Below, one piece after another: positions 1-64,000 of a stretch of 64,000 bases of DNA. The stretch covers positions 57,675 through 121,674 of the IMG/VR virus record IMGVR_UViG_3300049043_000117, one strand, 5' to 3'. Numbering within the stretch: position 1 is the first letter of the stretch; each line of letters opens with the position of its first letter. Made by a program: the position numbers and the translations under genes. The DNA comes from a virus. The notes beneath the pieces are model-generated. The model had not been told where the DNA came from. It was given only the letters and a program-made list of their open reading frames with translations, and searched no databases.

Positions 1-2529
1 CATTGTTTTCATTAATAAGTGATAAAACAGAATCCTTAGTGTAATCATAAGTTACAGATTCGTCTAGAGTACCTACATTAAATAAAGAACCAGATCCAAT
101 TTCAGAATAAATTACGGGAGAATCTGCACTAGATCCAGAAAGTAAAATATTAGATGTTTCAATTGCAGGAACATAAGTCGTTTTTTCAATTAAAGTTCCA
201 CCAACATTAATAATCAATTTATTTTCTGGAGTTTGCGATTCTAAAATTTCAAATCCAGATCCACTAACAGAAATTTCACCAAATGGATATAAATCTTCAG
301 AAACACTAGGACCGACAATGAATCCAAAATCATCTGTTGTGGAGTAAATTTCTGTTATTACTTCGTAGTTTTCAGAATTCGTATGAGCGTCAGAAATTAA
401 TCCATAATTGGTATCACCTACGAAAAGTATTGAATTCTCATTATAATCATAAGATATACCTTCAGATTTTTCACCAGAACTAAAGAGAGTTCCAGAAGTA
501 TTATCTGGACTATAAACAACTTTTATATCGACTTTTACTGCATAGAAATTAATATCAATATATTCAGTAGTTCCTGATTCCATTTAAAGTTAAAGATCCG
601 AAAGGAGTTAATGTAGAAGATATATCAAAAGATCCATATGTCTCAACTTGACTACTAATTTCAGTTACTAATCCAATGTCTTCAAATTCTGTCGCTCAAA
701 ACACTTATAAACCCATAATTAATGTTGGTAAACTCAAAAGTTGATTCTAAATTGTAATCATAAGTTATAGACTCAACTTTTTCACCAAAACTAAAGAGAG
801 TTCCAGAAGTATTGTCTGGACTATAAACAACTTTTACCTCGGACTTTTGGAGCATAGAAATTAACATTAGTATATTCAGTAATCGCGGATCCATTTAAAG
901 TTAAAGATCCAAAAGGATTTAATCCACCAACCTCAGCAAGAGTTTGATAATTTCTAAATTCTATAGGTTCATCAGATAATATCCCATAGTTATCAAAATC
1001 TACAGCACTAACAGATACTGTTCCAAAATCTTCTTGACTTTCGATAACCCTAGAGTCTAAATTATAATCATATGCAACAGACTCTATGTTGTTTCCAACA
1101 TTAAATACTGTCGCTATATTTTACCGGAGGATATAAACTACACTATAATTTGCAGTAATATTATAAATTCCAACATCAATTGGGGGAACAATTACTGCGG
1201 ATCCAGTTAGATCCAATAGATCCAAATGGTTCAACAGAATTAAAAACTATTAGATCAAAATCTTCACTTCCAGATGTAATTTCATTTAATATCAGACCAT
1301 AATCAAAAACCTCTGTTGGGGAATTTGTTATTAATTCATAAGAATCTGATACGAGGGGGTTATCCGAATCTTCATTATAGTCATATGAAATTTTTTCTGT
1401 ACTTGTAACTATTAGTTCTAAATTAATAGTTTCTTCTGGAGGATTATAACTTACAAATTCCGTTGCAGCAGATCCTAATAATTGTAGTTGTAATAAAGAC
1501 TCTGGCGGATTATATGTAACTTTTTCAACAGAACTCCGTCTAAATATATCTCCAGAGAATAATTGAAAACTACTTTTTGAATTGACACTTCCTGATTCCA
1601 AATAAGGAAATTATCCCTGTTGATGAAGATGTGGTTTGTAATCTTTCTGTAGCTCCATTAATCTTCTTGCTCCTTCGTCGATGACATCAAATATATTTCC
1701 ATAATTTTCTGTTTGAGTTACTCCTCCATCAATTTGTCCATTATTTTCGGAAGAAAACTCTACAATCGACTCTAAATTATAATCATAGGTTATTTTTTCT
1801 ATGCAAATACCAGAAGATCCCGATTCAACCGAATCGGGAATATTTTGTTTTATAAGAAAACTAGAAGAAGATCCTGTTATTTGTAATTCACATAAAGATT
1901 CTGGCGGGTTATATACAACACCTTCTAATTTTTCGTTAGAAAAATTAAAAATTATTGTTGATCCTACATATTTTTTAATAACATCTACACTTCCACTAGA
2001 AGATGTTACTATAACTGAAAATTGCGATCTATATTCGTAAGATATTTTTTCGGAATATTCTAATCCAGAACTAAATGTAAGTGGGCAATCCTACAACACC
2101 ACCACTCCATATTTCTGGATATCCAGTTGTTTACCACTGAGAAATGTAATTATAGTTCATAATCGACCTCCACCAGAAACATCAGGTATTACTTTTCTTT
2201 TGAGGTCACCGGAAAAGTTGAAAAATAATACTAAATCCAATCCATCTAAGAACAATCCCATAAAAAATAATTGATTTCAAATTAAGATCAATGTATTTTT
2301 TAAATATTGAAGTTTTTTTAGTATACTTTGTTTTATTTCCAAATACTTTTATTGATCCAAATGGAATTAAAGTTTCATTGTGTGCAATTTCGTAATGATT
2401 TTCACTATCAACTGTGATATTAGTTATATTTCCACAATCATCCGTCTCCCAAGAAGAATTTGTTATAGTGCCAAAATCTTCTTGAAAATAAGTATTAACC
2501 GTGGATGAATTATACTGATAGACATTCAT
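1..2529 (-). CDS. Repeat-built fibre-like virion protein, partial and frameshifted
   Basis: One long reading frame is broken into many pieces by indels. It starts at MNVYQYNSSTVNTYF (2529) and runs off the left edge. The translation is built from imperfect repeats carrying YDYN, NPPES, DYGLI/DFGTI and PFGSI/PFGSL signatures, with at least four cycles visible. Such low-complexity repeats are typical of large adhesin or fibre-like structural proteins near the baseplate genes of cyanomyoviruses; that family link comes from recalled sequence style, not a search. It lies directly downstream of a terminator, so it is probably transcribed separately from the gene before it. The C-terminus and total length cannot be seen. 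Confidence 0.6.
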
Positions 2530-2555
2530 CTTGACACAACGATAAAAGACTCGAT

Positions 2556-2587
2556 AATAAAAAAGGGATTGTATTGATTACAATCCC
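2556..2587 (-). terminator. Rho-independent terminator
   Basis: On the minus strand a perfect 9-bp stem (GGGATTGTA / TACAATCCC) with a 5-nt loop is followed by a T-rich tract. It sits between the stop at 2618 and the next start at 2529, the expected place for intrinsic termination of the late structural transcript. Confidence 0.88.
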
Positions 2588-2617
2588 GAAAAATAGAATA
2601 ATATATTTATTTATCAA

Positions 2618-3625
2618 TCAGTCAAGAGCAACATTGAGAGTGATCTTAATTTGGTCTCCGTTGTTTTGAATGCTGTAAGGACCGTTTGTAAATCTTTCAG
2701 CGATACATGATTGAACTATATAAAGTCGCAGTATTAAGTCCTACAGTTGAACTTAATCTTGGTGAAAGAGATGGAGTTGTATAGAATTCATTTGCATTTG
2801 GAACATTGAATACTGTATAAGTTCCAGATGTAGTTGTTGTGTTACCAGTTCCTGCTGCAATATAAAGTACATCTCCAGCTACTAATTGATGGCCAGTTGC
2901 GGAAATTTTAGAAAAACTAAATGTAACACTTGGGTCTGTAGCAACCTGAATGTTATCAATCAAGGCTTTGTCTAAATAGATAACTTTTAGTGCTCTATCA
3001 ATACCAATGACTTGAGTTGATGTTTGAATTCCAGCATTACCACCAACAATCATTCCGAGAGTTAAATCATCAACGGTTTGATCTGGATCGATTGTAATGT
3101 ATTGATTCCCAACAACTCCAATTACTGGGTCAGTGTTGTCACCTTTAGATATGGTAGTTCCAATACCAACACTTGCATAATGAACTTTGCCCTGCACTGC
3201 GACCGGCATGTTGTTTGCACGAGTTACGTAATAACCGTAAACATCGCCAGGTCTCCAGTGAATGTAAATGTTTGTTCAGGATAAGTTGCAGTGGTTCCAG
3301 AACCAACATTATTAATTCTCCAACGAGAACCATTAAGAAGAATGCCTGTTTGTGATGTATATGTTTGATCAGATCTGTTATTTACGCAATATGGATATCC
3401 TGTAGTTGGAGCAAATCCATATGCATTAGTATTACCAACTCCATATGGTTCATAATAAGCAGCTGCGGAAGGAACATCCGATTCTGCTGGAGTCGTATTA
3501 CTGGTGAAGAGTTTGAGAACAAGGTTTCTGGGAGATTGATCAGCTAAAGATGCAGTATGATTATTCTGAGCAATCAAATACCTTAGTGACTCAATTTCTC
3601 CAATATTAGGAACTAAAAGTGCCAT
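2618..3625 (-). CDS. Cyanophage virion structural protein (MALLVPNIGE family)
   Basis: The protein begins MALLVPNIGEIESLRYLIA and ends QIKITLNVALD, about 335 residues, with one frameshift near 3225-3260 and one near 2700. The N-terminus and the QNNGDQIKI ending match a structural protein I recall from the baseplate region of T4-like cyanophages. The body is beta-rich, full of G, T, V and S, with no enzyme motif. The start is supported by GGAGTTG upstream and by a perfect late promoter about 45 nt before it. It is followed by a strong terminator, so it is the last gene of its late operon. Confidence 0.75.
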
Positions 3626-3668
3626 TTAAACAACTCCTTACAACTTGGTGACGTTTGATAACTATCTT

Positions 3669-3676
3669 TATTTATA
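3669..3676 (-). promoter_or_regulatory. T4-type late promoter TATAAATA
   Basis: This is a perfect TATAAATA on the minus strand, 44 nt before the start at 3625. It overlaps the stop codon of the preceding gene, whose TAA lies inside the motif. T4 late promoters have this -10 element and need only a sliding clamp plus gp33/gp55-type factors. Confidence 0.75.
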
Positions 3677-4349
3677 ATTTTAATTTTAAAGAAATTAAAA
3701 ATCGATTTATATTATTGACTGCAATGACATCAAAAGTCAAAATATCACCTGCAATCAATATTTGTGTCCCAATTATTTAGTACATCATCTCTGACTTTTC
3801 TTGAATTGGAAAGTTGTGGATACACTCCACCAACTATGGATGCAAATGTTGGAAAATTACTATAATTTGACTTTTTAATATCTATTGTTAAATCTCCCTG
3901 TTGATCAGAAAGAATAGTCAAAGATTCTATTATTCCACTTACATCCAAAGTAACCGATCCTTTATTTCCCGCAGTCATTGCAATAGATCCACTATCAACA
4001 ACATAATTGATGGTTCTAGTTAAATCTGCTGTTGTTGCAAGAGCAATAATAAAAACATCATCTCCAATGTCTGGAGCATTTGTAAAAATAATATTATTAC
4101 TAGAAACGACGAAATCCTGAATTGGTTCTAGAACAACATTATTTAAACTAACAATAAGCTGTTGTTCATTAATAGGAACATAATTATTTCCAGTATAAAG
4201 TAAAGCAAAAGTATGTGCAACTCCAGTAAATTGTGAATTTATATTGTCAAGAATTACATTACCATATTGTATAGATTTTGTAGGAATTTCATAATCTACA
4301 CCGATTCTAAACGGACGGGTTCATTGAGAGTTACTAAGTAGTCTGTCAT
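3672..4349 (-). CDS. Conserved cyanophage structural protein
   Basis: About 225 residues, starting MTDYLVTLNEPVRLGVDYE and ending FLISLKLKL, with a frameshift near 3750. The segment around VTLDVSGIIESLTILSDQQ, then YSNFPTFASIVGG, matches a protein I recall from cyanomyovirus virion gene clusters. Its start overlaps the upstream stop (TAATG), so the two genes are translationally coupled. No catalytic motif is visible. A tail or fibre accessory role is inferred from position only. Confidence 0.65.
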
Positions 4350-4679
4350 TATGATACTCCCGGAGTTACCAAAACATTTCCTTGAACAGCTCGAGTTCTA
4401 TAAGAATTAGGAGAAATGAGAATAACATCATAAACATAACGGCCACCTTCAATGGAATCAGTTGCAGTAAACCCCATTGAAACAGCTATTTTTCCATTTA
4501 ATCTGTCAACAAAAGAAAGAATTAACGGATACGCAGTGGAAGAAGTTGGGTGTTTTCTAATAGAAGAAATGCCGTATACCCTGTTAAATTTAATGGTGCA
4601 TTATTGGTGTTCCTGATTGTAAAGGTGACTGAAAGTCTACCCCCTGTTCAAGAACTAAGTTTACATTCCTTGCAGCCAT
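4349..4679 (-). CDS. Small conserved cyanophage structural protein
   Basis: About 110 residues, starting MAARNVNLVLEQGVDF and ending VQGNVLVTPGVS, with internal indels. The opening residues and the VYDVILISPN segment match a small immunoglobulin-like virion protein recalled from cyanomyoviruses. It has its own late promoter upstream, and its stop overlaps the next start (TAATG). The function in the particle is unknown. Confidence 0.65.
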
Positions 4680-4699
4680 TATTGGAAACCGTTTCTAAG

Positions 4700-4707
4700 T
4701 ATTTATG
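4700..4707 (-). promoter_or_regulatory. T4-type late promoter CATAAATA
   Basis: CATAAATA on the minus strand, 20 nt before the start at 4679, fits the NATAAATA form reported for marine T4-like cyanophage late promoters. As at 3669, the TAA stop codon of the upstream gene (4703-4705) is embedded in the motif. Confidence 0.6.
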
Positions 4708-4894
4708 AATCTGGATGCAACTTTTCAATGATTATCTTCATCATTTCTTTTATTTCACCAACATCCGATTTCAATTTATCAATTTCGTTAATTTTATCAT
4801 TGATTTGATTTAATCTTTCAACTTCCTGTGTTTTTGTTGTTTTTAATTTTAAATATTTTTCATAGTCAGAATTGGAACAATTTAAAATAGGCAT
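4703..4894 (-). CDS. Small coiled-coil protein
   Basis: 63 residues, beginning MPILNCSNSDYEKYLKLK. Residues 15-60 form a clear heptad-like coiled coil rich in K, E, I and L, ending IIEKLHPDS. The frame is intact. It lies between the DUF4815-type protein and the MAARN protein. I do not recognise the family. An assembly or chaperone-like role for a fibre protein is a guess from the coiled coil and the position. Confidence 0.65.
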   Translation of the reverse strand: MPILNCSNSDYEKYLKLKTTKTQEVERLNQINDKINEIDKLKSDVGEIKEMMKIIIEKLHPDS

Positions 4895-4947
4895 TAGAAT
4901 TTTTATCTCTAAACAATCCCATATTTCCTTCTACTGGTATTAACATA

Positions 4948-7900
4948 TCAAATGCTTGCAATTACTCTAAAATCTCTAATTTTTGGTACAAATGCAGAAT
5001 TAGTTCCTGACATCAAAATTTTAATTTGGAATCCATTAAATTGTGATAAATTAGAAGCGGTAAATTCATAAGAATTGAAATTGTTTTCTGATATTGAATT
5101 TGCAACTTTTCTATCAGGCAATCCACTATTTTTTGAAGGATCAATCACTTGTAAATTTATATCTAAATTATCATATCCGGGAAATAATTGCCAAAGCTGA
5201 GATTCTGATGGAGAATCAGATCTAAAGATTCTGTAACATACTCTAATATCATTTGTGGAGTGTTTAAAAGCGTCAAAGAAAACTTTTAAGTTATCTGAAG
5301 CTTTATCCAGAATAACAATATTACTTAAGTAAACTGCTGCTGTTGGGTCATCATCTAAAGAATTGACTCTTGAGTCAGTAGCATAATTTTGAATTTTGGA
5401 ATTAATTCTATTAGAAACAGTAACTATGTTTACTCTATCCAAATCAACCATTGGAGAAACTTTTTCATCATTTGTTTTTAATGACAATTCCATGGTAAAT
5501 GATTTTTTGCCAGGAAAATCTGATAAAAATGTTTCTTCATTGATTTGAGAACAAATAATTCTTGGAGAATTGAATTCATTATTTGAATTCAAAGATATAT
5601 CAACAAATCCTTGATCTAAGAAAGGTGTTAAGCTACTATCTGGAGTAGATCCACTAAAAGTTCTAACTTTTGCGGATATGGAAGTTTTTTGTGGTAATAA
5701 TGTTTGTATATTTGGTCGAATAATATTAAATGGTATGTTTTGAGTTGATTTGGGTCCCTTTGGGGATCCTAATAGAGGAACTGTATCATAAGACCCACAA
5801 GATTTATCGGCATTAAAATAAAGAGCTGGATATGAAAGAACGTTTGCTGGAGTTCTATCAACACCTCTACTACTCATACCAACTTTAATGTAGTAATAAT
5901 CTAAGTCCGTTGGATATGTTACTAAATCCGTATCAGATAAATTATGAGTTTTATTAATTCTTCTCAAAGATACACCATTTAATTCATATTTGAATATTGG
6001 AAGTTCGAGATCATATGATCCAGAAATAGTATCATCAATATTTCTAGTTATTCCAGTTAAATTATTAGCAGCTGTTATTACTCCTGTATATCGAATAACT
6101 TCATTGTCTATCAAAATATATCCAGGATTAACTGATGAAACTGGAAGATTTTCGAAACTGGTAAATATGCCTACAGAACTTACTACAATATTATCCGTAG
6201 ATGTTGAATTGTATACAGATTTCAGTGTTTCTGGTTTTCGATCTGGCTCTATACCAGAAAGTGTCACTTTATCTACTAAAGAATACATACCATGATTATT
6301 GTGACTCACTTTAAAATGAAGACCATCAACCAAATCAGTTATAGTTCTTACTGTTGCACCAGAAAGAAGTGAGGTTCCGGACGTGCCGACATAATATAGA
6401 CTATCGACCGAATTTTGATTGAGAGTTCCTTGAACTCTATCCACTAACAAGGAATTAAAAGAAGATATTATTCCTACATTGTTTGGAATTGTAAGAATTA
6501 AATTATTTCCAAGTCCATCCGTTTGGGAATAATCAACTTTTAATGAATCTCCATAAGCATATCCAGTTCCACCAATGGAAACTGTTGCTGCAATAGTGAC
6601 TCCGTTTTGAACACTTAGATTCACTTTTAGTTGCAAATCCAAAACCAGTCATTGAAATTACATTTATATTAGAATAAGTTTTAAATGTAGAAGTAAATCC
6701 AATTCCAGACGAAGTTATTATTAATGTGCTTCCGATTCCTACCGATCCTACTATACTCTTTAAATTCGATGTAAATTTTAAGTTATTGCTTTGCAATATG
6801 GGACTTCCTGGAGTCAATCCAGAAACTTCAGACGAAGTTAAACTTTTTCCTAGTCCAATTAACGTTGATTTTGAAATACAATCTATTGGATTCGGTCTTA
6901 AAGTAACTATTTGATTATTGCCTATCGTCCAACTTTGGATTATAAAATCTAACTGTAGATGGTTCCGTTACAAATTTTGCTCTATAAAGAACCAGCTTCA
7001 AATCTTCTAATTGGCTTGGATCCCAAGTTGCACCATTTTGTGACTTGAATAGTGATCCCAATAAAGGTTGTTGTGAAACAACAATCTTTTGGGATTCCTG
7101 GCAAGTTTAGAGTAGTTACATCTTCTTCGCCCATTCTGGAAACCCAAACAGTATATTCATTTGATGCAGAAAGCTAAAACTACACAATAAGTCACTCTGC
7201 AGCTTCAAGATAAACTGGTGATGGGAAAGTAAATGTTGTTGGTGTTTTGCCATCATCAGATATATTAACTTGACTTGGATCTAAAACAACTTCTCCAAAA
7301 GGTATAATAGTTGTTGTAGGCAAACCAGTTTGCATAGTTCTAATTTGCATAGTAATTGGCAAATTTTTAGTGTCCTTAGATTTAAAGAACACATCACATT
7401 TTGTGATGAAAACTCCATTTTCATCAGGAACCTCGAAAGATTGTGCGAGAGGATCGACCCATCTGGTTTGAGTTTCCGTTCGATTTACAAAAGAAACTCC
7501 TAGCTAACACTGATGCAGACTGTTGGCTCGTTAACGTTCTCTCTTCGGTTCTATTACTTCTTTCAATAGTTGCATTTCTAGTTCTTAAAGTAATTTCTTC
7601 AGTATTCAGCTGAAAGTTCCAGATGATCTAAACTTGGCGTCAGGAGTACTATCTGTTGATCCAACAATTGTTGAATTATTTGAACTGGTAGTAAGAGTAA
7701 AAGTTTTTGTTCCTGTTTCAAATGATGGAGTAGATTGTAATTTTGAATTTGGAATAAACAACGATCCGATCAAAGTGCCACTAATATCAGTAACTAATCT
7801 AATATCTGTAATTTTTGCAACGGCTTTAGAAGTTTCTCCCTTTAATTGCATATTTGTAATTATGCGGCCATAAAATCCAGAGGACGCTTGCAATTCTAGA

Positions 7901-10900
7901 GAAGTAAGTATCAACATTTAATAAATTAGAAGTTGTTGAATATAATACTGGTATAGATTGTCCCGGAACATAAGGATTTTCCACATAAACTTGTTCTGGT
8001 TTATTATAGGGCCCATACTTATGATTTGGAGTTGACAATCTAAATCTAATTGAAGTAGTTCCAACAGTACCGACAACAGTTTCTCCAATAATAAAAGTAC
8101 CACTTTCCATTTGAACTTCGATAAGTTTTGGAACAATATACTTGTTCATATCAACATTATCAAAAAATGCATATAACCTTGTTTTTGGTTTTAATCTTCT
8201 TGCTATAAATTCAACGTTTCTGGATCGCATAGTGTGAATAACTTCGGTGGAAACCACAGATGATCCCAAATTAACTGAATCGAAACTTTCTCCAACTTTA
8301 TATTGAATGCCTCTTCTAGACTGTTGTGTAGTAGTAAGAGTGGTGGAATTTGAAAACGTTATAAATTGATCTCTAAATGTTGATACGGTATCAACTCTTA
8401 TGCCTCTGACCGCTCTCAAAACCTCCCCGATTATTTGTAGATCCCAAGAAAGTAGTCTCATTCAATCTAGTTATATTTTCTCTAGCAATTTCCCGTGTAC
8501 CTGTCCAAGTGGTTTCCCAAGCACCCCAATCTACTGGTGATAACCCCGTATTAGTATCAGCGGATAATTGTTGAATTGTCGCCCTGTAATTTCCTTCTCT
8601 ATCTATAGTTCTTGTCGTACCTCTAGTTTCAATCCACGTATCCGTTGCCGGGTTCAATTCTATAGCTCCAATCCAGTTAACAACATTAAATGGATTAACA
8701 TTTTCAATTCTAGTTGCAAAAGTATTTTTCAAAAATACTTCATCACTATACTTTAAACAAATGACATCTCCGACTTTCACTATATTTGGACTTCCTAACT
8801 CTTTTACGAATCTCAAATCCACATCTGGATTTGAAACATTTGAATTTCCAATTACAAATTCTGACCCCAAAAGAAGATCTATCGAAGTAGTGTAATGTTG
8901 GGGCCTAAGAATTCCCTCTTTAGTATCAATACTACACTTATATTGACTGTCTCCTAAAGATCCGGAACTTATAGATTTAAAATTGTCTACAAGAAAACCA
9001 CATTTAAATCTATCTAACTGCGTTTGAGAATCTCTCAATGTTAAATTTTTAGTATCAGTTTCCAAAAGGGATAATGAAGTATAATATTCTATATTTCTGA
9101 TCCTATCCTCAAGTTTAGAAATGTCTTTCATTCTATAACGTTTATGCGGAGATAATTGTACTAGTACATCTCCAACGTTATAAACGTATGGATTCATAGT
9201 GATTGTCGCTACTTCTAGAGCATTTTCAATACTTTCCGGAACAATAGGACTTGTTGATGGCACTCCTTTAGAAATAAAAAATTCACCATATTTGTTGAGA
9301 TATAATTTGTCTATTCTACCAACGTAATGTGAATAAGATAAAAATAAACTTTTATCTTTAGCAAAATTATAGGGAGTAGAGTTTGTTGAACTTAAAAATT
9401 TTCTTGAATCAAATTCAAATGGAGAAAAAGGAGTTATACTACTATTGTATGGAGTCACTCTACAGCTTGAAAATCAATAATATCACTTGATCTATAAAAA
9501 GAAATTTTAGGCAATTCTTGTGAATATCTTTCACGTTCATATGAACTAACCGTTACAAAATCTCCATCATCATTCGAGTCAATATAATAATAATTATACA
9601 CTATTTTTAATCTTTTGGTGGGAGAAGATATTTCAGATTTTCTTATTAATGATGAATAATCTGATATTTCTAAAGTTTGCCCACTATCAAAAATAAAATT
9701 TGATACAACATTTCGGTCACCTTCTATCAACAAACTTACTGTGGCGGAAATATTTGATTCCGAAAAAGTAATTTTTTCTCCTTTAATAAAAGTATTTTCA
9801 TTGGAATAGACAAATTCTAGTTGATTTGTGCCATTAGTAGACACAAATAATGCCACTGCATTACTGGATTGTCCATAAATTATTTCACCCTTGACCGCAT
9901 TTAAAATATTTGCATTTAAATCAACAACTTCTAATTTTGGTAATTCTGCATCAGTTGAATCTGAAGATTCAAACACCCCAACTACGGAAATTACATCAGG
10001 AACATTTAGTGATATTCTTTTATCTTGTACTCTTGTTCCATAGTAAGTACCATATGTTAAACCGTCATTAAGAGTGGTACTTCCTATTCCAGAAGAAGGG
10101 TTATTTGAACTTCTTACGTCCAAAACTGCACACCTATTATAAATTTTCTTCCTAGCTTTCAATCTTCTTTTTCTTAAGGTAACTGTTAATGTTGCGGTGC
10201 CATTTTTACTCAGATTTACTAAGGTTAAAGTTCTTTCAGAAGTAATAGTAAATTGACTAGAAGTTAATTTTTCAATAGTTCCATCATTGAATACTAAAGA
10301 ATAATCTTCTTCATCGAAGGGTTCTAACGTTATTCTAGTATCACTTTCTAAAGTTGATGTTAGTCCATTTGATGCAATTGTTACAGAATAAGACTTCCTA
10401 TATACTATTTCTCCATCAGAAAGATCAACACTTGCAACATTTGGTTTTTCTAATTCTGCAAATAAAAATGATTCTTTATTATTTAATAAAGTAGAAGTAC
10501 CTTTAAACAAGTCATTTGTAGTTATTGAACTCGTCGGTAATCCGCCACTACTAACTCCAGTAACATTTGGCGTTGCTTGAATAGATATTGATTTTGCAGA
10601 AGTACTTACGGAAGTTACCCTATTATAAGTTGGAACTGTTTGTCCTGGTTTTGTATAAACAAAAATATCTCCGGTATTAATTCCTACTCCAAAAGTTAAA
10701 GTAGATGCGGTTACTGTACTTATTCCACCAGAGCCTGCAGAAATTGTAAAACTGGTTCCTTGTGATGCAAGAGGTATTCCTACAGATATTACTGGATCAG
10801 GAGTAAATGATGTAGTCGATCCTACATATCCAACGATTTGTTTAATATCTCCAAGATTGTAGTCTCTAACCGCTGTTATTGTTCTGGAGATATCTTGTCC

Positions 10901-12474
10901 ATTAATTTTTAATTGTTCTCCAACAACAAAATTTCCAGAAACTTGATATAAAACTGCCTGAAGAGCTATTTGTAATGTTTGAAACCAAATATCCAGATGC
11001 TGAACTATTTTTACCTTCAATAAATGCAGGTTTTGATAAAGTTATAGTGGCATTTAATGTCAAATATGTATAAGTCTGCAAATCATAAACTGATCCTTCA
11101 AAAATTGTAGTTGCATCTACATATGCTTGATTTTTTAATTTTAAATCATAGACTCTACCAACTCCTATAGGAATCCCAGATGACAGTCCGGGTGTTGATG
11201 TTCTATTTGAATATAAGGTTACTTGACTTGTAGAACCAAATCCAACTGGAACCGTTCCATAAACATTATTAAGTTCTATTTGATTGCCCAAACTGAAAGG
11301 AATGGTTGTATCTTTTATAGTTTCTGTGGTTCTTGGTTTTTCTAAATCTGCATTTACTGTTATAAGAGTTTCTACCTCATATCCTTTAACATATGCTTTT
11401 CCCGGAGAAATTTGCAATGTTAATAAATCATCTGAGGGAGTATTTCCTTGTTTTGTTTGTTGTCCGAATTGTAGACACCGTTGTTTCCTATTCGATTATT
11501 TAATGACTCTTTGCAAAAACTTTAAATGGTGTTATATAGTAATCTCCAGATTCATCATTAGTTCTTCGTGCTAATTCATCAGCCAAAAGTAACGATGTAT
11601 TTTCTTTCTTGGTGACTTTTTTAATAAGACCGTTTTCAAGTCTAAGTAATTCTACAAAATTTTCATCATTAAAATCATCAATAGATTTTTTTATTAGAGT
11701 TGCTACAATTCTGAGTCTATCCGCTCCTGGGGCGTAAAATTTGAAAATCCTCTAGCATTATCAAACAAATCAGAATTTGCTTGAGATGGAACGGCTATAT
11801 CTTCAAAAATAGATAATCCAACTCTATAAGAGGGAAGATTAGAATATTGGTCAAGTATTACAGTTTGAGGAAAAACATCTACAAAAAATCCTCTTATAAA
11901 ATATACGCCTTCCTCTATTTTTGCTGCAGAACCTGTAACAGTAGAATTTGATATAATAGTAGTTGCAAATGATGACTCTAATCTAATAACTCCTAATCCA
12001 TAATCAATATTTTCCAAAACAATAAGATTTTCACCATCGACAAAAGTATTACGAACAAAATCGGTTTCACTAGAACTTTGATATTTTATATACAAAGTAA
12101 AGGTGTCATTTTCAGACTCTTCACTAGTAATGTAATTTTCAATTTTGGCGAAAACTCCACTTGTTTCACCCTTTATCAATTTTCCAACTAAATTCTGGAA
12201 ATATGTAATAACTGGAATACTTAGGTGAGTTGGATCAATTTGGGACACAACTATATTCAGAATCATAAGCTACATTTCCGGGAATAACTACAGATCCCTC
12301 TTTGAAAAAATTTTTTCCAAATTTTTCAACTTGATTTTGTAAAATGGATTGAAGTGTTGTGAGTTCTCTTGCTTGAATTGGAGTTCCTGGTTTAAATAAA
12401 ACTCTTTGATAATTTTTTTGAGGATCAAAATCATCAAAGTATGGAGACGTATTTAGATTAGTGTTTTGTGCCAT
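4948..12474 (-). CDS. Very large DUF4815-type virion structural protein, frameshifted
   Basis: About 2,500 residues in at least seven frame segments. It starts MAQNTNLNTSPYFDDFDPQ and continues with RVLFKPGTPIQARELTTLQ, the hallmark N-terminus of the large structural protein with a DUF4815-like region found next to gp8 in cyanomyoviruses. The middle (about 9455-11400) is beta-rich with an LTVTLRKRRLKARKKIY segment. The C-terminal part (4948-6642) reads through 564 residues without interruption and ends FRVIASI. It follows gp8 after 5 nt, so it is in the same late operon. A baseplate-periphery or fibre-connector role is inferred. Confidence 0.8.
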
Positions 12475-12479
12475 TTTTA

Positions 12480-14074
12480 TTAGAACTCCAATACAATTTT
12501 GATATCTTCTTTTTGATTAGAAGATCTTGGAATGGGTTGTCGGTTATCCAAATAAATAATATCTCCAGATTTTTTATTATACTCAGGAGAAGAAATTCCC
12601 GATACAAATTCTTGACCCAACTGATATATTCTATTATTTATTGTGGTAGTAACACCACTAAAATTTGAATTTATTGATAATGTTGGTCCAGTAATAGATG
12701 AACAACTAATTGTCAATCCATATCCAGGATCTGGATTAGAAGTAAATGAAATAATTTTAAATCCTGTTTCGCTTGAAAGCTAGTCCAGTTGGTTGATAAT
12801 ACTTTAAAACTCCAGTTATTGAGTCCCAGGACGCAACAAATCCGAGGCGGTAGATCCCAATCCAACAGTTTGTTTAATGATAGAGTCTACAGCATATGTC
12901 GTATTAGTTGTAACACCAGACAATTTTAAAGTGTTTAATCCGCTTACAAGAGATGAGTTTAATAATTGGGTACTACTTCCAATTATTGTTGGATTTTTTA
13001 TTATTCCAACTCTAGCAAAATCATTTCCCAAAATAATATCCGGAATTATTTTCTAAAGTTTCATATCTAGAATATAATAAAACTCTATAAGCCCAAGTTC
13101 TCTATAAATGTCATATCCATGACCACCCTTGGGGGGATAATGACATTAAAAGAAGCAATAGAAGTAGTTCCAATCCCGTATTACTAAGTTGTCGCAATGG
13201 GTCCGTTATATCTGATCCTGGGTACCTGGATAAAATTTAACAGTTCCGAAAGTATATCCCTTTCCACCATCAGTAACAAAAACTTCAGATACTTTACCAA
13301 AAGAGTCAATAGTAATTGTTGCTTTACCTCCAGTTCCATCCCCTAATATGGGGACATTCGAAAAAGATGTAGAAATTGGTTGATAGTTGGACCCCCTATT
13401 GTTTATGAGAATAACTTCAACTTTTCCATCAAGGCATTATTTTTTGTAGATATGGACTCTCCGGCATTTCCCCAATCTTCCGGAAACGGGAATAAATTCA
13501 ATAGAATCAAATTTTATAATTTCAGAAGGTTTAATAGTATACAAATACTTCCAAACATAACCATCTCCACTAGTCTCCCAGCGACCTTAGGTTCCAAATC
13601 AATGAAAGTAGACTGGTCAAAAGAAGGTCTACCTTTTGGGTTTTCCGGATCTGTTCCATTTTGTAAACATATGTAGACTCTCAAATCTTCATTTATTACA
13701 TAATAATTTGATTCGTATAAACTTGTTTGGGAAGTAACCGAAGTTACATTGAATACATTGTAATCATGTCTATACATCTCATAGGTATTTCCAGGAACCC
13801 AATTAACCTTTCTAACAAGTCTTCTTACATCTTGATTAGAAATTTGTTTTAAAGATATGATACTTTCTTTAACTTGATATTCCTCTCTAAACCCATCAAC
13901 TGGAGAAGGAGTATTTGTAGTCCAAGTGGGAGAACCGCCTGCAGCAGGATTATTACTATTTGGCAACCCAATGAAGGTATAATATTTGTTTGAAGTATTA
14001 CCTACTCCAGAAATACTTTTTACAAAATTTTCTGCATTTAGAATTCTAAACTGATCTGATATTATAGCTGGCAT
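12480..14074 (-). CDS. 8: Baseplate wedge subunit gp8, frameshifted
   Basis: About 530 residues. The N-terminus MPAIISDQFRILNAENF, then YYTFIGLPN, VCLQNGTDPENPKGRPS-type sequence and the C-terminus SSNQKEDIKIVLEF all match cyanophage gp8 as I recall it. The length also fits. In T4, gp8 dimers join the wedge between gp6/gp7 and gp10. Frameshifts lie near 13520, 13040 and 12780. It follows the giant wedge protein by about 30 nt and precedes the DUF4815-type gene by 5 nt. Confidence 0.88.
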
Positions 14075-14106
14075 TTTAGAACATACTTTTTTTATTTAGT
14101 TCGATT

Positions 14107-17100
14107 TCAGTTACTTATTATGCTTCTGGTTCTTATAATTTTTGGAGATGAAGAAATTCCAGAAATTCCATTATCATTAAAAACTGGAAAAGTTTTTGGA
14201 TCTCCCAAAATTCTATTTTGATAGTCATAAATTTTAATCCCAACTATACCTACCATAATAATTATTTGTTCCAACTCCAGTATTGTTTGAACCTCTTGTA
14301 TAAACTTTAACATAATCATCAACCATAGGTGCAAAATTACAAGTAACTGTAACAATTCCAACTGATGGAGATGTTATATCTTCTACTATATAAACCCCGT
14401 CTATAAAAGATTTTGCTATTCCAATTTTTGAGTTTGGATAGTTGCTCATGCCACCAAGAAGTGTGGTAATGCCAACCAGATTTCCACCAATTTCAACATT
14501 ACTATCGGTGATTACGAAATAATCGCCTTTGGATAACTGACTATTTGTAATTCCAAAAATATTCAATGAAGAATATCCGACTCCTAAAGTACTATTATCA
14601 TATTGTTCAGATTTTAATGTGAAAGAAATTTTTGGAGAAGTTGTTCCAATACCAGGAGTTCCGGTAAATGTATGTAGTAATTCCAATAATTATTCCATGA
14701 TCACCGACAACTTTAAATGATTTCACTAATTCTGTATTACAGCTGTCTGGTTCTACTATTACTGGTGGAGAAGTATTAAAATTATAACCAAATCCAGAAT
14801 TTAAAACTTGTATTGAAGTAACAACTCCAGAAGTTACATTAGAAATAGTGTAGCTCTATTATAAATTGGTTCTGCGTATATCGCAGTGGCTCCAGACCCT
14901 ATCGCAACATATCTACCATCAGAGCCAAGATTATCAACAAATACTAAATCATTAATAAAATTTGCCTGTGATGTTGATCTATAAATCCAGTTACTTAGGT
15001 CAAAGGAATAATACAAGTCTCCTATTGCTGTTACAATTATATAAAAACCATAGTTGTAACAAATATTTACTATATTTGGAACTCCAAGGTTATTTGAAAT
15101 AACTTCATAAGAATTTCTATTTATTGATCGAATAATAATGCCATAGTCTCCGAGAGCAATAAATTTTCCATCAGCATAAATGACTTTATTTAAATTGGTA
15201 TTTACTGGGGAACTTACAAATTCCCAAATATTTCCATTATTAGAAGTCCTTATAATACCATCATTTCCTACGGTAACAAAATATTCGATCTGCAAAAGTT
15301 ACACTATTTAAATTCGATAAAGTCTCAGAAAATCTATTAACAAAGGAATCTGTACCTACTCCCGTTCCAACAAATATTGATCCTCCAGCTCCAACCGTAA
15401 CCCAAGTATCTGTAATACTAGAATATGCAATTTGATTAAATGTTCCAGTGTAACCACTACTTACTCTATTAACCACCCCAAATCCCGGAAATTGAAACAT
15501 CTTCTTTCAGAGGAATTTGTGACCAAGACGATATATTATTTCCATAATCTGTTGCCTTTATTATTTGTCCAAGATTTCCAACCGAGATTAAGAAATTGCT
15601 CGTTCCAACTCCAACAGATTCTAAAGAGTTGAAATTGGAAGATTGCCCAAATCCAACTGTAGAGACTTGCCAATTTATTCCATCAAAACTTGTAGCGTAT
15701 ATGGAGTTATTTCCAACAGAAACAAATCTATCATTATACTTAATAGATTTTAAATCATATGAAGTTGATATTCCAACAACTCCTTGCCAATTAAAAATGG
15801 GATCTTTTCTGAGAATGTAAGACTCCGAAATAATTACTTTGGGCGATTGCGTATTAGTGTATCCGACACCATTATCTACAATAGTAATAGAAGAAATAGT
15901 AGAGGAAGCAGATACAACACATTCAGCTAGACATTCCCGAATAGATCTATTTTCTAAAATTAATATGTCTCTGACATCTTCTGTAAGACCATCTAAGTCG
16001 GAAAATAGTGGATATGCATTATCAACATATATTACAGCATCTGTAGGTTCAATTTTTTTAATAACAGTTGCAAAAGGATTAATATTACTTTGCAAATTGG
16101 GTCTTGATTTAGAATACAATGAACCATTAATAACTGTATCGTTAAGTTGTTTTTTCCAAGAAAGAGGTCTGATTTTTGTTGGATCTGTATTAATACCTAT
16201 AGAATAATAATTAAATGTTTCTAACTGATCTGAGGAGGTAATTTTTTTGACAACCCTATCAAACTGAGAAATATCAAAAAGATCTTCTGGATTTTCTTCT
16301 ATTGTTATTAGGTCACCGGGTTTAATTGTTTTTGGTGGAATAACCAATTCTACATCTGCAGAAGATCCTCTATAGTATAAAACCACACACTTAGATCCTT
16401 CTTTAGGTGCTTCAGTAAATACTACTCTTGTTCCCGAAAATGTATACGATACATTGGGCACTTGTAAAATATCATTTATGTATATAAAAATATTATTAGT
16501 TAAGTCTAAATCAGTTCCTTCGGCAACTCTTAATCCCAAAACTTGTCTTACTCCATTTATAGTAGTTGTAAGTGTGAATTTCTTTCTAAATCCATTAAAA
16601 AATTGAGAAATATCATCAAATTGTATGAATTGTCCCGGAATAAAATCCAGAAAAACTATCTCTTTCAACTTCTTCAACCGTCAAAACTAATGGGTAAAAG
16701 GGCAGTGTTGCATCAGTTGGAATTCCGATTGGAGATAATTTATCTTCGGTTTTATATCCTATTCCAGGATTATCAAATTTATATGAAATTACACTAGAAC
16801 CCATACCAATTTCAACCGAAAGTCTGGCTCTTTTGTCCTACTCCAGAAGTTCCACCAGTATATCCCAAACTTAAATTACTATATCCAGTTGGTATTCCTA
16901 TTAAAACTTCTGGAAGTGACGTTGTTGTATATCCAGTTCCAGCATTAATAATTGTAAATCCAGAAATTGTTCCAGCAGCACTCACTACCGCTATCACACT
17001 TGCTCCAGCCCCAACTGTGGATGCAATACTAACTGTGGGTAGAGATCTATATCCAAATCCAGGTCCAATAACAATAACATTACTAATAGTACCAGCAGCA

Positions 17101-20100
17101 GAAACTACAACTGTAGCTGCTGCTCCAATTCTAGGAGAATATCCATAACTAGTTGATATAGACACTTTTGATATTTTTCCAGCACTAGGAGTTCCAGATA
17201 AAAACCTAATTACGTTTGTTCCTACTCCATCGACGGTATAATCACTCGTTGGATTTTGGAATACATTGTTGATAAGAACTATAGGATTATTATTGATATT
17301 AGTAGAACTGTTTACATTATTGAAAATAGTGTTCGTATTTTGTCCACCAGACTTTAGAGTAAATTCTGTTGCGGCAATACCTGTAAAAGATAATGATATA
17401 TCATCAAATAGAATATTTTTATCCTGTGGTATAGTTGGATCAAACCTTCTACTAAAAACTCTACCACCAAATGTAGATCCCGTTTCCAATCCAACTGGCC
17501 CAATTTGTCCACTGGGCGCTCGATCAAAATATATTACATCTCCTACAACATTAAAATTACCAGAAAGAATAGTGCCTGAAGCACCAACTGTATGTGCAGA
17601 TGCAACTGTGCCAAAATAACCACGAATAACTTCTACTTGATTTGAAGAAGATATTCCAATAGATCTAACAGAAATGTATTCATCGTCGATATTAATAATA
17701 TCATTAATAGATAGAGAAGAAATTCCAGAAGAAATATTTATTATTGTAGTTGGAGCTGATGAAACACTAGAAGCAAAAGAAACTGATAATGATTTTCTTG
17801 CTACAGCTTTTGTATTATTCCATCTATACTAATAATTACACTAGAATTGGGTTCTTTGTAAGAAAGAGAATGTGTTGATGTGCCCACACCAACTATATCT
17901 AAAAATACACTTGTTGACAGTCCAGAAAGTTTAAATTCATTGTCATTTAACTTATAAACAAATACCGATGTTGGTAAAATTTTAGTTCCAAGTTCTAATG
18001 GTTTAAATGACAAATTGTCCTTAGAACCACTTCCACCAATGTAAGTTCCCGCTATTGAAATTGTGGAATTTGAATTATATCCAGATCCACCATTTAAAAC
18101 TTTAACATAATTAATTTCGCCATCATTGTCCCTAGAAACATCAAAAGTGGCTCCAGAAAAATCATTAGAAGGAACTGATGTATAACTTTGATTTAGCTTC
18201 TGATTGTATTACTGTTGGGCTGATTTGAGAAATTATAAAACTCAAATTATTTGTTGGATTAGTTCCGCCAAAATTTGTTCCAGCTATAGAAACCGGTTGT
18301 CCTACAAAATAATTACTTCCACCTTTTTTCAAAATTATAGATGTACTTATTGGAATTCCAGATCCATTGTAAGAGATCAACACATTAAATCTTGCATCAG
18401 TTCCAAGACCAGTTGTATTTACTCCTACTACTTGGGTATATTGAATAACAGTGGATGGAGTGCCATTAGGAACTGTTCCGGAAACACTAGTGCTGAATAG
18501 TTACATCATATCCATTTTCAAATATTGCGGTTCCATTAAATTGATAAACATTCAATAATACATCACGATTGCCCGAAACGTAGGAAGTTGTAGCAATTCC
18601 AATTGGACTTGCACCATTATATGAATAAATTAATTCTTGTTCCGGATTGAAAATTATGATTTGGAATAATAAATGTGTTGTTAGTTATGTCAATGGAACT
18701 ACCAGAAAATTCATGTTTAAAAAGAGATATTCCTTTATTTTTCAACTTAAAGGTAGTTAATCCAACTACAGATCCCCCTCTAGTTAATGACGGATAAGTT
18801 ATTGTATTTGGTTTTGCGGTTGTACCTATACCAATTATTGATGTGATTATTCCAACATAATTTCCTATTGTTGTCCAAACATCTGCACAACAATTTTCAC
18901 TATATGTTGGGTTACAATTCCACATTCGAGCTGAAATTGAAGAATTAATATATTGAGTCGTTGATATAAATGCACGTTGTACTGTACCACCACTTACATA
19001 ATTATGAGTTATTGTCGAAGGCCCTGGATTAACTTTGAATGTAAAACTATTAATAACTTCAACTTGATATACAAACCCTTTTGGAGATAAAGTACCATTT
19101 CCATCGGGCCCAGATCCTAGACTTGGGAAAATAGCGGTGTTTAGGCAGCCTCCAGAATTACACGAAAATACTATATTTTTTAAAACAACATATTGTGTAG
19201 TTGTTGTAGATAATCCATGAGCACCAGATGTAACAATGGTTGTTATTCCTGTTATATTATTATAAGTTGCTGTAGAAATTGATATAGTATTTCCAGCTGA
19301 TAAGATGTTTTAACTCCTACATTATTAATAATGTATTTTGATAAATCTATAATATAATTAAATCCAGCAATAGTTTCTGTAGATATACCCGATATAAAAC
19401 TAGTGCCCAATCCACTCCAATAAGACAATCCAACTCCGACAGACTCATTATTTGAACCATACTTAATATCATTGGAGATTGCACTTACAACATACTGAAT
19501 TTCTGTTTTAAAAGTTGATCTATTCCAGTTTGGATTTGTAGTAATTCCAGGATAAACAGAAGTTATAAATCCAACAACTTCTTCTTGAATAAATTCGGTG
19601 TTTAACTCTAATAAATCTGAAGCATCAGCAAATCTACCCACCAAAGATTGTTCTGTAGTTCCATCAAACTGATCACTTATGTCATCTATTGATATAACTT
19701 TATTGGTTCTATTGATGATATAAGAAGTTAGATCAATTCCTTGGTCAAAAAATACACTTTGAGTAGACCCATCAACTAATAAATCTTCTTCATAAACTCT
19801 AGCAAAATTTTTCTTAAGACTTAAAGGCACTATTTGATCAATATTAATGAATGAAAAAGAATCTGTTAATGAATAGCCTCGGCTTCATATTTGAAGATTT
19901 TGCAATTCCTAAATTAACTTCATTTAAGGTTGGTTTAGTAAAAATTTGTAAATCAGAAAATTCTTTAAACCCCGATGGGTGAACAATAGATCTTACCGAT
20001 TCTCTCCAAACATTATATGGTATATCTCCTTTGATTGAATAGGAAAATTTTTGATAATAAAAATTATCTGATATTCTTTGAAGATAATCATTTAAAATAC

Positions 20101-23100
20101 CAGAAGAAAAATCTATAGAAGAAGTTTTATCTCTAGAAACCCCCAAAGTAGCATATAGATTTAATACATCAAAGTATTCAATTGTCCCATTAATTTTAGA
20201 TATTTCTCCAAAAATTTTATCTCCAACATTTATTTCACCAGAAATATCTTTTAATCTCATTTGATTGATATTGTTATCCCAACCATTTTCCATTACTGTA
20301 CCAAAAAATGTTTCGGAAGAAACTTTTTCATTTGAAATATAATTAACATCATCTTTAAGTATCATATTAAATTGTGGCATGTCGGTTTTATTAATGACTA
20401 CGCCCAAATATAGTTCATCAGAATATGTACCAAAAGTTCCTGTTGAAATTCCGGTCATATCATAAGTTATAGTATTATTATCAGTACTAACTCCAATAAC
20501 ATTAAAAAATGAATAATCATATGAAGATGAATTGAAGTTAGCCTGACTTAGTGTTGTGTTTGTTAATCTACAATTTTCAATAAAAATTTGGTCACCGATT
20601 TTAAATGGAAATACATAGTCGGTTCTTCCAAATCCAGAAGATATAAAAGGATTAAAACTGGGATTATTTGTCAATTCTAGTGTTACTGAATTGCCGGCAA
20701 CAGAAATTGAATCAATTTCATATCCATTTGAGTTATATGTTGAAACAATTTCCAAAGGAGGCAGACAGTGAAGTAGAATTTTTAATGATATCAACAGAAA
20801 TTACTGCTCCTCCAGATACTTTACACTCAAGGGCAATATTATCATCATTATTATTTTTTACTATTAATTTTGGAGCACTATTATATCGTTTACCTCCAGT
20901 AATAATTCCAATATAATCTATAGTTCTTATATCTTTAATTCCAATAACAGTTGGTACAGTTAGAGATGGTGAAAGCGTTGGATCTGTTGGATAATCAAAT
21001 CCATCTTTAACTCTAGTAAACGATTCCACTCTTCCTATATTTGGTGATATAAGTTTTACTACTGCATTTTTTCCCAAAGAACTTTTAACTTCTCTAATAT
21101 TGGGTAATTTTTTATATCCTCTACCTGGAAAATTAATTTTAAATTTGGATATTGGGCCCAATGCTGTGGTAGAATTAAGTTTTATATGATAGACTTGTTG
21201 AGTTTTGATTAATAATATTTCTCTCATTAAATGTCAAATTTTTAGTATTAAAGAAAGAAAATGTTTTATCAGTAACTTCTACTATTTTAAATTTATCATT
21301 AAATTGATGATTTATTATGGAAATTTTGTTATAAGATTTTACACTATCATCCGAAGATATTTGATTTTTGCTTTCCTCAGGTGATCCCTTAGAAAATAAA
21401 CTATAATATATTGGAAAAAATTGTGCTGAAAGATCCAAAATTACTTCTGGCACCAAATGATCCTGGAATTCCTTGTCTAGTCACAAAAAATCCACTTCTT
21501 TCATTAATTTTTTGTATAAAATTAGAATCAAAATAGAATTGCAAATCGAGATCGGTTAAACTACTATCGGACAAGTCAAATTCTATTTTTGTAGTTCTTA
21601 CACATGATATTTGTGGATTAATAAAGTGTAATTTTTGAGTTGCTGCCGCCTGTAGAAGAAAAATTAATGAAATTGGATTCTTTTATATCACTTTCATATT
21701 GACATAATTTTATAGAATTAGTATCAGTTTTTAAAACATAATAAATTCCATAATTAGTGAGACCATTTATAGGAGAACTTGAAATATAAACAACTTTATC
21801 TCCAGTTTCAATATTACCACTATATGAAGAAACATTTATTGAACTTTCAGATGTCGATACATTTGCATCAGAAAAAGATATTTCCCTCATCAAAACTTTT
21901 CTATTTACTGGATCAAAAATAACTTTAACCACTTCATTGTAATCTGTGGTCAATTTAAGAGTTATAACGTCACCTACGCTCAAATTGTGATTTGAAGTCG
22001 TTGTTATAATTCCAGATATTTTTTTAATGCTTCCAGTAATTTTAGAATTTAAAGTCGTTAATGAATGTGCAGCACCAATAACTCCATAAGAAAATGTTTG
22101 ATCCCAAAATTCTAAAGATCTTAGATCAGTTCCAATTCCAATAAAACTTGTGAATCCGATTGTAGACAGATCCACATAATCATTTCCAAGATTTACTGCA
22201 TAAACTGTTTGATTGTCTTGTAGTATAAATGATACTGCAGATCCAACATTATTGACATATAGAGAAGTACCAACAAATCTCGAACCAGAATTGTAAATCA
22301 GTGGTTGGCCAGTATAAAATTTATGTGATGGTAGATATATACTTCTTGTGGGAATAATTCTAGTTTCTAAAGTTGTGGTTCCTAGTCCTATAACCGACCT
22401 AGTAGTAACACTTGTGCCAGATACCCACAGAAAATTTTGGATCAAAAAATGTTGTATAGTTTTCAAACGTTACATCTGTAATTTGCCCCGTAGGAATTTT
22501 AAATTCTCTTGGCAGTAAAATTACATTATCAATACCTGCCGTATGAATTCCAGTATTTTGGAGTCTATTTACATAAAACCCAGACCTTTTAATGTCTATG
22601 TCAGTAATTAATAAGACTTCTGTACCAATACCTATAAAATCATTGACTTTAAATCCATTAATATCTTTCAATTTTATAAAAGTTGATACTCCTGTAACAA
22701 CTCTATTGCAATGTTGGATGATAGTTCGGACTCCTTTTCTTCGACTTTAGCATATTGAACGCCTTCAAAATTAGACGCAGTGATTGTTGATATTCCAGAT
22801 ATTAAAATTGGTTGGCCAGTTTTAATTCCATGCGGAGAACTTGTTCTCACAGTAGTTTTTGGAACTTTTACAAAAAATTCTGCATTTAGTATTATATCCT
22901 CAGAAAGACTAAAATCTTCTATTTCTTTTCCTTCTAGTTCACTTACAACAATATTTGCATTGAATGCCATCAGTGTCTGATATATCGATGTCTATAGGAT
23001 CGTTTATTTTGTAATTGTCTCCTGAAGAAAATATAGAAACGTCCTCTATTTTTCCAGAATTTATTGAATTTACATAAAATTCTTGTTTATAAGAATCGGA

Positions 23101-26100
23101 TACTTTATCAATTAAATCATAATATGAATTACTTCTATTTAAATAGTATGGACCAACATTTCTTGTCAAATTTGTATTAAAAATATTAATATCTTGATTA
23201 TATAAAGGTAAGAAATTTTCAATTATTGGTTTTCCATAAAAATATGGTACCAACCACATATGGATATTTGGGAATTCGACTCATTTGAAGTATTAACATC
23301 TATGGTATGAAAATATGCGTATGTTCCATTAGGATATTCTGGAGTAATGCAAAATCTTCCATTATGTTGATCGAGATCTACCGGATCCATTATATTCATA
23401 ATCATCAATAAAAAACCCACTTTCAAACGATGGAGGTCTTATTCCTGGAGTCGAATTTATATTCAATACATAACTAGAATTCATTCTTCTTATGAATCCT
23501 CCAGTTGTTGTGTCATATGAATACGCACCATAAATTGGGTTGCCATCATATAGCATATCCCAAAATCGGTGAGTGATTTAATATTCCAGAACTTTCTTTA
23601 TTTGAATCTGTAAAATTATCAGATAATTGGTATCTTAATTTTTTGGGAATATAAAAATTAAAAAATTGCAGTTGCTAAATCAGGAATTCTTACTTAGGAA
23701 AAGTACCCCATCATCCTCTTCGGAAATAATATTTTTAGATTTTAAAACCTGATTTATTTTCCATTCTTTAACATTGGCTGAAGAATTTAGCATCTTGTCC
23801 TCTATTTTTTAAAGTAAGTATTGTATTTGAAGAATTATATCCGATACCACCAAAAACAATATTAACGGCAGAGAGTCTACCATCCCGAACTATAGGTTCT
23901 ATTTGAGCATATTTACCATCACCAAAAATTACTATTTCAGAATTTTCTCTAAAACCCCCTCCCCTATTAATAATTTGTACATCAACGATTGATCCATTGA
24001 TAATAATTGGTTTTAAAATTACTTCTGTTGTTATACTTGCAATTCCAATATTGGGTCTTCTATGAAAATTGATAATATCTGTACAACCATAACCAATTCC
24101 TCCGTCTTCCAAATAAACATCTTCAATTGTTCCTAATACAATTGGTTTAAGTTCAGCTTTTTATTATTGTTGTAGATCCAACAGCAGACTTCAGCTTCAA
24201 CAAGTATTTCAATTGGCGGATATCCTGATAGTATGTGTACCAACTCCTAAAGAATTTAATTTTACAAATTTATTTTTTAAATAATTTTCGATTATTTAAA
24301 GTTGTTCCAATTCCCAGCTTCATAAAGTCTAAATTTATTGACATCAATAATTTTGACATAATAATGAATAGAAGTTGATAATCCACTTATTGGTGAACCT
24401 TCACAGGAATATTTTACAATCTCAGCATTTTAAAATCCGTGATTTCTAGCAAAAATATATGAATCAAAAGTATTAATTCCAGAAGTTCTATTGTCTTCCA
24501 GAAAGAACGGATGGAATTTTTATCTTTCTGTTAGAGTATCCTTTGCCAGGATTTTTAACATAAATTTTAGTAAAAGTATTTTTATTTTTTAATGTTGTTA
24601 TAAAATGAAATCCCGAAGAAATTCCTGTGATATTAATTTCATTTACTTTTCGTAAGGCATCCGTTCTACTATTATAAAGTTTAATTGTATTGGAGGTTAC
24701 AATGCCCACAAAGTATACAGAATCATTTATAATTCCGGTTAAATTAGAGTTTTGATTAGAATCGTAAACAACCTCCTCACCATCTTCAAATGGAATAGTA
24801 TTTAAAAACTGTATTGTATTGTCTACTGTACTCACATTTAGATCAGCTTAAATCCTGCAGAGATTCTTGTTTTAACAAAATTAGATTCTAACAAACACCC
24901 TACACCATTTCCGCCTGTTATGGTGATTTTTGGTTTCTCTTGATAACCATATCCGGCACTTAATATTTTAACTTCTTCAACTATACCTGAAATATTTAAA
25001 TGGGCTTTTGCTCCAGTTCCAGTTTCATCAATTATTTCTATGGGTGGAACATCTATTACATCATAATTTTGTCCAGAATTTGTAACATCAATTGATGTTA
25101 AATTTCCATAGTAAATATTTTCATCAAACAAATTAGAAGATAACAATTCAACTCCATTTACCAACAGACCAATAGCTCTATTAAATGTTGTTCTTTCATT
25201 TAGATCATCAAATACCTCTTTTTGTCTACCATTGTTAAAAGAAAATTTCTTTAGTAATTTTTGATTTTTTATCGTTTTATTTTGATATTCAGATCGATAT
25301 AGAGTATCACTAGTTACTGAGAAGTAGTCTGAATGTATTTTTTTGAAAAAATGTCAGACTTACTATATGATAATTTTAATCTATTATTATCAATTTTTGT
25401 GACATAATATAATCCTGTCATTATTCCAGAAGAAGTTTGTGGTTCGTAATAAATCAATTCACCACTTAAATAATTATGATTATTAACATTAAATGTATCT
25501 GTTACAGAAACACCTGCAATAGTAGATGCAATTTTTCTGTTATCGTTCGGAAAAATAGTGTAATTTGGTAATCCAGATGAGTGCTACATAAAAATACTTT
25601 TGAATCTGCAGTCAATATATGTATTTTGAACTCCTGCGGGTAGTAGAATTTATATTATCGAAAAATAATCACTGTTATAATGATTTACTTTATATATTTT
25701 CTTGCATATTATAGAATTTAATAGGATTAAAAGATCCTGTAGAGTTTACTAACTTGAACTAAAAGTCTTATTGCTATATTTTTTAATCTGGTCAGATGGA
25801 GAATACTCAACAGATATTACTTCAACTTCCAAAGTATTTATTACCAAAGCATCTACTGAGTAAAATTTATCTCACCTTGATAAAAATAAATTTTATCAAA
25901 TAAATTCGATTCTATATTTTGTAGAGTCAACTTGAGATATATTATTTTGATGTTGGTGATTAGTTGGAATATTATAAATCCAACTATTAAATTCGTATTG
26001 ATTATACAAATACTTTACCAAATCCGGAAATAAAGAGATATTATCTCCAACTCTTAAATTTGATGTTTTTGAAAAATCAATATTATCAATTACATTTACA

Positions 26101-27310
26101 ACTCTAAATTCTAACTTTTGATGTATTTCCAACTACCAACATATCCAAAAGCTAAATTTTTCTTCAATTAAATCCAAGACCAAAATCTAAAAATTTAGTT
26201 ACATTCGTAACACCAGTAAATTGATTGACTATTTTTCCTGATATAACTAATTTGAGATATAGTCAGAATTTTTTGGTTTAACTAAAAGAGTTCCAGAGTT
26301 AGCTAAACCCTACAGTTGAATCAACTAAAATAGTATTATTATTAATTTGAAACATCTTCCAATATTCTAGTTTTTCCAGAAACCTCAAAATTCCCACTGA
26401 ATGAAGTACTATCTAGAGAAATTTCATAAAATGTTTTATTATCTACTGGTCTATATTCAACATTAAAAACTGAAGCACTAACTGTTCCAATACCAGGTAT
26501 TGTTTGGAATAAAAAATTACCCTTTACTCCTATAGGATCTCCTCCAGAAATTTTCTCTACTAATATATTTTTTGTTATAAAATACGAATTTGAGGATGGA
26601 TGAGATAGTATAATCTTGTGGTTTTATTATTTCAATATCCGATACCATATAAAATTTTAAACAATAAGTTTATACGATAAATCTGTTCCCTTGGAGGTAT
26701 ATAAATCTTTGATTTTATAAATTACATTTTCAATAGATAATATCTTCATAAAAATTTCTGGACTCAAAACCAGGTAAAAATTCATACTTAAAATTTTCAA
26801 AAAATTTAACCAAAAATAAGTTACTTAAATTTAGAACTAGCACTTCCACTCAGAATGTTCTATAGCACTGTGTAGATGAAAATATCAGAAAACTCTGGAT
26901 TGTCAAGAGATTCTAAATTTTCAATTCCACTAAATCCCCTAATACAATTCTAGAAAAGAAGTTTCAGTTTTTGACAATATAAGTAATAATTTCATCATTT
27001 ATTTTCAATAGATCCATAAGAATCTGGACCAACCATCTAGTAGATGTCAACATTTATTGACATCATCAAAAGACTTAAAGCATCAGATGTTAAAGTAGTT
27101 TGTTCTGTCAGATCAAAATTATTAAATATTTTGGAATTTTTATACTTTGTAATATTTGCAACAATGTCAATAGAACCAGATTGATGTTCTAGATGAATAT
27201 ATAATACTGCTCTAAAAACTCTGCAAGAAGAGGCGATTCTATAGATCAAAAATTCTGGAATTTGAGTATTCAATAATAGTACTGATTTTAACTCTTTTAA
27301 TTTCTGACAT
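14107..27310 (-). CDS. Giant gp7-like baseplate wedge protein with YHYH domain and propeller-like region
   Basis: Read as one frameshifted gene of about 4,400 residues between gp6 and gp8, the slot held by gp7 in T4. It starts MSEIKRVKISTIIE, then QIPEFL and LEHQSGSIDIVANITKYK, as in the large cyanophage wedge protein. Around 23.2-23.55 kb, DLDQHNGRFCITPEYPNGTY plus AYFHTI and GNPIYGAYSYDTTTGGF mark a YHYH domain. Between about 14.8 and 16.0 kb, repeated DGINW, VTVGAGGSI, VTVGNDGII and IALGDYGIII strands resemble Asp-box or beta-propeller repeats. A GxGYxxxPxVxI-like motif recurs throughout. It ends KIIRTRSIISN. Dozens of indels break it, and two or more adjacent genes cannot be fully excluded, though I see no internal ribosome site or promoter. 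Confidence 0.75.
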
Positions 27311-27311
27311 T

Positions 27312-29215
27312 TTATCTCGTATATTTTCCGTTTAGATAACTTGATGTGGTTACATACTGTGTTGCAGAAGAATTTTCACCAGAACTTACAACATCTTCTA
27401 TAATATTTACCAAAGATGTTTTGAACATCTAATTGTAAATATAAATCTTGAAGTCCTATAACATCATTAGACTCTGGAATTACTTGAACTTCTATAAATC
27501 CATTTACTCAACAGTGGATGCATGTTATATTAACAACATCCAATCGAATTTCACCTCTAATATAATCAATTGTTCCTGCATTATTTTTAACAATCACAGG
27601 TAAATTATTTTCCAATTTAAAGAAGAATATAATTCCAGTTTCTTTATCTGAACCGCAGATGTGACTATCTGACATATAAAGAACATCAGATAATCCATTG
27701 ACAAAAAATCCTGTAGATTTTACAGAATATCCATTTGTTCTAGTATGTATTCTGATTTCCAAAACAAAGTTCATAGGTTGCAAAAGTATTTAGTTCTAGG
27801 ATTTAAATCTCTTCTCATCTTAACTTTTGTTATATTAGATGTAATCAGATTTGTCGCAGTCATCTATAAGTCCCACGACCTTACTATATTTAAATCTACC
27901 TCCAAAACTATTAACATCTTTAGAATTTGAATAAGAAGTTAAAGTATTAATTACTTTTGTCTTAACAATTTCTGGATTACTTAATTGATTAACATTATAA
28001 TAAACTGAGGTATCCAACTCAATATACAAATAAGAAAGATCTACTATTTCGGGTCGAATGCCTGCAATTGAATATTTTCTAATTGTATTTAAAATAGTTT
28101 GTTTGGTAATTTGCGACAAAAATGTTCCGTTTCTTGGTTTTATAGAAATAAAAACTTTTCCATATTCTGGTGGATCTAATTCATCTCCCCCATAAGAATT
28201 AACAGATTCAACGTTTGGGTAAATATATGGAATCAACGACTTAATAATCATTAGAAGTTACCGCTCTATATTGAGATGCATAAACCTTTGGTGCAAAATA
28301 TTTAATAGAATCAACGGATTCTATATTCATCACCGTTTTCCGACTTAGACTGAGTTGTTAAGTAATGAAATTCCCGTGGTAATATCGAATAAATCATTAT
28401 CTTTTCAATCTACCAGAAAATGTAAAGTTTGTAGCTCCATTTACCAGACTTCCATTGGTAACAATATAACTGATTTCAATTCTACTTCCATTGTGAGGGT
28501 TTTTTACCAATAATACCATCTCCAAATCTTAATTTCGTATTTAGCATCTCCGACCTCCTGAATCAAGAAAATCTATTGAATCTTTTCCAATATTTAATAA
28601 AGTATCGTAACTGATTATATACCTCTGTTACTTGATTGGTGACTTTTACTCTGATGGTGGTTGTATCTACACCAATATTTGGCAAGATAAATCTTTGATT
28701 CTGTTCGAGATTCATCTACTATAAAAGTATTTGTTAAGTATACTCCTTCATAAATTTGCAAGTTATCAAATATAGCAACTCCATTAGTGTTTACGGGAGT
28801 AGTAATATCTTCTGGTATTGAAAAAATATAATTTCCGTTTGTTACTGCACCGAAGCAACCTGTCCTGCAAGTAATTTTACAGTTCTGGCATTAGTTTGAC
28901 TCATATCAACACTAAAGTTGACCAATGCCCTTGAAGATCTTTTTGATCTTGGCAAATATCCAATGTTTCTAACAAGAGAAACTACATTTTCTCTAAGAGT
29001 TGCACTCTCCAAGAACATTTCATTAACCGCCATATTTGAATTGTAGGCAGTTATGTAACTGTTATACGCTAATGAGATCAATTAAAATTGAAAAGTTAGA
29101 TCCTTCAAAATCAAAATCAGTAAATTCACTATTTGCACGCAAATAATCTTTGATCTGAGTCTTAAGATCACTGAAATCTAAGTTTGTGAATTGATTGAAT
29201 GACATTAGACTCTAG
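27312..29215 (-). CDS. 6: Baseplate wedge subunit gp6, frameshifted
   Basis: About 634 residues. The N-terminus MSFNQFTNLDFSDLKTQIKD, followed by FEGSNFSILIDLI and NEMFLESATLRENVVSLVR, is characteristic of cyanophage gp6. The C-terminal half includes PNVESVNSYGGDELDPPEYG, and the end reads SSYLNGKYTR. In T4, gp6 builds the inner baseplate wedge ring. The start overlaps the gp25 stop (TAATG), and the gp7-like start overlaps the gp6 end region, so the three genes form one coupled operon. Frameshifts cluster at 28.26-28.85 kb and 27.3-27.5 kb. Confidence 0.88.
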
Positions 29216-29604
29216 TTGGTTGTAATATGAAGTCTATGGTTTGAGTTGGAGATGGAATTCCTACTATGGTGTAAGATATTCTTACGTTAATTTCATTAGA
29301 TATCATCGGGATATGTAACCAACACCGAAGAAACTGAGACTCTTTTTTCAAAATTTTTCAAAAGAGTAGTGATGTTCAATTCCAAAGAGTACGCCATTTC
29401 TGGAGTTTGTAACTCAAACATGGAATTTTCAACTTCAGAACCAAGGAGAGAATTAAAAAATCTCTCCCCTATCCGAGTTCTCACTAAATTAATAACGGAT
29501 TTTTTAACAGCGTCATCATTATTAAGTGAAAGAATATCATTAGTTACAGGATTCCTTACAAAAGAGAGACTCACATCTTTAAATTTGCGAGAAATCCTAG
29601 TCAT
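29215..29604 (-). CDS. 25: Baseplate wedge subunit gp25
   Basis: About 130 residues: MTRISRKFKDVSLSFVRNP, then IGERFFNSLLGSEVE and FEKRVSVSSVLVTYPDD. This is the gp25/GPW-like fold shared with phage and type VI secretion wedge proteins. One frameshift at about 29300 hides the tail, which continues INVRISYTIVGIPSPTQTID and ends at the TAATG overlap with gp6. A late promoter lies 16 nt before the start. Confidence 0.9.
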
Positions 29605-29619
29605 TACTCAAACTAAGGG

Positions 29620-29627
29620 TATTTATT
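29620..29627 (-). promoter_or_regulatory. T4-type late promoter AATAAATA
   Basis: AATAAATA on the minus strand, upstream of gp25 and overlapping the TAA stop of the previous gene (29626-29628). It matches NATAAATA and is well placed to start the gp25-gp6-gp7-gp8 wedge operon. Confidence 0.6.
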
Positions 29628-29883
29628 ATATGTATAAGACATTTTTACCACTTTCTCCATACATTGGTTCTGTTCCATACTCCCAATCATCGTAATCTTG
29701 ATCATTACGAATTCTTTCGTGAAGTTCTGTTTGTTTTTTTAGATCATGTTTGGGTGCCGAATCATGCATAACTTCCTGAATTACTCTTTTTTCGGGAATT
29801 TTAACATAATCTGTAACTAAACTTGCGGTTCCCCACATTTTTTTCATGTAATCTTTGTCTCTATCGACTGGTAAATTTGACAT
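29626..29883 (-). CDS. Conserved small cyanophage protein
   Basis: 85 residues, intact frame, MSNLPVDRDKDYMKKMWGT to MYGESGKNVLYI, preceded by AGGAGCT 6 nt before the ATG. The protein is charged, with a run of K, D and E residues in the middle, and has no transmembrane segment. It sits just before gp25. I recall similar small proteins at this place in cyanomyoviruses but no function. A role in baseplate assembly is only positional inference. Confidence 0.7.
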   Translation of the reverse strand: MSNLPVDRDKDYMKKMWGTASLVTDYVKIPEKRVIQEVMHDSAPKHDLKKQTELHERIRNDQDYDDWEYGTEPMYGESGKNVLYI

Positions 29884-29938
29884 TTTAGCTCCTGATTTAG
29901 AAAATCAGAACTTTTTACGGGTTCCTATTCCCGAAATG

Positions 29939-30111
29939 TCAGTTATCGTTTTTAAGTTCATCAACTTGATCATCCATAGACATTTTTTTAAGATGCGGCA
30001 TATAATTTAATGCGACATTATATAATTCTTTTTCTACATCATATAGATATTTTTCTGAAACGCCATCACTTTCCTTTTCTATGGTTGTCTGGTTTTGTTA
30101 TTGAAATCCAT
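29939..30111 (-). CDS. Small acidic protein, one frameshift
   Basis: About 57 residues: MDFNNKTRQ, then after a one-base slip EKESDGVSEKYLYDVEKELY and MSMDDQVDELKNDN. It is helical and acidic. The start overlaps the stop of the upstream gene. The indel lies at about 30080. Family not recognised. Confidence 0.5.
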
Positions 30112-30112
30112 T

Positions 30113-30580
30113 TCAATTCTCTTCCGTGTTTTTTTCTATGTATTTGTAATCTTTTCCTAAAATTTCTTTAAGATAGTCTTCTGTCCAATATGTATAATAC
30201 TCTGTTTTTGCTAACTGTTTTCTAATTTTATTTAATTTTATCTTAGATTGACATAAAATTAAATTGAATTTTTCATTATTCGTTTTTACGCCATTAATAA
30301 AAGTGTCTCTGGAAGACAAATCTGAGAAAAACTTATAATACGGAAACTTTTCGTTGTAAACGGTTACCCAATTTTCGACATGATCTGGTCTCCAAAAATC
30401 TTCAACAATAAAAATAATGACATCGTAGCCAGATTTGGGCACGATGTCATCAAGTGAAGTCTCTACAATTAAAGTTTTTGATGAGGAAGCATATGGACAA
30501 ATCGCAAAACCGCCTAATTCCGGTCTATTTTTAGATACTTTTTGTATCCATTTATGAATGTATGCCTCTTTTTCAGACAT
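30113..30580 (-). CDS. Conserved cyanophage protein of unknown function
   Basis: 155 residues in an intact frame, MSEKEAYIHKWIQKVSKNRP to YIEKNTEEN. It has alternating beta and alpha segments (LIVETSLDDIVPKSGYDVII, then FIVEDFWRPDHVENWV) suggesting a compact alpha/beta domain, and a lysine-rich C-terminus. Its start lies 2 nt after the stop of the preceding small gene. The N-terminal style resembles a conserved cyanophage hypothetical; no function is known to me. Confidence 0.75.
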   Translation of the reverse strand: MSEKEAYIHKWIQKVSKNRPELGGFAICPYASSSKTLIVETSLDDIVPKSGYDVIIFIVEDFWRPDHVENWVTVYNEKFPYYKFFSDLSSRDTFINGVKTNNEKFNLILCQSKIKLNKIRKQLAKTEYYTYWTEDYLKEILGKDYKYIEKNTEEN

Positions 30581-30581
30581 A

Positions 30582-30738
30582 TTAACCTGCGGCTAAGGGG
30601 ATGCCTGGATTTGGTTTAGTTTGAACGACGGTTCTTGCATTTGATGCAACATTGTAATCAAATACTTTTGCAGTTTCTGGAGTTTCTTCTGGAGAATCTG
30701 CAGCAGTTCGGACCTACTTTTGGCATTGTTTCTGACAT
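30582..30738 (-). CDS. Small cyanophage protein, one frameshift
   Basis: About 52 residues: MSETMPKVG, a slip near 30712, then VRTAADSPEETPETAKVFDY and a tail ending NPGIPLAAG. The frame after the slip is open to a TAA that abuts the next ATG (TTAATATG). Short, proline- and glycine-rich, family unknown. Confidence 0.5.
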
Positions 30739-30783
30739 TTTCTATGCGATGCAATTAATTTAAAATTATTTAGACTTTTTCTT

Positions 30784-30932
30784 TTACTTACCTTGACCTC
30801 GATATACTTTTCGAGTCTTGTTACGCTCGTTGAAGAATATTTAGTTCCTTTTCCCATTCCTTGACGAGTTAATTTTGGTTTTCCCGCTACATAACCAGTC
30901 TTTACTAATCCACCTTTTGCTTTTACTGTCAT
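30784..30932 (-). CDS. Small basic protein, one frameshift
   Basis: About 48 residues, MTVKAKGGLVKTGYVAGKP, then KGTKYSSTS and, after a slip at about 30815, NKTRKVYRGQGK. It is strongly basic with G, K and R. Similar tiny basic proteins occur near the wedge genes of cyanomyoviruses, as I recall. It may bind nucleic acid, but nothing proves this. Confidence 0.5.
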
Positions 30933-31021
30933 TTTTCTAATATCTCACATATTGGTTTTATGCGCGCCGAATTTTGTTTTTGAACGCACGAACATCAGTC
31001 TCTAGGGTTCTAAGACCCGTA

Positions 31022-31777
31022 TCAAAGAATACGAGTCTTCTCATGACCTACACGAATCTTAGGATCGCACCAGATCTCAAAGCCCGCTGCCTCTGCGTCA
31101 AGACAGAAGGACACGTCCTCACCACACATATCTTGAACCTCTCCGGAATCAAATACTTGCATCTTTGGAGCGAACCAAGGATACTCAAGAGATTCAAACA
31201 CTCCATGTTTAATCAAAACCCAACCGAACCCAGTGTAGTCAACTGTAAATGGTTTGCGGCGTTTCTGCATTGTTTCACCAGTTTCATGATTCATAACTCC
31301 ACCATTATTCTTGAAGTCATCTTCTTCTAACCAATGAGCAACCGAAGTTGTCTGACCATCTTCAGTCATATACCAACCTGCGGCAATATCCTTATCCATT
31401 GCAACAAGACGATAAAACTTTTCAGTATCAAAGACAATATCGTTATCAATCCAGAGTTGATAGTCATACTTAAGTTTTCCATCCCATGGAATTTGTTTTG
31501 GTCCACGAAGAACATTTGCACCAAGAACCTTGCATCGTGCAAAGTTTACCATGGAAGAATAGTCCTGTGAAATTTGAATGCAAGTGCACCGTTTTGGACA
31601 AGATCAAAACACAATTGGACAAATGCTTTGAGAAAAATATAAGAACAACCTCGACCAGGAAGACAGAAAATGATTGATTTTCCACGAATCATTTCTTTCG
31701 CAGAATTAATATCAAACTCTTCATCATTTTTCTTCAGGAGTTGCGCTGCTAGCTTTAATTGTAAATCCTTTAGACAT
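31022..31777 (-). CDS. Glycosyltransferase-like protein (GT-A type), frameshifted
   Basis: About 250 residues. It starts MSKGFTIKASSATPEE, followed by GKSIIFCLPGRGCSY, QDYSSMVNFARCKVLGANVL and the DYQLWIDNDIVF segment, where the DxD-like WIDNDIVF fits the metal and sugar-nucleotide site of GT-A enzymes. Later FGWVLIKHGVFESLEYPWF, GEDVSFC and a terminal RVGHEKTRIL agree with family 2-like phage proteins. It probably transfers a sugar to a phage or host glycan. Two indels lie near 31570 and 31725. It opens a cluster of modification-type genes. Confidence 0.72.
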
Positions 31778-31859
31778 AAAATTTAGAATTGCGACGTTAC
31801 TATTCTACCACTACAAATCAAATCATGCAATGGTTTCTGTTCTTATTTAGAAGAAAACT

Positions 31860-32009
31860 TTAAATACATTCTTCTTCGATTTTGACTAACAAATCCTCAA
31901 TTTCATTTTTGAGAGATTCGTTAATCACCAACACTTTATCTGTATCCAAACGATATTGAAGACAATCGAGCAAAAGATCTTTTTCTTGATAATTTACCTT
32001 GAGTTCCAT
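31860..32009 (-). CDS. Small charged helical protein
   Basis: 49 residues in an intact frame, MELKVNYQEKDLLLDCLQYR to VKIEEECI. It is mostly helical with alternating L/I and K/E, so possibly a short coiled coil. It sits between the acyltransferase-like and glycosyltransferase-like genes. No family recognised. Confidence 0.6.
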   Translation of the reverse strand: MELKVNYQEKDLLLDCLQYRLDTDKVLVINESLKNEIEDLLVKIEEECI

Positions 32010-32053
32010 GTAATTAATAACAGTTCATTTCAAAAATTATATATGAATTTTAG

Positions 32054-32650
32054 TTATTTGCCGACATATCTTGCAATAGATCCAAGATATCTTTCCGGAC
32101 TTGGTAATATCCTTTGTCACATTACTCAATGCTCCTACAGTCACATCATCAGTAATCTTTACATTATTCAAGACAGAAGACTTGAATTTAAATGTACAAT
32201 TTTCGCAACCGTTGTCTTTCCAGCGATTGCAACTCCAGAATGCAATACACAACTCGACCTAAATTTACATGATGTGCAACTAAACAATAACTTTCAATCC
32301 AACAATGATTTCCAATATGAGTGGAATACAATGTCGAACTGAAAGGCCCAATGATGACTCCTTTACCAAGAGTACATGTATCACAAACTAGACTTGTCTC
32401 ATGTGTACAAGTCACACAATCCAAATTTAAGTCATCAATCGTCTGACATATTTTTTCTGAGTTGTGTATCAACACAAAATGAAACAATGTATTGATAATC
32501 ATTCTGATTTGAAAGGCTCAAAAAATCTTCTGGAGTCATTACCTCCATCGTATTTTGTGTTTGTAAAGAAATAAAATTAATTGCCGATTCTACCATGGAA
32601 GATTCGGAATAACCAATGACTTTAATTGGTTTATGGTTTTCAATAATCAT
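32054..32650 (-). CDS. NeuD-like O-acyltransferase with hexapeptide repeats, frameshifted
   Basis: About 198 residues. The N-terminal part MIIENHKPIKVIGYSESSMV looks like the Rossmann-like domain of PglD/NeuD proteins. The C-terminal part has left-handed beta-helix hexapeptides: LVCDTCTLGKGVIIGPFSS, IGNHCWIESYCLVAHHVNL, NNVKITDDVTVGALSNVTKD. It would acetylate an amino-sugar or similar. Frameshifts lie near 32450, 32210 and 32080; the end reads ERYLGSIARYVGK. With its glycosyl- and oxygenase-like neighbours it suggests glycan modification. Confidence 0.65.
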
Positions 32651-32734
32651 AAAACTATCAGAATTAATGTATAAAGTATAGTAGAAAATTCAAATATATG
32701 CAATTTCAATTTGTAAAAGATACATCAAAATGAT

Positions 32735-33827
32735 TCAAGCTTGTTTAATTTGTTCGTGATTTCTAATTTTCTGTTTAGTCTTATCATACAAACCATCATC
32801 CATAATTTGGCAGTTCTGTTCAAATCTTTTTCGATTATCATTCCACAATTCACGAACATTTACAGAACCATTTAACAGATGTTCATTTCGATCAATTCCT
32901 GCAACCATTCTTTCAAAGTGATCTTCAATTTCATCATAACTATGATCGATAATGTCATCAAACATATCAATTTGCATGAACTTTCGTATCTCTCTGACAA
33001 TTCCCGGTCCATTAATGTAAATTGGAAAGTTCTTCGCATAAACAGACTGAACTTCTTTTTCACTCAGAACTGGAGTATTTTCAAAGAACATTGTTCCGGT
33101 AATAATTTCAACAGCGATCTTTTCAAACACAGGTAATAAATTTTGATTGTAATTGCTTGCAACTCAATCATTGCTGTAATCAAAATTACGTATCTTCAAA
33201 TGTTTAAAATCTTTTGATTTGAATCGAACATAACCTTTTGCAAAATCACTTCTTAATTGATAGGTTGGTATTTTTGTAATATTTTTATATTGATCATATT
33301 TCACAAGCGTAGGCACATCCATGTTAAAAGTAATATACCCTCTGTTATAATAATCTTTCGATAATAAGTAACATACCGTCATTACTTTATGCACTTTAGT
33401 ATCAGAATTTAACGATAACCAAGCACTTTCTAAGATCTTTCTTTTCGCAATGTTTTAATCGTTCTGTATAACTTGTTGGAATAATTGTATCCAAATATAA
33501 GTTTGGAAATTTCACTTCCTTTGCAAGATTTAAATGAAGATTAAAAATAATAAAATCTTGTTCCGGATTATCTGCACAAAACTGCGTTAGTTCTTTAATT
33601 GCAGTATTATCGGTATTATCAATCATTAAATCCATCACATTCAAAATCACAACTCGACTTTGAAAATTTATTTGATAAAGATCTTGAAACGATGACCCAG
33701 TTCCATATGGACAGAATAATAATTGATAACATTCAACATCTTCGCTGAGAGTATACTCATCAAAAAAAGTTTCAAACGTATCTGTAAATGGTACTCCTGG
33801 GAATGAAGATAGTGTTTTGACTTTCAT
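32735..33827 (-). CDS. Putative glycan-modifying transferase, frameshifted
   Basis: About 363 residues in three segments: MKVKTLSSFPGVPFTDTFET, then GYITFNMDVPTLVKYDQYK, then ITGTMFFENTPVLSEKEVQS with KNFPIYINGPGIVREIRK. The C-terminal pattern (a hydrophobic SE segment, F-E-TPVLSEKE, then FP-G) resembles the acceptor and donor region of viral proteins related to fucosyltransferases, but I see no decisive catalytic motif. It starts 6 nt after the oxygenase-like gene. Slips lie near 33400 and 33160. Confidence 0.5.
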
Positions 33828-33832
33828 TTTAG

Positions 33833-34396
33833 TTAAAAATACTTTTGATAAACTTCTTCTTCATTTGACAATCTCATAGACAGTAAAATTCTTGGTAACT
33901 TATGAGAGTCTAAAATTCTAACTCCATGCAATTCCTTCACATTCATCAGTGTCGGAACATCTAAAACATATTTATCCACCTCATGACATTCATTTATATT
34001 ATAATAAGTTCCCGTTCCCCATGAATGTAAATGAACTGTTCCTTGAATGTCTTGATGATTTTTTTGATAGATGATTGTCTCTGCACTTGAACCATTTAAA
34101 ATTGGCCAATTCAATCGAATTCTTTTTTGAATTGATGAATTGTTTGCATCCGTATGTATTGGAACTTCTGTATTTTGATTGACAAAAAGATACGATGCAA
34201 AGATAACTTCTGAATTTAATTCTTCCCGAATACATTCAAACAATTCTGGAATATCTTTTTTAAATTCTTCAAGGTTCTCTTCTGAAATTAAATTGTAAAA
34301 TAATTTTTCTCTTTGACTTATGAAATGAGTGATGTAAGGAACGATAAGTTCTTGAATTTCTTCAAAGGAGTCAATATCAAGTTGTTTATAATACAT
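33833..34396 (-). CDS. 2-oxoglutarate/Fe(II) oxygenase-like protein
   Basis: 187 residues from MYYKQLDIDSFEEIQELI to EEEVYQKYF. The PIHTD sequence (H-x-D) and a distal histidine in VKELHGVRI, followed by PRILLSMRLS (an arginine suited to binding 2-oxoglutarate), form the pattern of aspartyl/asparaginyl-hydroxylase-like dioxygenases. A longer GTG start at 34516 is possible, but the ATG at 34396 just below a CATAAATA promoter is preferred. The frame is intact. The substrate is unknown; its neighbours suggest a glycan or virion protein. Confidence 0.7.
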   Translation of the reverse strand: MYYKQLDIDSFEEIQELIVPYITHFISQREKLFYNLISEENLEEFKKDIPELFECIREELNSEVIFASYLFVNQNTEVPIHTDANNSSIQKRIRLNWPILNGSSAETIIYQKNHQDIQGTVHLHSWGTGTYYNINECHEVDKYVLDVPTLMNVKELHGVRILDSHKLPRILLSMRLSNEEEVYQKYF

Positions 34397-34413
34397 GAGA
34401 GAAGGTTTTGAGA

Positions 34414-34421
34414 TATTTATG
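34414..34421 (-). promoter_or_regulatory. T4-type late promoter CATAAATA
   Basis: CATAAATA on the minus strand, 18 nt before the ATG at 34396. It fits NATAAATA, and its place implies that the oxygenase and glycan-type genes are expressed late. Confidence 0.5.
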
Positions 34422-34491
34422 GCTGGCAAAAAAATTTTTGATTCTTGATGGCTTTTCGAGCGCTTTTTGGGGTCGTTATAGATTAGGGTAG

Positions 34492-34764
34492 TTAGCGTTT
34501 TTTCAAACGGGGCCACCGCGCCCGCGCTAACACAAACGCCCCGACAAACAACTGCCTCAAACTGTCATAAGCTGCACGAACACCGCTGCTCGTTCTCTGT
34601 TGTATTCGTGTCCCCTCCGATGACTCATAAGCCTCAGAGGGAACATAAGCCTCACACCTCAGCCAGAAGTCTTGAAGTATGCCTGCACCATTGCCCTCAG
34701 TGACAGCATTCTGTGCATGTGTGGCATGCCCATTGTATGCTTGACCTCGGCGGTTGGTGTTAGT
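34492..34764 (-). CDS. Open frame without clear start, possibly the C-terminal part of the upstream gene
   Basis: An open frame of about 90 codons encodes RGQAYNGHATHAQNAVTEGN, then FWLRCEAYVPSEAYESSEG and VRAAYDSLRQLFVGAF, ending LKKR. No ATG precedes it. It may continue the gene at 34760-34906 through a frameshift near 34775. Base composition is clearly richer in G and C than the oxygenase gene beside it. Unknown family. Confidence 0.35.
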   Translation of the reverse strand, partial: TNTNRRGQAYNGHATHAQNAVTEGNGAGILQDFWLRCEAYVPSEAYESSEGTRIQQRTSSGVRAAYDSLRQLFVGAFVLARARWPRLKKR

Positions 34765-34906
34765 CCGAGGGCCATTCGTGCGGCTGCATGATGAGTTCAG
34801 ACTTCTTCAGCTTACGGGTGGGGAGCACAGTGTACTTCAGCTGCCCCTGAACATCAGCAACCAGGAGCTCCAGTTTGCTTGCTTTGGAGATGTCAATGTT
34901 GGTCAT
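34760..34906 (-). CDS. Small protein of unknown function
   Basis: 48 residues, MTNIDISKASKLELLVADVQ to IMQPHEWPSD, in an intact frame with ATG at 34906. It has a short helical segment, then a basic RKLKK patch. It may be the N-terminus of a longer frameshifted protein (see 34492-34764). Family unknown. Confidence 0.5.
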   Translation of the reverse strand: MTNIDISKASKLELLVADVQGQLKYTVLPTRKLKKSELIMQPHEWPSD

Positions 34907-34947
34907 GATGTTGTTAGTTAAGGTGTGCAGTAAGAATAGACGAATGA

Positions 34948-35225
34948 TCAGAGCTCTTGCATCATCTCAAGCATCTCTGCTTCATTGATTTCTTCATCAT
35001 CCCAACGAACACCATCCTTCGTGCTACCCAACATGCGGCCAATCTGTCCATCAGTCATACAACGAACAAACTTAGCCCAAGGGGTCTCATCATCACCACA
35101 GAACTCAACACAAGCCTTTGCAGTGTTATACAGAAACTCATCATTTCCGATCCACAGAGCAGCATTCCAGGTCTCATAGTTACTCCAGCCGTTGTAGGTA
35201 ACTGAGTGGTTTCGGTGTTGGTCAT
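34948..35225 (-). CDS. Conserved DUF7249-like protein, early frameshift
   Basis: About 92 residues. It starts MTNTETTQL just after an intergenic element, slips near 35195, then reads VTYNGWSNYETWNAALWIG and YNTAKACVEFCGDDETPWA to MLEMMQEL. The YNGWSNYETWN signature is shared by a phage and bacterial family of unknown function (DUF7249-like, from memory). It is the first gene downstream of element copy 1. Confidence 0.65.
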
Positions 35226-35232
35226 GTGTGTT

Positions 35233-35303
35233 CCTCTCAACATGGCTGAGATACCAGGCTGGCTCCCTCTGGCGCATACTGTGGCCCAGTCATTTAACTG
35301 TCC
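35233..35303 (-). promoter_or_regulatory. Intergenic hairpin-leader element, copy 1
   Basis: Minus strand: a CAGT/ACTG hairpin, then GTATCTCAGCCATGTTGAGAG, then 8 nt to the ATG at 35225. It is a member of a repeated family described in the findings. Confidence 0.7.
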
Positions 35304-35905
35304 ACTATTCTCTCTGTTGTCAATGTTCTATGGTGGGCTCATGAGTCTTTGTGGCTTGAGACTTAACTTAAGCTGGCTCTAGAGGCTTAAGCACTCAGTC
35401 CCTTTATGCACTCCTACAGAGTTATTATAAGGCTTCAGAGGGACTTATGTCAAGCTCACGAATGTGTGACCCTTAGAGTGCTCATTGAGCTTCTGTAGAA
35501 TGCTTAAGTTTTCCACAGCTTTTCCACAGGTTTGTTATACTTTTTCCACAGCCCTAAGTATAAGAACTCTGATGGCTTTTGAGAACTTGTGATAACCTGT
35601 GGAAAACTTATGCTGTGGAAAACTATAAGAACTCGGAGGGGTCTGAGTGTTACTTTATGTGCGTCCGGAAACTTATGTCGGGGTGCCATTGCCAGTTTTA
35701 GCGGTCGTGTGATAGCCTGCACCCTTAGATCACAAGGTCTCAGAGCTTTCAAGAATGTTATCTCAGGAGCTTTCACTCTCACTAACACAAGGTCTCAGAG
35801 GCTTTATTATCAAACAAACACAAAGATTAGAAAGCGATTGAATGTCGTCTAAATGAGAAAGCTATCTAAACAAAGCTTTAACAAAGCCATGTTTTAGCCA
35901 TTTAT
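35304..35905. other. Gene-free region of about 600 bp
   Basis: I see no credible gene on either strand. The stretch is AT-rich and contains DnaA-box-like motifs, the repeated CACAAGGTCTCAGAG, and several variants of CTCAGAG and ACTTATG. Short open frames here overlap the repeats and lack ribosome sites. Confidence 0.6.
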
Positions 35906-35934
35906 TTAAGCCCTTTTTCCACAGCTTTTCCACA
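35509..35934. promoter_or_regulatory. Cluster of seven DnaA-box-like motifs, candidate origin
   Basis: Seven perfect TTTTCCACA nonamers occur in 426 bp. They start at 35509, 35520, 35542, 35915 and 35926 on the plus strand and at 35598 and 35614 on the minus strand. Adjacent boxes are 11, 22, 16 and 11 bp apart, close to whole helical turns for three of the four. TTTTCCACA is a match to the DnaA-box consensus TTWTNCACA, and is the form I recall from cyanobacterial origins. The cluster lies in gene-free AT-rich DNA. Confidence 0.6.
35731..35800. repeat. 15-bp direct repeat CACAAGGTCTCAGAG
   Basis: CACAAGGTCTCAGAG occurs at 35731 and again at 35786, each followed by GCTT-type sequence. Related CTTCAGAG and CTCAGAGG variants occur at about 35434 and 34633. 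They lie between DnaA-like boxes and resemble iterons, though only two copies are exact. Confidence 0.55.
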
Positions 35935-36162
35935 ACCTTGTTAAAAAACTATCGTAACTCATCAACAACAACTCGTGAAGCACTAAGAGTATGTAACTCC
36001 ACTCCTCTCTAGTTGTTGTCTTCAGTGGAGAACTCACGGGATCATAACTCTCAAACTCTACAACACCCTGAGCATAATCATCATAGAACAGCTCTTCATT
36101 CTCGTAGTGACTTTGATCGTTCATTTCCTGTGAGAAAAACTCTTGAACATCGTCTCTCCATT
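35906..36162 (-). CDS. Small acidic protein, one frameshift
   Basis: About 85 residues: an ATG at 36162 overlapping the upstream stop (TAATG), a slip near 36145, then MNDQSHYENEELFYDDYAQG and YDPVSSPLKTTTREEWSY. The C-terminal LWKSCGKRA is encoded inside the two proximal DnaA-like boxes, so the true end may lie earlier if another indel is present. Unknown family. Confidence 0.45.
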
Positions 36163-36349
36163 AGTTGCTCCTCCGAGTCTTATACTCTCCGAGATTCTCG
36201 ACATAAACCTCGTTGACCTGATTCGTTTACCTTTAAGTTCCAGAAGCTCACGCCAATTCCACTCTTTCAGGCTCTACGCAATTTGTAGCATCAACTGTGA
36301 AGTCAAGAGTAACCCGGTAGCGCGTAACTTTGTCGTTGATTGTTTGCAT
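36162..36349 (-). CDS. Conserved cyanophage protein, frameshifted
   Basis: About 62 residues: MQTINDKVTRYRVTLDFTVD, CVEPE, then WRELLELK and VNEVYVENLGEYKTRRSN in other frames. The opening (KVTRYRVTLD-T-D-TNCV-PE) matches a small cyanophage protein that I recall. It is the first gene after a strong sigma70-like promoter, so probably early. Function unknown. Confidence 0.55.
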
Positions 36350-36386
36350 TATGAGATGTCCTTTGAGTGTAACAAACTACAAGACT

Positions 36387-36416
36387 ATTTTATACGATTA
36401 GGAGGCTACATGTCAA
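36387..36416 (-). promoter_or_regulatory. Strong sigma70-like promoter
   Basis: Minus strand: perfect -35 TTGACA (36411-36416), a 16-nt spacer and -10 TATAAA within TATAAAAT (36387-36394), about 38 nt before the ATG at 36349. It is a host-type early promoter reading into the two genes before the DnaA-box cluster. Confidence 0.7.
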
Positions 36417-36551
36417 TCATTTGTTTGTACTTTGTGACATTGATCTGCGAAGTATTCGGCATAACTGGGGTTAGCACAGCTATCACGCCATGTCAGAGAA
36501 AATGAGGAGGCTGAGGTGGACGATTGCGATAGCGAATGAGGTGGCGTTTTT
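36417..36551. other. Intergenic stretch of about 135 bp
   Basis: It separates the gene ending at 36552 from the sigma70-like promoter. There is no convincing gene. It contains GCGATAGCGAATGAGGTGGCG-like sequence but no clear terminator. Confidence 0.4.
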
Positions 36552-36734
36552 TCATGCGTTGTTAATCAAATCTTGTTCAATCTGTTGGAGCATGGTATCA
36601 GTCCAAGCTTGTGGATCTACGAGACCTTTGTTTGCGTAGAGTTGTGTATACCGAAGGGCGTAAAGATCAGGGTTTAAGTGTTGCAACTCTTCAAGAGTTT
36701 GAGCAATTCGGACATTCAATGTGTGATTAGTCAT
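36552..36734 (-). CDS. Small helical protein
   Basis: 60 residues in an intact frame, MTNHTLNVRIAQTLEELQHL to MLQQIEQDLINNA. The start overlaps the stop of the preceding gene (CATGACTAATC). Predicted all-helical and soluble, family unknown. It is the last gene of the small-gene array before the promoter region. Confidence 0.65.
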   Translation of the reverse strand: MTNHTLNVRIAQTLEELQHLNPDLYALRYTQLYANKGLVDPQAWTDTMLQQIEQDLINNA

Positions 36735-36894
36735 GATGAAGAATGGCGATCATTTTGTCATGGTAGGCATCAGCTTCAACCTCACATTGATGAGATTGAG
36801 TAGCATCATCAATCTCGTATTGTTTGAGGTTTAGAGTGTGAATGACATCTGATAAAAGTTCAACGAGTGCATCAAGCTTTTGAGTATCAGTCAT
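36727..36894 (-). CDS. Small acidic helical protein
   Basis: 55 residues, MTDTQKLDALVELLSDVIHT to HDKMIAILHHD, intact. Histidine- and aspartate-rich at the C-terminus. It overlaps genes on both sides by 7-8 nt, typical of translational coupling in this array. Unknown family. Confidence 0.6.
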   Translation of the reverse strand: MTDTQKLDALVELLSDVIHTLNLKQYEIDDATQSHQCEVEADAYHDKMIAILHHD

Positions 36895-37076
36895 TCTTTG
36901 TGTTCCAAACTTTTTCGTGTCGTGTCACTTCATGAGCACACTTAGAGCAATGAAGAACACCATCCCAATCATCATGAATGCTCGTTTCTTTATAGTAACC
37001 TTCACCACACTTTTTGCAAGTTTGATTCAGGTGATCGTGCATTGTATAGAGATTGAGCTGATTTTGGATCAGTCAT
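36887..37076 (-). CDS. Zinc-ribbon protein, one frameshift
   Basis: About 62 residues: MTDPKSAQ, a slip near 37050, then MHDHLNQTCKKCGEGYYKE and WDGVLHCSKCAHEVTRHE. Two CxxC pairs about 20 residues apart (CKKC and CSKC) form a classical zinc ribbon. It may bind nucleic acid or a host protein; the phage role is unknown. Confidence 0.6.
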
Positions 37077-37223
37077 CATTTGGATTCACCTCTTTGAGAA
37101 CTTGAGTGAACAATTCAATCGCCAGCTCGTCTGGCATTGTCTTTCTTCATTCTGTAAATGTAGAACTCCAATCGCTTCAACGATCGCTTGTTGTTTGAGT
37201 TCTTCCCAGGTCGGCTTTGTCAT
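37069..37223 (-). CDS. Small protein, one frameshift
   Basis: About 51 residues: MTKPTWEELKQQAIVEAIGV then, after a slip near 37130, ELAIELFTQVLKEVNPNDD. Helical. The stop overlaps the zinc-ribbon start. Unknown family. Confidence 0.5.
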
Positions 37224-37226
37224 GAT

Positions 37227-37555
37227 TCACACTCCCAGATCAACAAGCTTCAGAAACACATTGGGAAGAGCAATCGTCTCACCATTCACCTTGTAAGAGA
37301 GCGAATGCCACCCTTGACAGTAGGAGCACAACGGCAATACAGAGCAACTTCATTCACCTTAGCTCCATCAGCATTGTGAAGCGGAAAGTACGTGAACACA
37401 CTCTCCAGCGATGTAGCGAGCTTTGGAGCGAGGATCAACAACCACAGTGGCAGTTCAACCGATCAATGATACCATTGCGGGCATCGTAGTTGTCTTTCGC
37501 AAGCTTCGCAGTCAGACCGATCTGCTTCTTGAATGGCTTGGATGGTCAGGGACAT
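37227..37555 (-). CDS. Conserved small phage protein, frameshifted
   Basis: About 109 residues: MSLTIQAIQ, IGLTAKLAKDNYDARNGIID, then VVVDPRSKARYIAGECVHVL and KVNGETIALPNVFLKLVDLG in successive frames. The second half is a small beta-rich domain. It is the first gene after element copy 2, so its promoter or leader is probably within that element. Function unknown. Confidence 0.5.
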
Positions 37556-37561
37556 TTGGAT

Positions 37562-37636
37562 CTCTCTCAATGTAGCCGAGATACACGATCTGGCTGGGTT
37601 CGGCGTGTTTCATGGACAAGCCCACCAACTGGGCCC
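37562..37636 (-). promoter_or_regulatory. Intergenic hairpin-leader element, copy 2
   Basis: Minus strand: GCCCA/TGGGC hairpin, then GTATCTCGGCTACATTGAGAG, then the ATG at 37555. An extra GGGGACTTTGCCCC hairpin lies at about 37655-37668 between the upstream stop and this element, making the leader longer than in other copies. Confidence 0.65.
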
Positions 37637-37680
37637 ATTGCTACACCAGAAAGGGGGCAAAGTCCCCTATTGTCTCACAT

Positions 37681-37849
37681 TCAGAACTCAATCGGTTCCA
37701 GCGTTGCTACACCCAGAACGCTCTCAATCATCGGGGATTCGGCATAAGTGTACCCGACAGAATCAGGCGACGAGAGTGTCAAGCACTTGCAGCATTTGGT
37801 TGCCGTTTTGAGCAACACGAAGCATACCGATTGCGGTTTCTTTGGTCAT
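37681..37849 (-). CDS. Small conserved phage protein, one frameshift
   Basis: About 56 residues: MTKETAIGMLRVAQNGNQML, QVLDTLVA, a slip near 37765, then DSVGYTYAESPMIESVLG and ATLEPIEF. The MTKE-AI-ML-AxxGxQ-L-LD pattern and the acidic EPIEF end match a family I recall in T4-like cyanophages, without known function. It precedes element copy 2. Confidence 0.6.
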
Positions 37850-37854
37850 GATAA

Positions 37855-38144
37855 GAGAGAGAAAAGTGTAGGACAATTTGAGTGTCTTTAGAGCGCATCT
37901 CATTCTCTATTTGCGAATAGCGAATGACTCCTTGCACTGATTCAATCAATTCTTTGAAGCGATCTTCATCATCATAATAAAACTCAAGCTCTGTTTGATG
38001 ATGTCATCTTCAGCCATTCCATCCATGTTGTCAATAATTGAATCAACAGCAAAAGCACACAGGTCGCGGACATCCATCCTCTCAACAACCTCGTTAGCGT
38101 ATAGCTTCAATCAGTTTGGAAAACTGTTCTTTGGAAAGTGTCAT
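37855..38144 (-). CDS. Conserved phage protein, frameshifted
   Basis: About 95 residues: MTLSKEQFSKLIEA, then NEVVERMDVRDLCAFAVDSI, IDNMDGMAEDDIIKQ and DDEDRFKELIESVQGVI. This is the all-helical family recalled from many phages (a D-M-x-x-L pattern with E-L-I-E). Function unknown. Slips lie at about 38095 and 37985. Confidence 0.6.
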
Positions 38145-38147
38145 GAT

Positions 38148-38313
38148 TCAGTTAGCAAAAAGGTTGGAAATCTTGTCTACAATGTTGTCATAATCGCTCC
38201 GAGGATCGTATTCATCATCCTCACAAAACTCGCGGTTGTTTCCCAAGATTGTAGATCAGATCCCACTCGGAATCAGTGAAGAACTCTTGAATGGCTTGTT
38301 TGGATTGTGTCAT
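38148..38313 (-). CDS. Small acidic protein, one frameshift
   Basis: About 55 residues: MTQSKQAIQEFFTDSEWDLI then EFCEDDEYDPRSDYDNIVDK and ISNLFAN. Very acidic C-terminal half. Start and stop overlap or abut neighbours (ATCATGAC junctions). Unknown family. Confidence 0.55.
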
Positions 38314-38489
38314 GATTCAGATGGTAACTGGGGACAGGGAAACTTCAACTCGCACTGAGATTCAATCCAGCAAGTTCCGTCATTCACACGCTTGCAGATT
38401 GCATCAGTCGGGTTCTTGCAACTGGACTTCTCATACCAAATGGTACGGCAGCCGTCGTTGGTTTCTACTTGGATTCGGATTGTTTGCAT
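38310..38489 (-). CDS. Cysteine-rich small protein
   Basis: 59 residues in an intact frame: MQTIRIQVETNDGCRTIWYE, then six further cysteines to CPQLPSES. Seven cysteines without a classic CxxC pair suggest a metal site or disulfides. Family unknown. The preceding gene ends 3 nt upstream. Confidence 0.6.
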   Translation of the reverse strand: MQTIRIQVETNDGCRTIWYEKSSCKNPTDAICKRVNDGTCWIESQCELKFPCPQLPSES

Positions 38490-38492
38490 GAT

Positions 38493-38630
38493 TCAGTTGT
38501 TGATCAGCTTTGCAGGTGAACCACAGGAAAGATAGAAAGCTGCCATCCGTTCTGCCTTCTTCAAGAGTGCGGAAGCTCGCTGACGGCACTCGCAGTTGTT
38601 GTAGGGAACTTGATAAGAAATGGTGAACAT
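38493..38630 (-). CDS. Small basic helical protein
   Basis: 45 residues, MFTISYQVPYNNCECRQRAS to GSPAKLINN, intact. It contains a CxC and a KKAERMAAFYLSCG helix. It is the first gene after element copy 3, with 13 nt between the conserved TTGAGA core and the ATG. Unknown family. Confidence 0.6.
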   Translation of the reverse strand: MFTISYQVPYNNCECRQRASALLKKAERMAAFYLSCGSPAKLINN

Positions 38631-38647
38631 TTGGGAGGTGGTTGTTT

Positions 38648-38722
38648 GTCTCAACATGGCTGGAATACCATCACTGGCTGGTCGTGGCGTATTTCATGTG
38701 ACAGGTTCCGAAGACTGTCACA
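38648..38722 (-). promoter_or_regulatory. Intergenic hairpin-leader element, copy 3
   Basis: Minus strand: the strongest hairpin of the family, TGTGACAG with CTGTCACA (8 bp), then GTATTCCAGCCATGTTGAGA, then the ATG at 38630. Confidence 0.7.
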
Positions 38723-38738
38723 TCGCTACCCGCTAGCT

Positions 38739-39060
38739 TCAGTTCATGATCATCGCATCATAATTCAGGTTGTTGACACAAACCACACCGCAGTAGTAAG
38801 CATCAAGCCGGTTGTCAAGCTTCAACCGTAGAGGTAGTGGAATGACGAGGATTGTACCCGTTCGCACACAAACAGCAAAGCGATCTTTTGCTTCATCGTT
38901 GACAAAAGGTGCATCGTGAATGATGCTCACATTGTCATTCTCTTTGAAGCGATACACCGAACGGGTCGGAAGGTGATGAGCATTCAGCTGCGCTTCCGAA
39001 GTAGACTTCGACGCTCCAACCTTGGCGGAAGAGTGACATTTGAGTGGTGTTGTTCTTCAT
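38739..39060 (-). CDS. Small beta-rich protein, one frameshift
   Basis: About 106 residues: MKNNTTQMSLFRQGWSVEVY, a slip near 38980, then VYRFKENDNVSIIHDAPFVN and DAYYCGVVCVNNLNYDAMIM. It looks like a small SH3-like or OB-like barrel, but no family is recognised. Its start lies at the end of element copy 4. Confidence 0.55.
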
Positions 39061-39126
39061 GTGACTGAGATACAGGATCTCGACTGGATTCGGCGCATTT
39101 AGTGGACAGCTGCGCCAAGCTGTCAC
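39058..39126 (-). promoter_or_regulatory. Intergenic hairpin-leader element, copy 4 (divergent)
   Basis: Minus strand: GACAGCT/AGCTGTC hairpin (7 bp), then GTATCTCAGTCACATGAAGAA. The usual TTGAGAG block is replaced by the start of the gene itself, so either the element has shrunk or the annotated start is an error. Confidence 0.6.
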
Positions 39127-39142
39127 ATCGCTGCTCATTCCT

Positions 39143-39303
39143 TCACAAACTGGGCACAATGAGTTGCCCATCATCATAAAACTCGTCCAAAAGATAATCA
39201 ACCGTGATCTCTAATTGAGCAGCAATGTACTCGCATTTGAGATAGAAGTCCAACGGAAGCTCGTAGTGTTCGGTTTCAACAATCGTCGTCGATCTTTAGC
39301 CAT
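39143..39303 (-). CDS. Small acidic protein, one frameshift
   Basis: About 53 residues: MAKD, a slip near 39285, then VETEHYELPLDFYLKCEYIA and FLDEFYDDGQLIVPSL. Acidic and helical, unknown family. The ATG follows the stop of the previous gene closely. Confidence 0.5.
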
Positions 39304-39317
39304 GATCAGATCAACCC

Positions 39318-39500
39318 TCAAGCCAACTCAGGATAGTATTCTTCAACTTCGCCAACCAGTTCTTCATCAGCTGTAACTTGCAAAGTTTTCTTCCAGTTGA
39401 TCGCCTACAATTCTCATGAGATCCTTGGTGCTCATGTTGTCAAGAATCCGATCAACATAATCCGAAATGAGTTGATCGCGGTTAAACTTGCAGTAGTCAT
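39318..39500 (-). CDS. Conserved small phage protein, frameshifted
   Basis: About 60 residues: ATG at 39500, then in the main frame CKFNRDQLISDYVDRILDNM, STKDLMRIVGDQLEENFAS and, after a second slip, ADEELVGEVEEYYPELA. The D-YVD-I-DNM-x-K-L pattern with an acidic tail is a phage family I recall, of unknown function. Confidence 0.55.
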
Positions 39501-39506
39501 GATTAG

Positions 39507-39620
39507 TCAGTCGTGGATTGAATGAAGTTAGCAGTGGAGTGAAGAATAGATCCCGTAGTGTAGCGAACCTGAGGAAAGATCAGGAACGCTACAGACAAAG
39601 ATCAGACCGATTGTTTTCAT
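39507..39620 (-). CDS. Possible small secreted or membrane peptide
   Basis: About 37 residues with one presumed indel: MKTIGLIFV, then FLIFPQVRYTTGSILHSTAN. The N-terminal MKTIGLIFVxFLIF looks like a signal peptide or membrane anchor. Low confidence because the frame must be repaired. Confidence 0.35.
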
Positions 39621-39657
39621 CTTGTCAGGAGGCTGAATGTCAGCGTCTTGGTAGACA

Positions 39658-39974
39658 TCAGTTGAGACGCATACCAGAGAAGAAAGGAATCGTACCGAAT
39701 TGAGCACTTGAGAAGAACCATTGTCCTTTCTTCTGAAACACACGCTCGTCACCGATTCCGTGTGCGGAAAGAATGGCATTCAGACGCGACTTGGTGGTAG
39801 CAGTCTGCCAGCCACCATCAAACAATTCGATCCAAGTACCACCGATACGAGCAATCAAGTTACCATGCAGGTAGACATCAGCAACATCGGTGCAGCTGAT
39901 GACTTCAGTGTTGTCCAGTTGAAGTCAACACCAGCGGTGATGGCTTTGTTCATTTGCTGTTCGATCTTACGCAT
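39658..39974 (-). CDS. Conserved T4-like phage protein, one frameshift
   Basis: About 105 residues: MRKIEQQMNKAITAGVDFNW, a slip near 39890, then ADVYLHGNLIARIGGTWIEL, FDGGWQTATTKSRLNAIL and KKGQWFF. The combination M-x-x-IE-x-QM, VYLHGN-IA and GW-T-TT-SRLNA-L belongs to a widespread small phage family. I know no function. It is the first gene after element copy 5. Confidence 0.7.
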
Positions 39975-40011
39975 GAGAAAGTGAAGAGAAAGGATTGTGG
40001 GGGGAGGTCGA

Positions 40012-40093
40012 TCCCTCTCCCTCATGTGGGCCGAGATACCAAAGACCAGGGCCCCTTTGGCGAGTTTGGTGTGCAGCGACCAAGCTGGCACAC
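40012..40093 (-). promoter_or_regulatory. Intergenic hairpin-leader element, copy 5 (divergent)
   Basis: Minus strand: GTGTGC with GCACAC and inner AGC/GCT pairs form a hairpin, followed by CAAACTCGCCAAAGGGGCC and GTATCTCGGCCCACATGAGG. The TTGAGAG block is degenerate here. The gene start is 38 nt downstream. Confidence 0.6.
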
Positions 40094-40233
40094 GGCGAGC
40101 CAGGTTTAGTCGAATCCGATCCATACCCTCGGCCAGTCGCAAGTTGGAAGCGGTGAGACTCATGGCCATGACTGAACCGAAAACCGGAAAAAGCGTTGAT
40201 TCTGACCGCAAGGTAGTCTAGGTCGAGCTCCAT
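40090..40233 (-). CDS. Small protein, frameshifted
   Basis: About 47 residues: MELDLDYLAVRINAF, then after a slip VMAMSLTASNLRLAEGMDRI and a basic LNLARRVPAW end that meets element copy 5. Helical. The exact stop is uncertain. Unknown family. Confidence 0.4.
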
Positions 40234-40248
40234 GCGGCCGGAATTGCA

Positions 40249-40385
40249 TCAAATTAGTTGTTCGCTCCAAATCAAAGGCAGCCATTCTTCATCAAGCACA
40301 CCCCAGTTCAGGAATCGCTCTGCAATCCGATGTAACGATTGTAGATACTCAGACCCACAATCTCATCACCAGGAGCATAGCGCAT
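40249..40385 (-). CDS. Small protein, one frameshift
   Basis: About 45 residues: MRYAPGDEIVGLSIYNRYIG, then after a slip near 40310 ERFLNWGVLDEEWLPLIW. Aromatic-rich, unknown family. It is followed by the 40233 gene with little spacing. Confidence 0.45.
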
Positions 40386-40418
40386 GTTAAAGTTGAAGTA
40401 GAAGTATTGCGAGATAGC

Positions 40419-40598
40419 TCAGGAGTGGTGAATCTTCACGGTCTGAAACTTCTCCCAGAGAACAGTAGCGATTGCGGCAACATACACCACAATAGTTTCA
40501 ACAATGTCCATGTAGCTGTTCAGTTGTTTGCGATAGTCAATTTCTTGAAGTTTCATGATCAGATCATCAGCAGGAGGAAAAGCTTTGGTCAGTTGCAT
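40419..40598 (-). CDS. Small single-pass membrane protein
   Basis: 59 residues, intact frame, MQLTKAFPPADDLIMKLQEI to VKIHHS. One transmembrane helix about residues 31-48 (DIVETIVVYVAAIATVLW), with a basic flank after it. Function unknown; possibly host membrane modification. Confidence 0.65.
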   Translation of the reverse strand: MQLTKAFPPADDLIMKLQEIDYRKQLNSYMDIVETIVVYVAAIATVLWEKFQTVKIHHS

Positions 40599-40657
40599 GA
40601 TTTTAATGTGTGTGGTTTGTGTGTTAGTTTCAGTGACAGCCAGCTCAATGCAATAAT

Positions 40658-40822
40658 CTATGGCGCCATCTCAACGATTCCATGTACCCATTGGCTTCGC
40701 GTGTTGAATACAATTTTGGTGGTCAACTTTGATGCCGTCAGACCCAAAAAATCAGGAGACCAATGACCAACAAAACTTACCATCAACAGTTGAAAGCCTG
40801 CGACCCATTCTTCATTGGTCAT
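40658..40822 (-). CDS. Small protein, possibly frameshifted
   Basis: 54 residues as read, MTNEEWVAGFQLLMVSFVGH to HGIVEMAP. Residues 10-20 are hydrophobic. An alternative frame continues DYCIELAVTETNTQTTHIK towards the next gene, so the C-terminus is uncertain. The start overlaps the upstream stop (TCATGAC). Confidence 0.45.
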   Translation of the reverse strand: MTNEEWVAGFQLLMVSFVGHWSPDFLGLTASKLTTKIVFNTRSQWVHGIVEMAP

Positions 40823-41029
40823 GACTCAGCCTCCTCGTATTCGTTATCATAAACCCGCATCACATCATCCTCCAGAAGTTGAGCGTCCGTTCGGTAATCA
40901 TGTGCGGTTTGATGTCACCTTTCTTGTTGAAGAGTTGCGTCACCCAATAGGAACCAATGCTTCTCGTCACGTCAGCAATCTGTTCAAAGCAATCAGCAAT
41001 CGAGAAGCTGCGAGATTGTCGTTGTTCAT
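40819..41029 (-). CDS. Small protein, frameshifted
   Basis: About 69 residues: MNNDNLAASRLLIAL, QIADVTRSIGSYWVTQLFNK, then a tail DVMRVYDNEYEEAES. The middle resembles a short winged-helix-like segment (SYWVTQLFNKKGD) but is too short to assign. At least two indels. Confidence 0.45.
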
Positions 41030-41068
41030 TGTAGAAAAAGCGGAGAGTTTAATGTAGGAAAAGTAGAA

Positions 41069-41208
41069 TCAGTGTGCGAAAGCTTCGGGGTTCCAATACT
41101 CGTAGTATTCTTCCTCCGACATAGCAAACACCTTAGCCGTTTCCTCGCGGTCAGGCATCGGAAATGTCAAAGATTTCAGCGGGCAGATCAGGCGATCTCG
41201 TTGAACAT
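41069..41208 (-). CDS. Small acidic protein, frameshifted
   Basis: About 45 residues: MFNEIA, then PDREETAKVFAMSEEEYYEY and WNPEAFAH. The start sits just after element copy 6. Unknown family. Confidence 0.45.
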
Positions 41209-41220
41209 TGGGGTGGATTC

Positions 41221-41290
41221 CTCTCAACATCGACCAAGATACGGCCAGCCCCAGCCCCTTGGCGGATTCGGTGGACAGCCACCAGCTGAC
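41221..41290 (-). promoter_or_regulatory. Intergenic hairpin-leader element, copy 6
   Basis: Minus strand: CAGC/GCTG hairpin, then CCGAATCCGCCAAGGGG, then GTATCTTGGTCGATGTTGAG and the ATG at 41208. Confidence 0.7.
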
Positions 41291-41331
41291 ATACCAACCG
41301 CGATTTGATTGCCTCGAATAGCTTGACGATG

Positions 41332-41660
41332 CTAGGCCTCTTCGTACTCATCTCCAGTGAGATAATCTTCCCAACATCCGCTACTCATCGGTGACTGGCC
41401 GGTTGGAGTATTCCCAGGAGTAGGATTGGCCTTCGTAAAAGTGAACAACCATGATCGTTTCAGAGAGTTTGGAAAGGTTGAGTCTTCTTTAATGTCGCTG
41501 TTGTAATACTTGCGGAAGATTGAGTTAATCGTATCGTACCATGGCTGCATTGCCACTCGGATACCCACAATCTGCCAGTTGTTTGAAGAAACTTAAGGAT
41601 GCAAGTTTCCTCGTCTTGAGTGAACTTAACTCGGTTCAATGTGTAGCCGGTGTTGTTCAT
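41332..41660 (-). CDS. Small protein or two overlapping genes, frameshifted
   Basis: MNNTGYTLNRVKFTQDEETC, then LKFLQQLADCGYPSG and DTINSIFRKYYNSDIKED. After that, one frame ends HFYEGQSYSWEYSNRPVTDE at 41381 and another continues to MSSGCWEDYLTGDEYEEA at 41332. Either one protein of about 108 residues or a gene of about 92 plus an 18-residue peptide is possible. I cannot choose without a corrected sequence. Confidence 0.4.
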
Positions 41661-41815
41661 GAGTTGATGACTTTTTCGTACAAGTTGTTGAAAATCTCAC
41701 GATCTTCTGGGTCTAGAGTATCAGCAAAACCCTCACGATCTAGCTGGATCATGATGTCTTGCAACAACACAAGCTCTTCGTACAGAAGATTAGAAACTGA
41801 GAGAGTTGCAGACAT
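41657..41815 (-). CDS. Small acidic helical protein
   Basis: 52 residues, intact: MSATLSVSNLLYEELVLLQD to NNLYEKVINS. Leucine-rich helices and acidic residues. It overlaps the next gene (TCATGAAC) and follows the previous one by 2 nt. Unknown family. Confidence 0.6.
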   Translation of the reverse strand: MSATLSVSNLLYEELVLLQDIMIQLDREGFADTLDPEDREIFNNLYEKVINS

Positions 41816-41817
41816 AA

Positions 41818-42006
41818 TCAGAAACGAATGATGGGATGGTCTAGATCAAGGACATCACATTCCTCAGTTGCAAACACAAACTCTACAAATGCTTGATGAT
41901 ACTCTGGCATCCATCTTCACCAAAAGAATCACAAATAGCAAACATCTTGATTCAGTTGTTCTTCAGAAAGTTGTTGCAGTTGTTGCAGAAGCTCTTTGTA
42001 AGTCAT
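41818..42006 (-). CDS. Conserved small phage protein, frameshifted
   Basis: About 61 residues: MTYKELLQQLQQLSEEQLNQ, DV, then DSFGED and HQAFVEFVFATEECDVLDLD ending HPIIRF. The opening MTY-ELL-QLQ-L-EQL and the ending CDVLD-HP fit a family common in cyanophages (unknown function). Two compensating indels lie at about 41930 and 41900. Confidence 0.6.
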
Positions 42007-42186
42007 AATCAAACCAGGATAAGTTGGGGTGCAGGTTGAACAGAAACAAGTACCAGTCCGATCACAAGAGATGCTCACTGCGTTTGCAGGTGCTCCCAGT
42101 TCATCAACAACATCCCACCAATCTTCTCCCTCTTCAATAACAACATAACCGAAACATCCTGCGATAGGAGCGATTGAGTGCCCCAT
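42007..42186 (-). CDS. Small cysteine-containing protein
   Basis: About 59 residues: MGHSIAPIAGCFGYVVIEEG, EDWWDVVDELGAPANAV, CDRTGTCFCSTCTPTYPG. The C-terminal CxxxxxCxCxxC cluster could bind a metal. As read it continues in frame into the next gene, so the stop has probably been lost to an indel. Confidence 0.45.
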
Positions 42187-42222
42187 CGTTCAGCTGAGCG
42201 TTGGGTATCCCACCAAGTACGC

Positions 42223-42291
42223 TCACTTCCAGAACATGTTCAGGTTCATCATTGCGAGGGCACAAAAAGTGATGCAGATAAACTTGCTCAT
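42223..42291 (-). CDS. Possible signal-peptide-like micropeptide
   Basis: 22 residues, MSKFICITFCALAMMNLNMF then WK, directly downstream of element copy 7. The same frame reopens after one stop (AYLVGYPTLS), so a miscalled base may hide a longer product of about 33 residues. Hydrophobic; perhaps membrane-associated. Confidence 0.35.
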   Translation of the reverse strand: MSKFICITFCALAMMNLNMFWK

Positions 42292-42302
42292 TGCGGTTGT
42301 TT

Positions 42303-42374
42303 GTCTCAACATGGCTGAAGTACAGGATTGGGCTGCGGTTCGCGGGTTTAGTGGACAGTCGCCAACTGGACATC
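42303..42374 (-). promoter_or_regulatory. Intergenic hairpin-leader element, copy 7
   Basis: Minus strand: CAGTTGGCGACTG hairpin, CCACTAAACCCGCG, then GTACTTCAGCCATGTTGAGA and ATG at 42291. The upstream gene stops 2 nt before the element. Confidence 0.7.
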
Positions 42375-42375
42375 G

Positions 42376-42497
42376 CTACACCATTGTCAGGCCGTAATCG
42401 TTAAGCATAATGTCACGAACTTGCTCACGGTCGAAACTATCACCAGCAAAGTCAGTCTGCCAGAGTTAATGTATTTCTGTGTAGCTTCCATCACCAT
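42376..42497 (-). CDS. Small protein, one frameshift
   Basis: About 40 residues: MVMEATQKYINSG, then DFAGDSFDREQVRDIMLNDY ending GLTMV. Unknown family. The ATG overlaps the TGA of the upstream gene. Confidence 0.45.
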
Positions 42498-42769
42498 GTC
42501 TCGTGTAGTTCCGCAATCTTGTAGATACCATTCTCACCATAAAATGCGAGAACATAAGTATAGAAATCTTCCATAGGCTTCTGGAGTTGACTTACAATAC
42601 GGTTGAGATCCTCAATAGCACTCTTCATGAGCAATTGTGCAGTAACCAGTAGCAAATGGGTAGGTCTTTTCATGATCATTTGACTTTCATCAACCTCATA
42701 ACAAACCTTCACAGCTTCAGTGAGGTCGTTAATCACTCGGAGCAAAGTGTCATCCATTTGGTACATCAT
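42491..42769 (-). CDS. Small helical protein
   Basis: 92 residues, intact: MMYQMDDTLLRVINDLTEAV to GIYKIAELHETW. Mostly helical, with RIVSQLQKPMEDFYTYVLAF in the middle. Overlaps neighbours on both sides. Unknown family. Confidence 0.6.
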   Translation of the reverse strand: MMYQMDDTLLRVINDLTEAVKVCYEVDESQMIMKRPTHLLLVTAQLLMKSAIEDLNRIVSQLQKPMEDFYTYVLAFYGENGIYKIAELHETW

Positions 42770-42980
42770 CAGAGCACACCTTCAGTGATTTGGTTCATAA
42801 CATCCTGAGCATACTTCATGAAACGATAAGCAGTCACCTGATCATAAGTAACACCATCAAGCACATCTGATCCCATGTAAGTATCAACAATCAGCTTACA
42901 TGCGTCGTAGAGAGCAGCAGCGTGTTCAGCTTTTCGAGTGAAATTGCATGGCGTTGTAGGTAGGCATTGTCATCAGAAGT
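42769..42980 (-). CDS. Small helical protein, one frameshift
   Basis: About 69 residues, possibly from MPTYNAM or the preceding MTMPT, then FTRKAEHAAALYDACKLIVD, TYMGSDVLDGVTYDQVTAYR and DVMNQITEGVL. It overlaps the C-terminus of the upstream gene; a single fused gene is also possible. Confidence 0.5.
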
Positions 42981-43213
42981 GGGCCTGCAGAGTAATCCAG
43001 TTGTGCAGAGTATTCTGCAATCTTGTTGTAACACTTGGCACGAGTTTGCTCATCTGCACCTTCAATGAGACTGAAGCAATACTTGATGCGTTGTTCGGGA
43101 TGAGAGAGCACACGAGCAATCTCAAGCTGACGCTTCTGGTATTCAGCATTGTACGCGAACATCTCGCGGTCTTCAATGCTCATCGGGTGGAACTTGCGTT
43201 GCATTGGATTCAT
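42926..43213 (-). CDS. Small helical protein
   Basis: Up to 95 residues: MNPMQRKFHPMSIEDREMFA, YQKRQLEIARVLSHPEQR, CFSLIEGADEQTRAKCYNK. Charged and helical. The last residues overlap the next gene and may be a frameshift artefact. It is the first gene after element copy 8. Confidence 0.55.
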   Translation of the reverse strand: MNPMQRKFHPMSIEDREMFAYNAEYQKRQLEIARVLSHPEQRIKYCFSLIEGADEQTRAKCYNKIAEYSAQLDYSAGPLLMTMPTYNAMQFHSKS

Positions 43214-43283
43214 CTCTCAACATGGCCAAGATACCACCGCCAGCCCCCTCGGAGGTTTGGTGGACAGTCGCCCAACTGTCACA
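43214..43283 (-). promoter_or_regulatory. Intergenic hairpin-leader element, copy 8
   Basis: Minus strand: a perfect GACAGT/ACTGTC hairpin, CCACCAAACCTCCGAGGGGG, then GTATCTTGGCCATGTTGAGA and ATG at 43213. The GTG TGA stop of the upstream gene is part of the element start. Confidence 0.75.
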
Positions 43284-43455
43284 CCAGTTCCGTTAATTGC
43301 TCTTTGGAACAGAACTTATAGGTATAACCTGGATAGAACTTGTTGACCAGATGAGGTACACCATAACGACCTAATTGACCATTCCCGTTATAGTTGACCC
43401 ACACAACTTTGGTGGACTCTTCTACAAAATGTTCGTAAGGAAATGCTTTAGTCAT
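43279..43455 (-). CDS. Small protein with SH3-like character
   Basis: 58 residues, intact: MTKAFPYEHFVEESTKVVWV, NYNGNGQLGRYGVPHLVNKF, then CSKEQLTELV. Beta-rich. Its stop codon lies within the first bases of element copy 8. Unknown family. Confidence 0.6.
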   Translation of the reverse strand: MTKAFPYEHFVEESTKVVWVNYNGNGQLGRYGVPHLVNKFYPGYTYKFCSKEQLTELV

Positions 43456-43640
43456 CGGAAGAATAGTGAAATGCTCTGTTTTGTTTGTGTTTTGTTTGGG
43501 TTGGAAAGTTGTCGTTCAATCTCTACTTTCATAGGCATCAGATGTGATACCATGAAGTGCTCATACTCATTCTCTTTTAGGAGTTCTGAGAGATTGTCAA
43601 TCTGCAACAATGCGAGAATGAGTTTAGTTTTCTCATCCAT
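43452..43640 (-). CDS. Conserved small cyanophage protein
   Basis: 62 residues: MDEKTKLILALLQIDNLSEL, LKENEYEHFMVSHLMPMKVE, ending SISLFFR with ATGA overlap to the next gene. The MDEKTKL-LAL-Q-DNLSEL opening is one I recall from cyanophages. Helical, function unknown. Confidence 0.6.
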   Translation of the reverse strand: MDEKTKLILALLQIDNLSELLKENEYEHFMVSHLMPMKVEIERQLSNPNKTQTKQSISLFFR

Positions 43641-43838
43641 AGTTACGATCAAATCGGTGTTTGCAATCGGGACACATAAAGTATGCAGTTCGGTCTAAAT
43701 CACGATCATAACATCCAATCACCCGACTATAAAAGTACGGAGGAGAATAGTTTTCCCACCGATCTTCAGGGATCAACGAGTCAACCCAATTCGTCCCACA
43801 TTCAGGGAATTTTCTAGTTTAGTTACGTCAGGTTTCAT
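43633..43838 (-). CDS. Small zinc-ribbon-like protein, one frameshift
   Basis: About 68 residues: MKPDVTKLEN, then ECGTNWVDSLIPEDRWENYS and YFMCPDCKHRFDRNYG. The C-terminal CPDC plus an upstream ECG near the slip suggest a split zinc ribbon. The start overlaps the upstream TGA. Confidence 0.5.
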
Positions 43839-44221
43839 CGTTGATACAAATAACTACCGAAAGGATCACACTTACTATAACACAATTCCCGAGAATTGTC
43901 ATCCATCAGATTGTAACGGACACCCTCAGCTGGTGCGTTCCAGGATGCAGACTTCAGAACATCTCCAGTGGATTTGTTAATGAAACAATGCACCGAGCGA
44001 CTGATACCATCCTTGCAAATCAGTTTGTAATACTTACGGCCTGACTCTAGATAGAACTCAACATCCACACCATTCTCTTTAATTTGCTCAATCTTGTTGG
44101 TGTGATAATCTACATCATCACCCTTAGCCCGCTGCATTTTGATGCAGTTTGAGAGTCCAGCTTTCATGGACATGTAGAGTGCGTCGCACAACATGACACT
44201 ATAATGTTCAACGTTGTTCAT
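43835..44221 (-). CDS. Conserved phage protein
   Basis: 128 residues, intact: MNNVEHYSVMLCDALYMSMK, KYYKLICKDGISRSVHCFIN, GDVLKSASWNAPAEGVRYNL, then SYLYQR. The RSVHCFI-x-x-TGDVLK-ASWxAPAxGVRxNL block is a widespread small phage family with a basic, possibly nucleic-acid-binding fold; function unknown. ATG 44221 is chosen over an upstream GTG. Confidence 0.72.
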   Translation of the reverse strand: MNNVEHYSVMLCDALYMSMKAGLSNCIKMQRAKGDDVDYHTNKIEQIKENGVDVEFYLESGRKYYKLICKDGISRSVHCFINKSTGDVLKSASWNAPAEGVRYNLMDDNSRELCYSKCDPFGSYLYQR

Positions 44222-44226
44222 GATAA

Positions 44227-44439
44227 TCACTCCTTGATGGTGTCAGTTTCAGGATCAAAAGTCACCTCAGTGATGACATCAAAATCCTCAGTCATTTTCA
44301 CATAATTCCATTCACCTTCATCCTCACCTTCTTGGTAACAATGAATGAAACCTTCTGCGTCTTGTTTGACAAAACAACCATCATAGTTGTCCTCATCAAA
44401 CACATAACCAGATGCAATCAGTGCGTCAACGAAAGTCAT
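44227..44439 (-). CDS. Small very acidic protein
   Basis: 70 residues, intact: MTFVDALIASGYVFDEDNYD, GEDEGEWNYVKMTEDFDVIT to TDTIKE. Strongly acidic, so it could be a DNA-mimic or simply a small inhibitor; nothing shows which. First gene after element copy 9. Confidence 0.62.
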   Translation of the reverse strand: MTFVDALIASGYVFDEDNYDGCFVKQDAEGFIHCYQEGEDEGEWNYVKMTEDFDVITEVTFDPETDTIKE

Positions 44440-44453
44440 GGGAGTTGTGTGTT

Positions 44454-44527
44454 TCTCTCAACATCAGCTAGAATACATCATTTCAGACCCTATGGGGAGA
44501 ATGGTGGACGGTTCCGTAACTGTCACA
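44454..44527 (-). promoter_or_regulatory. Intergenic hairpin-leader element, copy 9
   Basis: Minus strand: ACGG/CCGT hairpin inside GACAGTTACGGAACCGTCC, then GTATTCTAGCTGATGTTGAG and ATG at 44439. The upstream stop overlaps the element start. Confidence 0.7.
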
Positions 44528-44667
44528 CTACATCATTGCCCTTCAACACGGAAAGCGCACTAGCCAATTTGTCTAGTTTTTTATTGCGTTTTCGTGTCAA
44601 GATAATGTCAGAAACACAAATAGCCAAATGAGAACCATGCAGCAAAAATAGTTGCGGTTGTGAACAT
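44523..44667 (-). CDS. Small membrane-anchored protein, one frameshift
   Basis: About 47 residues: MFTTATIFAAWFSFGYLC, then SDIILTRKRNKKLDKLASAL and VLKGNDVV. An N-terminal transmembrane helix (about residues 3-20) is followed by a basic RKRNKK stop-transfer segment, giving a cytosolic tail. Confidence 0.55.
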
Positions 44668-44669
44668 AA

Positions 44670-44841
44670 TTAACCTCCTACAGTTTGTAAAGTGATAACA
44701 TCTAGAGTTGTCTGAGTTAGAGCAAGATCCTCAGCACACTCAGTCTCTCCCAGAATAGGCACTGAGGAGATCGTAAATTAAGTCCCATCTGTTCTTCAGT
44801 GAAGAGGTATTGTTGCTCTGGCGAAGAATACTCACTGACAT
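44670..44841 (-). CDS. Small protein, one frameshift
   Basis: About 56 residues: MSVSILRQSNNTSSLKNRWD, LIYDLLSAYSG, then ETECAEDLALTQTTLDVITL and QTVGG. The GGAGGTTAA at its end supplies the ribosome site for the next gene. Unknown family. Confidence 0.5.
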
Positions 44842-44843
44842 AA

Positions 44844-45052
44844 TCAAGCTGCCTCAACAGAGTTAAGTTGCTCCGCAGGATAGTTAAAGAGTTTGTTAAT
44901 CCTCTCAACTTCCTTCTCAAAGAACTCCATTGCTTCTAAGCTTCCATGTCATAAGTATCAGGAAGTTCATCAAGTTTCCACCTTAGATCATCCATCTCCC
45001 GAAGTTGAGTGAGAATGAACAAACGAACTTCATTTTTCTGTGATTGTTTCAT
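44844..45052 (-). CDS. Small helical protein, one frameshift
   Basis: About 69 residues: MKQSQKNEVRLFILTQLREM, DDLRWKLDELPDTYDMEA, slip near 44940, EAMEFFEKEVERINKLFNYP and LNSVEAA. Coiled-coil-like. The start overlaps the upstream TGA. Confidence 0.55.
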
Positions 45053-45210
45053 CAATCGTCTCCAAAGTTGTTAGAGAGAAAGTCCTCAAGTTCAGTGAGT
45101 TTGCTTTCGCTCATGTTCCAAACATATTCACTAATAACTGTATCAAAAAGATCAGGATCTTCCCGACACTTTTCTTTCAGAAACCACTCAAGTTCGGTTC
45201 GATTAGTCAT
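45052..45210 (-). CDS. Small acidic helical protein
   Basis: 52 residues, intact: MTNRTELEWFLKEKCREDPD, LFDTVISEYVWNMSESKLTE, LEDFLSNNFGDD. Acidic. Overlaps both neighbours by 1-4 nt. Unknown family. Confidence 0.62.
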   Translation of the reverse strand: MTNRTELEWFLKEKCREDPDLFDTVISEYVWNMSESKLTELEDFLSNNFGDD

Positions 45211-45415
45211 CGGAGAACGTGTCGATAGTCAATGGATTTGATACACCAACCTGTTGCACATGTGATCTCTTCGACTAAATCTTCCTCATCATCTGCTTCC
45301 CAGATCGTGATTAGTCACTTCATCAATGATAATTCCCCTATTGTGATAGGTCATCTCGAGTTCTTCATCATCAGATCTCAAAATCAAACTCAATTTCAGT
45401 AACTTGGAATTGCAT
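45207..45415 (-). CDS. Small acidic protein, frameshifted
   Basis: About 69 residues: MQFQVTEIEFDFE, then DDEELEMTYHNRGIIIDEVT, WEADDEEDLVEEITCATGW and CIKSIDYRHVLR. Compact alpha/beta character, unknown family. Two or three slips at 45300-45380. Confidence 0.5.
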
Positions 45416-45417
45416 GA

Positions 45418-45682
45418 TCAAACAAGAGGAGATTTGATGTTAAGAAAGATCAGTCGAATTGGTTGCTCTTGAACATAAAAGAACAGCAGCATAATCATCA
45501 ACCTCAATGTCACCATCTACAGTGGAGAGATCTACATAATCGTAGCATCATCACTGCCGAAAATGTAAGGATTGTTGTCTGTCATCATGCCCTACAAAGT
45601 ATAGAGTATCATTTGCACAAACAGCATAAGCATCTGCAAGCAGATTGTGGAATTGATTGAGAGTAATTGTGGTGTTAGTCAT
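45418..45682 (-). CDS. Small acidic protein, frameshifted
   Basis: About 86 residues: MTNTTITLNQFHNLLADAYA, VCANDTLYFVG, DDNNPYIFGSDD, YVDLSTVDGDIEVDDYAAVL, VQEQPIRLIFLNIKSPLV in successive frames. Beta-rich and acidic. Starts at the TAATG junction. Confidence 0.5.
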
Positions 45683-45873
45683 TAGTCGTTCTCGGGATGG
45701 TTGACGATTTGATCTTCGATTAGATTGGCAAGTTCACTTATACTTCATCTCCGTAGCAGCATAATCATAACCATAACCATACTGAATCCTCCTAAATGCT
45801 CGTTGCGAACCAATCGCAAAATGGTGTCGATTTGTGCGTCGGTGAAATGATACTCTTTGAGGGTTTCAGTCAT
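45682..45873 (-). CDS. Small protein, frameshifted
   Basis: About 62 residues: MTETLKEYHFTDAQIDTILR, LVRNEHLGGFSM, a tyrosine-rich stretch, then ELANLIEDQIVNHPEND. Helical ends. Unknown family. Confidence 0.5.
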
Positions 45874-45941
45874 TTAGATTGATAGAGAGATTGTTGAGAA
45901 TACGAAAAAAAGCAACTATCAAGGATTCCTTTACAGTTGCC

Positions 45942-46175
45942 TCAACATTCAACATAATCTACAACTCCAGATTGTGTGTCTGGTTTGACTTCCAGTTCTT
46001 TATAGTAACCGTATTGAATAGCATTATCAAATGCTTTCAACCTGTGGCAGTTGTTACAAGTTGCAAACTCGTCATCAAAGATGTCACGACATTGCTCAAG
46101 ATTCTCAGCAACGATTGCAACCATCCCCTCACATTCGCCACTATTAAGAACGTTGGTGATACGATAGAGTTTCAT
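45942..46175 (-). CDS. Small conserved-looking phage protein
   Basis: 77 residues, intact: MKLYRITNVLNSGECEGMVA, IVAENLEQCRDIFDDEFATC, NNCHRLKAFDNAIQ to GVVDYVEC. It has alternating beta and alpha segments with a CxxC and other cysteines, similar in style to the YLYLVDYW protein at 50212. Unknown function. Confidence 0.62.
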   Translation of the reverse strand: MKLYRITNVLNSGECEGMVAIVAENLEQCRDIFDDEFATCNNCHRLKAFDNAIQYGYYKELEVKPDTQSGVVDYVEC

Positions 46176-46214
46176 TTCAGTTAATGAAGAGATCGTTGAG
46201 TGTGTCAGTCATTG

Positions 46215-46391
46215 TTAGTTAGAAGGAAAGTTTTTGCAGACAGCATCACACAAGGTTTTCACCAATTCTTCTCTATCTTGGTTGTAGTATTCATCTCCCC
46301 AGGTATCATAGAAGAAACCATCAATGATACAATCAATGTCTTCCATGAGTTGTTCCCGAGCAGACAACATTTCCAGTTTGGAGTTAGTCAT
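46215..46391 (-). CDS. Small acidic helical protein
   Basis: 58 residues from ATG 46391: MTNSKLEMLSAREQLMEDID, CIIDGFFYDTWGDEYYNQDR, ELVKTLCDAVCKNFPSN. A TTG start 6 nt upstream is possible but less likely. Unknown family. Confidence 0.6.
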   Translation of the reverse strand: MTNSKLEMLSAREQLMEDIDCIIDGFFYDTWGDEYYNQDREELVKTLCDAVCKNFPSN

Positions 46392-46397
46392 AATCAA

Positions 46398-46562
46398 TCA
46401 GTAGTTAGAAATGGTGGTGAAGATGATACCAGTTTCGTTGTAACGAAGGTCAACATCACACTGGTATTCCTCGCTCAAATTGTATGCGAGGTCATAAGCT
46501 TCGTCCATGTCAGTGGTAGTATTCTCCCAGGGGAGCTCCGGGCACTTGACATCAATTCGCAT
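46398..46562 (-). CDS. Small acidic protein
   Basis: 54 residues: MRIDVKCPELPWENTTTDMD, EAYDLAYNLSEEYQCDVDLR, YNETGIIFTTISNY. It starts 9 nt after the conserved core of element copy 10 (TTGAGAGGAATCACCCC then ATG), the clearest example of the leader-to-start spacing. Confidence 0.65.
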   Translation of the reverse strand: MRIDVKCPELPWENTTTDMDEAYDLAYNLSEEYQCDVDLRYNETGIIFTTISNY

Positions 46563-46572
46563 GGGGTGATTC

Positions 46573-46646
46573 CTCTCAACATGGCCAAGATACCTGATCC
46601 GAGGCTCCCTCTGGCGGGTTTGGTGGACACTCGCCAACCTGGACAC
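46573..46646 (-). promoter_or_regulatory. Intergenic hairpin-leader element, copy 10
   Basis: Minus strand: GTGTCCAGGTTGGCGAGTGT with weak pairing, CCACCAAACCCGCCAGAGGG, then GTATCTTGGCCATGTTGAGA and ATG at 46562. It shares near-identical blocks with copies 6 and 8. Confidence 0.75.
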
Positions 46647-46650
46647 TAGA

Positions 46651-46860
46651 TCATTTGCTACTCCGAGATCCACCAAAGATACAACCGAGAAGAAACACGA
46701 TTGCAAAACATTGCCAGAAACTGAACTGAACTCCGAACCAAGATAGAATCAATCCAAGTAACCAAGATTGGAAACTTAGAATAAGAGTCGCAAGAATGAT
46801 AGTGCCTAGAGTTGCTCCAATAAGGTAGCTCCAGGACTTGTCGTTGTACCTCATCACCAT
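46651..46860 (-). CDS. Small two-helix membrane protein
   Basis: 69 residues, intact: MVMRYNDKSWSYLIGATLGT, then IILATLILSFQSWLLGLIL and FWQCFAIVFLLGCIFGG, ending SRSSK. Two transmembrane helices (about 12-36 and 46-63). Function unknown; a holin-like role is conceivable but unsupported. Its stop lies 5 nt before element copy 10. Confidence 0.65.
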   Translation of the reverse strand: MVMRYNDKSWSYLIGATLGTIILATLILSFQSWLLGLILSWFGVQFSFWQCFAIVFLLGCIFGGSRSSK

Positions 46861-47015
46861 GTACCTCGTTGAATGTGAATCTTCTTGATCTCAGTATAAA
46901 TGAACTGTTTCAATTTGTCATCATCAGTGTTATCAAATGCGTACCAAAGCCGTACAAGGTACTCATCTTGTTTCATACATTTGACGACTTCGGTGTTAGT
47001 CACACCGAGACTCAT
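46854..47015 (-). CDS. Small charged protein
   Basis: 53 residues, intact: MSLGVTNTEVVKCMKQDEYL, VRLWYAFDNTDDDKLKQFIY, TEIKKIHIQRGTW. Overlaps the membrane-protein start (ATGGTGATG). Unknown family. Confidence 0.6.
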   Translation of the reverse strand: MSLGVTNTEVVKCMKQDEYLVRLWYAFDNTDDDKLKQFIYTEIKKIHIQRGTW

Positions 47016-47130
47016 TTAGGGAAGATCCTGCAACAGGCTCTTTTAGTCCAAAATTACCAGTAATGTTTCCTTTTGTTCTTAATTTGGGTTTGATTTTTGA
47101 TAAATTGGAAGTTGAAAAATCGTAATTCAT
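46996..47130 (-). CDS. Small basic protein
   Basis: 44 residues as read: MNYDFSTSNLSKIKPKLRTK, GNITGNFGLKEPVAGSSL. It has more A and T than its neighbours and its end overlaps the next gene, so an indel may hide a stop near 47016. It lies head-to-head with the HNH endonuclease gene. Unknown family. Confidence 0.4.
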   Translation of the reverse strand: MNYDFSTSNLSKIKPKLRTKGNITGNFGLKEPVAGSSLNESRCD

Positions 47131-47152
47131 GACTAAATAGTTACAGGTAACT

Positions 47153-47655
47153 TTGGTTAAAGATGAGTGCACAATCACCACATCATTCCCAAGCATAGAG
47201 GTGGAACTGATGATGCAACAAATCTCGTGGAAGTAACACCAACTCAACACGCTACTGTTTCATTATTGTGAGTGGAAATTGTGGGGAGATTACAAAGATT
47301 TTTGTGCCATATAAAATGATTTTAGGTGATGTTAAAAATCCAGAGTTTCGTAGCAAAAGAAAAGCATTCAGTCATAAATTAGTTGAAGCTGCGAGAAAGA
47401 GGGTGTTTATGATCCAGAAGTATCAAAGAAAGAGCAATAAAAGGTAACAAATCTCAAAGAGAAAAGTTTGAGAGGGAAGGTAGAACAATCGCAGAACAAA
47501 AGTGGATTGTAACTACACCACAAGGAGAAACTTTAGAAGTATCAAATCTCAAAAAGTTTTGTAGAGAGAATAATTTACTACCAAACAAAATGTGTGAAGT
47601 TGGGAAAGGAGTTTGGAAACAACATAGAGGTTACACTTGCAAAAGATTGGAGTAA
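47153..47655 (+). CDS. HNH homing endonuclease, frameshifted
   Basis: The only convincing plus-strand gene in the first arm. After repair of one missing base near 47175 the frame reads CTIHHIIPKHRGGTDDATN, LVEVTPTQHATV, an HNH nuclease motif (HH, then D/N and H). It continues MILGDVKNPEFRSKRKAFSH and ends with a helix-turn-helix-like DNA-binding repeat, EVSNLKKFCRENNLLPNKM then GKGVWKQHRGYTCKRLE. This architecture is typical of free-standing phage homing endonucleases. It is inserted against the direction of transcription. The start is uncertain. Confidence 0.65.
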
Positions 47656-47656
47656 G

Positions 47657-47902
47657 TCATTGAATAACATTCATTTGGCGAAGTTCCTCATCAATACAAT
47701 CAAAGATCTCAGTGTAGATGTGATCATAATCATCAGACTTCAATCACCTTGTTTGCAACTTCCTCAGTTACATTAGCCTCACCATCAGGATAATCCATCA
47801 CATCATCTTTGGTGTAGATCCATGCAGGAACAGGTGCATTTTCACCTTGCCGTTGAATCATTTGTTCAACAGTTGACGAAGTTCAGCGAGAGTACGAGTC
47901 AT
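47657..47902 (-). CDS. Conserved small cyanophage protein, frameshifted (arm 1)
   Basis: About 81 residues: MTRTLAELRQ, then EQMIQRQGENAPVPAWIYTK, DDVMDYPDGEANVTEEVANK and DDYDHIYTEIFDCIDEELRQ ending MNVIQ. The AWIYTKDDV segment and the DHIY-EI-DCI-EEL ending resemble a cyanophage family of unknown function. It converges with the HNH gene. The mirrored copy is at 63650-63895. Confidence 0.6.
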
Positions 47903-47905
47903 GAT

Positions 47906-48138
47906 TCAGCCTCCGAAGATGTCATCAAACAGATCACCCATCTCACTCATTTCGTTCTGACGATCAATCTGGTTTCGCATCTCAACGAGTGCGGCCTGTT
48001 GCATCTTCAGTTCAGCAACTGGTCACCAATCTCATGCAGTTTATTGTTGATCTGGATACGATCCATTCCGTTCACCGTAGTGACCGTGATTGGCATACCT
48101 TGTGACATCGTGGTGCGTTCTGAGATGATGTGAGTCAT
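47906..48138 (-). CDS. Small coiled-coil protein, one frameshift (arm 1)
   Basis: About 77 residues: MTHIISERTTMSQGMPITVT, TVNGMDRIQINNKLHEIGDQ, then AALVEMRNQIDRQNEMSEMG and DLFDDIFGG. A beta-hairpin start, then a coiled coil. First gene after element copy 11. The mirrored copy is at 63414-63645. Confidence 0.58.
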
Positions 48139-48143
48139 GGGGT

Positions 48144-48228
48144 TCTCTCAACATGCTAGAATACATTGCCAGGCGACCCCTGGTGAGTCACTAGGCCTGG
48201 TTCCGAAACTGGCACAGGGTTCACCATC
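48144..48228 (-). promoter_or_regulatory. Intergenic hairpin-leader element, copy 11
   Basis: Minus strand: CCAGG/CCTGG hairpin and a second imperfect stem, then GTATTCTAGCATGTTGAGAG and ATG at 48138. Its mirror at 63331-63409 confirms the sequence, with small read errors. Confidence 0.72.
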
Positions 48229-48230
48229 CT

Positions 48231-49131
48231 TTCTTCATTGTAAAGTTTGCATAGGAGAATTGACGACGATTGATCAACTTGAAAGTACCAAACTGATTGG
48301 TCATCACATAACCCTCATGATCACACTTGTCATCACCAAGATAACAATCTACTTCCTCTTGAGAGGTGATACCTTCCATGAGACTCTTTGATCTCAATGA
48401 TGAGTTTGTAGAGAATCATCAGGTTGTTGTCCATACCCGACTCTGCAATGTCGCGTTGTTCGCGGATGCACTTGTTCACAGTCACTTTAAGTTCTTGTCC
48501 TTCTTTTGCATCAGGGAACTTAATAAAATTGATAGCCACACTTGCAAGACCAAGAAGGAGATCAATTCTACGACGACGGGAGGTAAAGTGTGCATCAGTT
48601 TTCAGGAACTTAACATTAGGAGCTTGCAGTTCCTCGTCAACACCGAACGATGCAACTGCGTCTTTGAGATGAGTAGAACTGGTGTAGGAAGTGTGTGCAG
48701 GCAATGATTACATTCTCGTTCACAAGACGACCGAAGTTGTATTCAATCGTGTTGGGCTTGTAGAAATCATTACCACCGAAACCTACCCAATCTCCTTGAA
48801 TTATACCAGAAACCCGAGGAAGGTTGTCAAAACAAACATGAAGAATTGAAGTTACATTCGGAACATTTCCATGATTAACTTCAATGTCATAATGAGAATA
48901 ATTGATCTTGATTTTTTTCTTGTTAAAAACACTCTTGGTTCCCACAAAAAACTTTCCAGTTTCGGGACAAGTTCCCCACACGATTGCTGGACTTCCATCA
49001 TACTTTACGGAAAGTTGATTATCCTTGCAACGCAAAAACTTCAGGACATTCTTTGCTCCAACTTTACCATTGTCCAGAATCTCATCTTCTGGATGTTGGA
49101 GATGCAGATTTTTAGTTTGAGTGTTCTTCAT
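48231..49131 (-). CDS. Ligase-like (KYDG) protein, frameshifted (arm 1)
   Basis: About 300 residues. It starts MKNTQTKNLHLQHPEDEILD. The segment LSVKYDGSPAIVWG holds a KxDG motif, as in the lysine nucleotidylation site of ATP-dependent ligases and capping enzymes, followed by GKFFVGTKSVFNKK. The C-terminal half is helical (DKCDHEGYVMTNQFGTFKL near the end; the last strand, FSYANFTMKKGW, is clearer in arm 2). T4-like cyanophages carry related proteins of unknown function (DUF6267-like, from memory). Frameshifts lie near 48690 and 48380. Ligase activity is not shown. Confidence 0.6.
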
Positions 49132-49162
49132 GTAGCCATGATGTCACAAGACCCATAAAAAG

Positions 49163-49646
49163 TCAAGGGATGGTGGTCGGTTCGTAAAGTGTCCACCCTT
49201 TATGGTGTTTTGCGATTTTGTTTATCACATTTGTGAGTGATTTTCTATCTAAATTGTATTTTCTACAGAAACTCCCTGAGAGTTGTAGTTTCTTTTACAA
49301 TTTCACCAATGGGAGAAAACGAATTGATAGGTCTTTTCGTATAATTTTCTCTTTGATTGCGTGATTTTTTCTTACTTCGTCCGTGTGATTTTTCCCGTAA
49401 AAATGATTATTATTTCCTCTCATTGATTTAGATTTATTTTCTTTCCATTCATCAGTTTGGACAAATCCTTTAGGTCTTCCAGTTATTTTTGATTTGGATT
49501 CTTCAGTATGTTGAAATAACCCCCTTTTACCTTTGTTCCAAGGTTGATTACAAGTTGGTTGTTCATAATCCTCATCATCAACAATAACCTCTGGGCTCAT
49601 CAATGTGCAAAAATACATTGATCCCACTTACATTGAGTGTTTGCAT
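49163..49646 (-). CDS. NUMOD3-type homing endonuclease-like protein, frameshifted (arm 1)
   Basis: About 160 residues using both arms for repair: CNQPWNKGKRGLFQHTEESK, SKITGRPKGFVQTDEWKENK, NNNHFYGKNHTDEVR, then ETTTLREFCEKYNLDRKSLT and HHKGWTLYEP. The GKNHTDEVREKI and ESKSKI-GRPKGF segments are NUMOD3-like DNA-binding repeats and the end is a NUMOD1-like helix, as in GIY-YIG and HNH phage enzymes. A complete nuclease domain is not visible, so it may be a remnant. It has its own late promoter. Confidence 0.55.
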
Positions 49647-49654
49647 AACTGACT

Positions 49655-49724
49655 TTATGTGTCGCAGTATTATTTATACTAAAAGAGAGCATTTCGCTCG
49701 ACTCTGCTTAGTTGCGACACATAA
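49655..49724. repeat. Inverted repeat flanking the homing-endonuclease promoter
   Basis: TTATGTGTCGCA (49655-49666) and TGCGACACATAA (49713-49724) are perfect 12-bp inverted repeats about 46 bp apart. They enclose a small GAGC/GCTC hairpin and a late promoter. The same structure is in the mirror arm. It could act as a terminator or regulatory fold. Confidence 0.7.
49671..49678 (-). promoter_or_regulatory. T4-type late promoter TATAAATA (arm 1)
   Basis: A perfect TATAAATA, 25 nt before the endonuclease ATG at 49646, inside the loop of the 12-bp inverted repeat. The homing gene therefore seems to be expressed late and independently. Confidence 0.65.
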
Positions 49725-49750
49725 GCATTAGTATTTAGTTAGCTAAAGTG

Positions 49751-50036
49751 TCACACAAACTCTGCAATGTAGTAACTCATTGTCACATTGTATTCTTGTG
49801 CCTTTCGTTCCCATTCTTGCCATTCTTCATCATCAGGCAAGACACTCAAGTAGAATCATTTGTTCTTCCGTCATCTTCGGTAACAACGTTAAAATAATTG
49901 ACAGTCTGGTCAGATCCTTTACACTTATTTCAGATGGGTCAGTTACAATTTTATTCATTATTGATTGAACTTCTTCCATCCTTCTTTTATGAAGTTCTGA
50001 CAATTCTTCGGGACTAAGAGTATTATAATGAGTCAT
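49751..50036 (-). CDS. Small helical protein (arm 1)
   Basis: About 94 residues: MTHYNTLSPEELSELHKRRM, EEVQSIMNKIVTDPSEISV, LSIILTLLPKMTEEQMILLE and, after one slip, DDEEWQEWERKAQEYNVTMS ending YYIAEFV. Charged helices. Unknown family. Confidence 0.62.
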
Positions 50037-50038
50037 TT

Positions 50039-50212
50039 TTATACGTCAGATCTAAATCCAGGTTCCACACCATTGATGTTGACAATGGAATAGAACTTTT
50101 GAATCAATACATCATAATCCCATCGCAATTCGTTATTACTTAAATCAAAATGTTCTTTGTAGTATTTTAGGGAGTTATAGATTAGTTCCCGTTCTTTGTA
50201 AGTCAAGTCCAT
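50039..50212 (-). CDS. Small acidic protein (arm 1)
   Basis: 57 residues, intact: MDLTYKERELIYNSLKYYKE, HFDLSNNELRWDYDVLIQKF, YSIVNINGVEPGFRSDV. Overlaps the upstream TGA (GTGATGG). Identical in frame in the mirror arm, which supports it. Unknown family. Confidence 0.65.
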   Translation of the reverse strand: MDLTYKERELIYNSLKYYKEHFDLSNNELRWDYDVLIQKFYSIVNINGVEPGFRSDV

Positions 50213-50446
50213 CACGTCGTAAAACTATCAACAATACGAGAAGGTTCCTCATCCAACGAGAGCGAACTTGTGTGCATTTACAACTCGTTCCATGATGCGA
50301 GAGTCGTGAGTACTTTCATATCCATCACGCCAATCTAGAAGAAGATCATGACATTCGTTGTCATTTTCAGTGACGACAGTTACATTCCCACCATACTCGG
50401 AGGAAGGAAACGGAACCCAATAATCAACGAGATAAAGATACTTCAT
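50212..50446 (-). CDS. Small alpha/beta protein (arm 1)
   Basis: About 77 residues: MKYLYLVDYWVPFPSSEYGG, NVTVVTENDNECHDLLLDWR, NAHKFALV then DEEPSRIVDSFTT. Similar style to the protein at 45942 (a beta strand, TVVTEND-ECHDLL helix). Unknown function. Confidence 0.62.
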
Positions 50447-50501
50447 TTTCAGTGTTAAATTACTCCTTTAGTGTAAATGTTTTATTTAGATTTGTCAAGT
50501 G

Positions 50502-50880
50502 TCAGAGACAATACTTCTTGAGAACACGAAGAACCTCTCTAGGATTGTCTTGAATGGCAAAGCTCCTCTTCAATATCTTTCTTAAATCCCAGAGGTTCAA
50601 CATAACCTTTACCCTCTTTGCACATTTGTGCTACATGAACTGCCTCATGTGCGAGAGTTCGGTTAATCTCTCCAACCCAATCAGTATAGTTTTTTCTGAT
50701 AGTATTGTTGCACATTAACAGAACATTTTTTCTCAGTTTGTTATCGGGATCTTTCCACGTCATTGCATAACCATCGACTTTGTTTTTGTGGCAAACTTTA
50801 TGATTATTGACGATAACTGCGACATCGACTGTCGAGTGCACGTTAAGAATCTCCCGATGAGTTGGTGTCAAGTATTCCAT
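50502..50880 (-). CDS. HExxH zincin-like protein (arm 1)
   Basis: About 126 residues: MEYLTPTHREILNV, VDVAVIVNNHKVCHKNKVDG, then NRTLAHEAVHVAQMCKEGKG and YVEPLGFKKDIEEE, ending VLRVLKKYCL. HEAVH is a zinc-binding HExxH motif with a glutamate pair downstream, as in small metalloprotease-like (SprT or gluzincin-type) domains. Substrate unknown. One slip at about 50555. Confidence 0.65.
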
Positions 50881-50916
50881 CACCAACCTCTATCACTCAG
50901 ACCAAAAAGCTATTTT

Positions 50917-51267
50917 TCATACCCAACCAAGCTAACAAGGCCACCAATAATCATAACGAGAATGCCAACGGGGAGATAGAACAACCCCAGAAGAGCAATA
51001 ACTGCACCAGGCAAAGACAGATCCCGCACCAATCATCGTACTGATGTCATCAGAATCACCACTATTGGTGGAATCCTGCTTATACGATTCCTCTGGTCGA
51101 GAGTATTTTTTCTTCTCAAAAATTGGTGACACAGAGATAAAACTAAACCCATCAATGTGTGCATACATTGATTCTACTTGCTCTCTAACTGCAAACGTGT
51201 TGATTGCATCAACAGTGGTGGATTGAATGCCCTGCAAGGAGAACTCCAATCAATTTTGTATTTCATG
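50917..51267 (-). CDS. Small membrane protein with C-terminal helices, frameshifted (arm 1)
   Basis: About 116 residues: MKYKIDWSSPRQGIQSTTVD-like start, AINTFAVREQVESMYAHIDG, FSFISVSPIFEKKKYSRPEE. Using arm 2, the end is IFAGAVIALLGLFYLPVGIL and VMIIGGLLLGWV, two adjacent transmembrane helices. The soluble N-terminal domain would face one side of the membrane. Function unknown. Confidence 0.6.
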
Positions 51268-51448
51268 GATTGAAGTAAATGCGATGGTAAGAAACAAACA
51301 GATAATCTTCAGGGTCTTTCTCATCTACTACGATCTCATAGTAGATGGATTGTGCATCTTTTTTCCGACCTTCTTCTGCAAGATCGGAACACCTTGACTC
51401 ATGATAATTCTCAAGGTTTTTAATAAGTTGTTTGTGGTTTTTACTCAT
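51263..51448 (-). CDS. Small charged protein (arm 1)
   Basis: 61 residues: MSKNHKQLIKNLENYHESRC, SDLAEEGRKKDAQSIYYEIV, VDEKDPEDYLFVSYHRIYF. The same product appears intact in arm 2. In arm 1 it is read fused to the preceding gene because of an indel. Unknown family. Confidence 0.62.
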   Translation of the reverse strand: MSKNHKQLIKNLENYHESRCSDLAEEGRKKDAQSIYYEIVVDEKDPEDYLFVSYHRIYFNP

Positions 51449-51736
51449 CCAAATGCAGCAGTCAAGTGGGTTCATTTTAATAGGCATAGCAGTATAAGGT
51501 GTAGTGTTACGAATGTCAACTACACTTCCCACTGTCTTACTATTGATTGGGCATGAAATCCCTTGTCTTTGTATTGTAAAGCTGTCCCAGATGGTTCTGA
51601 CTGGTTTTCCGAGGTTGTAATCATACCGTTTATGATGATGCAACCAGAATAACGCAGTAGTGTTGCGCCTTAAAATCCTTTTCTTGTTCGTAAGAATAAC
51701 CATCAGGAGCTTCTTGTGGAATAATTCAATCGTCAC
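51446..51736 (-). CDS. Small protein with GTG start, frameshifted (arm 1)
   Basis: About 95 residues: the start is GTG overlapping the upstream TGA, then TIELFHKAPDGYSYEQEKDF, HHHKRYDYNLGKPVRTIWD and NSKTVGSVVDIRNTTPYTAM. I saw no ATG in the right frame and place. It has a KxxGSVVDIRNTTPYTAMPIK beta segment. Unknown family. Confidence 0.5.
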
Positions 51737-51945
51737 TTCTCAATCTTCCAGTGTTCGTTACCTTTTTCGGAACCCAAAAACAGTACATTTTGTTCATGGA
51801 AACCAAAAAGAAATGGTCAACACCATCAATCACTTTCTCCTGTTCTACAGTACATGTGTGAAAGTTATCCATGATGTTAGCAAAGCGGTTCTTCAAGCTT
51901 ACTAGACAGAGGAGATACGGAAACCCGTTTTGTTTTAGTAGTCAT
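51726..51945 (-). CDS. Small basic protein, one frameshift (arm 1)
   Basis: About 72 residues: MTTKTKRVSVSPLSSKL, then NIMDNFHTCTVEQEKVIDGV, DHFFLVSMNKMYCFWVPKKV, TNTGRLRSDD. Basic start and beta-rich body. Preceded by TTAGCCATGTTGGTAAAG, which recalls the core of the leader elements. Confidence 0.55.
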
Positions 51946-51975
51946 AGTCTTTACCAACATGGCTAACTTAATGCG

Positions 51976-52353
51976 TCAAGGAGCGGATTTGGGTGTAAGG
52001 TGTGCGGTTTGCGGATTCGGCCCACCCTTGGATTTTGGTTTCTTCGGGACCGCCCTGCCTCGTGGGTTTCGCACCCTGGAGAACCCTTTCGGCCACTAGG
52101 CGTTTTCGCCTTTTTTTGCGATTTTTCTGGCTCGACAGGTGTCTTAGTACCCTTCTTGCGAACCCGATGCGAGTTTTTTAATTGTTCAGCCGAATCTCTG
52201 CAGCTGACGGGTATCCACTAATTCAGCTGTTGACCCTCTGCGATAATCATGTATTGATTACCATAGGGTACAGCAGCAAACTGAAAGTCTGGTGTGGTGA
52301 ATCCTGTGGGCGCCATTGTCTGGATCCAGAATACTTGTGTTGGGGAACATCAT
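51976..52353 (-). CDS. Protein with basic low-complexity tail, frameshifted (arm 1)
   Basis: About 125 residues: MMFPNTSILDPDNG, TTPDFQFAAVPYGNQYMIIA, then STAELVDTRQLAEIRAEQLK in repaired frame, and a basic tail rich in K, R, P, S and T (NSHRVRKKGTKTPVEPEKSQ, PKKPKSKGG). The tail could bind nucleic acid. The start overlaps the TGA of the upstream gene. Confidence 0.5.
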
Positions 52354-52900
52354 GCGACTAGATACCTCTTCTCGTACTCCAATAATTCTACAGGAACATC
52401 AATGATGTTGTTGTGAATGGGACGGCATACTTCCAGTGGACTCTCGCCTTCCTCTCGTTCATACAATTTGATACCCAAGTGATTGTACTTTTGATCTGTG
52501 GGTACAAGAATCTTGTATCCATCTTGATCGTTTGATGTCAGGAAAGAGAGTGATTCATTCTCCTTCTGAGTGACTGACAATCGTCCTACATGCGTACCAG
52601 AAAGTTGCCTTGAACTTCTCATAATCACTAAAATATGTATCCTGGTTGTCCATAATCATGCGACCAATGAACTGCGGAGACAGACAATGATCATGAGTTG
52701 TCTTACCCTTGTTCATCTTGTTGACATAGTGCGTTCTCACTGATTAGCCCACTTGGGGTTAGGATTACCGCAGTCAAATACCCCGAGATAAAAGTCACGA
52801 GTGACGTGCACGATCCCACTTGGATTAGTTCCCCAATCCTTGCGTTCAACTGAAGATTGCGGAAAGTTTTCTTGCAGTAGATAGTCCAGTCCTTCATCAT
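52350..52900 (-). CDS. Protein of unknown function, frameshifted (arm 1)
   Basis: About 183 residues: MMKDWTIYCKKTFRNLQ, NPEWDRAITRDFYLGVFDCG, NKMNKGKTTHDHCLSPQFIG, RMIMDNQDTYFSDYEKFKAT and PLEVCRPIHNNIIDVPVELL. It contains HDHCLSP and NQDTYF segments but no recognised family. It directly follows the helicase, its start overlapping the helicase stop (AATGATG). Confidence 0.55.
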
Positions 52901-54152
52901 TTCCTCACTACCGAGATTGCAGGTTGACCTTGTTGGAAGATCGTATCCACCACACCTGGATCTTCTGGTGAGTAGAGATCCCAACTTTGTTGAACACGGG
53001 AACAACAACCAGACCGAAAGATTTGGTGTAGTTGTTCACATCACCAGGGACAAGTTCACCACTACGGATGCGAGCTGCATCATCATGGTGCATCCGAATC
53101 ACACGGCCAATGGTTTGGGAGATACCAATGTAGTCCATAGATCGCATGAAGATGACACCCTCAAGTCCAGAGACATTGATACCCTCAGAGAGGATAGAAT
53201 GGTGCGCGACAACAAACTTCTTGTTGTCATCCTTACCCCATGCACTTAGGGTCTCAAAGAATACCTCACGATTCACCTTCTGACCATTGACAAATTGCAC
53301 CCGTCTTTTGCGGTGATGTAGAGATACGAGAACCCACGATCTTGCAGTTGTTGAATGAAGTCGGTCTCAGACATCAGTGCAGTGATCTGTTTGGTGGCTT
53401 TCGCAGCAGATCGACACTTTTTGTCCTTACCACATTCATCCAGAGTCTCGAATCAGGTTAGTGCACGATCCCGATCCGCAGGTATCTTACCAGACTTCAC
53501 CATCGGAAGTTGTTTCGCAAGAACTTTCGGAGGGAGGATGTAACCACCTTCCACAAGTTCAGGTGCAGGAACATTACAAATGACCTGACCATAAACTTCT
53601 ACATCATTCAGTCCCAGACTTACCGACTGCGAGAGAATGTTTGGGAGTCGCAGTGAAGAAGTAACAACGATCAGCTTGCCTGACTGAAGTATTCAGTTGC
53701 AGGGAAGAAGTTGCGTTGAACGGAGTTGTGAGTTCGTCAAAGTAAATGGTGTTGACGGGGAGACGAGATTATTGCAGTCGTTCCAGAGAATGATAGGTGG
53801 TGAAGATCAGTTTGTGACCGCGAGTGTTCACCACCCAGTCCACAATCTCTTGAGGTTTGGTAGAACTGAAGTGATGAGTTTCACCAGAGATGAATGTGCA
53901 TCACATTTGCGTTGGTGATAAACTCCAGGAACTCAGAACATAGTTGTTCCGCCAAGCAAGATGCGGGTGGCAACTATAACAATCGTTTGTTCAGCTTGCA
54001 TTTGCATTCGCATCATTTTGTTGGAATTGCAATCATTGCGTCCTTGATCATCTTCATTGTCTTACCACCACCAGTGGGGACAATGATCTGGCCTTTCGGT
54101 GCAGTTGCATGAGATCTAACTGGCGCGTTGTTGAGTGTGGTCGGAGATTCAT
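52897..54152 (-). CDS. SF2 DEAD/DEAH-type helicase, frameshifted (arm 1)
   Basis: About 415 residues, assembled from both arms. It starts LRPHQQRAVDLMQL, then IIVPTGGGKTMKMI (Walker A), TIVIVAPRILLAEQL (motif Ia), TIYFDEA (DEAx, motif II), CYFFTATPKHS (TATP, motif III), VLICAKATKQI and SEGINVSGLEGVIFMRSMDY with QTIGRVIRMHHDDA (motifs V and VI). The order matches UvsW/ResIII-like helicases of T4-like phages, active in recombination-dependent replication. It ends PAISVVRK. Slips lie near 54060, 53700, 53460 and 52960. Confidence 0.82.
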
Positions 54153-54159
54153 GCAGTTC

Positions 54160-54206
54160 GCGTTCAATACACTCAGAATACCCCCCTGACCCGTGGTCAG
54201 GGGCAA
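54160..54206 (-). promoter_or_regulatory. Intergenic hairpin-leader element, copy 12 (divergent)
   Basis: Minus strand: the longest hairpin of the family, CCCCTGACC with GGTCAGGGG, then GTATTCTGAGTGTATTGAAC before the helicase start at 54152. The core is diverged but collinear with other copies. The mirror is at 57370-57415. Confidence 0.6.
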
Positions 54207-54229
54207 GGAGCTCGAGCGATCAGGAAATC

Positions 54230-54616
54230 TTATTGGTGGTATAAGTATAAGAATCGTTCATAGAATCCAGAACTCTCATTCATCAAGTTCAGGGACTCTT
54301 TGTGTGGTCGTTGTTTCCATCCATACCATTGTGTTCTTTTGCCTGTATTGTATGGAGGCTTCTGACCCATAGAGTAATACTGATCCGCAGTTACATCGTA
54401 GATAGTTTCACCACTTGTAACCACCAATGAGTATCATTCCGATAGTCAATTCCACTCATGGGAATCAACTTATCCGTGTCCATCAGGTAAAACAAGCCTG
54501 AGTTGAATGGTAACAATGACCAAACATGGGGTTTCTTACATTTTCTTCTCTGTACTTTTTAGTGAGAAGATCTGGAGAAGTTGTTGAGCAATGATGTTGC
54601 TGATCGCACGAATCAT
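54230..54616 (-). CDS. Conserved phage protein with C-H-D pattern (arm 1)
   Basis: About 130 residues: MIRAISNIIAQQL, LLTKKYREENVRNPMFGHCY, HSTQALFYLMDTDKLIPMSG, THWWVTSGETIYDVTADQYY, MGQKPPYNTGKRTQWYGWK, ending FLYLYHQ. FGHCYHST, HWW and DVTADQ recur in a phage family I recall. The spacing of C, H and D is reminiscent of papain-like or transglutaminase folds, but activity is unproven. One slip at about 54570. Confidence 0.62.
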
Positions 54617-55690
54617 TGCAGGTTCATAAGAAAAGGGGAAAAATCCCAGAGTTCTTGTCTCTGAGATTTCTCCGTCTTTGTAAGAATGTCTTACGACTTC
54701 TTTCATCCGAGTGCAGGATAGTCTACAACTTCTCCCACAAGATGATCAGAACCAATCTTTTGGAAGATAACCTTTTGGGGTTCAAAAGTTTGGTCTTGAA
54801 GAAGTTGACTGCGGTTGCAAACTCAAGACATTCATCAACGAAATCGTTCATGATGTTTTCTGCAGCAACATGTGCATCATCAATACCTTCATGACTGCAG
54901 CTATGACTATTCCAGAGACAATAACCTTGAAATCTCCACCACTATTGACATAAGAACGCATCATAGATCGTGCAGTGCGAATGAAGCGTTGGTTGTCGCC
55001 ATTCTCTGCATCAGTGGTGTTCAGGATGATCAGACTGAGGATCGTAGTCAGCAACGATCTGGTTAATCTCATGTTCCTTGAACCACTCAATACGACCTTC
55101 AGGCATATGTTTCTTTGCGAATAGCAGCAGTAATGTAATCTGCAACTTGTCGTTTAGTCAGACAATGTTCAATACTATTGAACCATTCAGTCATTTGGTC
55201 ACGATTCCATCCGTGAGTTGATACGACGAATCAGAATGCCAACATAATCATCTCTGCTGGTTTGAATTTAGCAGATCCGTTATCACTGATAGCGGCATCT
55301 TCCAGAACTTCCAGGTCAGTTGTCTGAAGAGAGTTGCGGGTAGATTCATCATACTCATAGATGTCATACACCCACACAGGATAACCAAGTTCATCAAAGA
55401 TGGCTGCACGACCATAACCACCGTAAAGGGAAAGGTGCCCATCCTCATTGATAAGTTTCGGAGGCATTTCACGGATGTCAATACCCTTCTCAAGCTGCCG
55501 AGAAGAGTCTCATCTCGTTTCCAGTACCAGCTTGACGAGCAAGGTTTTGTTTCCCCCGTTTGTTCTGTTTGGGTAGAAGTGGTCAATACTTTCGTTCAAG
55601 AAATCGCATACCATCAACTTGTTCTGGAGCAGGAATCTTGAAAATAATCTCATTCAGCTGGATCACTGCAAGTTTGAGGAACTTGCAGAA
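54613..55690 (-). CDS. ParB-like protein with helical extension, partial and frameshifted (arm 1)
   Basis: About 360 residues, reaching the adapter end. IQLNEIIFKIPAPEQVDGMR, then GIDIREMPPKLINEDGHLSL and YGGYGRAAIFDELGYPVWVY give a ParB/sulfiredoxin-like fold (GGYGR as the GxxR box). The extension has HGWNRDQMTEWFNSIEHCLT, KRQVADYI, GDNQRFIRTARSMMRSYVNS and AAENIMNDFVDECLEFATAV. Phage ParB-like proteins often act as nucleases or DNA-binding regulators. Its stop overlaps the next ATG. The N-terminus is cut by the fragment end. Confidence 0.6.
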
Positions 55691-55745
55691 AATGATTTTT
55701 CTTAGACGTAATAAAAGGTGCTAAAAAGCAAAGCGTGTTTGGGTC

Positions 55746-55796
55746 AGCAATACGTAACTAGGATTGAAAAGCTACTTCGTTCAATTACGTATTGCT
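55746..55796. other. Nanopore ligation adapter at the fold-back junction
   Basis: AGCAATACGTAACT (55746-55759) and TACTTCGTTCAA then TTACGTATTGCT (55773-55796) flank a short noisy stretch. They match the bottom and top strands of the Oxford Nanopore ligation adapter, from memory, with one mismatch. They are not phage DNA. Confidence 0.93.
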
Positions 55797-55816
55797 GACA
55801 AACACACTTTGCTTTT

Positions 55817-56961
55817 AGCACCTTTATTATGTTTTAAGAAAAATCATTTTCTGCAAGTTCCTCAAACTTGCAGTGATCCAATAGCTTGGAATGAGATTTA
55901 TTTTCAAGATTCCTTGCTTCCAGAACAAGTTGATGGTATGCGATTTCTTGAACGAAAGTCTTGACCAACTTCTACCCCGAACAGAAGAACAAACGGGGGA
56001 AAACACAAAACCTTGCTGGTCAAGCTGGTACCTGGCAAACGAGATGAGACTCTTCTCGGGTCAGCTTTGAGAAGGGTATTGACATCCGTGAAATGCCTCC
56101 GAAACTTATCAATGAGGAATGGGCACCTTTCCCTTTACGGTGGTTATGGTCGCTGCAGCCATCTTTGATGAACTGGGTTGTCCTGTGTGGGTGTATGACA
56201 TCTATGAGTATGATGTGAATCTACCCGCAAACTCTCTTCAGACAACTGACCTGGAAGTTCTGGCAAGATGCCAGCCCTCAGTGATAACGGATCTAGCCAA
56301 ATCCAAACCAGGGCAGAGACGATTATGTCCTGGCATTCTGATTCGTCGTATCAGTCTCACGGATGGAATCGTGACCAAATGACTGAATGGTTCAATAGTA
56401 TTGAACATTGTCTGACTAAACGACAAGTTGCAGATTACATTACTGACTGCTATTCGCAAAGCAACAGTTGAAGGTCGTATTGAGTGGTTCAAGGAACATG
56501 AGATTAACCAGATCGTTGCTGGCTACGATCCTGCGCCTGATCATCCTGAGCACCACTGATGCAGAGAATGGCGACAACCAACGCTTCATTCGCACTGCAC
56601 GATCTATGATGCGTTCTTATGTCAATAGTGGTGGAGAGATCTCAAGGTTATTGTCTCTGGAATAGTCAGCTAGCTGCAGTCATGAAGGTATTGATGATGC
56701 ACATGTTGCTGCAGAAACATCATGAACGATTTCGTTGATGAATGTCTTGAGTTTGCAACCGCAGTCAACTTCTTCAAGACCAAAGCTCTGTGAACCCCAA
56801 AAGGTTATCTTCCAAAAGATTGGTTCTGATCATCTTGTGGGAGAAGTTGTAGACTATCCTGCACTCGGATGAAAGAAGTCGTAAGACATTCTTACAAAGA
56901 CGGAGAAATCTCAGAGACAAGAACTCTGGGATTTTTCCCCCTTCTTATGAACCCGCAATGA
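55817..56961 (+). CDS. ParB-like protein, frameshifted (arm 2 copy)
   Basis: Mirror of 54613-55690. It adds a plausible start: ATGTTTTAAGAAAAATC is probably ATG TTC AAG AAA ATC misread in a homopolymer. It retains HLSLYGGYGRAAIFDELG-equivalent sequence with different slips (near 56140 and 56020). The stop overlaps the next ATG at 56958. Confidence 0.55.
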
Positions 56962-57348
56962 TTCGTGCGATCAGTAACATCATTGCTCAACAACTTACTC
57001 CGGATCTTCTCACTAAAAAGTACAGAGAAGAAAATGTAAGAAACCCCATGTTTGGTCATTGTTACCATTCAACTCAGGCTTCGTTTTACCTGATGGACAC
57101 GGATAAGTTGATTCCCATGAGTGGAATTGACTATCGGAATGATACTCACTGGTGCGTTACAAGATGGTGAAACTATCTACGATGTAACTGCGGATCAGTA
57201 TTACTCTATGGGTCAGAAGCCTCCATACGATACAGGCAAAAGAACACAATGGTATGGATGGAAACAACGACCGCACCAAAGATCCCTGAACATTGATAAT
57301 GAGAGTTCTGGATTCTATGAACGATTCTTATACTTATACCACCAATAA
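56958..57348 (+). CDS. Conserved C-H-D pattern protein (arm 2 copy)
   Basis: Mirror of 54230-54616. This arm supplies the missing base in the N-terminus (AQQLTPDLLTKKYREENV), supporting one intact gene of 130 residues. It has one slip of its own near 57155. Confidence 0.58.
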
Positions 57349-57369
57349 GATTTCCTGATCACTCAGCCC

Positions 57370-57415
57370 TTGCCCCTGATCACGGGTCAAGGGGTATTCT
57401 CAGCTGTATTGAAAC
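57370..57415 (+). promoter_or_regulatory. Intergenic hairpin-leader element, mirror of copy 12
   Basis: CCCCTGATCACGGGTCAAGGGG hairpin, split here as CCCCTGATCACGGG plus TCAAGGGG, then GTATTCTCAGCTGTATTGAA before the helicase start at 57424. Confidence 0.55.
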
Positions 57416-57423
57416 GCAATTTC

Positions 57424-58653
57424 ATGATTCTCCGACCACATCAACAACGCGCAGTTGATTTAATGCAACTGCACCGCAAAGGTCAGATCATTGTTCCCAC
57501 TGGTGGTGGTAAAACAATGAAGATGATTAAGGACGCAATGTTGCAATTTCATTGTGGTTATTCAGGAACAAACGATTGTTATAGTTGCGCCCCGCATCTT
57601 GCTGGCTGAACAATTATGTTCTGAGTTCCTTGAGTTTATCACCAACGCAAGTGTGATGCACATTCACTCTGGTGAAACTCATCACTTCAGTTCTACCAAA
57701 CCTCAAGAAATTGTGGACTGGGTTGTGAACACTCGCGGTCACAAACTGATCTTCACCACCTATCATTCTCTGGAGACGACTGGAGGAACTCGTCTCCCCG
57801 TCAACACCATTTACTTTGACGAAGCTGCACAACTCCGTTCAACGCAACTTCTTCCCTGCAACTGAATACTTCAGTCAGAGAAGCTGATCGTTGTTACTTC
57901 TTCACTGCGACTCCCAAACATTCTCTCGCAGTCGGTAAGTCTGGGATGAATGATGTAGAAGTTTATGGTCAGGTCATTTGTAATGTTCCTGCACCTGAAC
58001 TTGTGGAAGGTGGTTACATCCTCCCTCCGAAAGTTCTTGCGAAACAACTTCCGATGGTGAAGTCTGGTAAGATACCTGCGGATCGTGATTGCACTAACCT
58101 GATTGAGACTCTGGATGAATGTGGTAAGGACAAAGTGTTGATCTGTGCGAAAGCCACCAAACAGATCACTGCACTGATGTCTGAGACTGATTTCATTCAA
58201 CAACTGCAAGATCGTGGGTTCTCGTATCTCTACATCACCGCAAAGACTGGTGCAATTATCAATGGTCAGAAGGTGAATCGTGAGGTATTCTTTGAGACCC
58301 TAAGTGCATGGGGTAAGGATGACAACAAGAAGTTTGTTGTGCTACACCATTCCATCCTCTCTGAGGGTATCAATGTGAGTGGTTTGGAAGGTGTCATCTT
58401 TATGCGATCCATGGACTACATTGGTATCTCCCAAACCATCGGCTCGTGTGATTCGGATGCACCACGATGATGCAGCTCGCATCCGTAGTGGTGAACTGAT
58501 CCCTGGTGATGTGAACAACTACACCAAATCTTTCGGTCTGGTTGTTGTTCCCGTGTTCAACAAAGTTGGGATCTCTACTCACCAGAAGATCCAGGTGTGG
58601 TGGATACGATCTTCCAACAAGGTCAACCTGCAATCTCGGTAGTGAGGAAATGA
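57424..58653 (+). CDS. SF2 helicase, frameshifted (arm 2 copy)
   Basis: Mirror of 52897-54152. Here the start reads MILRPHQQRAVDLMQLHRKG, better than in arm 1, and a single frame covers motifs from LAVGKSGMND through SEGINVSGLEGVIFM (57946-58470). Slips differ from arm 1, showing that the gene itself is intact. Confidence 0.78.
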
Positions 58654-59201
58654 TGAAGGACTGGACTATCTACTGCAAGAAAACTTTCCGCAATCTTCAG
58701 TTCAACGCAGAGGATTGGGGAACTAATCCAGAGTGGGATCGTGCCATCACTCGTGACTTTTATCTCGGGGTATTTGACTGCGGTAATCCTAACCCAAAGC
58801 GGGCTGAATCAGTGAGAACGCCTATGTCAACAAGATGAACAAGGGTAAGACAACTCATGATCATTGTCTGTCTCCGCAGTTCATTGGTCGCATGATTATG
58901 GACAACCAGGATACATATTTTAGTGATTATGAGAAGTTCAAATGGAACTTTCTGGTACGCATGTAGGACGATTGTAGTCACTCAGAAGGAGAATGAATCA
59001 CTCTCTTTCCTGACATCAAACGATCAAGATGGATACAAGATTCTTGTACCCACAGATCAAAAGTACAATCACTTGGGTATCAAATTGTATGAACGAGAGG
59101 AAATGCAGAGTCCACTGGAAGTATGCCGTCCCATTCACAACAACATCATTGATGTTCCTGTAGAATTATTGGAGTACGAGAAGAGGTATCTAGTCGCATG
59201 A
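58650..59201 (+). CDS. Protein of unknown function (arm 2 copy)
   Basis: Mirror of 52350-52900. It reads MMKDWTIYCKKTFRNLQFNA, EDWGTNPEWDRAITRDFYLG in one frame and ends LEYEKRYLVA. Slips lie near 58800 and 58945. Confidence 0.52.
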
Positions 59202-59573
59202 TGTTCCCCAACACAAGTATTCTGGATCCAGACAATGGCCCCACAGGATTCACCACACCAGACTTTCAGTTTGCTGCTGTACCCTATGGTAATCAATACA
59301 TGATTATCGCAGAGGGTCAACACTTGAACTAGTGGATACCCGTCAGCTTGCAGAGATTCGAGCTGAACAATTAAAAAACTCGCATCGGGTTCGCAAGAAG
59401 GGTACTAAGACACCTGCGCAGCCAGAAATCGCAGAAAAAGGCGAAAACGCCTAGTGGCCAAAAGGGTTCTCCAGGGTGCGAAACCCACGAGCAGAGGGCA
59501 GCCCAAGAAACCAAAATCCAAGGGTGTGGCCAATCCGCAAACCGCACACCTTACACCCAAATCCGCTCCTTGA
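59198..59573 (+). CDS. Protein with basic tail (arm 2 copy)
   Basis: Mirror of 51976-52353. This arm gives the clean N-terminal run MMFPNTSILDPDNGPTGFTT, PDFQFAAVPYGNQYMIIAEG before a slip near 59320. Confidence 0.48.
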
Positions 59574-59603
59574 CGCATTAAGTCAGCCATGTTGGTAAAG
59601 ACT

Positions 59604-59824
59604 ATGACTACTAAAACAAAACGGGTTTCCGTATCTCCTCTGTCTAGTAAAGTCGAAGAACCGCATTTGCCAACATCATGGATAACTTTCACACATGTAC
59701 TGTAGAACAGGAGAAAGTGATTGATGGTGTTGACCATTTCTTTTTGGTTTCCATGAACAAAATGTACTGTTTTTGGGTTCCGAAAAAGGTAACGAACACT
59801 GGAAGATTGAGAAGTGACGATTGA
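59604..59824 (+). CDS. Small basic protein (arm 2 copy)
   Basis: Mirror of 51726-51945: MTTKTKRVSVSPLSSK, a slip near 59650, then DNFHTCTVEQEKVIDGVDHF and RLRSDD. Confidence 0.5.
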
Positions 59825-60101
59825 ATTATTCCACAAAGCTCCTGATGGTTATTCTTACGAACAAGAAAAGGATTTTAAGCGCAACACTACTGCTATCTGG
59901 TTGCATCATCATAAACGGTATGATTACAACCTCGGAAAACCAGTCAGAACCATCTGGGACTTTTACAATACAAAGAGCAAGGAATTTCATGCCCCAATCA
60001 ATAGTAAGACAGTGGGAAGTGTAGTTGACATTCGTAACACTACACCTTATACTGCTATGCCTATTAAAATGAACCCACTTGAGCTGCATTTGGATGAGTA
60101 A
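59814..60101 (+). CDS. Small GTG-start protein (arm 2 copy)
   Basis: Mirror of 51446-51736 with a long clean frame: TIELFHKAPDGYSYEQEKDF, KRNTTAIWLHHHKRYDYNLG, INSKTVGSVVDIRNTTPYTA. The GTG start is the same in both arms, which supports it. Confidence 0.52.
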   Translation: MTIELFHKAPDGYSYEQEKDFKRNTTAIWLHHHKRYDYNLGKPVRTIWDFYNTKSKEFHAPINSKTVGSVVDIRNTTPYTAMPIKMNPLELHLDE

Positions 60102-60279
60102 AAACCACAAACAACTTATTAAAAACCTTGAGAATTATCATGAGTCAAGGTGTTCCGATCTTGCAGAAGAAGGTCGGAAAAAAGATGCACAATCCATCTA
60201 CTATGAGATCGTAGTAGATGAGAAAGACCCTGAAGATTATCTGTTTGTTTCTTACCATCGCATTTACTTCAATCCATGA
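60094..60279 (+). CDS. Small charged protein (arm 2 copy)
   Basis: Mirror of 51263-51448, intact here: MSKNHKQLIKNLENYHESRC to SYHRIYFNP. It shows that this is a separate gene with its own ATG. Confidence 0.58.
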   Translation: MSKNHKQLIKNLENYHESRCSDLAEEGRKKDAQSIYYEIVVDEKDPEDYLFVSYHRIYFNP

Positions 60280-60624
60280 AATACAAAATTGATTGGAGTT
60301 CTCCTCGCCAGGGTATTCAATCCACCACTGTTGATGCAATCAACACGTTTGCAGTTAGAGAGCAAGTAGAATCAATGTATGCACACATTGATGGGTTTAG
60401 TTTTATCTCTGTGTCACCAATTTTTGAGAAGAAAAAATACTCTCGACCAGAGGAATCGTATAAGCTAGGATTCCACCAATAGTGGTGATTCTGATGACAT
60501 CAGTACGATGATTGGTGCGGGAGTTATCTTTGCTGGTGCAGTTATTGCTCTTCTGGGGTTGTTCTATCTCCCCGTTGGGATTCTCGTTATGATTATTGGT
60601 GGCTTGTTGCTTGGTTGGGTATGA
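60276..60624 (+). CDS. Small membrane protein (arm 2 copy)
   Basis: Mirror of 50917-51267. One slip near 60470, then the two transmembrane helices GVIFAGAVIALLGLFYLPVG and ILVMIIGGLLLGWV are read cleanly to the stop. Confidence 0.58.
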
Positions 60625-60658
60625 AAATAGCTTTTTGGTTGAGTGATAGAGGTTGGTG

Positions 60659-61038
60659 ATGGAATACTTGACACCAACTCATCGGGAGATTCTTAACGTG
60701 CTTCGACAAGCTCGATGTCGCAGTTATCGTCAATAATCATAAAGTTTGCCACAAAAACAAAGTCGATGGTTATGCAATGACGTGGAAAGATCCCGATAAC
60801 AAACTGAGAAAAAATGTTCTGTTAATGTGCAACAATACTATCAGAAAAAACTATACTGATTGGGTTGGAGAGATTAACCGAACTCTCGCACATGAGGCAG
60901 TTCATGTAGCACAAATGTGCAAAGAGGGTAAAGGTTATGTTGAACCTCTGGGATTTAAGAAAGATATTGAAGAGGAGCTTTTGCCATTCAAGACAATCCT
61001 AGAGAGGTTCTTCGTGTTCTCAAGAAGTATTGTCTTGA
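60659..61038 (+). CDS. HExxH zincin-like protein (arm 2 copy)
   Basis: Mirror of 50502-50880. AHEAVHVAQMCKEGKGYVEP is identical in both arms. Slips lie near 60710 and 60985. Confidence 0.58.
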
Positions 61039-61093
61039 CGCTTGACAAATCTAAATAAAACATTTACACTAAAGGAGTAATTTAACACTGAAA

Positions 61094-61328
61094 ATGAAGT
61101 ATCTTTATCTCGTTGATTATTGGGTTCCGTTTCCTTCCTCCGAGTATGGTGGGAATGTAACTGTCGTCGCTGAAAATGACAACGAATGTCATGATCTTCT
61201 TCTAGATTGCGCGTGATGGATATGAAAGTACTCACGACTCTCGCATCATGGAACGAGTTGTAAATGCACACAAGTTTGCTCTCGTGGATGAGGAACCTTC
61301 TCGTATTGTTGATAGTTTTACGACGTGA
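61094..61328 (+). CDS. Small alpha/beta protein (arm 2 copy)
   Basis: Mirror of 50212-50446: MKYLYLVDYWVPFPSSEYGG, with a slip near 61207, ending DEEPSRIVDSFTT. Confidence 0.55.
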
Positions 61329-61501
61329 TGGACTTGACTTACAAAGAACGGGAACTAATCTATAACTCCCTAAAATACTACAAAGAACATTTTGATTTAA
61401 GTAATAACGAATTGCGATGGGATTATGATGTATTGATTCAAAAGTTCTATTCCGTTGTCAACATCAATGGTGTGGAACCTGGATTTAGATCTGACGTATA
61501 A
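61328..61501 (+). CDS. Small acidic protein (arm 2 copy)
   Basis: Mirror of 50039-50212, the same 57 residues with one substitution (SVVNINGV for SIVNINGV). Confidence 0.6.
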   Translation: MDLTYKERELIYNSLKYYKEHFDLSNNELRWDYDVLIQKFYSVVNINGVEPGFRSDV

Positions 61502-61503
61502 AA

Positions 61504-61787
61504 ATGACTCATTATAATACTCTTAGTCCCGAAGAATTGTCAGAACTTCATAAAAGAAGGATGGAAGAAGTTCAATCAATAATGAATAAAATTGTAACTG
61601 ACCCATCTGAAATAAGTGTAAAGGATCTGACCAAGCTGTCAATTATTTTAACGTTGTTACCGAAGATGACGGAAGAACAAATGATTCTACTTGAGTGTCT
61701 TGCTGATGATGAAGAACTGGAAGAATGGGAACGAAAGCGCAAGAATACAATGTGACAATGAGTTACTACATTGCAGAGTTTGTGTGA
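61504..61787 (+). CDS. Small helical protein (arm 2 copy)
   Basis: Mirror of 49751-50036: MTHYNTLSPEELSELHKRRM to ILLECLADDEE, then a slip near 61735 before YYIAEFV. Confidence 0.58.
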
Positions 61788-61862
61788 CACTTTGCTAACT
61801 AAATACTAATGCTTATGTGTCGCAACTAAGCAGAGTGAGGAAGCGAAATGCTCCTCTTTTAG

Positions 61863-61870
61863 TATAAATA
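61863..61870 (+). promoter_or_regulatory. T4-type late promoter TATAAATA (arm 2 copy)
   Basis: Mirror of 49671-49678, upstream of the endonuclease-like gene. Identical in both readings. Confidence 0.6.
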
Positions 61871-61894
61871 ATACTGCGACACATAAAGTCAGTT

Positions 61895-62380
61895 ATGCAA
61901 ACACTCAATGTAAGTGGGATCAATGTATTTTTGCACATTGATGAGTCCCAGAGGTTATTGTTGATGATGAGGATTATGAACAACCAACTTGTAATCAACC
62001 TTGGAACAAAGGTAAAAGGGGGTTATTTCAACATACTGAAGAATCCAAATCAAAAATAACTGGAAGACCTAAAGGATTTGTCCAAACTGATGAATGGAAA
62101 GAAAATAAATCTAAATCAATGAGAGGAAATAATAATCATTTTTACGGGAAAAATCACACGGACGAAGTAAGAGAAAAAATCACGCAATCAAAGAGAAAAT
62201 TATACGAAAAGACCTATCAATTCGTTTTCTCCCATTGGTGAAATTGTAAAAGAAACTACAACTCTCAGGGAGTTTTGTGAGAAATACAATTTAGATAGAA
62301 AATCACTCACAAATGTGATAAACAAAATCGCAAAACACCATAAAGGGTGGACACTTTACGAACCGACCACCATCCCTTGA
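61895..62380 (+). CDS. NUMOD3-type homing endonuclease-like protein (arm 2 copy)
   Basis: Mirror of 49163-49646. In this arm HFYGKNHTDEVREKITQSKR is read without the arm-1 slip, and the C-terminal TLREFCEKYNLDRKSLTNVI is open to the stop at 62378. Confidence 0.55.
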
Positions 62381-62411
62381 CTTTTTATGGGTCTTGTGAC
62401 ATCACGGCTAC

Positions 62412-63330
62412 ATGAAGAACACTCAAACTAAAAATCTGCATCTCCAACATCCAGAAGATGAGATTCTGGACAATGGTAAAGTTGGTAGCAAAGAATGTCC
62501 TGAAGTTTTTGCGTTGCAAGGATAATCAACTTTCCGTAAAGTATGATGGAAGTCCAGCAATCGTGTGGGGAACTTGTCCCGAAACTGGAAAGTTTTTTGT
62601 GGGAACCAAGAGTGTTTTTAACAAGAAAAAAATCAAGATCAATTATTCTCATTATGACATTGAAGTTAATCATGGAAATGTTCCGAATGTGACTTCAATT
62701 CTTCATGTTTGTTTTGACAACCTTCCTCGGGTTTCTGGTATAATTCAAGGAGATTGGGTAGGTTTCGGTGGTAATGATTTCTACAAGCCCAACACGATTG
62801 AATACAACTTCGGTCGTCTTGTGAACGAGAATGTAATCATTGCCTGCACACACTTCCTACACCAGTTCTACTCATCTCAAAAAGACGCAGTTGCATCGTT
62901 CGGTGTTGACGAGGAACTGCAGAGCTCCTAATGTTAAGTTCCTGAAAACTGATGCACACTTTACCTCCCGTCGTCGTAGAATTGATCTCCTTCTTGGTCT
63001 TGCAAGTGCTGGCTGTCAATTTTATTAAGTTCCCTGATGCAAAAGAAGGACAAGAACTTAAAGCAACTGGTGAACAAGTGCATCCGCGAACAACGCGACA
63101 TTGCAGAGTCGGGTATGGACAACAACCTGATGATTCTCTACAAACTCATCATTGAGATCGAAGAGCTTCTCATGGAAGGTATCACCTCTCAAGAGGAAGT
63201 AGATTGTTATCTTGGTGATGACAAGTGTGATCATGAGGGTTATGTGATGACCAATCAGTTTGGTACTTTCAAGTTGATCAATCGTCGTCAATTCTCCTAT
63301 GCAAACTTTACAATGAAGAAAGGATGGTGA
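62412..63330 (+). CDS. Ligase-like (KYDG) protein, frameshifted (arm 2 copy)
   Basis: Mirror of 48231-49131. LSVKYDGSPAIVWGTCPETG is identical in both arms. This arm reads the C-terminus cleanly: DCYLGDDKCDHEGYVMTNQF, then FSYANFTMKKGW. Confidence 0.58.
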
Positions 63331-63409
63331 ACCCTGTGCCAGTTTCGGACCAGGCCTAGTGAGCTCGCCAGGGGTCGCCTGGCAATGTATTCCAGCCATG
63401 TTGAGAGAA
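63331..63409 (+). promoter_or_regulatory. Intergenic hairpin-leader element, mirror of copy 11
   Basis: Second reading of copy 11: GCCAGGGGTCGCCTGGC hairpin, then GTATTCCAGCCATGTTGAGA and ATG at 63414. This reading is closer to the family consensus than arm 1. Confidence 0.7.
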
Positions 63410-63413
63410 CCCC

Positions 63414-63645
63414 ATGACTCACATCATCTCAGAACGCACCACGATGTCACAAGGTATGCCAATCACGGTCACTACGGTGAACGGAATGGATCGTGTCCAG
63501 ATCAACAATAAACTGCATGAGATTGGTGACCAGTTGCTGAGTTGAAGATGCAACAGCCGCACTCGTTGAGATGCGAAACCAGATTGATCGTCAGAACGAA
63601 ATGAGTGAGATGGGTGATCTGTTTGATGACATCTTCGGAGGCTGA
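63414..63645 (+). CDS. Small coiled-coil protein (arm 2 copy)
   Basis: Mirror of 47906-48138: MTHIISERTTMSQGMPITVT, a slip near 63545, then EMRNQIDRQNEMSEMGDLFD. Confidence 0.55.
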
Positions 63646-63649
63646 ATAC

Positions 63650-63895
63650 ATGACTCGTACTCTCGCTGAACTTCGTCAGCTGTTGAACAAATGATTCAAC
63701 GGCGAGGTGAAAATGCACCTGTTGCTGCATGGATCTACACCAAAGATGATGTGATGGATTATCCTGATGGTGAGGCTAATGTAACTGAGGAAGTTGCAAA
63801 CAAGGTGATTGAAGTCTACTGATTATGATCACATCTACACTGAGATCTTTGATTGTATTGATGAGGAACTTCGCCAAATGAATGTTATTCAATGA
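63650..63895 (+). CDS. Conserved small cyanophage protein (arm 2 copy)
   Basis: Mirror of 47657-47902: MTRTLAELRQLLNK, a slip near 63690, VMDYPDGEANVTEEVANKVI and DHIYTEIFDCIDEELRQMNV. Confidence 0.55.
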
Positions 63896-63948
63896 CTTAC
63901 TCCAATCTTTTGCAAGTGTAACCTCTATGTTGTTTCCAAACTCCTTTC

Positions 63949-63962
63949 AGCAATACGTAACT
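63949..63962. other. Second Nanopore adapter end
   Basis: AGCAATACGTAACT immediately follows the last base that matches arm 1, exactly as at 55746. The 38 bases after it (63963-64000) are not found elsewhere in the window and may be another molecule or low-quality call. Confidence 0.88.
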
Positions 63963-64000
63963 GGCGGGGTGGTGCGACCTTTGGGCATCTAAGCGTTCAC

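Follow-up and report, generated by a model that had tools for sequence, protein, structure and literature searches.

A conserved noncoding module with host-type DnaA boxes in T4-like cyanophages: a possible replication origin or origin-like control region

Phage T4 has several replication origins, which use middle promoters and R-loops, and we know of no involvement of DnaA at any of them. The datA locus of Escherichia coli is a DnaA-titration locus, a compact group of high-affinity DnaA boxes situated outside oriC. In the origin region of phage lambda, DnaA stimulates the transcriptional activation of the origin (PMC3985674). The DnaA box of cyanobacteria is the 9-mer TTTTCCACA, and boxes of this sequence lie beside dnaN in the oriC of S. 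elongatus PCC 7942, Anabaena PCC 7120 and Cyanothece ATCC 51142 (PMC4674748). DnaA-trios are part of the basal unwinding system of oriC (PMC8287927). For the T4-like cyanophages, the only origin claim that we found is the prediction of a single theta origin for Syn9; the same source gives it as not known whether any other cyanomyoviruses have one (PMC2984593). Our literature searches found no paper describing DnaA boxes in cyanophages, nothing on the titration of DnaA by phages and no published description, in T4-like cyanophages (Kyanoviridae), of the 67-bp core reported below.

We analyzed a stretch of 64,000 nucleotides (the window), which is the right-hand 64 kb of the 121,674-base virus record IMGVR_UViG_3300049043_000117. 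The original prediction for this DNA was that seven perfect cyanobacterial-type DnaA boxes, in both orientations and with 11- and 22-bp phasing, are packed into 426 bp of a gene-free, AT-rich region of a T4-like phage, next to a strong sigma70-like promoter. Exact matching confirmed the boxes: TTTTCCACA occurs at 35509+, 35520+, 35542+, 35598-, 35614-, 35915+ and 35926+ (window positions 35509-35934), with neighbors stepped by 11 and 22 bp, and as the 9-mer is the published cyanobacterial DnaA box, the presence of such boxes in a T4-like cyanophage is borne out. A first-order Markov estimate for that part of the window gives an expectation of 0.01 copies in the 426 bp (P(>=7) ~2e-18); the whole 64-kb window has 8 copies against 1.7 expected, a count reached in none of 100 shuffles, and the rest of the record adds a single further copy. 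Chance clustering was ruled out by such counts, both in the window and across phage isolates. The promoter is likewise real as a consensus match. The label “AT-rich” is incorrect for this phage, since GC climbs from ~0.31 in the structural genes on the left to 0.44 at 35-36 kb. That the region is free of genes holds for most of it, but the last part of a 72-aa ORF on the minus strand (35906-36124) takes in the two distal boxes; in relatives, the counterparts of this ORF end earlier. The region sits among small minus-strand ORFs beyond the last of the structural genes; its counterpart in S-SCSM2R, a syntenic isolate, is a gap that comes after the baseplate block. The GC content steps sharply at ~34500 of the window, from ~0.31 in the structural genes to ~0.44 in a tract of many small ORFs. 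A repeat search at the locus returned the boxes and short repeats only, none of them identified as iterons. The module, which reads on the minus strand, has the following features in the window:

35915-35923 and 35926-35934, plus strand: distal DnaA-box pair, exact TTTTCCACA, in the same place in the related loci L134, L150, L170, L207 and L210
35880..35914, minus strand: A+T-leaning stretch GGGCTTAAATAAATGGCTAAAACATGGC, aligning to the conserved AAATGGTTTAAAAAACATAGG of other phages
35683..35749, minus strand: conserved 67-bp core, window version TTGTGATCTAAGGGTGCAGGCTATCACACGACCG (alignment A1), the sole copy in the record
35509..35622, both strands: proximal DnaA-box array, five exact matches to TTTTCCACA, between core and promoter
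35424..35453, minus strand: sigma70-type promoter TTGACA-18-TATAAT, 12/12 consensus, reading leftwards
34948..35277, minus strand: first downstream gene, a 109-aa ORF, DUF7249 (PF23907) / phrog_871 by Pfam and PHROG

In the orientation of the module, the distal pair forms the upstream array, followed by the A+T-leaning stretch and the core, and the 45 bp past these boxes are 67% A+T. The core of the window is a divergent version, matched by our model R1 at 35693-35749 (E 1.5e-8, the sequence having belonged to the training set). The proximal boxes are present too in the close relatives of the window, where a promoter-like site (10-12/12) begins 37-57 bp past them. The 109-aa ORF matches the Pfam family with an E of 4.2e-35 over residues 27-109 and the PHROG with an E of 7.9e-36. 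Its first 26 residues are unlike those of its relatives; a base present in L134 close to the start codon of the relatives is missing from the window, and the start of the ORF may thus be frameshifted.

Relatives keep the boxes, as the original prediction would have it, though the boxes move and multiply. Across 80 IMG/VR loci (833 kb), chosen by a homologue of the neighboring 109-aa gene, TTTTCCACA occurs 100 times against 2 occurrences of the reversed word, and with no motif preset it is the top locally clustered 9-mer in 62 dereplicated loci. Other locally clustered 9-mers in the IMG/VR cyanophage loci L125-L211 are CAAAGGATA / ATCCTTTGA and ATCTCGACGAG. Within the window’s clade (the five related loci named above), the boxes occupy the same gap with varying number and orientation; in other clades, box clusters lie a few kb from the 109-aa gene, within the same variable region. 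The spacings of box pairs, mostly 11-12 bp for direct and 23 bp for inverted pairs, appear compatible with a DnaA assembly and are no proof of one.

Lining up the clusters of the isolates revealed that the boxes form one part of a larger conserved noncoding region, whose conserved core is the part missed by the original prediction. The usual order is the DnaA-box array, an A+T-leaning stretch (e.g., CTAAATGGTTTAAAAAACATAGG), the core (TTGTnGTCTTAGCACGCnnCCTATCGA.TGTCAA) and a sigma70-type promoter. A sequence-only model of the 67-bp core, built from 26 sequences, part of them among the genomes searched, found it in 22 of 25 Synechococcus-phage isolates (21/24 plus Syn9), with one match per genome; this sample is biased, as most of the isolates had been located via the 109-aa gene. 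Three of these matches (S-PRM1, S-CAM7 and S-CAM9) are weak, and weak matches were judged partly by eye. Matches outside the training set include those in S-SCSM2R (1.5e-8), in ACG-2014e, S-CAM4 and ACG-2014h (~6e-10) and in Syn9 (2.9e-10). The Prochlorococcus phage P-SSM4 gives a weak match (E 0.016) in surroundings that look genuine by eye, with an A+T-leaning stretch and TTGACA..TACAAT, and with no boxes. The model has no match in P-HM1, P-SSM2, RB11-B, S-T4 and S-CREM1. The last of these (L369) has two box clusters, at 786-828 and 1402-1432, with no core recognizable even with the filters off. Two cores, each with its own box cluster, were found in G022 (IMGVR_UViG_3300033273_000282), complete at 828-982 and 105950-106138 of one 200-kb record; IMG/VR records are fragments, and the two copies could reflect a duplication, two sites or a chimeric assembly. 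In the isolates S-PM2, Syn9 and Syn33 the module lies at 19.2-19.4 kb, 52.5-52.7 kb and 46.7-46.9 kb, respectively. It is a single-copy noncoding module common to most of the T4-like cyanophages examined. The core has no consensus RNA structure and no Rfam match, which rules out an RNA element; hence any function it has is probably exerted at the DNA level.

The boxes are linked to this core module. At least two perfect boxes lie within 150 bp upstream of the core in 15 of the 22 core-bearing isolates; together the 22, which span many named genera, have 35 perfect boxes in these segments, whereas 0.064 would be expected from the remainder of these genomes, a contrast that is not a probability because the isolate genomes are related. 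At least several of the contigs retrieved by the tandem-box pattern alone have the core near their boxes. The number of boxes at the module is only 2-7 per genome, and in 7/22 core-bearing isolates the 150 bp upstream of the core hold at most one perfect box. In the IMG/VR loci L154, L177, L178, L188 and L199, a palindromic TTGAKAATCAA / ATTGATAATCAAT lies just upstream of the core, in the slot of the DnaA boxes; TTGAKAATCAA occurs 29 times in 919 kb against 2 for the reversed control. The replacement of boxes by palindromes in several boxless loci suggests an exchangeable binding part. DnaA itself looks like an accessory that can be exchanged, since the core persists in some genomes that have no boxes. 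The array is not free of genes in every case: the box pair of the Syn33-like phages and the 3′ end of an annotated coding sequence overlap.

On the host side, the regions upstream of dnaN in 30 picocyanobacterial genomes contain 64 sites with at most one mismatch to the box, against 7 in the control; the commonest word there is TTTTCCACA itself (11), with most sites being degenerate. Perfect boxes were dropped as markers of host oriC, since in WH7803, RCC307 and SynAce01 perfect TTTTCCACA is at background, being no more frequent than its reversal. The DnaA of WH7803 has the usual GGKDHTTV motif. A phage-encoded DnaA was ruled out, as none of the 18 phage records searched encodes a DnaA_C (DnaA DNA-binding) domain, and the E. 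coli-type box TTATCCACA is absent or scattered in the phages checked. Derivation of the core from host oriC was also rejected, with 0 matches in 32 host loci (dnaN regions).

Among the features expected of an origin, a DnaA-box cluster of the host consensus is present at the module, and the 45 bp past the array are enriched in A+T (mean 0.70 vs. 0.61 in the surroundings; Wilcoxon p 0.0005), an enrichment that is modest and uneven (percentile 0.44-0.98). Beyond the boxes of 17 loci, DnaA-trios are no more frequent than in shuffled sequence (lowest p 0.05). A GC-skew feature, which the original prediction had named as a check, was not found: there is no switch at the module in S-RIM32, S-PM2, Syn33 or Syn9, in all of which the skew tracks gene direction and is only near zero locally at the module. 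GC skew was accordingly dropped as origin evidence.

Thus compared, the module is like a cyanobacterial oriC in its 9-mer, in its several boxes in both orientations within noncoding DNA and in the A+T-leaning DNA beside the array, and is unlike it in lying on a lytic phage with no dnaA or dnaN nearby, in lacking a skew switch and DnaA-trios, and in having boxes that are perfect rather than degenerate and joined to a core absent from host dnaN regions. As at the lambda origin, host DnaA boxes lie near promoters in the DNA of a phage, but in lambda the DnaA sites are degenerate and iterons serve the phage’s own initiator O, whereas the module is without identified iterons and its boxes are perfect and arrayed. 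Its likeness to datA lies in a compact group of strong DnaA-type boxes outside oriC; unlike at datA, this group belongs to a larger conserved unit beside a promoter, on a virus. With T4 these phages share the superfamily and replisome genes (PMC2984593), along with a promoter next to the candidate origin; T4 differs in having several origins and gives no match to the core model.

We propose that the module is a phage replication origin, or an origin-like early control region, that uses host DnaA; from its sequence organization we give this reading a probability of about 0.48, close to an even chance. It is the best reading because the module, a single-copy noncoding region independent of any one gene, combines a promoter and A+T-leaning DNA with boxes for an initiator. 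In this scheme an oligomer of host DnaA would form on the perfect boxes; once bound, it would help to open the adjacent DNA or, by analogy with lambda, stimulate origin-activating transcription, whereupon the phage’s own T4-type replisome would take over. Of the host-type origin first suggested, an origin-like role thus stands, favored by the module and its boxes, but a simple oriC does not: it is disfavored by the want of a skew switch and of DnaA-trios, the modest A+T enrichment and the core-bearing genomes without boxes (about one-third). We do not class the module as an oriC, and most likely it would work like an origin. Somewhat less probable, and offered tentatively, is the fuller proposal that this is a single-site origin of T4-like cyanophages, unlike the several of T4, with most Synechococcus phages borrowing DnaA via perfect boxes and other lineages having lost the boxes or holding another site in the slot.

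The main and serious rival, albeit on the unlikely side, is a DnaA-dependent early promoter that is not an origin: DnaA bound upstream would activate or time the sigma70-type promoter of small early genes, and early transcription would follow the replication state of the host. A promoter-like site is found past the core in nearly all clades, matching 10-12/12 in the window’s clade and the Syn33-like phages but only 8-9/12 in S-PM2, S-RIM32, ACG-2014e and others. In the window, 55 bp separate the end of the proximal array from the -35 element, and a link between DnaA boxes and a promoter is known at the lambda origin (PMC3985674), yet most genomes have ~150-200 bp between array and promoter, with the core, itself single-copy, lying in between. 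The first downstream gene codes for DUF7249 in the window’s clade, a YDLE..DG protein in the Syn33-like phages and a weakly KTSC-like protein (Pfam E 0.015, below the cut-off) in the S-CAM1-like phages; these genes are non-homologous between clades, so the module is not simply the promoter of one gene. Of the DnaA-controlled early promoter in the original prediction, the promoter near the boxes stands, while the position of most arrays beyond the core and the differing downstream genes tell against the control proposed. As a separate observation, a very long A+T-rich hairpin lies directly 3′ of the promoter-like site in S-RIM32 (L360:1010-1150), S-PM2 (L364:1040-1180) and Syn1 (L370:1000-1140), with RNA fold z of -7.6, -6.7 and -4.7, respectively.

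It is a good deal less probable that another host or phage protein binds here and that the module is some other cis site (packaging, recombination or attachment), with a coincidental match to the DnaA box. A core without RNA structure and in one copy per genome would suit such a site, and the TTGAKAATCAA palindromes of some boxless genomes imply that the slot can take other binders; but the 9-mer is identical to the cyanobacterial DnaA box, the commonest word before host dnaN too, and, to our knowledge, T4-type headful packaging needs no unique site, which counts against packaging. Least probable is a pure DnaA sponge, the third role in the original prediction, in which perfect boxes multiplied with phage replication titrate host DnaA and halt host initiation: DnaA can be titrated by dense groups of boxes outside oriC, as at datA, and the phages carry in perfect form a word whose copies upstream of host dnaN are mostly degenerate, but the sponge is unlikely with so few boxes per genome, needs no conserved core, fixed place or single copy, and explains neither the recurring order of array, core and promoter nor the core-bearing boxless genomes.

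The single-copy landmark common to most of these phages gives testable coordinates in well-studied isolates. If the reading as a DnaA-using origin or origin-like control region is true, major marine Synechococcus phages would tie the start of their replication, or their early program, to the replication initiator of the host.
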